37,356 bases of DNA from Chloroflexota bacterium (GTDB lineage Bacteria; Chloroflexota; Dehalococcoidia; SHYB01): the NCBI GenBank assembly GCA_016875535.1, contig VGPF01000004.1, positions 65,588-102,943 on the forward strand, written 5' to 3'. The notes beneath the pieces were generated by a model that saw only the letters and a list, made by a program, of their open reading frames with translations, was not told where the DNA came from and made no database searches. Shown one piece after another: positions 1 to 37,356 of this stretch; the stretch's first letter is position 1, and each line of letters begins with the position of its first letter. The position numbers were made by a program, and so were the translations under genes.

Positions 1-292
1 GGGCGAAGGGCTGGCGGTGGCCGACCTTGCGGCGATAGCGGACCTTGCGCTTCATCTTGTAGACGAGGACCTTATCGCCTTTTCCGTGGCTTTCAATCTT
101 GGCGACGACCTTCGCGCCGGAGACATAGGGCTTGCCGACGGTGATATCGCCGTTGTTGCTCACCAGGAGAACCTGGTCGAGGTTGACCTTGTCACCCGGC
201 TCCTTGTCGGCGATGAGCTCGACGTTGAGGGTATCGCCGGGGGAGACGCGGTACTGCTTATTTCCAGAACGAACGATGGCATAGGTAAACAT
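1..292 (-). CDS. rplU: 50S ribosomal protein L21 (partial, runs off window start)
   Basis: Reading the minus strand from an ATG at 290-292 gives a protein beginning MFTYAIVRSGNKQYRV. It continues with a GDKV-LDQVLLV segment, then VGKPYVSGAKVVAKI, and a basic tail KMKRKVRYRRKVGHRQP. This is the ribosomal L21 pattern almost end to end. L21 binds 23S rRNA in the large subunit. About 97 residues are visible and the family is usually a little over 100, so only the last few residues and the stop lie outside the window. A GAGG Shine-Dalgarno (299-302, complement) precedes the ATG, and a consensus promoter sits just upstream at 315-344. rpmA (L27) would be expected next on the minus strand beyond the edge; that cannot be seen here. 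Confidence 0.95.
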   Translation of the reverse strand, partial: MFTYAIVRSGNKQYRVSPGDTLNVELIADKEPGDKVNLDQVLLVSNNGDITVGKPYVSGAKVVAKIESHGKGDKVLVYKMKRKVRYRRKVGHRQPFA

Positions 293-314
293 AGGGGGCC
301 TCACACAAACAAAA

Positions 315-344
315 ATTATAGCTTTTTGGCCCTAGAGGTGTCAA
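315..344 (-). promoter_or_regulatory. Consensus vegetative promoter of rplU
   Basis: On the minus strand TTGACA (339-344) and TATAAT (315-320) are separated by 18 bases. Both hexamers match the sigma-70/SigA consensus perfectly. Transcription would start near 308, leaving a leader of about 15 bases that just holds the GAGG ribosome site of rplU. This fits a strong constitutive ribosomal-protein promoter. Confidence 0.88.
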
Positions 345-392
345 TTCCAACAGAAGTGGAAGGGGAGGTCCAGGGAGCAGGGCTTGGAGGAA

Positions 393-426
393 GGCAGATG
401 GGAGGGAGGGTTCCCTCCCATCTGCC
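393..426. repeat. 15-bp perfect inverted repeat (possible terminator hairpin)
   Basis: GGCAGATGGGAGGGA (393-407) and its exact reverse complement (412-426) are separated by four bases, giving a very stable hairpin. It lies 10 bases beyond the stop codon of the small minus-strand gene at 437-730 and before the rplU promoter, where that gene's transcript should end. Neither strand has a proper T-tract after the stem. It is therefore either an atypical terminator or a 3'-end stabilising hairpin. Confidence 0.6.
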
Positions 427-436
427 TGTCAGCGGC

Positions 437-730
437 TTAGGGCTTGAGCTCGTAGGTGTAGGTGACGGTGATGGTTGAGGCAGAGAGGATGGTGCCACCG
501 GGGCCATCCAGGAGGCCTCCCTCCGCGTCGCGCAGGGAGGCGGAGCAGGCGGCGGTGACGGCAAGGACGACGCAGAAGAATATCAGGGCATAGCCGCCAT
601 CTTCGCCGGCGAGGCCGATGGCGGATGGAAGGAACCACCCGCCGACGCTCGCAACGGTTACCGCCAGCCAGATGCAGGCGAGCCTGCTCTGGGGTTGCGA
701 GCCATAGGCACCTCGCTTCCTATAAGGCAT
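437..730 (-). CDS. Small two-helix membrane protein, unknown function
   Basis: This 97-residue protein has a basic N-terminus (MPYRKRGAYGSQPQSR), a first hydrophobic segment at about residues 17-40 (ACIWLAVTVASVGGWFLPSA) and a second at about 47-66 (YALIFFCVVLAVTAACSA). A short tail follows, ending TVTYTYELKP. I do not recognise a family; an inner-membrane protein is the most that can be said. There is no Shine-Dalgarno before the ATG, but a TATTCT hexamer lies six bases upstream (736-741, complement). This suggests a leaderless or nearly leaderless mRNA. A strong hairpin follows the stop codon. The gene is a single unit between rplU and the divergent yqeK-like gene. Confidence 0.6.
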   Translation of the reverse strand: MPYRKRGAYGSQPQSRLACIWLAVTVASVGGWFLPSAIGLAGEDGGYALIFFCVVLAVTAACSASLRDAEGGLLDGPGGTILSASTITVTYTYELKP

Positions 731-735
731 TTATC

Positions 736-741
736 AGAATA
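736..741 (-). promoter_or_regulatory. Possible -10 element of a leaderless gene
   Basis: TATTCT on the minus strand ends six bases before the ATG of the small membrane protein (start 730). No Shine-Dalgarno is present, and transcription would begin at or next to the ATG. TTCACA copies upstream lie at unsuitable spacing for a -35, so only the -10 is supported. Confidence 0.4.
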
Positions 742-773
742 GCCGGGCCTTGTGAAGGCGATGTGAAGGCGGG

Positions 774-1385
774 ATGGCGTATGATTTGGGGATGGAGACA
801 ACGCAGGAGACGAAGGCGCGAATCACGAAAGAGGTAGCGGCGCTGCCGGAGGGCGTGAGGCGGCACATCGAAGAGGTGCGGCAGTGGTGCGTGACGCTGG
901 CGAGGGCGCATCAAATTGATCCTGCGAAGGCGGAGCTTGCCGCGCTGGCGCACGATATCTGCCGCACGGTGAAGGCCCCGGAGCTTCTGGCGAAGGCGCG
1001 GGGGTACGGCGTCCCGGTTACGAGGCTGGACGAGGCCTTCCCCGTCTTTCTGCACGGGCCGATCGGAGCCTGGGTGCTGAAGCAGAAGTACGGCGTGGGT
1101 GACGAAGAGGTCTTGAACGCCATAGCCTGTCACACGATGGGCCGCGCCGGAATGACGGCGATGGACAAGGCGCTTTTCCTGGCGGACAAGCTCGACCCCT
1201 CGAAGGTCTCTCGGTATCCGTTCATCGCAGAAGTGGCGCGGCTGGCGAAGGAAGACCTGGATGCGGCGATGGTCTGCTTCTTAGACCACCAGGTGAAGGC
1301 GTTCCTGGAACAGGGAGACCTGGTACACCCAGGAATGATCGAAGCGCGGAACGAGGCCTTGCTTACAAAAAGAAGGCAACAGTAG
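774..1385 (+). CDS. yqeK: YqeK-type HD-domain hydrolase (symmetrical diadenosine tetraphosphatase family)
   Basis: This is a 203-residue HD-superfamily protein. Metal-binding residues follow the YqeK order: H31, the H60-D61 pair (LAHDICRT), H94 (HGPIGAWVL), H120 (CHTMGRAGM) and D138 (LADKLDPSK). YqeK proteins hydrolyse Ap4A and related dinucleotides to two ADP in the cytoplasm. The H-T-x-G-R-x-x-M stretch followed by LADK is characteristic of the family. The ATG at 774 has AAGG about eight bases upstream; a second in-frame ATG at 792 after TTGGGG is an alternative that removes six residues. YqeK is commonly encoded near nadD, obg and rsfS. Here it lies close to rplU but on the opposite strand, a loose echo of that neighbourhood. 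It converges with the Yip1-family gene. Confidence 0.85.
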   Translation: MAYDLGMETTQETKARITKEVAALPEGVRRHIEEVRQWCVTLARAHQIDPAKAELAALAHDICRTVKAPELLAKARGYGVPVTRLDEAFPVFLHGPIGAWVLKQKYGVGDEEVLNAIACHTMGRAGMTAMDKALFLADKLDPSKVSRYPFIAEVARLAKEDLDAAMVCFLDHQVKAFLEQGDLVHPGMIEARNEALLTKRRQQ

Positions 1386-1391
1386 GGCGAG

Positions 1392-1907
1392 TCAGAGGGC
1401 GAGGACGAAGCGGAGGGCGAAGCCGGGGAAGACGAACATCAGGGCGCGCGAAAAGGATATCTGCATGGTGAGAGTGAGGGCGTTGCTCATGGTGACGACG
1501 AGCCAGATGACGACCATCAAGGCAATGAGCGCACCGACCAGCGGGATGCCTGCGAAGACGAGGGCGACGGCGGGGGCGGCGGAGTAGGCGATAACGGTAC
1601 GGAGCTGCCCTGCGGTGACCTGGCGTCCGCTAGCGCTGTTGGAGACCCGGCTGAAGACGTAGGCCAGGCCGCCCTGGACGAGCCAGAGTACCGGCATGAA
1701 GACTAGGGCGTAGAAGACGGCGTCGCTGTACGTTCCGCTCTTGAAGATGTTGCCTGCGGCGAAGCTGCCGAGGAAGCCCACCACCGAAGCGAAAGTGGCG
1801 AGGATGACGATGGTGACGGCCTGCGCACCGCTATAGGGGTCCTGCAGGATCTCGTTATAGATGTTTTTGTCGAGCTTGATGACACGCCACATCCGCTTGA
1901 AGAGCAT
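1392..1907 (-). CDS. Yip1-family integral membrane protein
   Basis: This 171-residue protein starts with an amphipathic N-terminus (LFKRMWRVIKLDKNIYNEIL) followed by about five hydrophobic helices, near residues 30-52, 64-86, 105-123, 124-145 and 150-170. The arrangement, with a D-P-Y-S-G motif just before the first helix, matches bacterial YIP1-domain proteins. Their function is poorly defined, though they are often linked to membrane organisation or transport. The start is well supported by GGAGGT seven bases upstream and a promoter at 1930-1959. It is transcribed alone, converging with yqeK, and only six bases separate the two stop codons. No catalytic residues are recognisable. Confidence 0.75.
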   Translation of the reverse strand: MLFKRMWRVIKLDKNIYNEILQDPYSGAQAVTIVILATFASVVGFLGSFAAGNIFKSGTYSDAVFYALVFMPVLWLVQGGLAYVFSRVSNSASGRQVTAGQLRTVIAYSAAPAVALVFAGIPLVGALIALMVVIWLVVTMSNALTLTMQISFSRALMFVFPGFALRFVLAL

Positions 1908-1929
1908 GTGGTTACCTCCGGGAAGAGCA

Positions 1930-1959
1930 ATTGTACGGCTTGGGGCGTGGTGAGTTCAA
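1930..1959 (-). promoter_or_regulatory. Promoter of the Yip1-family gene
   Basis: TTGAAC (954-959 of the second kilobase, i.e. 1954-1959) and TACAAT (1930-1935) on the minus strand are 18 bases apart, each one or two mismatches from consensus. The predicted start near 1923 gives a leader of about 16 bases containing GGAGGT. Confidence 0.72.
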
Positions 1960-1986
1960 ACGGTAATGGAGCGTCCGCTCGCCGAC

Positions 1987-2829
1987 CTACTTCAGCTTTG
2001 CGGTGAAGGCCAGGACGGTTGGGGCGACGCGCTCCCAGAGGGACATGACGCCGCCGGGGACGACGCCTGTGATCTTGGCAGTGAACTCTTCTCGCGACCA
2101 GGCCGGAGGCGCGGCCGTGACGTTGGGACATGCTCTGGCGATGGCGTCCGAGGCGGAGGCGGGATGGATATCGTCGTTGCCTGCGAAGACGAGGGTGGGC
2201 GCGAGGACGGTGGCAAGCTCCTGGTGGGTGATGCCGATGACGGGGCAATCGTGGCGATGGTAGAAGAAGGTGTTCCACCGATGTATGACGCCGATGAAGT
2301 CGGCGGGGTTCACCGCCAGGAGGCGCGCGCGATTGCCGGAGTTCATGGCGATGCGCTCGGCGAAGAAGGGTGTCTTGGCGACGGCCTCCATGCCGCCGGC
2401 CTCGGCGGCCTTGATGAAGGGGACGTGGTAGTCATAGCCCAGGACCTGGCATGCGTAGGGGCCGCCGGAGACGGACCACAAGGCGAGTGCGCGAACGACC
2501 TCCGGGTGGCGGAGAGCCGTCACCAGGGAGAGTCGCGCGCCGGCGGAGCCGCCGGTGACGACGGCAGGAGCAAGGTCCAGGGCACGGAGGAGATAGGCAA
2601 GGTCGTCGGCCCAGATTTCCTGCTCGGAGGGCGATGCGCCGAACCAGAGGTCGGACTTGCCGCAGTTGCGGCGATCCCAGATGAGGACGCGATGCCGTGC
2701 GGCGAGCCTTTGGGCAAGGGGACGGACGAAGTCCATGCCGCCGCGGCCGCCGGGCGTGAGGACGAGGGACGGCCCGGTGCCGAGGAGCTCATAGTGGATG
2801 GCGCAGCCGTTGATGGCGATGGCAGGCAT
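1987..2829 (-). CDS. Alpha/beta hydrolase fold protein with no obvious catalytic His
   Basis: The protein has 280 residues of the alpha/beta hydrolase fold. Visible are the oxyanion-region loop (LTPGGRGG, about 25-31), the strand with DRRNCGKSD (52-60), and the nucleophile elbow GGSAG with Ser95. A late acid loop, GNDDIHP, lies near residue 220. The His that normally follows in a G-H-x-x-x-x-E context near the C-terminus is not there; the equivalent region reads PPAWSREEF. Either the His comes from elsewhere (the acid loop itself contains one) or the enzyme is altered. It starts eight bases after the stop of the sulfite-oxidase-type gene, has no clear Shine-Dalgarno and is probably translated by coupling. 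The substrate is unknown. Confidence 0.8.
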   Translation of the reverse strand: MPAIAINGCAIHYELLGTGPSLVLTPGGRGGMDFVRPLAQRLAARHRVLIWDRRNCGKSDLWFGASPSEQEIWADDLAYLLRALDLAPAVVTGGSAGARLSLVTALRHPEVVRALALWSVSGGPYACQVLGYDYHVPFIKAAEAGGMEAVAKTPFFAERIAMNSGNRARLLAVNPADFIGVIHRWNTFFYHRHDCPVIGITHQELATVLAPTLVFAGNDDIHPASASDAIARACPNVTAAPPAWSREEFTAKITGVVPGGVMSLWERVAPTVLAFTAKLK

Positions 2830-2837
2830 GGCGGCGG

Positions 2838-3845
2838 TTATACCGCAACGATATCCACGCGCTGGGCGGCAGTCTTGCCTGCGCCTTCGGCAGTCATCGG
2901 CTGGACGGCGCCTTGCAGGTCAGCGGCGCGAACGTAGATGGCGTGTCTCCCGGGAGAGGCGGGCCATTCGAAGCTCCAAGAGCGCCAGCCGAAGGGCGAG
3001 CCATCGCGATGCTCAAGCCGCACAGGATGCCAGGTGGCGCCGGCGTCTACGCTGACTTCGGCGCTCCTGAGGCCGAAGCGGCCGCCCCAGGCGCGGCCCG
3101 CGAGGACGACAGGCCCGGCCTTGACGCGATAGGCGCCGCTCGCCTCATCGAACGGGCCTGGGGGAATCATCAAGGCGCGCGCCGGTTGGTAGGTATCGGG
3201 GACGAACCAGCCGCCGTACTTCGCCTTTTCATCGGCAGGCTCGCCGACGGCCTCGATGCGCTCGAGCCAGCGGACGCTGTACATGCCGAACCAGCCGGGA
3301 ACGACCAAGCGCAAGGGGTACCCGTGATCTTCAGGCAGAGGTTCGCCGTCCATGCCGTAGGCCAGGAGCATATCGTCGCGCATGGCGTCGGCAACCGCGA
3401 GGCTGCTGTAGTAGGGCTGGTTCTTGCCATCGCGGATGCGAAGATCAAAGCCGGTGAAGACGATCTCGACGGCGCGCCTGTCCACGCCGGCTTCGCGCAA
3501 GAGGCCGCCGAGCGGCCTGCCCGTCCACTGGGCGTTGCCGACCATGCCGAGCCGTCGCGGCTTGTCCTTCGTCTGCCGCCCGTTGCCGACACACTCCAGC
3601 GTGACAGTCATGGTGACCTTCGGGCGGGACATGAGTTCGCGCAAGGAGAGGCTGAGAGGCCTTTTCACCAGGCCCGCGACGGTGAGCCGCCACGCGGCAG
3701 CATCGAAGTCTTTCGGCAAATCGGAGTGGCGAAGGAGGAAATGTGTATCGCTCGGCGTGATCTCATCGCGCAAGCCCTCCAGCGCGAGGTCGCGATCGGG
3801 CTTGGCATAGTAGGTCGCAGGCGTCGAGGAGGACTTGTGCTCCAT
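2838..3845 (-). CDS. Sulfite-oxidase-type molybdopterin enzyme
   Basis: The protein has 335 residues when started at the ATG at 3845. The N-terminal two thirds form the oxidoreductase molybdopterin-binding domain: LTVAGLVKRPLSLSLREL (54-71), then VTLECVGNGR with Cys85 as the expected molybdenum ligand. W-T-G-x-P-L follows, and later HGYPLRLVVPGWFGMYSVRW, typical of the cofactor pocket. The last hundred residues (RVKAGPVVLAGRAWGG through VDIVAV) fit the sulfite-oxidase dimerisation domain. There is no signal peptide, so it looks cytoplasmic. The substrate may be sulfite or another oxyanion/organic sulfoxide. A TATAAT at 3853-3858 ends seven bases before this ATG and there is no Shine-Dalgarno, suggesting a leaderless mRNA. 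A further ATG at 3854 would overlap the -10. Confidence 0.85.
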   Translation of the reverse strand: MEHKSSSTPATYYAKPDRDLALEGLRDEITPSDTHFLLRHSDLPKDFDAAAWRLTVAGLVKRPLSLSLRELMSRPKVTMTVTLECVGNGRQTKDKPRRLGMVGNAQWTGRPLGGLLREAGVDRRAVEIVFTGFDLRIRDGKNQPYYSSLAVADAMRDDMLLAYGMDGEPLPEDHGYPLRLVVPGWFGMYSVRWLERIEAVGEPADEKAKYGGWFVPDTYQPARALMIPPGPFDEASGAYRVKAGPVVLAGRAWGGRFGLRSAEVSVDAGATWHPVRLEHRDGSPFGWRSWSFEWPASPGRHAIYVRAADLQGAVQPMTAEGAGKTAAQRVDIVAV

Positions 3846-3852
3846 GAGCGGC

Positions 3853-3858
3853 ATTATA
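3853..3858 (-). promoter_or_regulatory. Perfect TATAAT next to the start of the sulfite-oxidase-type gene
   Basis: The minus strand reads TATAAT here and the next ATG in the right frame begins at 3845, so the transcript would begin at about the first base of the start codon. No good -35 is visible at the proper spacing. Confidence 0.45.
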
Positions 3859-3924
3859 CGGTGGGACAAGAGCGCATGGGCGACCCGAGGCACACGGGAT
3901 GAGCGACAAGAGACGAACCAGCGC

Positions 3925-3946
3925 GGGCGACCTTGCAAGGTCGCCC
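3925..3946. repeat. 22-bp perfect palindrome between two minus-strand genes
   Basis: GGGCGACCT and AGGTCGCCC surround TGCA, so the whole 22-base stretch equals its own reverse complement. It sits in the 124-base gap between the stop of a luciferase-like gene (3970) and the next start. It is a likely transcript-end hairpin but lacks a T-tract. A related imperfect hairpin with the same GGTCGCCC arm lies at 24840-24861. Confidence 0.6.
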
Positions 3947-3969
3947 CGCCATCGCTGAAAGCGAACGGA

Positions 3970-5196
3970 CTAGACGGAGGCCATGGCGGGCTTGAGCTGT
4001 TCCTTGGGCGTGTAGGCCAGGCTCACGGGCGTGTTTGCCTCGAAGGGGCTGTTGAGGCCCAACTCTTTGCCGATCTGCCGAAGGGCGGGCATGACCTCTT
4101 GCCCCAGGAGCTTGATGCAGTTCATGGAGTCTTTGTGGCTGACGCCGCCATCGTTGGCCCAGAGGGCGAGGATGGAGGGGCGTGTCTGCTCCATGATGAT
4201 GCGGAGCTTCTTGACGACCTGGTCGGGCGTGCCGGCGATGATCTGCAGGGTCTCGAGCTGCTGCTCGTAGGGCGGCGCGGCGGGACGCTTGGCGCCGAGG
4301 CGCTGTTTGCGTGTGGAGGGCGAGCCGTAGCCGGAGGGCATGGTCCAGTAGGGATGCGATTTCCCCAGGAACTCGCCCTGCATCCACATGAACTGCCTGC
4401 CGCCATCGTGGGCCTTGGCCTCAGTGTCCTGGACGTGGCAGCGGATAAGGTAGCCGCGCTGCTCCGGGCCTGCGGTGTAGCCGACGCGCGCCGCGGCATC
4501 ATCGTAAATTTTCCAGAGGGCCTTGGTGGCTTCCAGGGTGGTGTTGAGGGCGATGTACGGATAGCGATGCTCGGCGGACCAGACGACGGTCTCCGTGCTG
4601 AAGATGCCGGGGACCCAGATACGCGGATGCGGCCTTTGGTAGGGCATCACCCACTGATTGACGACGCGCATCTGGTAGTGGTTGCCCTCCCAGCGCCAGG
4701 GGCCGGGCTGTGTCCAAGACTTGACGAGGAGGTCGTGGGCCTCTTCAAAGCGCTCGCGGTTGTAGGCGGGATTGGCGTTGGTGGCGAGCTGCTCACCGCC
4801 GGAGCCGCGGACGATGCCTGAGACAAGGCGGCCTTTGGAGATGAGGTCTATCATGCCGAGCTCTTCGGCGAGGCGGATGGGATTATCGGAGAGCGGCAGG
4901 GGATTTCCCAGGAGGACGAGCTTCACGCGCTTGGTCATGGCGGCCAGGATAGCGGCGTAGATGTTGATCTTGGCCTGCATACAATAGGGGGCGTTGTGGT
5001 GCTCATTGAGCATGATGCCGTCCACGCCCATCTGCTCGGCGTAGAGGTACTCTTCCACTCGCTCGTTGTAGAGGCGGCTGGCCTCTTGCGGGTCGAAGTG
5101 TTTGTTGGAGAAGAGGACGGTGGAATAGCCGAACTTTTCGGCCTCTTCCCTGGCGTAGGTGCCGTAGGGCTGCTCGGTGAAGTACATCAGATGCAT
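3970..5196 (-). CDS. Luciferase-like flavin-dependent monooxygenase, tandem copy 1
   Basis: This 408-residue member of the bacterial-luciferase/F420-FMN (beta/alpha)8 superfamily begins MHLMYFTEQPYGTY. The family hallmarks are present: E-H-H (LNEHHNAPY, about 63-71) at the flavin pocket, AAMTKRVKLVLLGNPLPLSDNP, and ERFEEAHDLLVKSW with EGNHYQMR before the substrate side. Such enzymes use reduced flavin, usually supplied by a separate reductase, and O2 to oxygenate or cleave organic substrates. The substrate here is unknown. It closely matches the next gene upstream (5300-6526) along the entire length, including the C-terminal NTPVSLA-TPKEQLKPA tail, so the two arose by tandem duplication. It appears to have its own promoter (TATAAT at 5245-5250). 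GGTGAG lies about eight bases before the ATG. Confidence 0.88.
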   Translation of the reverse strand: MHLMYFTEQPYGTYAREEAEKFGYSTVLFSNKHFDPQEASRLYNERVEEYLYAEQMGVDGIMLNEHHNAPYCMQAKINIYAAILAAMTKRVKLVLLGNPLPLSDNPIRLAEELGMIDLISKGRLVSGIVRGSGGEQLATNANPAYNRERFEEAHDLLVKSWTQPGPWRWEGNHYQMRVVNQWVMPYQRPHPRIWVPGIFSTETVVWSAEHRYPYIALNTTLEATKALWKIYDDAAARVGYTAGPEQRGYLIRCHVQDTEAKAHDGGRQFMWMQGEFLGKSHPYWTMPSGYGSPSTRKQRLGAKRPAAPPYEQQLETLQIIAGTPDQVVKKLRIIMEQTRPSILALWANDGGVSHKDSMNCIKLLGQEVMPALRQIGKELGLNSPFEANTPVSLAYTPKEQLKPAMASV

Positions 5197-5244
5197 AGCG
5201 CGCTCACCAGTCCTTCGCAGAATGGCATATCAGGGCCACGGGCG

Positions 5245-5250
5245 ATTATA
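5245..5250 (-). promoter_or_regulatory. Perfect -10 element upstream of luciferase-like copy 1
   Basis: TATAAT on the minus strand lies 48 bases before the ATG at 5196, inside the 103-base gap between the two tandem copies. A -35 at 17-18 bases (TGATGAC region) is a poor match. The downstream copy may therefore be expressed independently of the upstream operon. Confidence 0.5.
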
Positions 5251-5299
5251 CGCCGATTCATCATCGCGTCATCACGACAGAAGCGGATGCCGAGCGATG

Positions 5300-6526
5300 C
5301 TAGGCAGACACCCCGGCAGGCTTGAGCTGCTCCTTGGGCGTGAAGGCCAGGCTCACGGGCGTGTTCGACTCGAAGGGGCTGTTGAGGCCCAGCTCCTTGC
5401 CGATCTGCCGGAGGGCGGGCATGACCTCTTGTCCCAGGAGGCGGATGCAGTTCATGGAATCCTTGTGGTTGACGCCGCCATCGTTGGCCCAGAGGGCGAG
5501 GATGGAGGGTCGCGCCTGCTCCAAGAGCATGCGGAGCTTTTTGACCACCTGGTCTGGCGTGCCGGCGATGATCTGGAGGGTTTCGAGCTGTTTTTCATAG
5601 GGCGGCGCTTGGGGGCGCTGCATGCTGAGGCGCTGGCGGCGCGAGGAGGGGGAGCTATAGCCGGAGGGCGCGGCCCAGTAGGGATGGGCGAGGCCGAGGA
5701 ATTCGCCCTGCATCCACATGAACTGGCGGCCGCCTTCGTGGGCCTTGGCCTCCGTGTCCTGGACGTGGCAGCGGATGAGGTAGCCGCGCTGCTCCGGGCC
5801 CGCCGTGTAGCCGACGCGGGCCGCAGCATCATCGTAGACTTTCCAGATGGCCTTGGTGGCCTCCAGCGTGGTGTTGAGCGCGATATAGGGATAGCGATGC
5901 TCGGCGGACCAGACGACGGTCTCCATGCTGGCGATGCCGGGGATCCAGATGCGCGGATGGGGCTTCTGCATGGGGACGACCCACTGATTGACGACGCGCA
6001 TCTGGTAGTGGTTGCCCTCCCAGCGCCAGGGACCGGGAACGGTCCAGGCCTTCACGAGCAGGTCGTGGGCCTCCTCAAAGCGCTCGCGGTTATAGGCGGG
6101 ATTGGCGTTGGTGGCGACCTGCTCCATGCCAGCGCCGCGCACAAATCCGGAGACGAGGCGGCCCTTGGAGATGAGGTCTATCATGCCGATCTCTTCAGCG
6201 AGGCGGACAGGATTATCCGAGACTGGAAGCGGGTTGCCCAGGAGGACGAGCTTCACGCGCTTGGTCATAGCGGCCAGGATGGAGGCGTACATGTTGATCT
6301 TGGCCTGCATGCAGAAGGGCGCGTTGTGGTGCTCGTTCAGCATGATGCCGTCCACGCCGACTTCTTCCGCGTAGAGGTACTCTTCCAGGCGCTCGTTATA
6401 GAGGCGGCTGGCCTCTTTCGGATCGAAATGGCGGTTGGAGAAGAGCGTTGAGGAGTAGCCGAACTTGCGCGCCTCCGCCTCCGGATAGGCATTCATGGGC
6501 TGTTCCGTGAAGTACATCAGATGCAT
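5300..6526 (-). CDS. Luciferase-like flavin-dependent monooxygenase, tandem copy 2
   Basis: This 408-residue protein is co-linear with copy 1, with no visible insertions or deletions. Differences cluster at the N-terminus (PMNAYPEAEARKFGYSSTLF), in the stretch TVPGPWRWEGN, at AGMEQVATNANPAYNRERF and in the C-terminal third (SSRRQRLSMQRPQAPPY against the basic TRKQRLGAKRPAAPPY of copy 1). Those may be substrate- or partner-facing. The flavin-pocket LNEHHNAP motif is kept. GGAGGGTG precedes the ATG. The gene starts 29 bases after the alpha/beta-fold gene, so it is probably the third gene of the operon driven from 8567-8595. As a superfamily member it should use reduced FMN and O2; the substrate cannot be inferred. 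Confidence 0.88.
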   Translation of the reverse strand: MHLMYFTEQPMNAYPEAEARKFGYSSTLFSNRHFDPKEASRLYNERLEEYLYAEEVGVDGIMLNEHHNAPFCMQAKINMYASILAAMTKRVKLVLLGNPLPVSDNPVRLAEEIGMIDLISKGRLVSGFVRGAGMEQVATNANPAYNRERFEEAHDLLVKAWTVPGPWRWEGNHYQMRVVNQWVVPMQKPHPRIWIPGIASMETVVWSAEHRYPYIALNTTLEATKAIWKVYDDAAARVGYTAGPEQRGYLIRCHVQDTEAKAHEGGRQFMWMQGEFLGLAHPYWAAPSGYSSPSSRRQRLSMQRPQAPPYEKQLETLQIIAGTPDQVVKKLRMLLEQARPSILALWANDGGVNHKDSMNCIRLLGQEVMPALRQIGKELGLNSPFESNTPVSLAFTPKEQLKPAGVSA

Positions 6527-6555
6527 GGCACACCCTCCCTGTTCGCCGCGTCCGT

Positions 6556-7341
6556 TTAGACCAGGAATTCGCTGACGAGCTTGGCCAGCTCTTTGGGCTT
6601 TTCGTACTCAACGCAGTGGCCCGCGCCCGCGATGGTCTCCAGGCGAGCGCCGGGAATGCCCTGCTGATATTGCTTGGCGCAGGCGGCGGGAACGATCTTG
6701 TCTTCCTTGCCCCAGACGAGCAGGGTAGGCGTCTTCACCCCGGGGAGCAGGTGCGGGAGCGATTGATCGAACATGTAGGGCTTCCAGGCGACGCGGGTGG
6801 TCATCTCGCGGTTGATCTCCCAGATCTCGAGCTGGTCAACGGTGGGCTGGCTGCCCCACTGCTGGTTCGCCTTAGTCGTAACGTGGAAGCTCGCCTGGAT
6901 GTATTCCAGGGGGCTGACGAGGAACTGGTCATAAATCTCGCCCTCCTTGGGCTGGACGCCCATGGGAGCGACGAGGGCCATCTTGCGGAAGAGCTTGTGG
7001 TCCATGGTGGCCATCTCCGCAGCGATCCACCCGCCGAAGCCGAGGCCGAGGACGTCAACGCCGGTGAGCTTCAACTCGCTCAAGAGCCAGATGTGCAGGG
7101 CGGCGAGATCGCGGACGGTGCGCGCCCATTGCGGGACTTCCGAACCGTCAAAGCCGGGATGCGAGGGCAGGTAGACGGTATGCTTGGCCGCCAGCTCCTC
7201 TATGAACGGCACCCAGCCGGGGCTGCCGAAATCCCGGTGCAGGACGAGGAGGGGATTGCCCTTGCCGCCCTTGACCAGGTTCACCTTGAGGGCGCCCAGC
7301 TGTACCGTCTCTTTCTTCGTCGCCGCTGTCACAGTCGTCAT
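6556..7341 (-). CDS. Alpha/beta-hydrolase-fold protein with Gly at the nucleophile position
   Basis: The protein has 261 residues with clear alpha/beta hydrolase architecture: LLVLHRDFGSPGW (31-43), YLPSHPGFDGSE (57-68), the nucleophile elbow, a cap region (about 120-190), the acid loop VWGKEDKIVP and the terminal GAGHCVEYEKP with the catalytic-type His. The elbow, however, reads VLGLGFGGW, so the position normally occupied by Ser in G-x-S-x-G is Gly101. The acid and His are kept. It therefore is unlikely to be an ordinary serine hydrolase; it may act as a lyase, isomerase or non-catalytic partner, or the substitution may have inactivated it. It lies between two luciferase-like monooxygenases (10 and 29 bases away) in one operon, suggesting a role on the same substrate. 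Confidence 0.8.
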   Translation of the reverse strand: MTTVTAATKKETVQLGALKVNLVKGGKGNPLLVLHRDFGSPGWVPFIEELAAKHTVYLPSHPGFDGSEVPQWARTVRDLAALHIWLLSELKLTGVDVLGLGFGGWIAAEMATMDHKLFRKMALVAPMGVQPKEGEIYDQFLVSPLEYIQASFHVTTKANQQWGSQPTVDQLEIWEINREMTTRVAWKPYMFDQSLPHLLPGVKTPTLLVWGKEDKIVPAACAKQYQQGIPGARLETIAGAGHCVEYEKPKELAKLVSEFLV

Positions 7342-7350
7342 GTCTCTCTC

Positions 7351-8490
7351 CTATCCGCCCACCTTGGGTCCGGGCCCGTAGGGGGCAGGCAGCGCGTTGG
7401 CCGCCGAATCTTTGAGCATCTGTTGCCAGGAACGCTTGAGTCCGCGGTTCGTGCGATTGATCTCCGGCATCACATACTTGGCGAAGAGCTCCAGGCACTT
7501 GCGCCAGTTCTCCCGGCTGGTCCATTCCGTGGCGACGATGAGGAAGCCGCCGAAGCCGCCGGAGCGCTGCTGGGCGTCCTCCATCCAGCGTATGCAGTCG
7601 TCGGGATCGCCGATGACCCAGCCGCGCTTGGCCAGGGCCTGATCGAAGGTGATCTCCTCGGCGGGCTGGCCGACGAAGGCTTCATAACCGGGCTTGACGC
7701 CCAGGTGGAAGAAGTAGTCGCGCAGCTCGCGCATGGCGCCTTCGGCCACATCGTCGTAGGCCTTCTTCTTCGTCTCGGCGATGTAGAGGTACTGGGCGAT
7801 GCGCCAGTCTTCGCGACGGACGGTTTTGCGGTGGAGCCTGGCGTGCTGCTCCAGGGATTCCCACTGCTTGCGCAGCTGATCGGGAGAGGCGGGACTCTGG
7901 AAGGCGGCCGAGAGCATGAACAGGCCGTGTTGGCCCGTGACTTCGATGCTGTGGGGGCGGCCGGTGCTCGCCACGGCGATGGGCATGTGCGGCCGCTGGA
8001 AGGGCTTCACCTGGATCTCGCGATCCTTGTAGCTCCAGAACTGTCCTTCGTAGGAAATCGGGCCATCGGCATGGTAGAGCTTGAGGATGATATCGAGGGC
8101 CTCATCCATGCGGGGACGCAGCTTCTCATAGGGGATATCGAACATCTTGACGTCCGTGGGCTGGACGCCGGGGCCGACGCCGAAGAGGATGCGCCCCATG
8201 GTGAGCTGATCGAGGAAGGCCATGCGCTCGGCGACTTCGAAGGGGTCATGAAAGGCGAGGCTGACGACGCCGGTGCCGAGCTTGATGCGCTTGGTGCGCT
8301 CGGCGGCTGCGGCGATGAAGAGGTCGGGCGCGGGGATGGGCTCCCAGCCGCCGCTGTGGTGCTCGCCGACCCAGACTTCATCGAAGCCCAGGGACTCGAC
8401 GTACTGGACGAACTCCAGGTCATGCTGATAGCCCAGGGCCGGGTTCTCTTCCGGGCGGCGGCAAGGCATCAGAAAGAAGCCGAACTTCAT
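7351..8490 (-). CDS. Luciferase-like flavin-dependent monooxygenase, divergent third member
   Basis: The protein has 379 residues when started at MKFGFFLMPCRRPE (ATG at 8490, AGAAAGG upstream). It has the N-terminal luciferase-like pattern: FVQYVESLGFDEVWVGEHHS with the E-H-H flavin motif (about 40-42), ERTKRIKLGTGVVSLAFHDP, and RILFGVGPGVQPTDVKMF. Later sections include VKPFQRPHMPIAVASTG, which lines the flavin phosphate site in the family. It is clearly different from the two tandem 408-residue enzymes. It is the first gene of an operon with the Gly-elbow alpha/beta protein and luciferase-like copy 2, and its promoter at 8567-8595 is strong. Longer in-frame extensions upstream would run through the promoter and are rejected. 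Confidence 0.88.
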   Translation of the reverse strand: MKFGFFLMPCRRPEENPALGYQHDLEFVQYVESLGFDEVWVGEHHSGGWEPIPAPDLFIAAAAERTKRIKLGTGVVSLAFHDPFEVAERMAFLDQLTMGRILFGVGPGVQPTDVKMFDIPYEKLRPRMDEALDIILKLYHADGPISYEGQFWSYKDREIQVKPFQRPHMPIAVASTGRPHSIEVTGQHGLFMLSAAFQSPASPDQLRKQWESLEQHARLHRKTVRREDWRIAQYLYIAETKKKAYDDVAEGAMRELRDYFFHLGVKPGYEAFVGQPAEEITFDQALAKRGWVIGDPDDCIRWMEDAQQRSGGFGGFLIVATEWTSRENWRKCLELFAKYVMPEINRTNRGLKRSWQQMLKDSAANALPAPYGPGPKVGG

Positions 8491-8566
8491 CCGCTGCGAA
8501 CCTTTCTGCCTTAGGGAAGCGCGCGGCCCGTGATTGCCTCTTTCGGGCCGCCTCACCTGCGGGGGT

Positions 8567-8595
8567 AGAATAGCCCCGCAACTACGGAGTGTCAA
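8567..8595 (-). promoter_or_regulatory. Strong promoter of the flavin-monooxygenase operon
   Basis: On the minus strand TTGACA (8590-8595) and TATTCT (8567-8572) are exactly 17 bases apart. Initiation near 8560 gives a leader of about 70 bases. The -35 lies in one arm of an 8-bp inverted repeat whose other arm contains the -35 of the divergent glycosylase promoter. Confidence 0.85.
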
Positions 8596-8642
8596 ACCGG
8601 AAATGGGTAGCGCGGAGCGCAGGCCGCGCCCTCGGGTTTGAC
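8591..8642. repeat. Inverted repeat linking two divergent -35 boxes
   Basis: GTCAAACC (8591-8598) and GGTTTGAC (8635-8642) are perfect inverse copies 36 bases apart. Each arm carries the -35 hexamer of one of two divergent promoters. The symmetry may be a regulator operator or simply reflect two similar -35 regions. Confidence 0.5.
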
Positions 8643-8666
8643 GCCCTATCACGACCTCCCTATACT
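8638..8666 (+). promoter_or_regulatory. Promoter of the DNA glycosylase / SDR transcript
   Basis: TTGACG (8638-8643) and TATACT (8661-8666) are 17 bases apart, close to consensus. Initiation near 8673 gives a leader of about 20 bases that contains the GGAGG ribosome site of the gene starting at 8693. Confidence 0.85.
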
Positions 8667-8692
8667 CGGCGCACTTTGCGGTGGAGGCGAGG

Positions 8693-9172
8693 ATGCCGAC
8701 AACGGAACACATGGCCCCGAAGCGGATCAAGCCCAAGGCGCTGGGCGACTACCTGGAGGTGATGAGCAAGGCGGTCTTCCAGACGGGCATCTCCTGGCAG
8801 GTGGTGGAGAAGAAGTGGCCAGGGACGCGCGAGGCGTTCAAGGGCTTTGACGCGGTGAAGGTCTCCACGCTGGGGCCGACCCAGGTGGACGCCCTGAGCA
8901 ACGATACGCAGCTCATCCGCAACCGGAGGAAGATCGAGGCGATCATCGGGAACCCCCAGGCGATGGTGGCTCTGGAGCAAAAGCACGGCAACTTTCAAAA
9001 ATACCTGCGCTCCCACGGAAGCTTCGATGCGACGGTGAAGGACCTGCGGAAGCAGTTCAAGTTCCTGGGCGATGCGGGCGCCTATTACTTCTTATACGTC
9101 GTGGGCGAGAAGGTGCCGGAGTACAGCGAGTGGTGCAAAGCGCACGGCATGAAGCCGCCGAAGGGGATGTAG
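8693..9172 (+). CDS. DNA-3-methyladenine glycosylase I (Tag) family protein
   Basis: This 159-residue protein has the Tag-like helical core: YLEVMSKAVFQTGISWQVVEKKW, then F-K-G-F-D-A-V-K-V, later IRNRRKIEAIIGNPQAM, and LRKQFKFLGDAGAYYFLYVVG near the end. These match the aligned blocks of 3-methyladenine DNA glycosylase I, which excises alkylated adenine from DNA in base-excision repair. The N- and C-terminal zinc-binding Cys/His residues of E. coli Tag are not apparent, so this is a shorter, non-zinc branch and its substrate is unproven. The ATG at 8693 is chosen because GGAGG ends five bases before it; the GTG at 8681 overlaps that site. It is the first gene of a plus-strand run into the TfoX-N gene and the SDR pair. 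Confidence 0.75.
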   Translation: MPTTEHMAPKRIKPKALGDYLEVMSKAVFQTGISWQVVEKKWPGTREAFKGFDAVKVSTLGPTQVDALSNDTQLIRNRRKIEAIIGNPQAMVALEQKHGNFQKYLRSHGSFDATVKDLRKQFKFLGDAGAYYFLYVVGEKVPEYSEWCKAHGMKPPKGM

Positions 9173-9173
9173 C

Positions 9174-9887
9174 GTGGCCTACAACGCGAAGCTGGCGGAA
9201 CGGATCGGGAAGGCGCTGGCGGGACGGCGCGATGTGACGATGAAGGAGATGTTCGGCGGCGTGGCCTTCATGGTGCAGGGGAAGATGGCGGTGGGCGTCA
9301 TCAAGGACGACCTGCTGCTGCGCCTGGACCCGAAGGACGCGGAGGCGGCGCTACAGCAGCCACATATCAGGCCTATGGACTTTACCGGCAGGCCGATGAA
9401 GGGAAACGTCTACGTGGCGCCGCCGGGCTACAAGAGCGACGCGGCGCTGAAGAAGTGGGTGGCGACATCGGCCACGCATGCCGAGGGGCTGGCGAAGAAG
9501 AAATACGAAAGAGGAGGCGCGTATGCCTGCACATCTGAAGGGCAAGGTGGCGGTGGTGACGGGCGGCGGGCGAGGCATCGGCAAGGCGGTGGCGCTGGAG
9601 CTTGCGCGCCAGGGGGCAAAGGTCGTCGTCACGGACATCGGCGCGGAGCTGGACGGCACGGGCCGCTCCAAAGAGTTCGCCGACGGCGTGGTGAAGGAGA
9701 TCAAGAAGAGCAGGGGCGAGGCCATCGCCGACTATTCGGACGTCTCCGATTACGCGCAGGCCAAACGGCCCATAGACCTGGCGGTGATGACGTATGGGCG
9801 CTTGGATATCCTGGTCAACAGCGTCGGCAATGCGCGCCCCAAGCTGCTGCTCGATTGCTCGCAGGAAGACCTGGACATCCTGATTGA
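9174..9887 (+). CDS. TfoX N-terminal domain protein with a run-on reading frame
   Basis: The first 110 or so residues form a complete TfoX-N domain: MKEMFGGVAFMVQGKMAVGV, then DDLLLRLDP, then RPMDFTGRPMKGNVYVAP and a C-terminal helix ending GLAKKKYERG. Such stand-alone proteins normally stop there. Here the frame stays open for another 370 bases, into and through the first third of the SDR gene starting at 9523. The extra residues are Gly/Arg/His-rich, as expected of a shadow frame. A TGA in the third frame (9536-9538) would end the protein naturally, so a one-base indel near 9500-9535 is a likely explanation. The GTG start at 9174 follows the glycosylase stop by one base, with AAGGGG upstream. 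The TfoX-N function is uncertain. Confidence 0.7.
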   Translation: MAYNAKLAERIGKALAGRRDVTMKEMFGGVAFMVQGKMAVGVIKDDLLLRLDPKDAEAALQQPHIRPMDFTGRPMKGNVYVAPPGYKSDAALKKWVATSATHAEGLAKKKYERGGAYACTSEGQGGGGDGRRARHRQGGGAGACAPGGKGRRHGHRRGAGRHGPLQRVRRRRGEGDQEEQGRGHRRLFGRLRLRAGQTAHRPGGDDVWALGYPGQQRRQCAPQAAARLLAGRPGHPD

Positions 9888-10449
9888 CGTGATGCTGAAA
9901 GGGAAGCTCTACACGACCCGCCATGCGGCCGCCGTGATGGCGAAGCAGCAAACGGGAAGCATCGTGAACATCGCTTCGAACATCGGGCTCATCCGCATGA
10001 CGCGCCGGGTGGCCTACGGCGCGGCACAGGTGGGCATCATCGGCTTCTCGAACGTGGCCGCGGTGGAGCTTGGGCCGCTGGGCATGACGGTGAACACGAT
10101 CTGCCCGGGAGCGACGGAATCGCGGCTCATCCGAGAGGCGATGCGGCTGGCGAAGCTGGAGCTGAACAACCCCATCATCGCGCCGACGGAGCGGGGCACG
10201 GCCTTCCTGACGCCGAACCCGGCGGAGGACTGCGCCACCTTCGCCGCCTACCTCTGCACGGATGCGGCCAAGAGCATCAACGGCCAGGTCTTCTACGTGG
10301 CCGGGCCGCACATCAGCCGGGCGGAGCACTGGTCGCTCTCCAAGAACATCTACAAGAACGGCCACTGGACGATGGAGGAGCTGATCGAGGCGATGCCGAA
10401 GACGGTGCTGCAGGGTGTGCCGAATCCCGCGCCGCCGCTGAAGGTATAG
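9523..10449 (+). CDS. SDR-fold protein lacking the active-site Lys and Asn, copy 1
   Basis: This 308-residue short-chain dehydrogenase/reductase has a classical dinucleotide motif VVTGGGRGIGKAVA (11-24) and LDILVNSVG at the usual NNAG position. Ser152 and Tyr165 of the active site are present, but the Lys four residues after Tyr is Gln169 (YGAAQ). The Asn of the usual V-N-L-x-G helix is Met (DVMLKG). The adenine-ribose loop carries GAELDGTGRS, a D-G-T-G insertion resembling SDR domains of peroxisomal multifunctional enzymes. AGAGGAGG before the ATG gives a very good start. The neighbour at 10479 is a paralogue with the same substitutions, so they are inherited rather than errors. It could be an altered-chemistry enzyme or a non-catalytic partner. 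It is co-transcribed with the glycosylase and TfoX-N genes. Confidence 0.82.
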   Translation: MPAHLKGKVAVVTGGGRGIGKAVALELARQGAKVVVTDIGAELDGTGRSKEFADGVVKEIKKSRGEAIADYSDVSDYAQAKRPIDLAVMTYGRLDILVNSVGNARPKLLLDCSQEDLDILIDVMLKGKLYTTRHAAAVMAKQQTGSIVNIASNIGLIRMTRRVAYGAAQVGIIGFSNVAAVELGPLGMTVNTICPGATESRLIREAMRLAKLELNNPIIAPTERGTAFLTPNPAEDCATFAAYLCTDAAKSINGQVFYVAGPHISRAEHWSLSKNIYKNGHWTMEELIEAMPKTVLQGVPNPAPPLKV

Positions 10450-10469
10450 GGCGCGTGCCCCGCGCCCTA
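10447..10469. repeat. Intercistronic hairpin between the two SDR genes
   Basis: TAGGGCGCG and CGCGCCCTA form a 9-bp perfect stem around TGCCC. The stem includes the stop codon of the first SDR gene. No T-tract follows, so it may separate or stabilise the two coding segments of the mRNA rather than terminate it. Confidence 0.55.
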
Positions 10470-10478
10470 CGAGTCCCC

Positions 10479-11402
10479 ATGGCTCACTATCTCGCCGACA
10501 AAATAGCGGTCGTTACCGGAGGCGGGCGCGGCATCGGGCGCGCGATCGCGATGCGCCTTGCCGATGAGGGCGCGACGGTGGTGGTGAACGACAACGGCGC
10601 TAGACTCGACGGCACGGGGACATCGCGCGCGCCCGCCGATAGCGCCGTCAGGGCGATCAGGTCGCGGAAGGGCGCGGCCATCGCCGACTATTCGGACGCT
10701 TCGAGCTACGCGGCATCGAAGCGGCTCATCGAGGGCGTGGTGAAGCGCTACGGGCGCATAGACATCCTGGTGAGCAGCTTCGGCGCCGCCAGGCCGAAGC
10801 TGCTGACGGAATGCGCGCAAGAAGACCTGGACATGCTGATTGACGTGATGCTGACGGGCAAGCTCTATTGCACGCAGCACGCGGCGCGGCAGATGGTGAA
10901 GCAAGGCTCGGGGCGCATCATCAACCTGGCCTCCAGCATGGGCCTGGTGACCATGACGCGGCGCGTCGCCTACGCCGCGGCGCAGATCGGCATCATCGGC
11001 TTTTCGAACGTCGCCGCGATGGAGCTGGGGCCATACGGCGTGACGGTGAACACAATCTGCCCAGGGGCGACGACCTCGCGGCTGACGGACGATGCGATCC
11101 GCGTGGCGCGGGCCCACCTGAAGCATCCCATCATCTCCGCTACGGAGGTCTCCACGGCGCACCACCGGCCCGCGCCGCCGGACGATATCGCGACTTTGAC
11201 CGCCTACCTGTGCACAGAGTTCGCGAAGGAAATCAACGGGCAGGTCTTCCACGCCGCCGGGTCGAACATCGGCCTGCCGGAGCTGATGCGCCGCCCGCAT
11301 GAGATCTGGCAGGCGAAGCCCTGGACCATCGAGCAGCTCATCAAGGATGTGCCGACGACCCTGATGAAGGGCGTGACGAACGTGCCGCAGGCGAACCGCT
11401 GA
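10479..11402 (+). CDS. SDR-fold protein lacking the active-site Lys and Asn, copy 2
   Basis: This 307-residue paralogue of the previous SDR shows IAVVTGGGRGIGRAIA (9-24), the LDGTG loop, DILVSSFG in place of DILVNNAG, Ser152 and Tyr165. The Lys is again replaced (YAAAQ, Gln169) and the helix Asn is again Met (DVMLTG). The C-terminus (PWTIEQLIKDVPTTLMKGV) parallels HWTMEELIEAMPKTVLQGV of copy 1. Full-length co-linearity shows tandem duplication. The start at ATG 10479 (MAHYLADK) is chosen because it aligns with MPAHLKGK of copy 1; a GTG at 10455 lies within the preceding hairpin. No strong Shine-Dalgarno is seen, so translation may be coupled. The two proteins may form a heteromer. Confidence 0.82.
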   Translation: MAHYLADKIAVVTGGGRGIGRAIAMRLADEGATVVVNDNGARLDGTGTSRAPADSAVRAIRSRKGAAIADYSDASSYAASKRLIEGVVKRYGRIDILVSSFGAARPKLLTECAQEDLDMLIDVMLTGKLYCTQHAARQMVKQGSGRIINLASSMGLVTMTRRVAYAAAQIGIIGFSNVAAMELGPYGVTVNTICPGATTSRLTDDAIRVARAHLKHPIISATEVSTAHHRPAPPDDIATLTAYLCTEFAKEINGQVFHAAGSNIGLPELMRRPHEIWQAKPWTIEQLIKDVPTTLMKGVTNVPQANR

Positions 11403-11705
11403 GCGGACAATAGCCGGAGCCTGCGCCGCCTGCGATACTTGCGATCGTTTACGGTGATGCTCGCGCCCTCCATCGTGGGCGGACGGAGGCCTTCCGGCAC
11501 GTTCTCGCTCACCAAGCCGCCCTCATAGCCGACGATCCAGACGGCTTCACGGATCGCAGCAAGGTCGCGCAAAAGCCCAAAGACGTCCACCGGGTCCTCC
11601 CGAGCCACATCGCGCCAGCAGTAAACCGGCAGTCAAGATGTTCGCGCACGCGCGAGAGCAGGATTTAAGGCGGATTACTAGCGGATTGCCAGCGGTGAAG
11701 GCGTT
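11403..11705. other. Intergenic stretch with no supported gene
   Basis: About 300 bases separate the second SDR stop and the stop of the LuxR-type regulator, so this is a gap between converging genes. A minus-strand frame starting at 11608 (REDPVDVFGLLRDLAAIREA, then VWIVGYEGGLVSENVPEGLR) looks somewhat protein-like for about 60 residues. It then becomes Arg-rich and runs antisense into the SDR gene to 11204. It could be the remnant of a small gene. I see no promoter, clear ribosome site or terminator hairpin. Confidence 0.4.
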
Positions 11706-13199
11706 CTAGGCGCCCAGCTTTGGCTTGCCGCCGTCGCCATAGCCGTTCTGGGTGGCCCAGATGGCCACCTGGGTGCGCGAGGAGAGGCCCAGCTTCCGAA
11801 GGATGTTTTCGATGTGGCGCTTGGCCGTGGCGTCACTGATGGAGAGCTCCTGAGCGATCTGCTTGTTGGTGTAGCCCTTAGCGATGAGGTTGACGACCTC
11901 CACCTCACGCATGGAGAGGCCGCTGGGCGGCGCCTTTGTCAGTTCGGCGTCAGGGACTGCGGCTCTGGGAAGGGCAGGCGGCTCCAGGCTGGGAGGCGCT
12001 TCAGGAACGGGTATGCTGGGCGTCACGGTTCCAATCATCTGCGTCGAGGGCGAGGCTCCGCTGGAGAGCGAACGCTCAGGCCCCGTTTGCACAATGGTGG
12101 CGCTCGTTGCCGAAGGAGGGGTTGCCACGGTCGCGGCTGTGCCTGCGCTCGCTTGGATGGCGACGGTAGTCCGGCGGGTGAAGTACATCCATGCGCCGAA
12201 GAAGGCCAGCAGGACCGCGAGCGAGCCGCCGACGATGAGCGCCATCGGAACACTATCGCCATCGTCCGCACTCTGATCCTGCCCCGCGATCACCAGCCCT
12301 CCAGGGCCGGGGCCGAGGACCTGACCGCCCGGCGGCACGCGCTGGGCGGAGACCGGACCCGGAGGCACGCTGTGCCCCGGCTGAGGGAGGCAGGGCGTGG
12401 CGTACAGGCCGCGATCGGAGCCGCTGATCTTCTCCATGCGGAAATGGCCGTTGGCGCGCAGATTGATGATCTTGGCAGGAGAGACATCCGGCGGCACGGC
12501 GATCTCCGCAGGGAGGGACGTGACAGTCATGTCCCGGATGAGCAGGCCTCCGGTGGGGCGAGCGATAGAATAGACGACCTGAGTGGCCTGGGGAACGTTG
12601 AAGGGAGGCGGGGAGTCAACGAAGAGGCGAAGGCGCGCAGTCTCATCATCGTCAGAGTTGAAGGACCAGCTTGAGACGGGCTCCAGGGATTGCAGGGAAT
12701 CGCTCCAGCCGAGCTCAAGGCCGGGGAAGAGCGGCGTGAGGCGGTAATGGTGGAGCGGTGGAGGAACCGCCGGCTCCCGGCGCTCCAGCACGAGCTCGTA
12801 GACCTTTCCAGGCGTGAGCGAAAGACTGAGCGTTTGCGTCCGCTCGCCGATGCCATCATGAACCACGGTGATGGTCTTCAGCCCCACATCGTCCCGCAAG
12901 GTTGCGGTGATCGAGCCTCGCTCGTCTCTATTCTCCGAGACCGTGGTCAATTTGAGGCCTACCGGGCCGGTTGATGGGATCCGCTGGTAAACCTTCCACC
13001 GATGAATCGGCGACTCCTGGCGGTAAAAGGCCATCATGCAGTAGAGGCCGGGAAAGCCCGGCGGCGCGCGATTGGGAACAGGACGACTGAACGTCGCCCC
13101 GCCTTCGGCCTGGGCGGAAAGGGCTGCCGGTGTCATCGCCGGCAGAATAGCGGCAAGCGCTGCGAACAGTGTGGCTATTCGATAGTACGGCGTGGCCAA
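11706..13199 (-). CDS. Membrane-anchored LuxR-type transcription regulator with extracytoplasmic sensor region
   Basis: The protein has 497 residues. Residues 1-30 look like a signal/anchor sequence (RIATLFAALAAILPAMTPAA). Residues 31-315 are hydrophilic, rich in beta-type segments and Pro, contain Cys54 and Cys270, and match no family I know. One transmembrane helix follows at 317-340, ending WMYFTRR, where the positive charges indicate the cytoplasmic side. A Pro/Ala/Ser/Thr-rich linker spans 345-425, and a GerE/LuxR helix-turn-helix covers about 427-485 (LSMREVEVVNLIAKGYTNKQ, then IAQELSISDATAKRHIENIL). The topology puts the sensor outside and the DNA-binding domain inside in one chain. 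The TTG at 13197-13199 is the best start, though weakly supported by AAGG about 12 bases upstream. Its target and signal are unknown; the neighbouring SDR and flavin-enzyme genes are candidates. Confidence 0.82.
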   Translation of the reverse strand: MATPYYRIATLFAALAAILPAMTPAALSAQAEGGATFSRPVPNRAPPGFPGLYCMMAFYRQESPIHRWKVYQRIPSTGPVGLKLTTVSENRDERGSITATLRDDVGLKTITVVHDGIGERTQTLSLSLTPGKVYELVLERREPAVPPPLHHYRLTPLFPGLELGWSDSLQSLEPVSSWSFNSDDDETARLRLFVDSPPPFNVPQATQVVYSIARPTGGLLIRDMTVTSLPAEIAVPPDVSPAKIINLRANGHFRMEKISGSDRGLYATPCLPQPGHSVPPGPVSAQRVPPGGQVLGPGPGGLVIAGQDQSADDGDSVPMALIVGGSLAVLLAFFGAWMYFTRRTTVAIQASAGTAATVATPPSATSATIVQTGPERSLSSGASPSTQMIGTVTPSIPVPEAPPSLEPPALPRAAVPDAELTKAPPSGLSMREVEVVNLIAKGYTNKQIAQELSISDATAKRHIENILRKLGLSSRTQVAIWATQNGYGDGGKPKLGA

Positions 13200-13485
13200 G
13201 GCGCTGCAACCTTACAGTAGGTAGGGTGGAGTCAAGCGATTATCTGTCCCAAGGCCTGCCTCGTCAAACCATTTCGCTTTTTGAAGGAGAGATTTCCCTT
13301 CTGTTGTACAGAAGGAGAAACTCACGGCTGGCCCATATCTGGAAATGGGCCGTTCGGCCCAAGAATATCCATCTGAAGACGCATGCTCGTAAAAGTCGAG
13401 GAACCTACCATCCACGTAGAACAGCGCGATAGAGTCGCCGAGGCACCTAATACAGCCACTCAACCACCCCATCAAGGGGGAGAGG
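13200..13485 (+). ncRNA. Hairpin-rich non-coding stretch, candidate structured RNA or leader
   Basis: No convincing coding frame fills this interval between the LuxR-type gene and the SDR at 13565. It contains four successive hairpins. The first is a 15-bp stem with two single-base bulges at 13289-13323, its core CCTTCTGT/ACAGAAGG closing a TGT loop. GGCCCAT/ATGGGCC lies at 13330-13351. GGGCCG-TT-CGGCCC at 13347-13360 shares its 5' arm with the previous stem, so the two are mutually exclusive. CCCC-ATCAA-GGGG lies at 13467-13479. A strong plus-strand terminator follows at 13486-13522. The layout resembles a small RNA or a terminator-controlled leader on the plus strand. No conserved riboswitch core (for example cobalamin, SAM or TPP) is recognised, and the 5' end is unknown. 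Confidence 0.4.
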
Positions 13486-13522
13486 AAGAGGCCCTGGCAG
13501 CCCCCTGCCAGGGCCTCTTTTC
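13486..13522 (+). terminator. Strong intrinsic terminator before the SDR gene
   Basis: AAGAGGCCCTGGCAG and its exact inverse are separated by CCCC, giving a 15-bp stem. TTTTC at 13518-13522 forms a short T-tract on the plus strand. No plus-strand protein gene ends here, so it must end an RNA originating within 13200-13485 or control transcription into the SDR gene. Confidence 0.75.
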
Positions 13523-13546
13523 ATGTCGCACAGTCGCTGTGACCGT

Positions 13547-13552
13547 TATACT
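13547..13552 (+). promoter_or_regulatory. Possible -10 element of the canonical SDR gene
   Basis: TATACT ends 12 bases before the ATG at 13565. There is no Shine-Dalgarno, so the leader would be about five bases. The -35 region at 17 bases (TGTCGC) is poor. This promoter would lie just downstream of the terminator, making the SDR independent of the upstream RNA. Confidence 0.4.
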
Positions 13553-13564
13553 CATCTCTCGACT

Positions 13565-14344
13565 ATGCGCCTACCCAATCGAGTTGCGATTATCACTGGA
13601 GCCGCTTCGGGCGTGGGGCGGGCATCCTGCCTCATCTTTGCCCGCGAAGGGGCCTCGATCGCCGCCGTGGATGTGAACCGAGAGGGCGGCGAGGAGACGT
13701 CGGCCCTGGTTCGCGCGGCAGGCGGTCAGGCCGTCTTCATTCAGGCCAGCGTGGACTCCAAGGCAGAGGCCCAGCGGGCAGTGAGGGAGACGGCGGCTCG
13801 CTTCGGCGCAGTCCACATCCTCTTCAACAATGCGGGCATCCCCGGCAGCGTTCAGGGAACGGCGCTGGACGGCCTGACGGAAGAGGACTGGCAGCAAGTG
13901 ATGAACATCAACCTGAAGGGCGTGATGCTCTTCGCTCAGGCGGCGCTACCGGAGATCAAGAAGGCTGGCGGCGGCGCCATCGTGAACACGTCGTCCCTGG
14001 CGGGAGTCATCGGCATGGGGCGCGGCAACCAGGCCTACAGCGCGGCGAAGGCGGGCATCGTGGGCCTCACCAAGGCTTGGGCCCTCCAGTATGCCAAGGA
14101 CAACATCCGCGTCAACGCCATCGCGCCCGGCTACATTGACACGCCCCTGGGGCGCGGCGTGCGCTCCGGCCTCAATGAGGCGCAGCAAGAGAAATATATG
14201 ACCCGCGTTATGACCAACATCCCCATAGGGCGCTTCGCCGGGCCGGAAGACATCGCCAACGCAGCGCTCTACCTCGCCTCTGATCAGGCGGCCTTCGTCA
14301 CCGGGCATGTCCTGGTGGTGGACGGCGGCTATTCGTCCCAGTGA
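13565..14344 (+). CDS. Canonical short-chain dehydrogenase/reductase (FabG-like)
   Basis: This 259-residue classical SDR has every landmark: RVAIITGAASGVGRA at the N-terminus, the Asp of AVDVNREGG suggesting NAD(H) preference, NNAGIPG, and the helix Asn in NINLKG. The active-site Ser lies in VNTSSLAG, YSAAK carries Tyr and Lys, and the end has IAPGYIDTP, LASDQAAFVTGHVLVVDGG. It oxidises or reduces an alcohol/ketone pair, but the substrate cannot be deduced. It contrasts sharply with the two aberrant SDRs at 9.5-11.4 kb and is not their close relative. ATG 13565 (MRLPNRVAIITG) is chosen; the longer frame from 13523 overlaps the terminator. It stands between the structured intergenic stretch and the helicase gene. 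Confidence 0.9.
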   Translation: MRLPNRVAIITGAASGVGRASCLIFAREGASIAAVDVNREGGEETSALVRAAGGQAVFIQASVDSKAEAQRAVRETAARFGAVHILFNNAGIPGSVQGTALDGLTEEDWQQVMNINLKGVMLFAQAALPEIKKAGGGAIVNTSSLAGVIGMGRGNQAYSAAKAGIVGLTKAWALQYAKDNIRVNAIAPGYIDTPLGRGVRSGLNEAQQEKYMTRVMTNIPIGRFAGPEDIANAALYLASDQAAFVTGHVLVVDGGYSSQ

Positions 14345-14390
14345 CTCCAGGCGGTCTGCCGAAGCCGTAGCGGATTCCCTCCGTTTGCGG

Positions 14391-14396
14391 TATACT
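14391..14396 (+). promoter_or_regulatory. Possible -10 element of the DEAD-box helicase transcript
   Basis: TATACT lies 47 bases after the SDR stop. The -35 region is unconvincing. Initiation near 14403 would give a leader of about 155 bases before the apparent helicase start, including a short open frame that begins with ATG at 14408. Confidence 0.4.
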
Positions 14397-14407
14397 TGTT
14401 TTGTTAG

Positions 14408-14536
14408 ATGGTTCTGATCCTCACTTCCACTCTCTTGCCTCTCCCGGGCCATCCAGCCCAGCCAAGCCGCGAGTTCGTGGTCGCGCAGTCAGCCGTCCAA
14501 CCAATACACCAGGGCCCAGGCCACGCTTTGCCTTGA
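14408..14536 (+). CDS. Upstream open frame of 42 codons, in frame with the helicase
   Basis: ATG at 14408 opens a 42-codon frame ending at TGA 14534-14536. That frame is the same as the DEAD-box helicase frame, which resumes eight codons ahead of a plausible ATT start. The peptide (MVLILTSTLLPLPGHPAQPS at its start) is Pro-rich and matches nothing. It may be a regulatory leader peptide, or the original N-terminal extension interrupted by a nonsense change. Being in frame by chance is also possible. Confidence 0.3.
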   Translation: MVLILTSTLLPLPGHPAQPSREFVVAQSAVQPIHQGPGHALP

Positions 14537-14557
14537 GGCCCGCGAAAGAGCACTTCG

Positions 14558-15871
14558 ATTCAGACCTCGTCCTTTTCCGATCTCGACCTCATACCGCCGC
14601 TGCAGCGCGCCCTCGATGCCGAAGGGTACGAGACGCCTACGCCAATCCAGGCGCAGGCTATCCCGCACCTGCTTCAGCGGCGCGACCTTATGGGCTGCGC
14701 CCAGACGGGCACGGGCAAGACGGCCGCCTTCGCGCTGCCGATCCTGCAGCACCTGGCCGCCGCGCGCCGCCGCGCGGAGCCGCATCGCCCCCGGGTGCTG
14801 GTCCTTGCGCCCACCCGCGAGCTTGCCGCCCAGATCCGCGATAGCTTCCGCTCCTACGGGCGCTTCCTGGAGTTCAAGACCACCGCCATCTTCGGCGGCG
14901 TGAGCCAGCAGCCCCAGGTACAGGACCTCTCGCGCCGCGTGGACGTCCTCGTTGCCACGCCGGGCCGCCTCCTCGATCTCATGGGCCAGCGCCTTGTCTC
15001 CTTGGAGCAGATCGAATTCTTTGTCCTGGATGAAGCCGACCGCATGCTGGACATGGGCTTCATCAATGACATCCGCAAGGTCATCCAGGCTCTGCCCAAG
15101 CAGCGCCAGACCCTCATGTTCTCCGCCACGATGCCGCCGCCCATCGCCGACCTGGCCCGCACCATCCTGGTGAACCCGGTGACCGTGACGGTGACGCCCG
15201 TCGCCTCCACCGTGCCGCAGGTCAAGGAGCAGGTGCTCTTTGTGGACCAGAAAGAGAAGCGGCGCCTGCTTGCCGCCATCCTGAAAAGCGACTCGCAAGC
15301 CCTCACCCTCGTCTTCGTGCGCACCAAGCACGGGGCGGATAAGGTCGTCCGCATGCTGCGGGACGACGGCGTGACGGCGGAGGCCATCCACGGCAACAAG
15401 TCCCAGGGAGCGCGCCTCCGCGCCCTGGAGAACTTCCGCGCCGGGCGCAACCGCGTCCTGGTGGCCACGGACATCGCCGCGCGCGGCATAGACGTGGAGG
15501 GCATCTCCCACGTGGTGAACTACGATCTGCCCAACGAGCCGGAGAGCTACGTCCACCGCATCGGCCGGACGGCGCGCGCCGGGGCAAGCGGCAACGCGAC
15601 CTCGTTCTGCTCGGCGGACGAGCGTCCGTACCTCCGCGATATCGAACAACTCATCCGGCACCGCGTGCCTGTGGGCGAAAGCTCGCGCTACGGCGTCTCC
15701 GTCACCGCGCCGCCGCCTCTGCCTGAGCCGGCGCAGCAGCGCCAGCAGCAACCGAGACAGTTCCAGCAGCCGCAGCAGCGGCCCCAGGGCCAGCCACAGC
15801 AGCGACCCCTCGGCAGCCAGGGCTTTTCGCGCTACGGCAGGCCTCGCCGCCGCAGCTTCCGCCCGCGCTAG
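14558..15871 (+). CDS. DEAD-box ATP-dependent RNA helicase, start codon unusual
   Basis: The helicase motifs are complete and in order: Q motif (SFSDLDL through TPTPIQAQAIP), motif I GCAQTGTGKT, Ia PTRELAAQ, Ib ATPGRLLDL, II VLDEADRMLD, III SATMP, IV VFVRTK, V VATDIAARGID and VI HRIGRTARAG. The C-terminus is a low-complexity Gln/Pro-rich tail followed by an Arg-rich end (GRPRRRSFRPR), a typical RNA-binding tail. Such RhlE/CsdA-like enzymes remodel RNA and assist ribosome assembly or cold growth. The frame is open only from 14537, after a TGA, and no ATG, GTG or TTG precedes the Q motif. ATT at 14558 (IQTSSFSDL) with AAGAG upstream is the best start. The first ATG, at 14690, lies inside motif I and would remove it. 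The start is therefore uncertain, the function firm. Confidence 0.88.
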   Translation: MQTSSFSDLDLIPPLQRALDAEGYETPTPIQAQAIPHLLQRRDLMGCAQTGTGKTAAFALPILQHLAAARRRAEPHRPRVLVLAPTRELAAQIRDSFRSYGRFLEFKTTAIFGGVSQQPQVQDLSRRVDVLVATPGRLLDLMGQRLVSLEQIEFFVLDEADRMLDMGFINDIRKVIQALPKQRQTLMFSATMPPPIADLARTILVNPVTVTVTPVASTVPQVKEQVLFVDQKEKRRLLAAILKSDSQALTLVFVRTKHGADKVVRMLRDDGVTAEAIHGNKSQGARLRALENFRAGRNRVLVATDIAARGIDVEGISHVVNYDLPNEPESYVHRIGRTARAGASGNATSFCSADERPYLRDIEQLIRHRVPVGESSRYGVSVTAPPPLPEPAQQRQQQPRQFQQPQQRPQGQPQQRPLGSQGFSRYGRPRRRSFRPR

Positions 15872-16575
15872 CGCTTGCGCGCCGTCCCGCGCAGGGCGAA
15901 GTTCTTGGCGCGAAGCTTCGCCTTCGCCTGCTCCCAGAGCGTGTGGAAGATGAACTCCGCGATCTCGATGCGGTTGCGCGTCTCTTCCGGCGTCTTGCCC
16001 CAGACGGTGATGCCGTGCCCCGCCGCAACGATGATGGGCGCGCTCAGCCCCTTGCCGATGAGCTTCGCGAAGCCCTGGGCCAGCACGTCCATCCGCTCGT
16101 GATTGGGAATCACCGGGATGGCGGCGGTGATCGTGCCGCCGCGCCAGGGGATGTCCCAGCCCTTGAGCATTTCAAGGTTCTTCACGTCTATGTACGCGAG
16201 CGAGCCGAGCTTGGCCGCCTCCAACGAGAGCGCCGTGGAGGCGACGGTGTGCACGTGGTAGACGGCGCCGATGTCCGGCAGCCTCTCGTAGACGGCCTGG
16301 TGGATTATCGTCTCCGCCGAGGGCTTCCGCGCGCCTTCGCCCAGCCACTTGAGCTTCGCGCGCTCGCCTGCGGGCAGGACCGCCAGGTCGGCGTACTGCA
16401 TCTCACCCTTGCTCGCGCCGCTCCCTGAGATCGCGATGGTCAGCGGGCTATCGTTCAGCTTGACGGAGAGATTGCCCGCGGTGCCCCACATCCAGCCCTT
16501 GGCGTGAAAGTCCCGCGCATGCTGGAGCAGCGCCGCCACGGCGCGCTCGGCATCAAGTTCGCTCAGCCTTCCCAT
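15868..16575 (-). CDS. mtnB: Methylthioribulose-1-phosphate dehydratase (class II aldolase fold)
   Basis: This protein of about 235 residues belongs to the class II aldolase/adducin family. Landmarks are GWMWGTAGNLSVKL near the N-terminus, SGSGASKGEM (phosphate-binding), KPSAETIIHQAVYE, VYHVHTVAS with the zinc-binding His pair, and AAGHGITVWGKTPEET with the third zinc His. MtnB dehydrates 5-methylthioribulose-1-phosphate to the 2,3-diketone in methionine salvage. Its place as last gene of mtnD-mtnW-mtnX-mtnB supports that over other class II aldolases. The ATG at 16575 has AGGATGA about ten bases upstream; an ATG at 16602 adds nine residues. Its stop overlaps the stop of the convergent helicase gene by four bases. 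Confidence 0.87.
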   Translation of the reverse strand: MGRLSELDAERAVAALLQHARDFHAKGWMWGTAGNLSVKLNDSPLTIAISGSGASKGEMQYADLAVLPAGERAKLKWLGEGARKPSAETIIHQAVYERLPDIGAVYHVHTVASTALSLEAAKLGSLAYIDVKNLEMLKGWDIPWRGGTITAAIPVIPNHERMDVLAQGFAKLIGKGLSAPIIVAAGHGITVWGKTPEETRNRIEIAEFIFHTLWEQAKAKLRAKNFALRGTARKR

Positions 16576-16614
16576 GGGGCTATCATCCTGCGCTGAACAC
16601 ATGCGGTCAAGGCG

Positions 16615-17283
16615 TCACGCACCCTTTCGTATGAGCTGCGGATATTTCGCCGTCAGCGTCTCGCGTATCTCATCGAAGCTCTCATACGGCTCGAAGGGCC
16701 GCTTTCGCTCCGTGAGGATCTCCTTCAGCTTCGCCCGCGCGAAGACCAGGTCGGCCTTCTCCGCGCCGTGCACGTCCGTGAGGCTATCGCCGATGAGGAT
16801 CTTGAAGACCCCTGGGTGCTCGTCCATCGCCATCGCCTTGCAGAGGCCGCAGCTGCCGCACGTCATCGTGTGCCGCAGGCGGATGTTCCGCCCGGAAAGG
16901 TCCGCGGGGATCAGGTACAGCCTCTTGATACGCTCCTGGTAGGGAGCCACCACCGGCTCCACGAAGAAGTCAATGCCGCCGGAGCAGACGGTGAAATCAA
17001 TGCCGGATGCGGCGCAGAAGTCGAGGAAGCCGGCGAATCCTCGGCGGAAGTTCACGATGCGGCGGACGTGGGCGATGATCTCGTCCCGCTTCGCGCTCGG
17101 TATCTTGGCGAAGACGGCGGCGACACCGTCCTTCAGGGTGCGCTTCCCCTCGTAGATGCCGCGCACCTCCTCCTCCCACCCGGGCGGAGCGAACTGCCGC
17201 CAGACGCTCACGATCATGTCCTCAGTCGTGATCGTGCCGTCGAAATCGCAAAAGACGACGGCCTTGCGCGCAGGAGAGGTCAT
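16615..17283 (-). CDS. mtnX: HAD phosphatase, 2-hydroxy-3-keto-5-methylthiopentenyl-1-phosphate phosphatase type
   Basis: The protein has 222 residues. The HAD motif I is VVFCDFDGTITTEDM (Asp13 nucleophile, Asp15), motif II is TVCSGG around 98-103, and the acidic motif is ILIGDSLTDVHGAEKADL near the C-terminus. A Cys-rich cap loop (MTCGSCGLCKA) is characteristic of MtnX relatives. MtnX removes phosphate from the enol product of MtnW, giving acireductone. Its ATG overlaps the mtnW stop by four bases (ATGA), so translation is coupled, which supports the functional link. The alternative is a general HAD-IB phosphatase, but context makes MtnX by far the best call. Confidence 0.9.
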   Translation of the reverse strand: MTSPARKAVVFCDFDGTITTEDMIVSVWRQFAPPGWEEEVRGIYEGKRTLKDGVAAVFAKIPSAKRDEIIAHVRRIVNFRRGFAGFLDFCAASGIDFTVCSGGIDFFVEPVVAPYQERIKRLYLIPADLSGRNIRLRHTMTCGSCGLCKAMAMDEHPGVFKILIGDSLTDVHGAEKADLVFARAKLKEILTERKRPFEPYESFDEIRETLTAKYPQLIRKGA

Positions 17284-18476
17284 CGGCCCCAGGCCTGCAG
17301 GGCTTCGGCAAGCTCCGGAGGCTTCTCCTTGATAACGCCCGTCGCCAGGTCAATCGCCTGCCGGATCGCCATGGCGCCCGCCGCAGGCCCCTTCGGGTGG
17401 CCGAAGACGCCGCCTCCAGCGTTCACGATGACTTCATGCCCGTAATCGGCCACTATCTGGGGCACAAGCCCTGGGTGGATACCGGCGGACGGCACCGGGA
17501 AGGCTGCTTTCATTTCGCTGGCGGGCTTAGTGAGCGCGTCGCGGATGCCGTCGGTATCGGACTTGGGAAGGGCCACAGTGCCGTAGCTGGAAGGAAAGAG
17601 AACGATGTCCGCCCCGCCTGCGCGCATCAAGGTGCCGAGGATGATCTTGTGGGCGATCCCGTGGTGCGGCGCGGAGCCGATGGCCCCCGCCAGCGCCGGG
17701 TGCGCCATGATGGGGATGCCCACCTTCGGGTCGCGGGCAAGCTCTTCGAGCAGGCCGTAGCCGTAGGCAAGCACATTGAAGAGGAGGCAGCTTGCCCCCT
17801 GGGCGGAAAGACTGCGCGCCCGCTCGACGATCTTGCTGGAAGGCCCGGTGAGGTTAACGGCGTAGAGGGCCGTATGCCCCGTCTGGCGCTTCACCTCTGC
17901 GGCCGCCTTTTGCACCGCCGCGAGCCGCGCCTCCGTGGGGCAGATGTCCAGGTCGGGAAGGATCTCATCGTCCTTCACAAGGTCTGCGCCGCCTATCGCC
18001 GCTTCCCGGAACATGCGCGCCAGCTCCTCCGGCGGCAGGCCGACGCACGGCTTGAAGATGACCATGGCCAGGGGACGCCTCTCCACGCCTAAGCGCGCGC
18101 GCACGCCCGGCACGCCGAAGCGCGGCCCGGGCAGCCTCGCCAGCAGGCCCGGCGGCAGCTCAAGGTCAATCAGCTTGATGCGCCCGTCCAGGCTCACCTT
18201 GCCGAAGATCATCACAAGGAGCGTGGCGATATCGCCTTGCGTGTTCTCCGGCGGAAAGCCGATGGTGAGCGTGGCCGCGTGCAGGCCGCCCTGCAAGCTC
18301 AGCGGCGAAACGTCGAGCACAGCGCCGCGATGCCGCTCCAAGCGCTCCTGGTCCTGCCGCGCCACGGGCGTCCAGGTGTCCGTGGTCTGCCCGTGGGCGA
18401 TGCCCTTCGCCTTCTTCTCAGCGTCGAAGGGCGCGTCAGCGGCGAGGCTGTAGGTCGCTTTGATCCACTGGCGCAT
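17280..18476 (-). CDS. mtnW: RuBisCO-like protein, 2,3-diketo-5-methylthiopentyl-1-phosphate enolase
   Basis: This 398-residue RuBisCO large-subunit homologue (form IV) contains MVIFKPCVGLPP with Lys142 in the usual active-site strand. GGADLVKDDE holds Lys168 (the position carbamylated for Mg2+ binding) with Asp170 and Glu171. PIMAHPALAGA and VNAGGGVFGHPKGP form the C-terminal phosphate-binding part. It lacks a form I-III style loop 6 with G-K-x-x-G, as expected of a non-carboxylating enzyme. MtnW enolises the diketone phosphate in the Bacillus-type methionine salvage route. Neighbouring mtnX and mtnD catalyse the next steps. Start MRQWIKATYSL at 18476 is only two bases after the mtnD stop. 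Longer frames overlap mtnD and are rejected. Role as an enolase is inferred from context and residues. Confidence 0.92.
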   Translation of the reverse strand: MRQWIKATYSLAADAPFDAEKKAKGIAHGQTTDTWTPVARQDQERLERHRGAVLDVSPLSLQGGLHAATLTIGFPPENTQGDIATLLVMIFGKVSLDGRIKLIDLELPPGLLARLPGPRFGVPGVRARLGVERRPLAMVIFKPCVGLPPEELARMFREAAIGGADLVKDDEILPDLDICPTEARLAAVQKAAAEVKRQTGHTALYAVNLTGPSSKIVERARSLSAQGASCLLFNVLAYGYGLLEELARDPKVGIPIMAHPALAGAIGSAPHHGIAHKIILGTLMRAGGADIVLFPSSYGTVALPKSDTDGIRDALTKPASEMKAAFPVPSAGIHPGLVPQIVADYGHEVIVNAGGGVFGHPKGPAAGAMAIRQAIDLATGVIKEKPPELAEALQAWGR

Positions 18477-18478
18477 GG

Positions 18479-19009
18479 CTATTGCGCCGGCGGATGCTTG
18501 TAGTGCGGCGTCCAGCCGCTCATGTCCTTGAAGAGGCGCATCGCCTTGATGGCGCGTGAGGAGGTGAGGGTGAACCAGTGCCACGTCTTCGCCGGGACGA
18601 TGATGTAGTCGCCCGTCGTCACCGTGATGGAGAAGGACGGCTTTCCCTCAGGCTCGAAGCCGAAGGTCCCTTCGCCGTCAATGATGAAACGCACCTCGTC
18701 ATCGTCGTGATAGTGCGTCTTATCGAACTTCGCCAGCATCGCCTCCAGGTTCGGCGTCTGCGGGCTCAGCACCACGATGTCCGCCTGGATATAGCCGCGC
18801 TCTTTGCGCTCCACGTCCAGCTGCGGCCGGTAGGCCTGCATGATCTGCTGCTGCTCTTCGGGCGTCAGCACGCCCCTGCCCAGCAAGGGCTTCACCGCGG
18901 GCGGCGTGGGCCACCGAGTGAACAGGACGCCGTTCTCCTTGAGGAAGCGCGAGATCTCGGCATCCGTCTTCAGCGACTGTTTCAGATGCGGCGCGGAGAC
19001 ACTGGTCAT
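18479..19009 (-). CDS. mtnD: Acireductone dioxygenase
   Basis: The protein has 176 residues of the cupin fold. The metal ligands are all present: His99, His101 and Glu105 in THYHDDDEVRF, and His144 in AKTWHWFTLT. The glycine-rich DGEGTFGF follows, as in the ARD family. With iron the enzyme converts acireductone to the ketoacid precursor of methionine plus formate; with nickel it makes other products. GAGGAG lies about six bases before the ATG. First gene of the four-gene salvage operon, with a possible promoter at 19045-19074. mtnA, mtnK or mtnP and the aminotransferase are not in this window and would have to be elsewhere. Confidence 0.94.
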   Translation of the reverse strand: MTSVSAPHLKQSLKTDAEISRFLKENGVLFTRWPTPPAVKPLLGRGVLTPEEQQQIMQAYRPQLDVERKERGYIQADIVVLSPQTPNLEAMLAKFDKTHYHDDDEVRFIIDGEGTFGFEPEGKPSFSITVTTGDYIIVPAKTWHWFTLTSSRAIKAMRLFKDMSGWTPHYKHPPAQ

Positions 19010-19044
19010 GGGGGACTCCTCACTTCGGCACCGATTGCGCGCCT

Positions 19045-19074
19045 ATTGTAGCGAAGCGGGCCGGGACTGCGCCA
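19045..19074 (-). promoter_or_regulatory. Possible promoter of the methionine-salvage operon
   Basis: TACAAT (19045-19050, complement) lies 36 bases before mtnD. TGGCGC (19069-19074) 18 bases further is a weak -35. No SAM-riboswitch-like structure is visible in the short gap to the terminase stop at 19088. Confidence 0.4.
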
Positions 19075-19087
19075 GAGGCGGAATGCA

Positions 19088-20539
19088 TCACCGGATCGCG
19101 GCATAGCGCTCCGGCTCTAGGCGCTCGCCGGGACCGTAGGCGTCCAGGCCGTGGACGCAGAGCGCCAGAGCGATGACGCAATCGTCGTAGGAGCCGGACG
19201 GCGCGGCCGTCCGCAGGGCGCCGCTCTTGGCGCGCTCGTAGGCGTAGGCCTTCAGCTCCCCCAAGAGCTGCTCGATGCACGGGTAGCGGATGCGCTGCTG
19301 TTCGATGTTGATCGCCAGGCGGTTCACCAGGTCGCGCTTCATCTGAGCGCTGAGCTTCACGCCCTCCACCGGCACGCGCTCGCTCGCCAGGTCGTCCACG
19401 ATCGGCTCGCCGACGCCCGTGGCGTCCACATAGGCCACCGCGCCGTTGTAGCGCCGCGAAGTCTCGATGATGCGCGCCTTCTGCACCGGCCAGTCCACCT
19501 GGCAGAAGCAATCGAAGTGCACGATGGCGCGCGCCGCCGCATCCGCGACGAAGATGACACTGTAATCGTGCTGCTTCGCCAGGTCCACGCCCATCACGTA
19601 GCTGCGTCCCGCCTGCGGAGGTTGCGGCTCGCCGCCGATGCACGATTCCACCCGGCGGAAGACCGACCCTGCGTCTTCCAGGAACTCCGCGCCGTACTCC
19701 TGCCGGAAGAGCGGCTCCGGCATATCGCGCCGCGCCTCTTCGATCTCCTGGGGGATGATGTCCGTCTCGCCGACCAGCGCCATCTCCACGCACTGCCGCT
19801 GGGCCTCTTCGAACTGCCGGTGGGAGGGCGCGCGCGGGAATGGGCCCAGCACCGCTTCGATGTCCAGCCTGCGCCACACGAGCGTGCTCCCCCACGTCGG
19901 ATAGTTCCAGGAGCGCACGTCGCTCCCGCCGCTCGCCCCTGCGCCGCGCATGGCGAGGCAATAGAACCAGTTCTTCCCCTTGGGCGTGCCATTGAAGATC
20001 GCCTCACCCAGGCGTCCCGGGGATGAGAGCGTCGGCCGCAGCGATTGCGTCCACGATTCCTCGTCCACGAGGCCAGCCTCCGTCACCACCAGCAGGTCCA
20101 GCCCCACAGAGACAAGGCGCTCCGGCTCCATCGCCGTCTTCATCTCGATGACGGCCTTGCCGTCAAAGAGCTCGATGCGCCGCGTGCTCTCGCGGATGGC
20201 GCTCACGGCACGGTGGGGGATGAACTGGTTGTACTCGCGCCACATCTGGTATGTGAGGGCATAGGTGGGCGCGACGCACCAGATGTGGACGAGGGGCACC
20301 AGCCCGCCGATCTTGCTGTTGCGCTTCATCAGCTCGGGGATCCGGCGCAGCACTTCATAGATGCAGGCCCGGTCTTTCCCCCACCTGCGTCCGCAGGCCA
20401 GGACCTTCACCTTCGCCTGCGCCTCATGAAACTTCGTCTGGTATGGATGAGGCCTGTAGGCGCTCAAGTCCCAGACAGACAACTCCTCCGGTCGGAATTG
20501 TGTCGGTTCGGAAGTATTTGCGAGTGATGTTTTAGTCAA
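19088..20539 (-). CDS. Phage-type terminase large subunit (packaging ATPase/nuclease)
   Basis: The protein has 483 residues. The N-terminal ATPase half shows CGRRWGKDRACIYE (Walker A, 49-62), WCVAPTYALTYQMW and a Walker-B-like LDLLVVTEAG in which the usual Asp before Glu is Thr153. FNGTPKGKNW is the coupling motif. The C-terminal RNase-H-like nuclease has acidic residues in YVMGVDLAKQHDYS, AYVDATGVGEP and SYDDCVIALAL. It packages viral DNA into capsids; no portal, capsid or tail gene is seen nearby, so this is a solitary remnant, a satellite/GTA component or a reused gene. The TTG start is weakly supported by AGGGA about 12 bases upstream. It lies between the salvage operon and the propionate operon. 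Confidence 0.85.
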   Translation of the reverse strand: MTKTSLANTSEPTQFRPEELSVWDLSAYRPHPYQTKFHEAQAKVKVLACGRRWGKDRACIYEVLRRIPELMKRNSKIGGLVPLVHIWCVAPTYALTYQMWREYNQFIPHRAVSAIRESTRRIELFDGKAVIEMKTAMEPERLVSVGLDLLVVTEAGLVDEESWTQSLRPTLSSPGRLGEAIFNGTPKGKNWFYCLAMRGAGASGGSDVRSWNYPTWGSTLVWRRLDIEAVLGPFPRAPSHRQFEEAQRQCVEMALVGETDIIPQEIEEARRDMPEPLFRQEYGAEFLEDAGSVFRRVESCIGGEPQPPQAGRSYVMGVDLAKQHDYSVIFVADAAARAIVHFDCFCQVDWPVQKARIIETSRRYNGAVAYVDATGVGEPIVDDLASERVPVEGVKLSAQMKRDLVNRLAINIEQQRIRYPCIEQLLGELKAYAYERAKSGALRTAAPSGSYDDCVIALALCVHGLDAYGPGERLEPERYAAIR

Positions 20540-20567
20540 AGTTCGGTATTTCCCTAGTTGCTAGCTC

Positions 20568-20595
20568 TTGTCAAGTCTTAATCTTCAGATACAAT
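20568..20595 (+). promoter_or_regulatory. Promoter of the small membrane protein at 20640
   Basis: TTGTCA (20568-20573) and TACAAT (20590-20595) are 16 bases apart. Initiation near 20603 gives a leader of about 37 bases. A TTGACA on the minus strand (20569-20574) overlaps its -35 and could serve the terminase gene, although that direction has only a weak -10 (AAATAC). Confidence 0.6.
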
Positions 20596-20639
20596 TGGCT
20601 TATCACACCTTCTGCACACCTAAGGCACACGAAATCCTT

Positions 20640-20930
20640 ATGATTCTGCTCTTCAGCCTAGCCCTGACCCTCCTTGTGACGGCTCTTGCCTACCGGGTGG
20701 CGAACCGCCGCCTCCAGTACAGGCACAGGAGCCTCCAGATCGAAGTCCTCGTCTCCTTTGGCCTCTCCACGCTCTTCGGTCGCCTCCTCACCCTGGGCGA
20801 GTTCCACGATGCAGGCCTGACGACCACGCTCCTGCGCCTTGCCGGCTTTGTGGCGATGTTCAACATGCTCGTTGCCGCCTCCCGCCTGGTCCGCGCCCTG
20901 CGGGCAGACGCCCGCCGGGGTCTTCGCTAG
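20640..20930 (+). CDS. Small membrane protein inserted between terminase-linked genes
   Basis: The protein has 96 residues when started at ATG 20640 (MILLFSLALTLLVTALAYRV). There are hydrophobic stretches at about 1-18, 40-55 and 62-82, the second less certain, and a basic C-terminus (RLVRALRADARRGLR). The segment between helices one and two is strongly basic (NRRLQYRHRSLQ). No family is recognised; size and helices would allow a holin-like protein, but this is a guess. It has a decent promoter, is on the opposite strand from the terminase, and its last four bases overlap the end of the convergent 68-residue gene. A longer frame from a TTG at 20568 overlaps the promoter. Confidence 0.6.
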   Translation: MILLFSLALTLLVTALAYRVANRRLQYRHRSLQIEVLVSFGLSTLFGRLLTLGEFHDAGLTTTLLRLAGFVAMFNMLVAASRLVRALRADARRGLR

Positions 20931-21133
20931 TCCTCATCACGCCTGCTACGGCCGCCCAGCCGCTCGGAGAACTCCGTCTGCAGAAGATAGGGCAGCCCAT
21001 CGCGCACTGCCAGGCGTATCTCGCCCCAGCGACGCTCCTTGTGCGCCTGCCGGACCACCGCCGCAAGCCGGTCTATCGCCGATTGAACGGGCGGCGCAAG
21101 CGGCATCCCCTCATCGCCGTTTGCCGCAGTCAC
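20927..21133 (-). CDS. Small protein of 68 residues near the terminase, unknown function
   Basis: The GTG at 21131-21133 overlaps the stop of the upstream 76-residue gene as GTGA, with GAGGCGG upstream, so coupled translation is likely. The protein (VTAANGDEGMPLAPPVQSAI at its start) is mainly helical, with AIDRLAAVVRQAHKERRWGE and LPYLLQTEFSERLGG. It has a charged tail and no hydrophobic segment. No family is recognised. Together with the upstream small gene it may accompany the terminase on the same strand, as small-terminase or regulatory genes do, but no DNA-binding motif can be identified. Confidence 0.55.
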   Translation of the reverse strand: MTAANGDEGMPLAPPVQSAIDRLAAVVRQAHKERRWGEIRLAVRDGLPYLLQTEFSERLGGRSRRDED

Positions 21134-21360
21134 TTGCCGCCTCGCTGCAGAAGCTCCTTCGCCTCCATCACCTCCGGCAGCCGCTCCGGCACCACGATGT
21201 AGCCCTGGGAGTTCCACTCCAGCGTCTCCACGTATTTATCCAGCAATCGCTGCAAGCATCCCCGCAGCGCGACGATCTCCTCCCCTGCCCTGGCAGCCTC
21301 CGCATCGCTCCCCCGAATCCCCTTCGCCCTCCGCATGTTCGTCCGCTCCTTCGTCGTCAT
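21130..21360 (-). CDS. Small helical protein of 76 residues near the terminase, unknown function
   Basis: Start MTTKERTNMRRAKGIRG at ATG 21360 is strongly supported by GAGGAGG about five bases upstream. A predicted coiled helix (DAEAARAGEEIVALRGCLQR) is followed by LLDKYVETLEWNSQGYIVVP and a second helix ending LLQRGGK. The basic N-terminus and central helices would suit a nucleic-acid-associated or adaptor protein, but no family is recognised. It is the first gene of a two-gene overlap pointing toward the terminase, separated from it by the opposite-strand membrane gene. Confidence 0.6.
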   Translation of the reverse strand: MTTKERTNMRRAKGIRGSDAEAARAGEEIVALRGCLQRLLDKYVETLEWNSQGYIVVPERLPEVMEAKELLQRGGK

Positions 21361-21481
21361 CGCTCCTCCTCGCACTACTCTCTACTACCATTATGTGCAT
21401 CATCGTCTACCCCCAGTTGACAGGCGAGGCTTCCGGTAGCTTCCGAAAGAGGGCACTAGCCCTTTCGTGCCCTTCCTTTCG

Positions 21482-21510
21482 TTGAATTCTCCTCTGAAAT
21501 TCGCTACACT
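21482..21510 (+). promoter_or_regulatory. Promoter of the methylmalonyl-CoA mutase operon
   Basis: TTGAAT (21482-21487) and TACACT (21505-21510) are 17 bases apart. Initiation near 21517 gives a leader of about 60 bases before the ATG at 21578. Confidence 0.75.
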
Positions 21511-21577
21511 CACCCAGGCGCAGAAAGAGTCCCCCGCCCTGGCTTGTCGCCCTGCGGCAGCCGGCAAAAGGAGCCCG

Positions 21578-23239
21578 ATGACCACTCCCCGCAAGACCAA
21601 ACAGCAGTGGCGCGAAAAGTCCTACGAGCCATCCATCAAGAAGGTCCCCGAGCGCCAGAAGAGCTTCAAGAGCAACTCCAACTACGATGTGGACGTCCTC
21701 TACACCCCTGAGGACGCGAAGGACGTTGATTACGATCGCGACCTGGGCTACCCGGGCGAATATCCCTATACCCGAGGCGTCCAGCCCAACATGTACCGCG
21801 GCCGCCTCTGGACCATGCGCCAGTACGCCGGTTTCGCCTCCGCGGAAGAGTCCAACCAGCGCTACCGCTATCTCCTCGCCCAGGGGCAAACGGGCCTCAG
21901 CGTCGCCTTTGACCTGCCCACGCAGACGGGGTACGACTCAGACCACGAGATGGCGCGCGGCGAGGTCGGCAAGGTCGGCGTTCCCGTCTGCAGCCTCGCT
22001 GATATGGAGGTCCTGTTCAAGGAGATCCCCCTCGATAAGGTCACCACCTCCATGACCATCAATGCCACCGCGCCCATCCTGCTGGCCCTCTATATCGCCG
22101 TGGCGAAGAAACAGGGCGTCGCCGGCGATAAGCTCGGCGGGACGATCCAGAACGATATCCTCAAGGAATACATCGCCCGCGGCACCTACATCTTTCCCTC
22201 CAAGCCCTCCCTGCGCCTTATCACGGACGTCTTCAACTACTGCAGCGACCACGTTCCCCAGTGGAACACCATCAGCATCAGCGGCTATCACATGCGCGAA
22301 GCCGGCGCGACCGCCGCACAGGAGATCGCCTTCACCCTCTCCAACGCCATCGGCTATGTGAACGCCGCCCTGGAGGCGGGCCTCCAGATAGACGATTTCG
22401 CGCCGCGCCTCTCCTTTTTCTTCGTCTCCCAGAACAACTTCTTTGAAGAGGTCGCCAAGTTCCGGGCGGCGCGCCGCATGTGGGCCAAGATCATGCGCGA
22501 GCGCTTCAAGGCCCAGAACGCCAAGTCTTGGCAGCTGCGCTTCCACACCCAGACGGCGGGCGTCTCCCTCACGGCCCAGCAAGTGGAGAACAATATCGTC
22601 CGCACCACCGTCCAGGCCCTGGCGGCAGTCCTTGGCGGCACCCAATCGCTCCACACCAACTCCATGGATGAGGCCCTGGCCCTGCCCACGGACAAGGCCG
22701 TCACCATCGCCCTCCGCACGCAGCAGATCCTGGCCCACGAAAATGCCGTCGCCGATACCGTGGACCCCATGGCCGGCTCCTACTACGTGGAGCATCTCAC
22801 CAATGTCCTTGAGGAGAAGGCCAACGCCTACCTCAAGACCATCGAGGACATGGGCGGCTCCCTTGCGGCCATCGAGCGCGGCTTCATCCAGCGCGAGATC
22901 CAAGAGGCCGCCTATCAGTACCAGCGCCAGGTGGAAAAGGGCGAGGCCACCATCGTGGGCGTCAACAAGTTCACCAATGAAAAGGCCGAGACCCACAGCA
23001 TCATGCGCATTGACGAGTCCTCCGCCAAGCGCCAGCTCGCGCGCCTCTCCGACCTGAAGAAGAAGCGCGACCCCCAGTCCGTCAAGCGCTCCCTCAAGCG
23101 CGTGGAAGAGGTGGCCCACAGCAAGGACAACACCATGCCCGTCATCATTGAGGCCGTGGAGAGCTACGTAACCCTCGGCGAGATCTGCGATACCCTTCGC
23201 AAGCAGTGGGGCACCTATAAAGAGGCCATCGTCTTCTAG
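21578..23239 (+). CDS. mcmA1: Methylmalonyl-CoA mutase, catalytic (alpha) subunit
   Basis: This 553-residue TIM-barrel subunit of the adenosylcobalamin-dependent mutase has the landmarks [20 protein letters not shown] (substrate-binding loop) and [54 protein letters not shown] and the C-terminal [16 protein letters not shown] are also present. It lacks the C-terminal B12 domain found in single-chain enzymes; that domain is the separate gene at 24876. This is the split arrangement known in archaea and some bacteria. The enzyme interconverts methylmalonyl-CoA and succinyl-CoA, in propionate/branched-chain degradation or its reverse. GGAG lies five bases before the ATG at 21578; the 37-codon upstream extension overlaps the promoter and is rejected. 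Some relatives in this family act on other acyl-CoAs, for example isobutyryl-CoA. Confidence 0.93.
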
Positions 23240-23260
23240 GCTGACGAGCGTTGTGATGCA

Positions 23261-24415
23261 ATGAACTTCACCCTCTCCGAAAGCGACCTCCTCCTCCGGC
23301 GAACGATCCGCGACTTCGCCGTGAAGGAGCTGGAGCCGACGGCCCGCGAGCGCGATGCCAAGGAAGAGTTCTCCTGGCCCCTCTATAAAAAACTGGGCAA
23401 GCTCGGCGTCACGGGCCTCGGCATCGCCCCGGAGCGCGGCGGCAGCGGCGGCCTTCTCCAGACGGCTATCGCCGTGGAGGAGATCGCGCGCTCGGACGCC
23501 TCGATGGCCCTCTCCCTCCTGGCGAGCCTCTCCCTGGCCTCCCACGGCATCGAGCATCACGCCAACGACGCCCTTCGCAATCACTGCCTTCCGCCCATCG
23601 CCCGAGGCGAAACGATCGCCTCCTTCGCCTTCACCGAGCCCGAGGCCGGGAGCGACGCCGCCAATATCCAAACGACGGCTATCAAGAAAAATGGCAAGTA
23701 TCTCGTCAACGGCAGCAAGACCTTTATCACCAACGGTGACATCGCCGATACATTCCTCCTATTCGCCACGACCGACCGCGCCAAGCGCCACAAGGGCATG
23801 CTTGCAATGGTGGTGGAGCGCGGCTCCAAAGGCCTCTCCTCCCGTAAGCAGACCGAGAAGATGGGCATGCGCGCCTCCAGCACCGCCGAAGTCCTCTTTG
23901 ACGATGTCGAAGTGCCCGCAGGCAACCTCGTCGGCGGCGAAGGCGAGGGCTTCAAGATCGCGATGCAGATTGTGGACGGCAGCCGCCCCATAATCGGCGC
24001 ACAGGCCGCCGGCATCGCCCAGGGCGCCCTTGATCTCGCCGTCCGCCACGTCCGCCGGCGCAAGCAGTTCGGCCAGGCCGTCGCCGATTTCCAGGGCGTC
24101 CAGTGGATGCTGGCCGATATGGTTACCCAGATAGACGCCGCCCGCCTCCTGGTCTACCGCGCCGCCTTCCTCCGCGATCAGGGCCTCCCCTGCACCAAGG
24201 AATCGGCCATGGCCAAGCTCTTCGCCAGCGAAGCCGCGATGCAGGTCGCGACGCAGGCCCTGCAGCTCCACGGCGGCTCCGGCTATTTCAAGGCCAGCCC
24301 TATTGAACGCGCCTTCAGAGATGCTAAAGTAACTGAGATCTACGAAGGGACCTCCCAGATCCAGCGCCTCGTCATCGCGCGGCGCCTGCTGGCCGAGGCC
24401 TCCTCCCATCGCTAA
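23261..24415 (+). CDS. Acyl-CoA dehydrogenase
   Basis: The protein has 384 residues in the typical three-part fold. The N-terminal helical domain is followed by the FAD/substrate segments FAFTEPEAGSDAANIQTTA and YLVNGSKTFITNGDIADTFL. The C-terminal helical domain has RRKQFGQAVADFQGVQWMLADM. The late motif EIYEGTSQIQRLVIARRLL contains the likely catalytic Glu. It oxidises an acyl-CoA to an enoyl-CoA, passing electrons to electron-transfer flavoprotein. Position between mutase subunits suggests a short or branched-chain substrate leading to propionyl-CoA. Only 21 bases follow the mutase stop. No strong Shine-Dalgarno is seen. Confidence 0.92.
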   Translation: MNFTLSESDLLLRRTIRDFAVKELEPTARERDAKEEFSWPLYKKLGKLGVTGLGIAPERGGSGGLLQTAIAVEEIARSDASMALSLLASLSLASHGIEHHANDALRNHCLPPIARGETIASFAFTEPEAGSDAANIQTTAIKKNGKYLVNGSKTFITNGDIADTFLLFATTDRAKRHKGMLAMVVERGSKGLSSRKQTEKMGMRASSTAEVLFDDVEVPAGNLVGGEGEGFKIAMQIVDGSRPIIGAQAAGIAQGALDLAVRHVRRRKQFGQAVADFQGVQWMLADMVTQIDAARLLVYRAAFLRDQGLPCTKESAMAKLFASEAAMQVATQALQLHGGSGYFKASPIERAFRDAKVTEIYEGTSQIQRLVIARRLLAEASSHR

Positions 24416-24423
24416 GGAGTGCC

Positions 24424-24831
24424 ATGGACGTCAAAAAGCTCCATCACATCGCCCTCGTCGTCAAGGATATTGACGAGTCCCTCAAGGACTATGCCGATAT
24501 CCTCGGCTTCCCCAAATCCGAGATCCAGTTCGTCCCGACCCAGCAGGTCAGGGCGACCCTCATCCCCGTGGGCGATTGCGAGATCGAGCTCATCCAGCCC
24601 ATGGACCCCAACGGCGGCGTCGCGAAATTCCTCGAGAAGCGCGGCGAGGCCTTCCACCACATCTGCTTTGAAGTGGCCGATGTGGACCACGAGCTCACGG
24701 AGCTGGAAAAGAAGGGCTGCGCCCTGATAGACAAGAAGTCCCGACCCGGCCTTGCCGGCATGGTCGGCTTCCTCCATCCCAAGTCCACCAGGGGCGTCCT
24801 CACCGAGATCTGCACGCCCATCAAGCATTAG
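24424..24831 (+). CDS. mce: Methylmalonyl-CoA epimerase
   Basis: This 135-residue vicinal-oxygen-chelate (glyoxalase-fold) protein has two beta-alpha-beta-beta-beta repeats: KKLHHIALVVKDIDESLKDY and later AFHHICFEVADVDHELTELE. Metal ligands are expected from the His in HHIAL, the His in HHICF and the terminal Glu in LTEICTP. ELIQPMDPNGGVAKFLEKRG is a family signature. It interconverts the (S) and (R) isomers of methylmalonyl-CoA, supplying the form used by the mutase. AAGGAG before the ATG gives a clear start nine bases after the dehydrogenase stop. The intact operon context makes the assignment secure. Confidence 0.93.
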   Translation: MDVKKLHHIALVVKDIDESLKDYADILGFPKSEIQFVPTQQVRATLIPVGDCEIELIQPMDPNGGVAKFLEKRGEAFHHICFEVADVDHELTELEKKGCALIDKKSRPGLAGMVGFLHPKSTRGVLTEICTPIKH

Positions 24832-24839
24832 CCATATAG

Positions 24840-24861
24840 GGGCGGCCATTTTCGGTCGCCC
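24840..24861 (+). repeat. Intercistronic hairpin before the B12-binding subunit
   Basis: GGGCGGCC and GGTCGCCC form an eight-pair stem (one G-U) around ATTTTC, in the gap between epimerase and the B12-subunit gene. There is no T-tract after the stem, so it probably affects mRNA stability or differential expression. Its 3' arm GGTCGCCC is identical to that of the palindrome at 3925-3946. Confidence 0.5.
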
Positions 24862-24875
24862 AAAGGGGAAGAACA

Positions 24876-25295
24876 ATGGTAGCCACGCAGAAAGAGACGA
24901 TCCGCGTCCTCGTCGCCAAGCCCGGCCTGGATGGGCACGATAGAGGGGCCAAAATCATCGCCAGGGCCCTGCGGGACGCCGGGATGGAGGTTATCTATAC
25001 CGGCATCCGCCAGACCCCTGAAATGATCGTCAGCGCCGCCGTGCAGGAAGACGTGGACGTGGTGGGCCTCAGCATCCTCTCCGGCGCGCACCTGGAGCTC
25101 TTCCCCCTCATCGTGGAGGGCCTCAAGAAGAAGGGCAATGACGATGCCGTCGTCCTCGCCGGAGGCATCATCCCGGAAGAGGACTTCGCCAAGCTCAAGG
25201 CTATGGGCATCCAGGGCGTCTTCGGCCCCGGCAGCTCCACCCAGGACATCATTGACTTCATCAAGAAGGCCGTAGCCGCCAAAAAGGGCAAATAA
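24876..25295 (+). CDS. mcmA2: Methylmalonyl-CoA mutase, B12-binding subunit
   Basis: The protein has 139 residues with the cobalamin-binding Rossmann-like fold. [12 protein letters not shown] carries the D-x-H-x-x-G motif whose His ligates cobalt. [15 protein letters not shown] is the S-x-L motif, and [11 protein letters not shown] is the G-G motif. It supplies the B12 domain missing from the catalytic subunit at 21578. GGGGAAG precedes the ATG. Last gene of the operon, followed directly by a bidirectional terminator. No MeaB/ArgK-type GTPase chaperone is present in this window. Confidence 0.94.
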
Positions 25296-25323
25296 AAAGG
25301 CCCCCGCTTCTGCGGAGGCCTTT
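25296..25323. terminator. Bidirectional intrinsic terminator
   Basis: AAAGGCC-C-CCGC, loop TTCT, GCGG-A-GGCCTTT gives a stem of eleven pairs with one internal mismatch. On the plus strand it ends the mutase operon immediately after the stop codon. On the minus strand the stem is followed by TTTTTATTT, a better T-tract, and ends the ACIII operon. Confidence 0.85.
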
Positions 25324-25344
25324 GCAAGGCTTTCTTTCGGGAAG

Positions 25345-25551
25345 CTACTTGCCCAGGCCCTTCCGCATCCGCTCCAGCGCATCGGCACGCGGCCTGAAAA
25401 TCGAGTCCTCGGGGAGGCCCAGGGGCAGGCTCTCCTCCGTCTTCAGCTTCCGCTGCGCCAGCGCGCCCATGCCGATCAGGCCTGCCGCGCCAAGGATGGC
25501 CCCAAGGACAAACTTCTTTCTTGTTACCCCTGCCTGTTGCACCGTATCCAT
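25345..25551 (-). CDS. Small single-helix protein at the end of the ACIII operon
   Basis: The protein has 68 residues: a short N-terminus with TRKKF, one hydrophobic segment (FVLGAILGAAGLIGMGALAQ, about 14-33) and a charged C-terminal part (GLPEDSIFRPRADALERMRK). It starts 10 bases after the actE stop and is followed by the operon's terminator, so it is co-transcribed with the complex. It could be a small accessory subunit of the complex, possibly equivalent in position to ActG, but no sequence identity to a known family is recognised. The R-K-K-F plus hydrophobic stretch is faintly Tat-like. Confidence 0.6.
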   Translation of the reverse strand: MDTVQQAGVTRKKFVLGAILGAAGLIGMGALAQRKLKTEESLPLGLPEDSIFRPRADALERMRKGLGK

Positions 25552-25561
25552 AGCCTCTTCC

Positions 25562-26125
25562 TTATCTGGGCAGCGCGCGGAGGTAGGCGATGACGGCCCA
25601 GCGCTCTTCGTCCGTCAGCAGATAGCCGAACTTGGGCATCACATTGACCCCGTTGGTCAGAACCGTGAACAGCTCGCCGTCCGTCTTGTTCTGCGTCACC
25701 GCCGCCGTCAGGTTAGGCGGCGCCAGGTAGCCGTCGCGCACCAGGATCTTGCCCACCGCGCCGTCGCCCTTGGCCTGGGGCCCGTGGCACATGGCGCAGT
25801 TCACGCGATAGAGCTCCGCGCCCTTCGCGTTCGTGGCCGCGCCTGCGGGCAGCGGGTTCTTGAAGGCCTTTGCCGCTTCCAGCTGGTCGGCGGGGATCAC
25901 ATGCATCTGGGGTCCGGTGATCGGGACGGCGCCTGCTGGCACATCCAAGCGGGGCGGCTCGCCGATCTTCGTGGACTGGTTGTAGTGCATCTCAGGGAAA
26001 ATGTCCACCTGGTACGTGCCCTTAGTGCAGCCTGCCGCCAGCAGGCCGGCAGCAAGAGCCAGGCAGACGATGGCTATGCCTCGCCTGCCCATGGATCTCT
26101 TCCCCTGTCTCTTTGCTATCTTCAT
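25562..26125 (-). CDS. actE: ACIII monoheme cytochrome c lipoprotein subunit
   Basis: The protein has 187 residues. A lipoprotein signal (IAIVCLALAAGLLAAGC, lipobox A-A-G-C at about residue 32) is followed by a linker (MHYNQSTKIGEPPRLDVPAG) and one class I cytochrome c domain. That domain contains RVNCAMCHGPQAKGDG for heme attachment and GVNVMPKFGYLLTDEE with the probable axial Met. Known ActE proteins are membrane-tethered monoheme cytochromes that pass electrons from the complex to a soluble carrier or oxidase. It lies after actD in the operon. TAGGGA is four bases before the ATG. Confidence 0.87.
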   Translation of the reverse strand: MKIAKRQGKRSMGRRGIAIVCLALAAGLLAAGCTKGTYQVDIFPEMHYNQSTKIGEPPRLDVPAGAVPITGPQMHVIPADQLEAAKAFKNPLPAGAATNAKGAELYRVNCAMCHGPQAKGDGAVGKILVRDGYLAPPNLTAAVTQNKTDGELFTVLTNGVNVMPKFGYLLTDEERWAVIAYLRALPR

Positions 26126-26168
26126 GTCCCTACGTTCCCGGGTTCCTGGTTCCTTGTTCTGCTCTACC

Positions 26169-26678
26169 CTATTTCTGGTGCTTCACATCAACCGCGCCCG
26201 ATTGCCGCATCACCATCTCTGCGGCGTTGATGCGGTCCTCGGGGCAATTCAGGTCAATGCCCACATAGCCCTCGGTGATGCGCTCATCGTAGAGGCCCAT
26301 CAGCGGCCTCGGCAGGCGCGATTCAAAAATCACGCCGATGATGGTCATGAGGATCGCGCCCAACATCGTGCCCTCGTAGACGATCACCGCCATCGCCGGG
26401 ACTGCGATGATGGGCTTGCCGCCCGTCACCAGGGGGTTCGCCACGGACGTCCCGGCCGTGACCAGGATCGCCACGGTGAAGCCCACGATGGCGCCGAAGA
26501 ACGGGAAGGCGTAGAGCCGGTGCTTCGGCATCCACTCCCCGAAGGCTCCCTCCGGGTATGGGCTGCCCGTCAGGACCGTCCAGTCCTTATTGGTGAAGCC
26601 GGCCTCATTCAGCCGGTCCACCGCCATGACTGCGTTGTCCGCCGTCTTGAATACCCCGAGCACTTGTTTCTTTGCCAT
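26169..26678 (-). CDS. actD: ACIII subunit ActD (DUF3341 membrane protein)
   Basis: The protein has 169 residues. The N-terminal domain (QVLGVFKTADNAVMAVDRLN, then EAGFTNKDWTVLTGSPYPEG) is soluble. Two transmembrane helices follow at about 52-72 (FPFFGAIVGFTVAILVTAG) and 85-112. The tail has the signature DERITEGYVGIDLNCPEDRI. This matches the DUF3341 subunit of alternative complex III and related quinol complexes, which has no cofactor and helps hold the complex together. AAGGGGGAAG lies upstream of the ATG. Located between actC and actE as in typical clusters. Confidence 0.88.
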   Translation of the reverse strand: MAKKQVLGVFKTADNAVMAVDRLNEAGFTNKDWTVLTGSPYPEGAFGEWMPKHRLYAFPFFGAIVGFTVAILVTAGTSVANPLVTGGKPIIAVPAMAVIVYEGTMLGAILMTIIGVIFESRLPRPLMGLYDERITEGYVGIDLNCPEDRINAAEMVMRQSGAVDVKHQK

Positions 26679-26702
26679 ATGGCGCGCTTCCCCCTTCCGG
26701 GA

Positions 26703-28097
26703 TTACTCCTCGCGCATCGTCGCGGGAATCGTAGCCTTGCCGATCTTGAACTCGTCTTTCAGAATCTCGCCCTCTTTGACGTCATAGAGGGGGATGAGCG
26801 GGACAACCTTGGAGATGAGCAGGATGTTCATCGAAACGAAGGCGAAGGAGCCGATGACCATCAAGACCTCGATGATGCTGGGGTGGTACGTGCTCCAGGA
26901 GAAGGAGAGGCCCTGCTTCCTCGCGAGTCCGGGGACAATGATGAGGAAGCGCTCGATCCACATGCCGATATTCACCAGGATGGTGGTGATGAGCATCCAC
27001 TTGAAGCTCCGGCGCACGTTCTTGAACAGCCAGAGCGGCACCGGGATGAAATAGCCGGTGAGGATGAAGGTCAGGAAGAGCCAGGAGTACGGCGACTCCC
27101 ACAGCTGCATCCTCCGTAGGGCCAGCTCGGCGTCTTCCAGCGTGTAGATGCTGAAGAGGATCTCGATGACGAAGAAGAAGAACCACGCCGTCGCCACCAC
27201 GATGAGCAGGCGGCCCAGGGAGTCGATCGTGTCCTTGGTAATGTAGTTCTCCCAGTGGAAGAGCCACCGCAGGATGATCATCACCGTCACCACGGCGGAG
27301 ACGCCGGAGTGAACGGCGCCGATGACGAAGTACGGGGCGAAGACCGTGGAGTGCCATGCCTCCACCGATTGCGCCACGCCGAAGTCCCAGGAGACGATGC
27401 TGTGGACGGAGACGAAGACCGGCAGGATGAGCGCCGAGAGCAGGAAGCCCGCGACGATCTGCAGCCGCCACTGCCGCGGCGTCCCGCGCCAGCCCATCGC
27501 CAGCACCCTGTAGATCGCCTTGGCGACGCCCTTCGTCCTATCGCGCATCACCGCGAAGTCCGGGATCAGCGCCACGACGACGAACATGATGCTGGAGGTC
27601 AGATACGTTGTGATGGCCGTGGGGTCCCACACCAGCGGCGAGCGGACGTTGGGGAAGATGCCCCGGGCAAAGTCGTACGGGAAGGCCCAGTACATCGTGC
27701 GCCAGGGGCGGCCGCTGTGCAGGATCGGGAACAGGATGGCGGTCATCAGCGCGAAGACCGTCACAATCTCGGCGGCGCGGGTGGCCGGGCGCCGCCACTC
27801 GGCTTGCGCCAGGCGCAAGATGGCCGAGAGCATGACGCCAGCGTGACTGATGCCCACCCAGAAGACGAAGTTCGTGATCATGAAGCCCCAGAAGACGGGG
27901 CGGTGCAGGCCCGTGACGCCGATGCCCTGGTTGATCATGTACCCGATCGCCCCGCCGGCCAGCGCCACAACCAGCGCCAGGAACCCGACGATCATCCAGT
28001 AGCGCCGCTCGGTGTAGAGGACGTTCGTCAGCAGCTCGCGGTTGATGCGCGAGTCCACTTCCTGAGGTGTCTTTCCGAGTACGACTCTGTCCTGCAT
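26703..28097 (-). CDS. actC: ACIII NrfD-type quinol-site membrane subunit ActC
   Basis: The protein has 464 residues and about ten transmembrane helices. The segment GIGVTGLHRPVFWGFMITNF followed by VFWVGISHAGVMLSAIL is the ActC hallmark, in the NrfD/PsrC family. Polar residues in these helices form the quinol site in the family. FALMTAILFPILHSGRPW and LNIGMWIERFLIIVPGLAR-like segments (here VNIGMWIERFLII) are also typical. The C-terminus ends cytoplasmically (PLIPLYDVKEGE). It should oxidise menaquinol or ubiquinol and help conserve energy. It starts 11 bases after the ActF-like gene stop, so both NrfD-family subunits are adjacent, unlike the usual C-D-E-F order. Confidence 0.88.
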   Translation of the reverse strand: MQDRVVLGKTPQEVDSRINRELLTNVLYTERRYWMIVGFLALVVALAGGAIGYMINQGIGVTGLHRPVFWGFMITNFVFWVGISHAGVMLSAILRLAQAEWRRPATRAAEIVTVFALMTAILFPILHSGRPWRTMYWAFPYDFARGIFPNVRSPLVWDPTAITTYLTSSIMFVVVALIPDFAVMRDRTKGVAKAIYRVLAMGWRGTPRQWRLQIVAGFLLSALILPVFVSVHSIVSWDFGVAQSVEAWHSTVFAPYFVIGAVHSGVSAVVTVMIILRWLFHWENYITKDTIDSLGRLLIVVATAWFFFFVIEILFSIYTLEDAELALRRMQLWESPYSWLFLTFILTGYFIPVPLWLFKNVRRSFKWMLITTILVNIGMWIERFLIIVPGLARKQGLSFSWSTYHPSIIEVLMVIGSFAFVSMNILLISKVVPLIPLYDVKEGEILKDEFKIGKATIPATMREE

Positions 28098-28108
28098 AGT
28101 GGTGTGCC

Positions 28109-29542
28109 TTAGTCCGGTTTGCCCATGACCATGATTTCACGCTTCAAGAACCGGCGCTTCCTGCGGTAGAGCATGCCTTCCGTCACTTCCCAGATGGAGA
28201 TGGGCGGGAAGAACTTGATCGCCAGCATGATGATGAAGAGCGCGCCGCCCAGGCCGCCCAGGATCATGAAGACATCGGCGGTGCCCGGCAGGTGCGGCGG
28301 CGGGTTCTCCAGCAGCGGCCCCGCGTGGAGCTCGTGCAGCGCATCGGCCCGCACATCCGCCACGGTGAAGCTGCCGACGTAGATGCGGATGCGGTCGAAG
28401 AACGTGCCCAAAAGGATCGAGCAAGAGACGATCGTTGGGGCGATCATGGACTTGCGCGCCGCGTTCCAGATGAGCAGAAGGAAGGGCACGGCGAAGTTCA
28501 AGCAGACCGCCATCGCCCACGGGAAGCGGTAGGACTCCGCGAAGAAAAGCTTGATCACCGCCAGCTCAACCGGCTGCCGGCCGTACCAGAAGATCATGAA
28601 TCCGGAGAGCCAGAAATACATCCAGAGGAGAGACAGGGCGAGCATGATCTTGCTCGCGCCCCAGAACTGGTCAACGCTGATGTAGTCCTTATAGCCGCCG
28701 AACTTATAGAGTAGAAAGGTCACCAGGATGGTGCAGGCCACCGCGCTCTGCAGACCGCTGATCGCATGCCACGCCGGGAAGATGGCGTCCTTCCACCCGG
28801 GGACGAGCGAGAGCGCGAAGTCCGAGGCAATCATCGTATGCACGCCGATGAGAAAGAGAAAATACAAAACGCCCAGGACCATCAGCATGGCCTTGATGCC
28901 CTTCCACTCCCGCGGCGTTCCCCTGAAGCTCGAAGCCAGCCTCCGCGCCAGGCTCTTCCGCCAGCCGGTCCCGTGATCGCGGATCGCCGCCAGGTCGGGG
29001 ATGGCGCTCACATAGAGGATCGCCAGGCCCAGAGCCACGATGCCGATGAGCGCCGCAAGCTCATACACGTGCGGCGCGCCGGGGAAAGTCATCCAGATCG
29101 TCTTCCGGTTGTCCGCGTTCGGCAGCAGCAGCACCAGGGGGATGAACATCAGCGCGCCCACGATGCCGGCCACGGAGAGGACCTCCGCCGAGCGGCCCAT
29201 CGGCCGCCGCCAGTGGCTGCGCACCATCCGCTGCGTCACGGAGAAGATCGGCGCGGACATCGCCGTGGTGAAGATGAAGCCGAAGGTCGCCATCAGGTAG
29301 GCCCACGACGTGAAGGTATCGAAGCCATCCCGCGCGCGGACGATGAAGACGGCGAACCCGGCGATGAAGAGCCCGCCGAAGAGCGCCAGCGCCAGCTTGT
29401 ACGTTCGCCCCATGGTGGATGAGGCGCGCAGGATATCCTGCGTCACCTGGGCATGGGGCATCGTCAGCACTTGCGGCTGGTAGTGATGCTCGCCTTCGGC
29501 CTCGTGGTGGGCCGCGTGTGTGTTGTGCGTTGTGCTACTCAT
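28109..29542 (-). CDS. actF: ACIII second NrfD-type membrane subunit (ActF-like)
   Basis: This protein of about 477 residues starts MSSTTHNTHAAHHEAEGEHH. The His-rich N-terminal extension is followed by about ten transmembrane helices. MLALSLLWMYFWLSGFMIFW and YGRQPVEL resemble the ActF signature (F-W-x-Y-L-W-F-S ... W-Y). MIASDFALSLVPGWKDAIFP corresponds to the S-D-W/F loop of these subunits. It ends with a basic cytoplasmic tail (YRRKRRFLKREIMVM). The ATG at 29542 overlaps the end of the Fe-S subunit gene by eight bases, so translation is coupled. Its placement directly after ActB2, before ActC, differs from the usual order. A PsrC/QrcD-like assignment is the alternative. Confidence 0.78.
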   Translation of the reverse strand: MSSTTHNTHAAHHEAEGEHHYQPQVLTMPHAQVTQDILRASSTMGRTYKLALALFGGLFIAGFAVFIVRARDGFDTFTSWAYLMATFGFIFTTAMSAPIFSVTQRMVRSHWRRPMGRSAEVLSVAGIVGALMFIPLVLLLPNADNRKTIWMTFPGAPHVYELAALIGIVALGLAILYVSAIPDLAAIRDHGTGWRKSLARRLASSFRGTPREWKGIKAMLMVLGVLYFLFLIGVHTMIASDFALSLVPGWKDAIFPAWHAISGLQSAVACTILVTFLLYKFGGYKDYISVDQFWGASKIMLALSLLWMYFWLSGFMIFWYGRQPVELAVIKLFFAESYRFPWAMAVCLNFAVPFLLLIWNAARKSMIAPTIVSCSILLGTFFDRIRIYVGSFTVADVRADALHELHAGPLLENPPPHLPGTADVFMILGGLGGALFIIMLAIKFFPPISIWEVTEGMLYRRKRRFLKREIMVMGKPD

Positions 29543-30299
29543 GGCCTTTGTCTTCCGCCGCATGCGTGTCCACCTTCTTCAGGTAGACCACGTTCGGGCC
29601 GGTGCCTTGTTCTTCCAGCAATCGGTAGTGCCGGGCGTCTTCCGCCAGCTTGTGCACGGCGCTCTTCTCGTCCTTGATGTTGCCGAAGGTCAGCGCGCCC
29701 GTGGGGCAGGACTGCACGCAGGCGGGCGTCACATCGCCGTCCCTGACATCCCGGTCCTCGCGGATCGCCGTGCGTATCCCGCGCCGGATGCGCTGCACGC
29801 AGAAGGTGCACTTCTCCATGATGCCGCGGCTGCGGACCGTCACGTCCGGGTTCAGCTGGTTGCGCAGCGTCTCCGGCCACACCGGCTCCCAGAAGTTGAA
29901 GAACCGCACCTGGTAGTTGCAGTTGTTGGCGCAGTACCGCGTGCCGATGCAGCGATTGTAGACCTGCACGTTCAGGCCCTGGTCGTTGTGGTAGGTGGCG
30001 TAAACCGGGCAGACCGGCTCGCAGGGCGCGTTCTCGCACTGCTGGCACATCAGCGGCAGGAACTTCGCCTTCACCTTCGAGAAGTCAATCTCATCCGGCC
30101 GCTTCTCCGGGTCGTCGCTCACCCAGTAGCGTTCGATGCGTATCCACTCGTGGGCGCGCTTCTGGTTGAAGATCGCGTCCGTGTTCAGCGGCACGTTGTT
30201 CTCCGCCTGGCACGCGACGACGCAGGCCTGGCAGCCGCTGCAGCGGTCTGCGTCCACCACCAGCGTCCATTTCGGCTCAGGCTTTCTCTCGATTGCCAT
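29535..30299 (-). CDS. actB2: ACIII iron-sulfur subunit (ActB2, separate from ActB1)
   Basis: This 254-residue ferredoxin-like subunit has four cysteine clusters. The first is CSGCQACVVAC (20-30), then CQQCENAPCEPVC (85-97) and CIGTRYCANNCNYQ, the ACIII-type signature. The last is CTFC with a matching CVQSCPTGAL near the C-terminus. These fit several [4Fe-4S] and/or [3Fe-4S] centres passing electrons between the quinol site and the cytochromes. In most described ACIII operons this is the C-terminal half of a single fused ActB protein; here it is its own gene, 12 bases after ActB1. There is no signal peptide, so export would have to rely on ActB1. A TTG one codon earlier is a possible start. 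Confidence 0.9.
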   Translation of the reverse strand: MAIERKPEPKWTLVVDADRCSGCQACVVACQAENNVPLNTDAIFNQKRAHEWIRIERYWVSDDPEKRPDEIDFSKVKAKFLPLMCQQCENAPCEPVCPVYATYHNDQGLNVQVYNRCIGTRYCANNCNYQVRFFNFWEPVWPETLRNQLNPDVTVRSRGIMEKCTFCVQRIRRGIRTAIREDRDVRDGDVTPACVQSCPTGALTFGNIKDEKSAVHKLAEDARHYRLLEEQGTGPNVVYLKKVDTHAAEDKGHE

Positions 30300-30311
30300 C
30301 AACGCGCTCCG

Positions 30312-32576
30312 TTAGGAGTCCTTGTTCGTGACTTTGATCTTGTTCGAGAAATCAATGGGCAGCACGGAGCCCTCCATCTTCGGGATGCGCTTCCACTTGC
30401 CCGTCTTCGCGATGCTTACGCGCGTCGCCGCCCAGGCCAGCGAGCCGCTCTGCTTCTCTTCCCGCGGGTCCAGGACGGCGTACACGTTCGCGCCGTAGCC
30501 CTCCGCCCAGCGCCCGAAGGCCTTGTGGCCCCGGCCCACGGGGATCGCCAGCACGTCCGGCGGCGCGGCCGGGTTCGGGTAGACCAGCGCCTGGATGGCC
30601 CCCGCCGGCGATTCGATGCGGACCACATCGCCTTCGCGCAGGTCCATGTCGCGCGCCGTCTTGGAGTTCACTTCAACCCAGGTCTCCCACGTCGCCGTCG
30701 TCATCGGGTCGGGCGTCGCCTGGAGCCACGGCAGGTGCGCAAGCCGCCCATCGCCGATGCCCGCCGTCTGGAACGGCAGGAGGACGAAGGGGTAGCGTCC
30801 GGCGTCTCCGGCGAATTCCGGTTCCGGGTTGGTCAGGTTCAGGCCGTTCACAAAGGGCACCGGCAGCGCGCGGGCGTTCGTATCCCACCAGCCGCCCTGC
30901 TGGAGCAGCTTGCCCCAGAACTCTTCAAAGGTCGCGGCCTTGATGTTTCCCCGGCCGAACTGGTGCAGCTTCTGGGCCTGCTGGCGGAGCGCATCGCGCA
31001 TGCTCGTCCAGGGCAGGTCCTTCTCGATCTTCAGCTCTTGCGCCAGCGTCAGCAGGATATCGCCGAAGCCGCGCGTATCGCGGAAGGGCCGCACCACCGG
31101 CTGCTGGAAGGTGACTGCCTCATAGCCGGGCCCGGGGTTCATGGGCGCATCCGCCCAGTCTTCCAGGGGAAGGCTCGTCGGCAGCACCCAATCGGCCCAG
31201 TAGGTCGTATCGTCAAGGAAGCTCGAAAGGCTGATCACCGTAGGCACGTTCGCTAGCGCATCCGCAAAGCCCAGCGAAGCGGGCAGGCTGTGCACCGCGT
31301 TCGCGTTGCGGATCACCAGCGCCTTCACCTTCCCCTGCTTCATGCCTTCGATGATCTTCTTCCACTCCGCCAGGGAGGTGCTTGTCCCGGCGGCGTAGGC
31401 TGTGCGGTCAGCCGCCGCCGTCCCATCGCCGATGGGCGGCGCAGGGTTGAAGTTCACGCCGCCCGGCTTGTTCACAGTCCCAACCAGGTGGTTGAGGCTG
31501 TAGATGGCGGTCAGATTGAACACGCCGTTCGTGTGCGCGCCCGCCGCGCCGCCGCCGATGGCTATGGCCGGCTGGTTCTCCGGCGCTACGAAGGCCTTCG
31601 CCAGCTCTTCGATGTGCTTGGCGGAAACGCCCGTCGCCTCCGCCACCTTCTCGGGGGCGTAGGCCTCCAGCGCAGCCGCGCCACGGCCGCCAGTGAGGGC
31701 CCGCGCTGCGGCTGCGTCGCCGAGGCCCGACTTGATGATCACATAGGCGATGCTCAGAGCCAGCTTGCCCTCGGAGCCGGGCTTCACATAGACCCACTCG
31801 TCGGCGCCGGCTGCCGTCGGCGAGAGGCGCGTGTCCGCCTGCACCAGCGTCCCGCGCTTGCGGGCCCCCTGGCGGAACTCGCCGTAGCCCCGCGAATGGC
31901 GGACCTGGGAGATCCAGCCGCCTAAGAAATCCGAACTGAACGAAAGGATATAGTTGCTGCGCCCAAGATCGAAATCAGGCAGCAGGTCCTGGTCGAACGT
32001 CTGCTTGATAGCCGCCTTCAGCGCGGCCTCTTCCATCGGCTCGAAGGTCGCGTGGGTGGCGTTCATCGCCTTCGCGAAGCGCTTCGCCACCATGCCCTGG
32101 CTGCCGTTCAGCGCCCCGGTCACGATGAGGAGACTGCCCGCCGCCGCGCCCTTCATCTCGTTCAGCTTAGGCGTCACCGCCGCCAGCGCCTCATCCCACG
32201 TCGTTTCCGCGAAGGCGCCGCTGCCCCGGGCGCCCGTCGCCTTCATGGGCCTGCGAACGCGGTCGGGATGGTAGACCGCCTGGACGCCCGCCTGGCCCCG
32301 GGCGCATAGCTTGCCGCCGCTGAGCGGATGGACGGGGTTGCCCTCCACCTTCTTCGCCCGGCCTTCGATGACCCGCACGATGACGCCGCACCCGCTGCCG
32401 CACTGGCTGCAGGAGGTGGCGTACCAGTTGTCTATCCCATTGACCAAGTCTTCCGGGAGCCTGGAGGGGCTCTGCACCAGGAACTCGCGGACGTTCGGGC
32501 GGCAGGCGGACAGGATGGCGGCCCCTGCGGCCGTCCCTCCCGCCAGCTTCAGAAATTCTTTGCGCGTGAAAGCCAT
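30312..32576 (-). CDS. actB1: ACIII molybdopterin-fold subunit (ActB1, separate gene)
   Basis: The protein has 754 residues of the molybdopterin oxidoreductase fold. The N-terminus (TRKEFLKLAGGTAAGAA, then ILSAC) looks like a Tat signal with Arg-Lys instead of Arg-Arg, plus a lipobox ending at Cys25. A cluster motif C56-x2-C59-x3-C63-x27-C91 (SCSQCGSGCG and KLCARGQ) could hold a [4Fe-4S] centre. Further motifs include GGAAGAHTNGVFNLTAIYSL and LVIRNANAVHSLPASLGFA. The C-terminal MopB-like beta domain ends near IDFSNKIKVTNKDS. In characterised ACIII this part lacks a molybdenum cofactor; whether this one binds it is unknown. In the operon it precedes the separate Fe-S gene. Confidence 0.88.
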   Translation of the reverse strand: MAFTRKEFLKLAGGTAAGAAILSACRPNVREFLVQSPSRLPEDLVNGIDNWYATSCSQCGSGCGVIVRVIEGRAKKVEGNPVHPLSGGKLCARGQAGVQAVYHPDRVRRPMKATGARGSGAFAETTWDEALAAVTPKLNEMKGAAAGSLLIVTGALNGSQGMVAKRFAKAMNATHATFEPMEEAALKAAIKQTFDQDLLPDFDLGRSNYILSFSSDFLGGWISQVRHSRGYGEFRQGARKRGTLVQADTRLSPTAAGADEWVYVKPGSEGKLALSIAYVIIKSGLGDAAAARALTGGRGAAALEAYAPEKVAEATGVSAKHIEELAKAFVAPENQPAIAIGGGAAGAHTNGVFNLTAIYSLNHLVGTVNKPGGVNFNPAPPIGDGTAAADRTAYAAGTSTSLAEWKKIIEGMKQGKVKALVIRNANAVHSLPASLGFADALANVPTVISLSSFLDDTTYWADWVLPTSLPLEDWADAPMNPGPGYEAVTFQQPVVRPFRDTRGFGDILLTLAQELKIEKDLPWTSMRDALRQQAQKLHQFGRGNIKAATFEEFWGKLLQQGGWWDTNARALPVPFVNGLNLTNPEPEFAGDAGRYPFVLLPFQTAGIGDGRLAHLPWLQATPDPMTTATWETWVEVNSKTARDMDLREGDVVRIESPAGAIQALVYPNPAAPPDVLAIPVGRGHKAFGRWAEGYGANVYAVLDPREEKQSGSLAWAATRVSIAKTGKWKRIPKMEGSVLPIDFSNKIKVTNKDS

Positions 32577-32590
32577 TGCTCAGTTGCCTA

Positions 32591-33235
32591 TTAGTAGTGA
32601 CACGTCGCGCAGTCTGACGGCGGCGCGCGACGTTGACCGCTCGTGATCGCCTCTTTAATCGCCGCCTCAGCCTCAGGCGTCAGATAGTTGAAATAGCCGC
32701 CTCTGTGGCAGTCCACGCAGTCCCGCATCTTCAGGTTGCGGACCTGCTCCGCCACCTGCATCTTTCCGACATCGCCGTGGCAGATGGAGCAGACCTGGGA
32801 CGGCTGCACCTTGTTCTCTTTGGAGAAGAAGGCCACGTGCGCCTCGTGCAGGAACTGGACATGATCGGGCAGTCTATGGACCCGGCCCCAGTTCAACGGC
32901 TCGCCGGATTCGTTAACGGAAAGCAGCTTGGTGATTTCCGGCGAAGTCTTCAGCACAACCTGGTGACAGAAGACGCAGAGCTGGACGGAGGGGATCGTCG
33001 CGGCCTCGCCCTTCAGAGCCTCCCGGTGGCAGTACTGGCAATCAATTTCGGCGGCGATGTGGAGGTCGTGCCGGAACTTGATCGGCTGGCTGGCCTTCAC
33101 TTGCGCCGGGCCGAAGGGCGTGCTCCACCATGCCTTCAGGATGCCGACCGTAACGATAAGCCCGCCTATGCCGATGACCAGTCCGATGACTGGGACCAGC
33201 ACTTTGACCGCGAGCGGGGCTTTAGGCAACGACAT
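32591..33235 (-). CDS. actA: ACIII pentaheme cytochrome c subunit
   Basis: The protein has 214 residues with one N-terminal transmembrane anchor (about 10-34, LVIGIGGLIVTVGILKAWW) and five C-x-x-C-H heme motifs: CQYCH (66), CVFCH (87), CSICH (149), CVDCH (173) and CATCH (209). Surrounding motifs (PIKFRHDLHIAAEIDCQYCH, then HVQFLHEAH, supplying distal His ligands) match ActA/QrcA multiheme cytochromes. It acts on the periplasmic side and accepts electrons from the Fe-S subunit. Second gene of the operon, 44 bases after the first small membrane protein gene. No good Shine-Dalgarno is seen before the ATG. Confidence 0.93.
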   Translation of the reverse strand: MSLPKAPLAVKVLVPVIGLVIGIGGLIVTVGILKAWWSTPFGPAQVKASQPIKFRHDLHIAAEIDCQYCHREALKGEAATIPSVQLCVFCHQVVLKTSPEITKLLSVNESGEPLNWGRVHRLPDHVQFLHEAHVAFFSKENKVQPSQVCSICHGDVGKMQVAEQVRNLKMRDCVDCHRGGYFNYLTPEAEAAIKEAITSGQRRAPPSDCATCHY

Positions 33236-33279
33236 AGTGTGTTACGCGACCTTGTACCGTTCTCCAGGTTTCTTGGACC

Positions 33280-33582
33280 CTAGATCCAATCCCTGTGCCA
33301 GAAATTGCGGATCTCGTGCGCCGTGTCTGCAGCCTTCGCGAACCAGAAACAGATCGCGCCAAGAATCAAGATCGAGCTTGCATAGAGATGGAAGCGCAGC
33401 TTCCGGACCTTGTCAGCGATGCCCGCGGGCAGATGACCGGAGTTCAGCAACGAGGGGATGATGGCGTGAGCGAGGACAAGATGGGTGGCAAGGCCGAAGG
33501 CGAAGATAACGATGAACCACAGGTAGCGCAGCGTGTGGCTGGTGTTCCGCCAGTCCACGTGGTTCAGTGCTTCTGGGTCCAT
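33280..33582 (-). CDS. Small membrane protein, first gene of the ACIII operon
   Basis: The protein has 100 residues from ATG 33582 (MDPEALNHVDWRNTSHTLRY) with two transmembrane helices (about 21-48, YLWFIVIFAFGLATHLVLAH, and 68-88, LYASSILILGAICFWFAKA) and a His/Arg-rich cytoplasmic end (RNFWHRDWI). It has AGGTGAAGAG immediately upstream, better than the TTG start 15 bases earlier. It is the promoter-proximal gene and should be a small subunit or assembly partner of the complex. Similar anonymous small proteins (for example ActG) occur in ACIII clusters, but no homology is evident. Confidence 0.72.
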   Translation of the reverse strand: MDPEALNHVDWRNTSHTLRYLWFIVIFAFGLATHLVLAHAIIPSLLNSGHLPAGIADKVRKLRFHLYASSILILGAICFWFAKAADTAHEIRNFWHRDWI

Positions 33583-33659
33583 CTCTTCACCTGGCAATCT
33601 TGCCTGCGCCTTGTACCGACCCTTGCGCAGACTTCAGCTAACCCGCCGAAAGCACATTG

Positions 33660-33688
33660 AGAATACATTCACAATCGGGGCGTGTCAA
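33660..33688 (-). promoter_or_regulatory. Promoter of the ACIII operon
   Basis: On the minus strand TTGACA (33683-33688) and TATTCT (33660-33665) are exactly 17 bases apart, the same hexamer pair as the flavin-monooxygenase promoter at 8567-8595. Initiation near 33653 gives a 70-base leader. The selD promoter lies just beyond on the opposite strand. Confidence 0.85.
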
Positions 33689-33690
33689 GG

Positions 33691-33719
33691 TGGCTACAAC
33701 TCTTATAATCGCCCATCCC
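33691..33719 (+). promoter_or_regulatory. Promoter of selD
   Basis: TATAAT (33714-33719) is perfect; the -35 at 17 bases (TGGCTA, 33691-33696) is weak. Initiation near 33726 gives a leader of about 95 bases. Its -35 adjoins the -35 of the divergent ACIII promoter, so the two may compete or share a regulator. Confidence 0.6.
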
Positions 33720-33819
33720 AGCCGCCCGAATCCCGGCCCCCGCTCCGGCATCCAACAAAGCGCCTCTGCTACACTGAAGATGCCCCCGGTTCATGGGGAA
33801 ATACAGAGAAGGAGCGGCG

Positions 33820-34872
33820 ATGGCCTCCCTTGAGCCAATCAGGCTCACCACCCTGACCAAGTGCGGCGGCTGAGCTGCCAAGTACGGTCCGGGCGACCTG
33901 CATCATCTCCTAAAGGACCTCCCCCGCCTCGCCGATAGGCGCCTGCTCGTCGGCATTGAAACGGGGGACGATTCGGCGGTGTACCAGCTCACGAAGAATC
34001 TCGCGCTGGTGCAGACGGTGGACTTTTTCCCTCCGATCGTGGACGACCCCTTCACCTACGGCGCCATCGCGGCCGCCAACTCCCTGAGCGATGTCTACGC
34101 CATGGGCGGCAAACCCATCACCGCCATGAACATCGTCGGCTTCCCGGCGGATAAGCCCAAGGACATTCTGAAAGGGGTCCTTCGCGGCGGCGCGCAGAAA
34201 GCCAAAGAGGCTGGCGTCCCCGTCGTCGGCGGCCATACCATAGATGATGCCGAACCCAAGTACGGCATGGCCGTCACCGGCCTCGTTCGCCCCGGAAAAC
34301 AGTGGACGAACGCAGGCGCAAAACCCGGCGACCTCCTCATCCTCACCAAGGCCATCGGCACCGGCGTCATCACCACCGCCGCCAAGGCCGGCAAGGCGGC
34401 CCCTGCCGCCATCGAAGCGGCCATCGCCTCCATGCTCGCCCTCAACAAGGCCGCAAGCGAGGCCGGGCTGAGCGTCACCCCCAACGCCTGCACGGACGTC
34501 ACCGGCTTCTCCCTTCTCGGCCACCTCCACGGCATGCTCAATGCAAGCAACGTCTCCGCCACAATCGGCCTCAGCAGTGTCCCGCTCCTGCAGGATGCCT
34601 GGCGCTTGGGCGTGGAGCAGGAAATCTCCCCGGGCGGCATGGGCCGCAACAAGGCCTACTACGATCACGCCGTCGCCTGGCATCCTGACGTTCCGCCCAA
34701 AGCCTTCCGCCTCCTCTTCGATCCGCAGACCTCCGGCGGCCTCCTCTTTGCCGTGTCAGAGAAGAAGGCCCCGCTCCTGCTCAAAGCCCTCAAGGCCAAG
34801 CGCGTCAACATCGCCGCCGTCATCGGCCACGTGACGCCGGGGAACAGAGGGCGCATCGTCGTCGAGCCCTAG
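33820..34872 (+). CDS. selD: Selenophosphate synthetase, itself a selenoprotein (in-frame UGA)
   Basis: The frame from ATG 33820 (GGAG five bases upstream) encodes 350 residues if TGA at 33871-33873 is read as selenocysteine. Residue 18 lies in LTKCGG-Sec-AAKYGPGDL, the catalytic segment in which SelD proteins have either Cys or Sec followed three residues later by the essential Lys. Downstream motifs are ETGDDSAVYQL (ATP/Mg2+ Asp residues), DPFTYGAIAAANSLSDVYAM and GGKPI. Later come VVGGHTIDDAEPKYGMAVTG, NACTDVTGFSLLGHLHGM and DPQTSGGLL. It makes selenophosphate from selenide and ATP. A plain stop-to-stop gene call would begin only at 33979 and lose the active site. The genome must therefore encode SelB, SelC and SelA, none of which lie in this window. 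Confidence 0.95.
33886..33898 (+). promoter_or_regulatory. Candidate bacterial SECIS hairpin in selD mRNA
   Basis: GGTC (33886-33889) pairs with GACC (33895-33898) around CGGGC, beginning 12 bases after the UGA codon. A G in the first two loop positions and this distance to the UGA fit known bacterial SECIS elements, which recruit SelB. The stem is short, so the boundaries are uncertain. Confidence 0.55.
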
Positions 34873-34894
34873 CAATCTAAAACCCGGGAACCCC

Positions 34895-35314
34895 ATGGCA
34901 GACCTTACGCTCTCGAAAAAACTGGCCGAGGAAATCATCGCCCACGCCAAGGCGGAGGCGCCCAACGAATGCTGCGGCGTCCTGGCCGGCACGGGTGCTG
35001 CTGTTCGCGCTGCCTACCGCGCCAAGAACACTGAACGAAGCCCTGTGAAATACAACTTTGATGGTCCGGAGCTCCTTCGGATAGAGGATGAAGCGGCCAA
35101 AGCCGGGCATGACGTCCTCGGCTTCTATCACTCCCACACCTTCAGTGAAGCCTACCCCTCCCCCACAGACGTCAAGCTCTCCTCGCCGTGGGGCTACATC
35201 TATATGATCGTCTCCCTCCGCAACCCACAGCAGCCCGCTATCCGCATCTTCCGCATAGACCGCGCCCTGCCTGAAGGCGCTCAGATTCAGGAACTCTCTC
35301 TTTCCATCGTCTAG
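34895..35314 (+). CDS. JAMM/Mov34-type metalloprotease (Mec-like)
   Basis: The protein has 139 residues. The JAMM zinc-protease motif is complete: Glu24 in PNECCGVLAG, then the H-x-H of FYHSHTFSEAYPSPTD with the Ser and Asp ten residues on. This class of small stand-alone JAMM proteins includes Mec, which releases cysteine from the sulfur carrier CysO, and proteases for ubiquitin-like carriers. It starts 22 bases after selD and is probably in its transcript, so a link to sulfur/selenium carrier chemistry is attractive but only inferred. No CysO/ThiS-like carrier gene is in the window. No signal peptide, so cytoplasmic. Confidence 0.85.
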   Translation: MADLTLSKKLAEEIIAHAKAEAPNECCGVLAGTGAAVRAAYRAKNTERSPVKYNFDGPELLRIEDEAAKAGHDVLGFYHSHTFSEAYPSPTDVKLSSPWGYIYMIVSLRNPQQPAIRIFRIDRALPEGAQIQELSLSIV

Positions 35315-35336
35315 CCACCCAGCGCCCTCTAATGCC

Positions 35337-35365
35337 TTTCTAAGATTGCCCCCCTACTGTATAGT
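35337..35365 (+). promoter_or_regulatory. Possible promoter of the membrane-fusion protein gene
   Basis: TATAGT (35360-35365) with TTTCTA (35337-35342) 17 bases upstream. The -35 matches consensus at three of six positions. It lies 67 to 72 bases before the preferred ATG at 35432; in-frame ATGs at 35384 and 35411 are also downstream. A 12-base palindrome, TTTGCGCGCAAA, follows at 35393-35404. Confidence 0.42.
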
Positions 35366-35392
35366 GCGCCCTTTCGACGGGTCATGCGCGTT

Positions 35393-35404
35393 TTTGCGCG
35401 CAAA
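35393..35404. repeat. 12-bp perfect palindrome in the efflux-adaptor leader
   Basis: TTTGCGCGCAAA equals its own reverse complement and lies between the likely transcription start and the preferred ATG of the membrane-fusion protein. It could be an operator for a dimeric regulator. If translation starts at 35384 it lies inside the coding region, and then it is merely coincidental. Confidence 0.3.
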
Positions 35405-35431
35405 TCGAAAATGAAGCGGGCGGGGCAACAT

Positions 35432-37356
35432 ATGCGATTTCCTTCCACGCGGCTCGTTGCAGTCTGTGCGATCATCCTCTCAGCCCCCATCACCGTCACC
35501 GCCTGCGGTGGCGACGATGCGACCACCGCAGTCACCGAAACGATCCAAGCCGTCAGCAGAGGGAACATCCGCTCCACCGTGAACTCCTCCGGCAGCGTCA
35601 GCTTCCCCAACCAGAAGACCCTCAACTTCGGCAGCTCAGGCACTGTCACCAAAGTCCTTGTCACAGAGGGCGCGCGCGTCACCAAGGACCAGATCCTTGC
35701 GGAGATTGACCTCAACGACCTCCAAGCGGCGGTGACGAAAGCCGAGGCCTCGCTCCTCAGCGCACAGCAGACCCTGGACGACGCCAAGAAGACCAACGGC
35801 GCCCTCGATCTCGCCAGGGCCCAAGAGTCCGTCGCCTCTGCAAAGCTGCAGCTCAGATCGGCCCAAGACGCCTTGGACGAAGCTCGCGGGACGGCCTACC
35901 AGGCAGAGCTCCGCCAGAAACAAGAGGCTGTCGCCAATGCGCAGGCGCTCCTCCAGGCCGCTAAGGACGCCCTCGATAAGGCAAAGGCTCCCTACACGGA
36001 GCAGGACATCGCCAAACAGCGCGAAGCTGTTGCCAATGCCGGCCAGGCCGTCAAGCTCGCCCAGGATGCAGTCACCACAGCAAAGACACCCTATACCGCC
36101 GACGACCTGGCCTCAGCCGCAGCCACCCTTTCCCAGGCCAAGCAGTCCGTCACCAATGCCCAAACTTCCCTAACGGTCACGGAGGCGACTCAATCGCGTC
36201 TCGTCCGCGAAGCCAGCGACCTCCTCGATACCCGCAAACGCCCCTACCGGAATGCCTGGACCCCATTAGGGCTCGGTGTGTCCGAGGCTGACATCTACCT
36301 CTCTCCCGCGGAGATGTATGTCAAATACCCCTCCACGCTTCCCACGATCGTAGACCTCAACACCCTCTGGAGCAACCTCATCATCGCCCGCGATGGCCTT
36401 GAAAGCGCCAGGGCCACTCAGGCCTCGTCTCTCACCAGCGCTCAGCGCTCCGTCACCTCGGCGCAAGATGCCCTGCGCACCGCGCAAACGAATTACGATA
36501 AGGTCGCCGCTGGCGTTGACACCCTGGACCTCGCCACTAAGCAGGCAAAGCTCACCACCGCGCTGGAAAACTCGAAGGCCGCTCAAGATACCTTGACCAA
36601 GATCCTCGCGGGCCCTGACCTTGTTGACGTTGCGCTTAAGCAAGCCAAAGTCGCCTCCGCTGAGACAACGCTCAAGGCCGTGCAAGATGGCCTGACCAAG
36701 ATCGTAAGCGGACCCTTCAGCGAAGATATCGCCCTCAAGCAAGCCAAGGTCGCCACTGCCAAGGCTGCCCTTGCGGACGCGGAAGAGAAGCTCTCCCTCG
36801 TGAGCAAAGGGCCGGATGCCGTGACCCTCGGCCTCCGCACGAGCCAGGTGACGGACGCGCAAACCAGCCTCACCGCCGCAAAGGACAAGCTCGCCCTCGC
36901 GCAGATCAAGTCCCCCTACGATGGCGTCGTCAACGTCGTCAACGTCAAGGTCGGCGATACCGTCGCTGCGAACACCCAAGCCGTCCTCGTCGTTGACACC
37001 ACCCAGATAGAAGTGCAGGCCGTTGTTGATGAGGCGGACATCTTTAACATCCGCGAAGGCCTCCCCGTCCAGATCTCCCTCAACCAGGCGCCCACGCTCC
37101 CGCTCGCCGGAACGGTGCGCTACATCTCGCTCCTCCCCAATCGCCAGCAGGGCATCGTCAGCTACAACATCAAGATCGCCGTCACTGTGCCCACCATCAC
37201 CCAGATCCCTGGCGGCGCGGCGGGCGGCAGGCCCGGCGGCGCGGGCGGCAACGTCCAAGCCCCCGGCGGCCAGGGCAGCCAGACCGGCACGCCCCCACGC
37301 GATGGCGGCGGCGCTGGCGGCCAGGTCATTCAGCGTCCCGGCGGCGGTGCTCCCGG
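35432..37356 (+). CDS. Membrane-fusion / efflux adaptor lipoprotein (partial, runs off window end)
   Basis: At least 641 codons are open to the window edge. Signal peptide MRFPSTRLVAVCAIILSAPI ends with a lipobox T-V-T-A-C (Cys25). A lipoyl/barrel-sandwich half follows (SSGSVSFPNQKTLNFGSSGT, then VTEGARVTKDQILAEIDLND). A very long coiled-coil hairpin holds 33-residue repeats. The second lipoyl half (AQIKSPYDGVVNVVNVKVGD) and a beta-barrel segment (TTQIEVQAVVDEADIFNIRE) come next. This is the HlyD/MacA/RND-adaptor architecture, which bridges an inner-membrane pump and the exterior. The visible end is Gly/Pro/Gln-rich. In a monoderm-like Chloroflexota cell it may be an ABC-exporter adaptor; the pump would be downstream. 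Starts at 35384 or 35411 would lengthen the basic N-terminus; GCGGGGC supports 35432. Confidence 0.85.
   Translation, partial: MRFPSTRLVAVCAIILSAPITVTACGGDDATTAVTETIQAVSRGNIRSTVNSSGSVSFPNQKTLNFGSSGTVTKVLVTEGARVTKDQILAEIDLNDLQAAVTKAEASLLSAQQTLDDAKKTNGALDLARAQESVASAKLQLRSAQDALDEARGTAYQAELRQKQEAVANAQALLQAAKDALDKAKAPYTEQDIAKQREAVANAGQAVKLAQDAVTTAKTPYTADDLASAAATLSQAKQSVTNAQTSLTVTEATQSRLVREASDLLDTRKRPYRNAWTPLGLGVSEADIYLSPAEMYVKYPSTLPTIVDLNTLWSNLIIARDGLESARATQASSLTSAQRSVTSAQDALRTAQTNYDKVAAGVDTLDLATKQAKLTTALENSKAAQDTLTKILAGPDLVDVALKQAKVASAETTLKAVQDGLTKIVSGPFSEDIALKQAKVATAKAALADAEEKLSLVSKGPDAVTLGLRTSQVTDAQTSLTAAKDKLALAQIKSPYDGVVNVVNVKVGDTVAANTQAVLVVDTTQIEVQAVVDEADIFNIREGLPVQISLNQAPTLPLAGTVRYISLLPNRQQGIVSYNIKIAVTVPTITQIPGGAAGGRPGGAGGNVQAPGGQGSQTGTPPRDGGGAGGQVIQRPGGGAP
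35912..36109 (+). repeat. Two 33-residue coiled-coil repeats in the adaptor protein
   Basis: Two in-frame 99-base units (35912-36010 and 36011-36109) encode RQKQEAVANAQALLQAAKDA... and AKQREAVANAGQAVKLAQDA..., each ending K-x-P-Y-T. They form part of one arm of the coiled-coil hairpin. Confidence 0.7.
36533..36829 (+). repeat. Three tandem 33-residue coiled-coil repeats in the adaptor protein
   Basis: Three exact 99-base units starting at 36533, 36632 and 36731 encode A-x-KQAK-(V/L)-x-(S/T)-A ... followed by an L-T-K-I or L-S-L-V turn and G-P. They are less than identical at the DNA level, so they are old repeats under selection for coiled-coil length. Confidence 0.75.

Follow-up and report, generated by a model that had tools for sequence, protein, structure and literature searches.

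A selenocysteine-type selD gene in a Dehalococcoidia genome, and the UGSC-family genes that accompany it in the class

Among prokaryotic selenoprotein families, the selenocysteine (Sec)-containing form of selenide, water dikinase (SelD) ranks second in how widely it is distributed, and in bacteria it is one of the top two (PMC1794560, PMC13188914). Sec-containing bacterial SelD is represented by the model TIGR00476, and curated SelD models exist at NCBI. The preliminary description of the present locus implied that a Sec-containing SelD would be a novelty, which was overstated; a selD gene that encodes Sec is itself an ordinary and already known kind in bacteria. A second described system is the UGSC-family selenoprotein (PF24696 / NF041046). 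As for whole selenoproteomes, the published bacterial maximum given in PMC13188914 is 63 selenoprotein genes, from one metagenome-assembled genome (MAG), and the Olavius Delta 1 symbiont comes next with 57.

The selD gene discussed here lies in a window of 37,356 nucleotides, that is, the whole stretch of DNA analysed, which is part of contig C4 of genome G000 (assembly of 2.5 Mb in 86 contigs, 98.4% complete and 1.2% contaminated). The features of the locus are as follows.

33810..33814, + strand: Shine-Dalgarno-like AGGAG, 5 nt 5' of ATG 33820, read directly from the sequence
33820..34872, + strand: selD, 350 codons, with UGA as predicted Sec at residue 18 and a TAG stop at 34870-34872
33871..33873, + strand: in-frame TGA where the catalytic Cys or Sec is encoded; Ala-Ala-Lys comes next, with the conserved Lys as residue 21
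33882..33901, + strand: candidate SECIS hairpin of the bacterial type, with the sequence GUA(c)GGUC-CGGGC-GACCUGC, a stem of 7 bp and a single bulged C
33979..34872, + strand: truncated 297-aa ORF with a GTG start, the product expected from a code-11 gene caller, lacking the active site

The frame from ATG 33820 contains a single TGA and is otherwise open as far as the TAG, and the start with its ribosome site, the TGA and the ordinary start at 33979 are all found where the preliminary description had placed them. The 17 residues before the TGA are MASLEPIRLTTLTKCGG, and both flanks of this codon align with SelD across bacteria. The motif around it is KCGG-U-AAK in the N-terminal loop, that is, UGA occupies the catalytic Cys/Sec position, as had been proposed, and the conserved Lys follows three residues later (U18-A-A-K21). 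The readthrough product matches TIGR00476 over its whole length with 376.8 bits (cut-off 125, 7.6e-113) and NF002098 with 327.6 bits (cut-off 299), so that a full-length match above the curated cut-off is obtained for SelD equivalog models, and the PDB SelD structures 2yye (8.8e-69) and 3u0o (7.2e-67) are also matched over the whole length. The window selD and Sec-containing bacterial SelD are alike in whole-length match, in the position of Sec/Cys in the loop and in the G-[UC]-x-x-K loop itself, and no substantive difference between them was seen. The first start codon 3' of the TGA is GTG 33979, and the ORF opening there lacks the catalytic loop, which bears out the earlier expectation that automated annotation would miss the active site; annotation of selD must read through the TGA, otherwise the active site is lost.

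With regard to the neighbours of selD in the window, a 139-aa JAB/MPN-domain protein is encoded at 34895-35314 (+), 22 nt 3' of selD on the same strand. Upstream and on the opposite strand are a molybdopterin oxidoreductase of 754 aa (30312-32576, -) and, adjoining it, a cytochrome c7/MtrC-like cytochrome c (32591-33235, -), both without TGA, and this pair is likely to form a respiratory complex.

The nearest named relatives are Chloroflexota, SAR202 and Dehalococcoidia MAGs, and the organism and its class are placed near Dehalococcoidia/Chloroflexota on that basis. Among 110 relatives, namely, related selD loci whose N-terminus could be aligned, codon 18 is UGA in 100; the remaining 10 encode Cys there, and no other residue occurs. 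All four family genomes examined have a selD with one TGA (identities 100, 80, 63 and 61%). In the class-wide sample (E<=1e-50), selD is present in 168 of 245 genomes, and among the class selD matches listed most contain exactly one TGA and a minority none. Because residues on either side of the TGA align with SelD and UGA is kept at the same codon in the nearest relatives, the arrangement is not due to chance. One other possibility to be considered is that selD is a pseudogene, or gives a truncated protein from GTG 33979, and that UGA is an ordinary stop; a 297-aa ORF does begin at 33979, but its product would be without the catalytic loop, the 53 codons upstream of it are conserved as protein, UGA holds the same position within the genus, the family and the class as well as between phyla, which is the opposite of the ordinary stop without upstream conservation that had been named as evidence against a selenoprotein, and the Sec machinery is present in G000. 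This possibility is considered very improbable. The favoured reading is that the product of selD is a selenide, water dikinase with Sec, in which UGA codon 18 would be decoded by SelB and Sec-tRNA(UCA), and its probability is put at about 0.97. The sequence establishes the frame, the place of the UGA and its conservation, as well as the machinery and the further UGA genes; Sec insertion, catalysis and a SECIS role of the hairpin are predicted.

A bacterial SECIS hairpin has a G close to where its apical loop begins, some 16-37 nt beyond the UGA. The preliminary description had called for a SECIS prediction, and a hairpin was indeed found at 33882-33901, of which the apical loop CGGGC (33890-33894) starts 16 nt past the UGA; its statistical support, however, is weak, since the 63 nt that begin at the UGA, when folded and compared with shuffled sequences, gave z = +0.5, which is not significant, and 10 of 100 synonymous recodings were as stable as the native candidate. 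In addition, seven of ten Cys-type SelDs also score under a permissive hairpin rule, and no RNA family of Rfam matched within the window. The selD of a genus-mate has a closely similar sequence with a hairpin at the same place, several other relatives share this short placement and others have a hairpin at a longer distance, so that the short distance is one of two placements among relatives. A SECIS-like hairpin directly downstream may be a further feature that the window selD has in common with Sec-containing bacterial SelD, which is described in PMC1794560, PMC4561486 and PMC13188914. The hairpin is therefore compatible with a SECIS, being statistically weak in the single sequence.

The preliminary description further supposed that the lineage has an active selenocysteine system, and the genes for it were located in the same genome.

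C31:18269-20119: selB, 334 bits, above the cut-off, single full-length copy in G000
C2:149548-150879: selA, 542 bits
C2:15177-15270: tRNA-Sec, 66 bits, anticodon TCA (UCA), single copy in G000

The Sec-decoding set of selA, selB and tRNA-Sec is thus complete in the G000 assembly. selA and tRNA-Sec are on the same contig, 134 kb apart, and all three are off the selD contig, so their co-occurrence with selD assumes correct binning of the 86-contig assembly. These genes also bear on the proposal that the whole genome reads UGA as some other amino acid, Trp or Gly for instance, and not as Sec. Such a proposal would account for the readthrough of the in-frame UGA in selD, but this codon is aligned with Cys or Sec alone and never with Trp or Gly, and G000 possesses one tRNA-Sec(UCA), SelA and SelB. 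Moreover, in the class-mate G031 UGA terminates 140 of 461 long ORFs and is therefore a working stop there, with no reassignment. The reassignment proposal is regarded as even less credible than a truncated selD.

Under the Sec reading, selenocysteine would be inserted at UGA codon 18 by SelB with Sec-tRNA(UCA), a step in which the hairpin just 3' of the codon probably assists, and Sec18 and Lys21 in the flexible N-terminal loop would take part in the formation of selenophosphate from selenide and ATP. SelA would then charge tRNA-Sec using selenophosphate, and since SelA needs selenophosphate for this step, the synthesis of SelD would require SelD's own product. The 2-selenouridine synthase YbbB/MnmH was sought in G000 and not found; consequently, of the two routes compared, Sec and 2-selenouridine, selenophosphate appears to feed Sec only. 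Formate dehydrogenase was considered as the main Sec user in G000 and rejected: homologues were found, none of them carrying TGA. A scan for other single-TGA frames in the window and in the neighbourhoods of selA, selB and tRNA-Sec gave chance-like ORFs only.

The main other Sec consumers found in G000 would be UGSC-family selenoproteins. There are seven matches to UGSC (PF24696) above the cut-off, and six of them contain one TGA, the codon that supplies the U in UGSC or UGNC; other UGA-containing genes, which had been thought probable, are therefore present. The seven loci in G000 are listed below.

C16:32556: UGSC (L146), separate partner gene about 0.9 kb away
C9:1186: UGSC (L147), separate partner gene
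C21:20195: UGSC (L148), separate partner gene
C6:8251: UGSC (L149), separate partner gene
C27:11053: UGSC (L150), fused to the partner
C10:38304: UGSC (L151), separate partner gene; no UGA, CWGT at the place of the motif
C11:9860: UGSC (L152), fused to the partner

The UGSC family is expanded in a part of the class. Other family members of G000 have 6-8 UGSC copies. The other UGA genes of G000 and its class-mates share UGxC at the motif of the UGSC family; the copy number is 7 in G000, 46 matches in G032 and at least 131 with UGA in G031. In G031 (loci L192-L223 and L228-L247), 139 UGSC domains were counted directly in 857 kb, including 131 distinct full-length domains with an in-frame UGA, 2 partial ones with UGA and 6 without UGA; these counts are lower bounds, the 857 kb being about 17% of the genome in stretches chosen for UGSC hits. 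Nearly all of the UGAs are at UG[S/G/A/T/N]C, and all 150 of the 208 candidates in G031 that were scored matched UGSC. Strain mixing as the source of the G031 count is unlikely, because no pair exceeds 95% identity, the median nearest-neighbour identity is 69% and many copies stand in series on one contig. G031 and G032 each have one full-length selB above the cut-off, and the selD of G031 carries TGA. The UGA-containing genes of this one family in G031 are thus at least twice as many as the 63 selenoprotein genes of the largest bacterial set on record.

The partner is a domain of about 350 residues with the consensus GWxDGLPxIPPT ("GWTDGLPxxPPT"). Many UGSC genes are fusions of 550-650 residues in which the partner makes up the C-terminal ~350 residues, the two fusions in G000 lying in open frames 576 and 590 codons long. 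Elsewhere a single-domain UGSC gene has the partner next to it as a gene of its own. All seven UGSC loci in G000 have a same-strand partner copy (2 fused, 4 adjacent and the one at about 0.9 kb, which is just past the pairing limit), and in the G031 stretches so do 134 of 139 UGSC domains, 89 fused and 45 adjacent on the same strand (for example, L194 and L196). No Pfam or NCBIfam model matched the partner domain and no PDB chain was matched by profile; PDB searches with the UGSC domain and with its partner gave nothing credible. Genes for several solute-binding proteins of family 5 are among the neighbours in two UGSC clusters scanned, as are those for a family III CoA-transferase, a CMD-domain protein and a thiolase-like one. 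Neither the copy number nor the constant pairing or fusion with the ~350-aa partner appears in the passages on UGSC in PMC2398784, PMC13188914 and PMC9402790, and no report of UGSC expansion was retrieved from open-licence PMC text for UGSC with Dehalococcoidia or for SAR202 with selenocysteine.

As a hypothesis drawn from these gene arrangements, UGSC and its partner may be the two subunits of a redox enzyme that depends on Sec and has been multiplied to serve various imported substrates. It is quite probable that genomes of this class hold the largest bacterial selenoproteomes so far, built of UGSC proteins that are nearly all paired or fused with the partner and, in the clusters examined, situated near genes for family-5 solute-binding proteins and CoA-transferase/thiolase genes, and that these represent a two-component selenoenzyme for many imported substrates. 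The Sec-type selD is the mark of a lineage in which selenocysteine is in active use, and the near-universal pairing of UGSC with its partner, together with the genomic setting, gives a concrete handle on the role of the UGSC protein.
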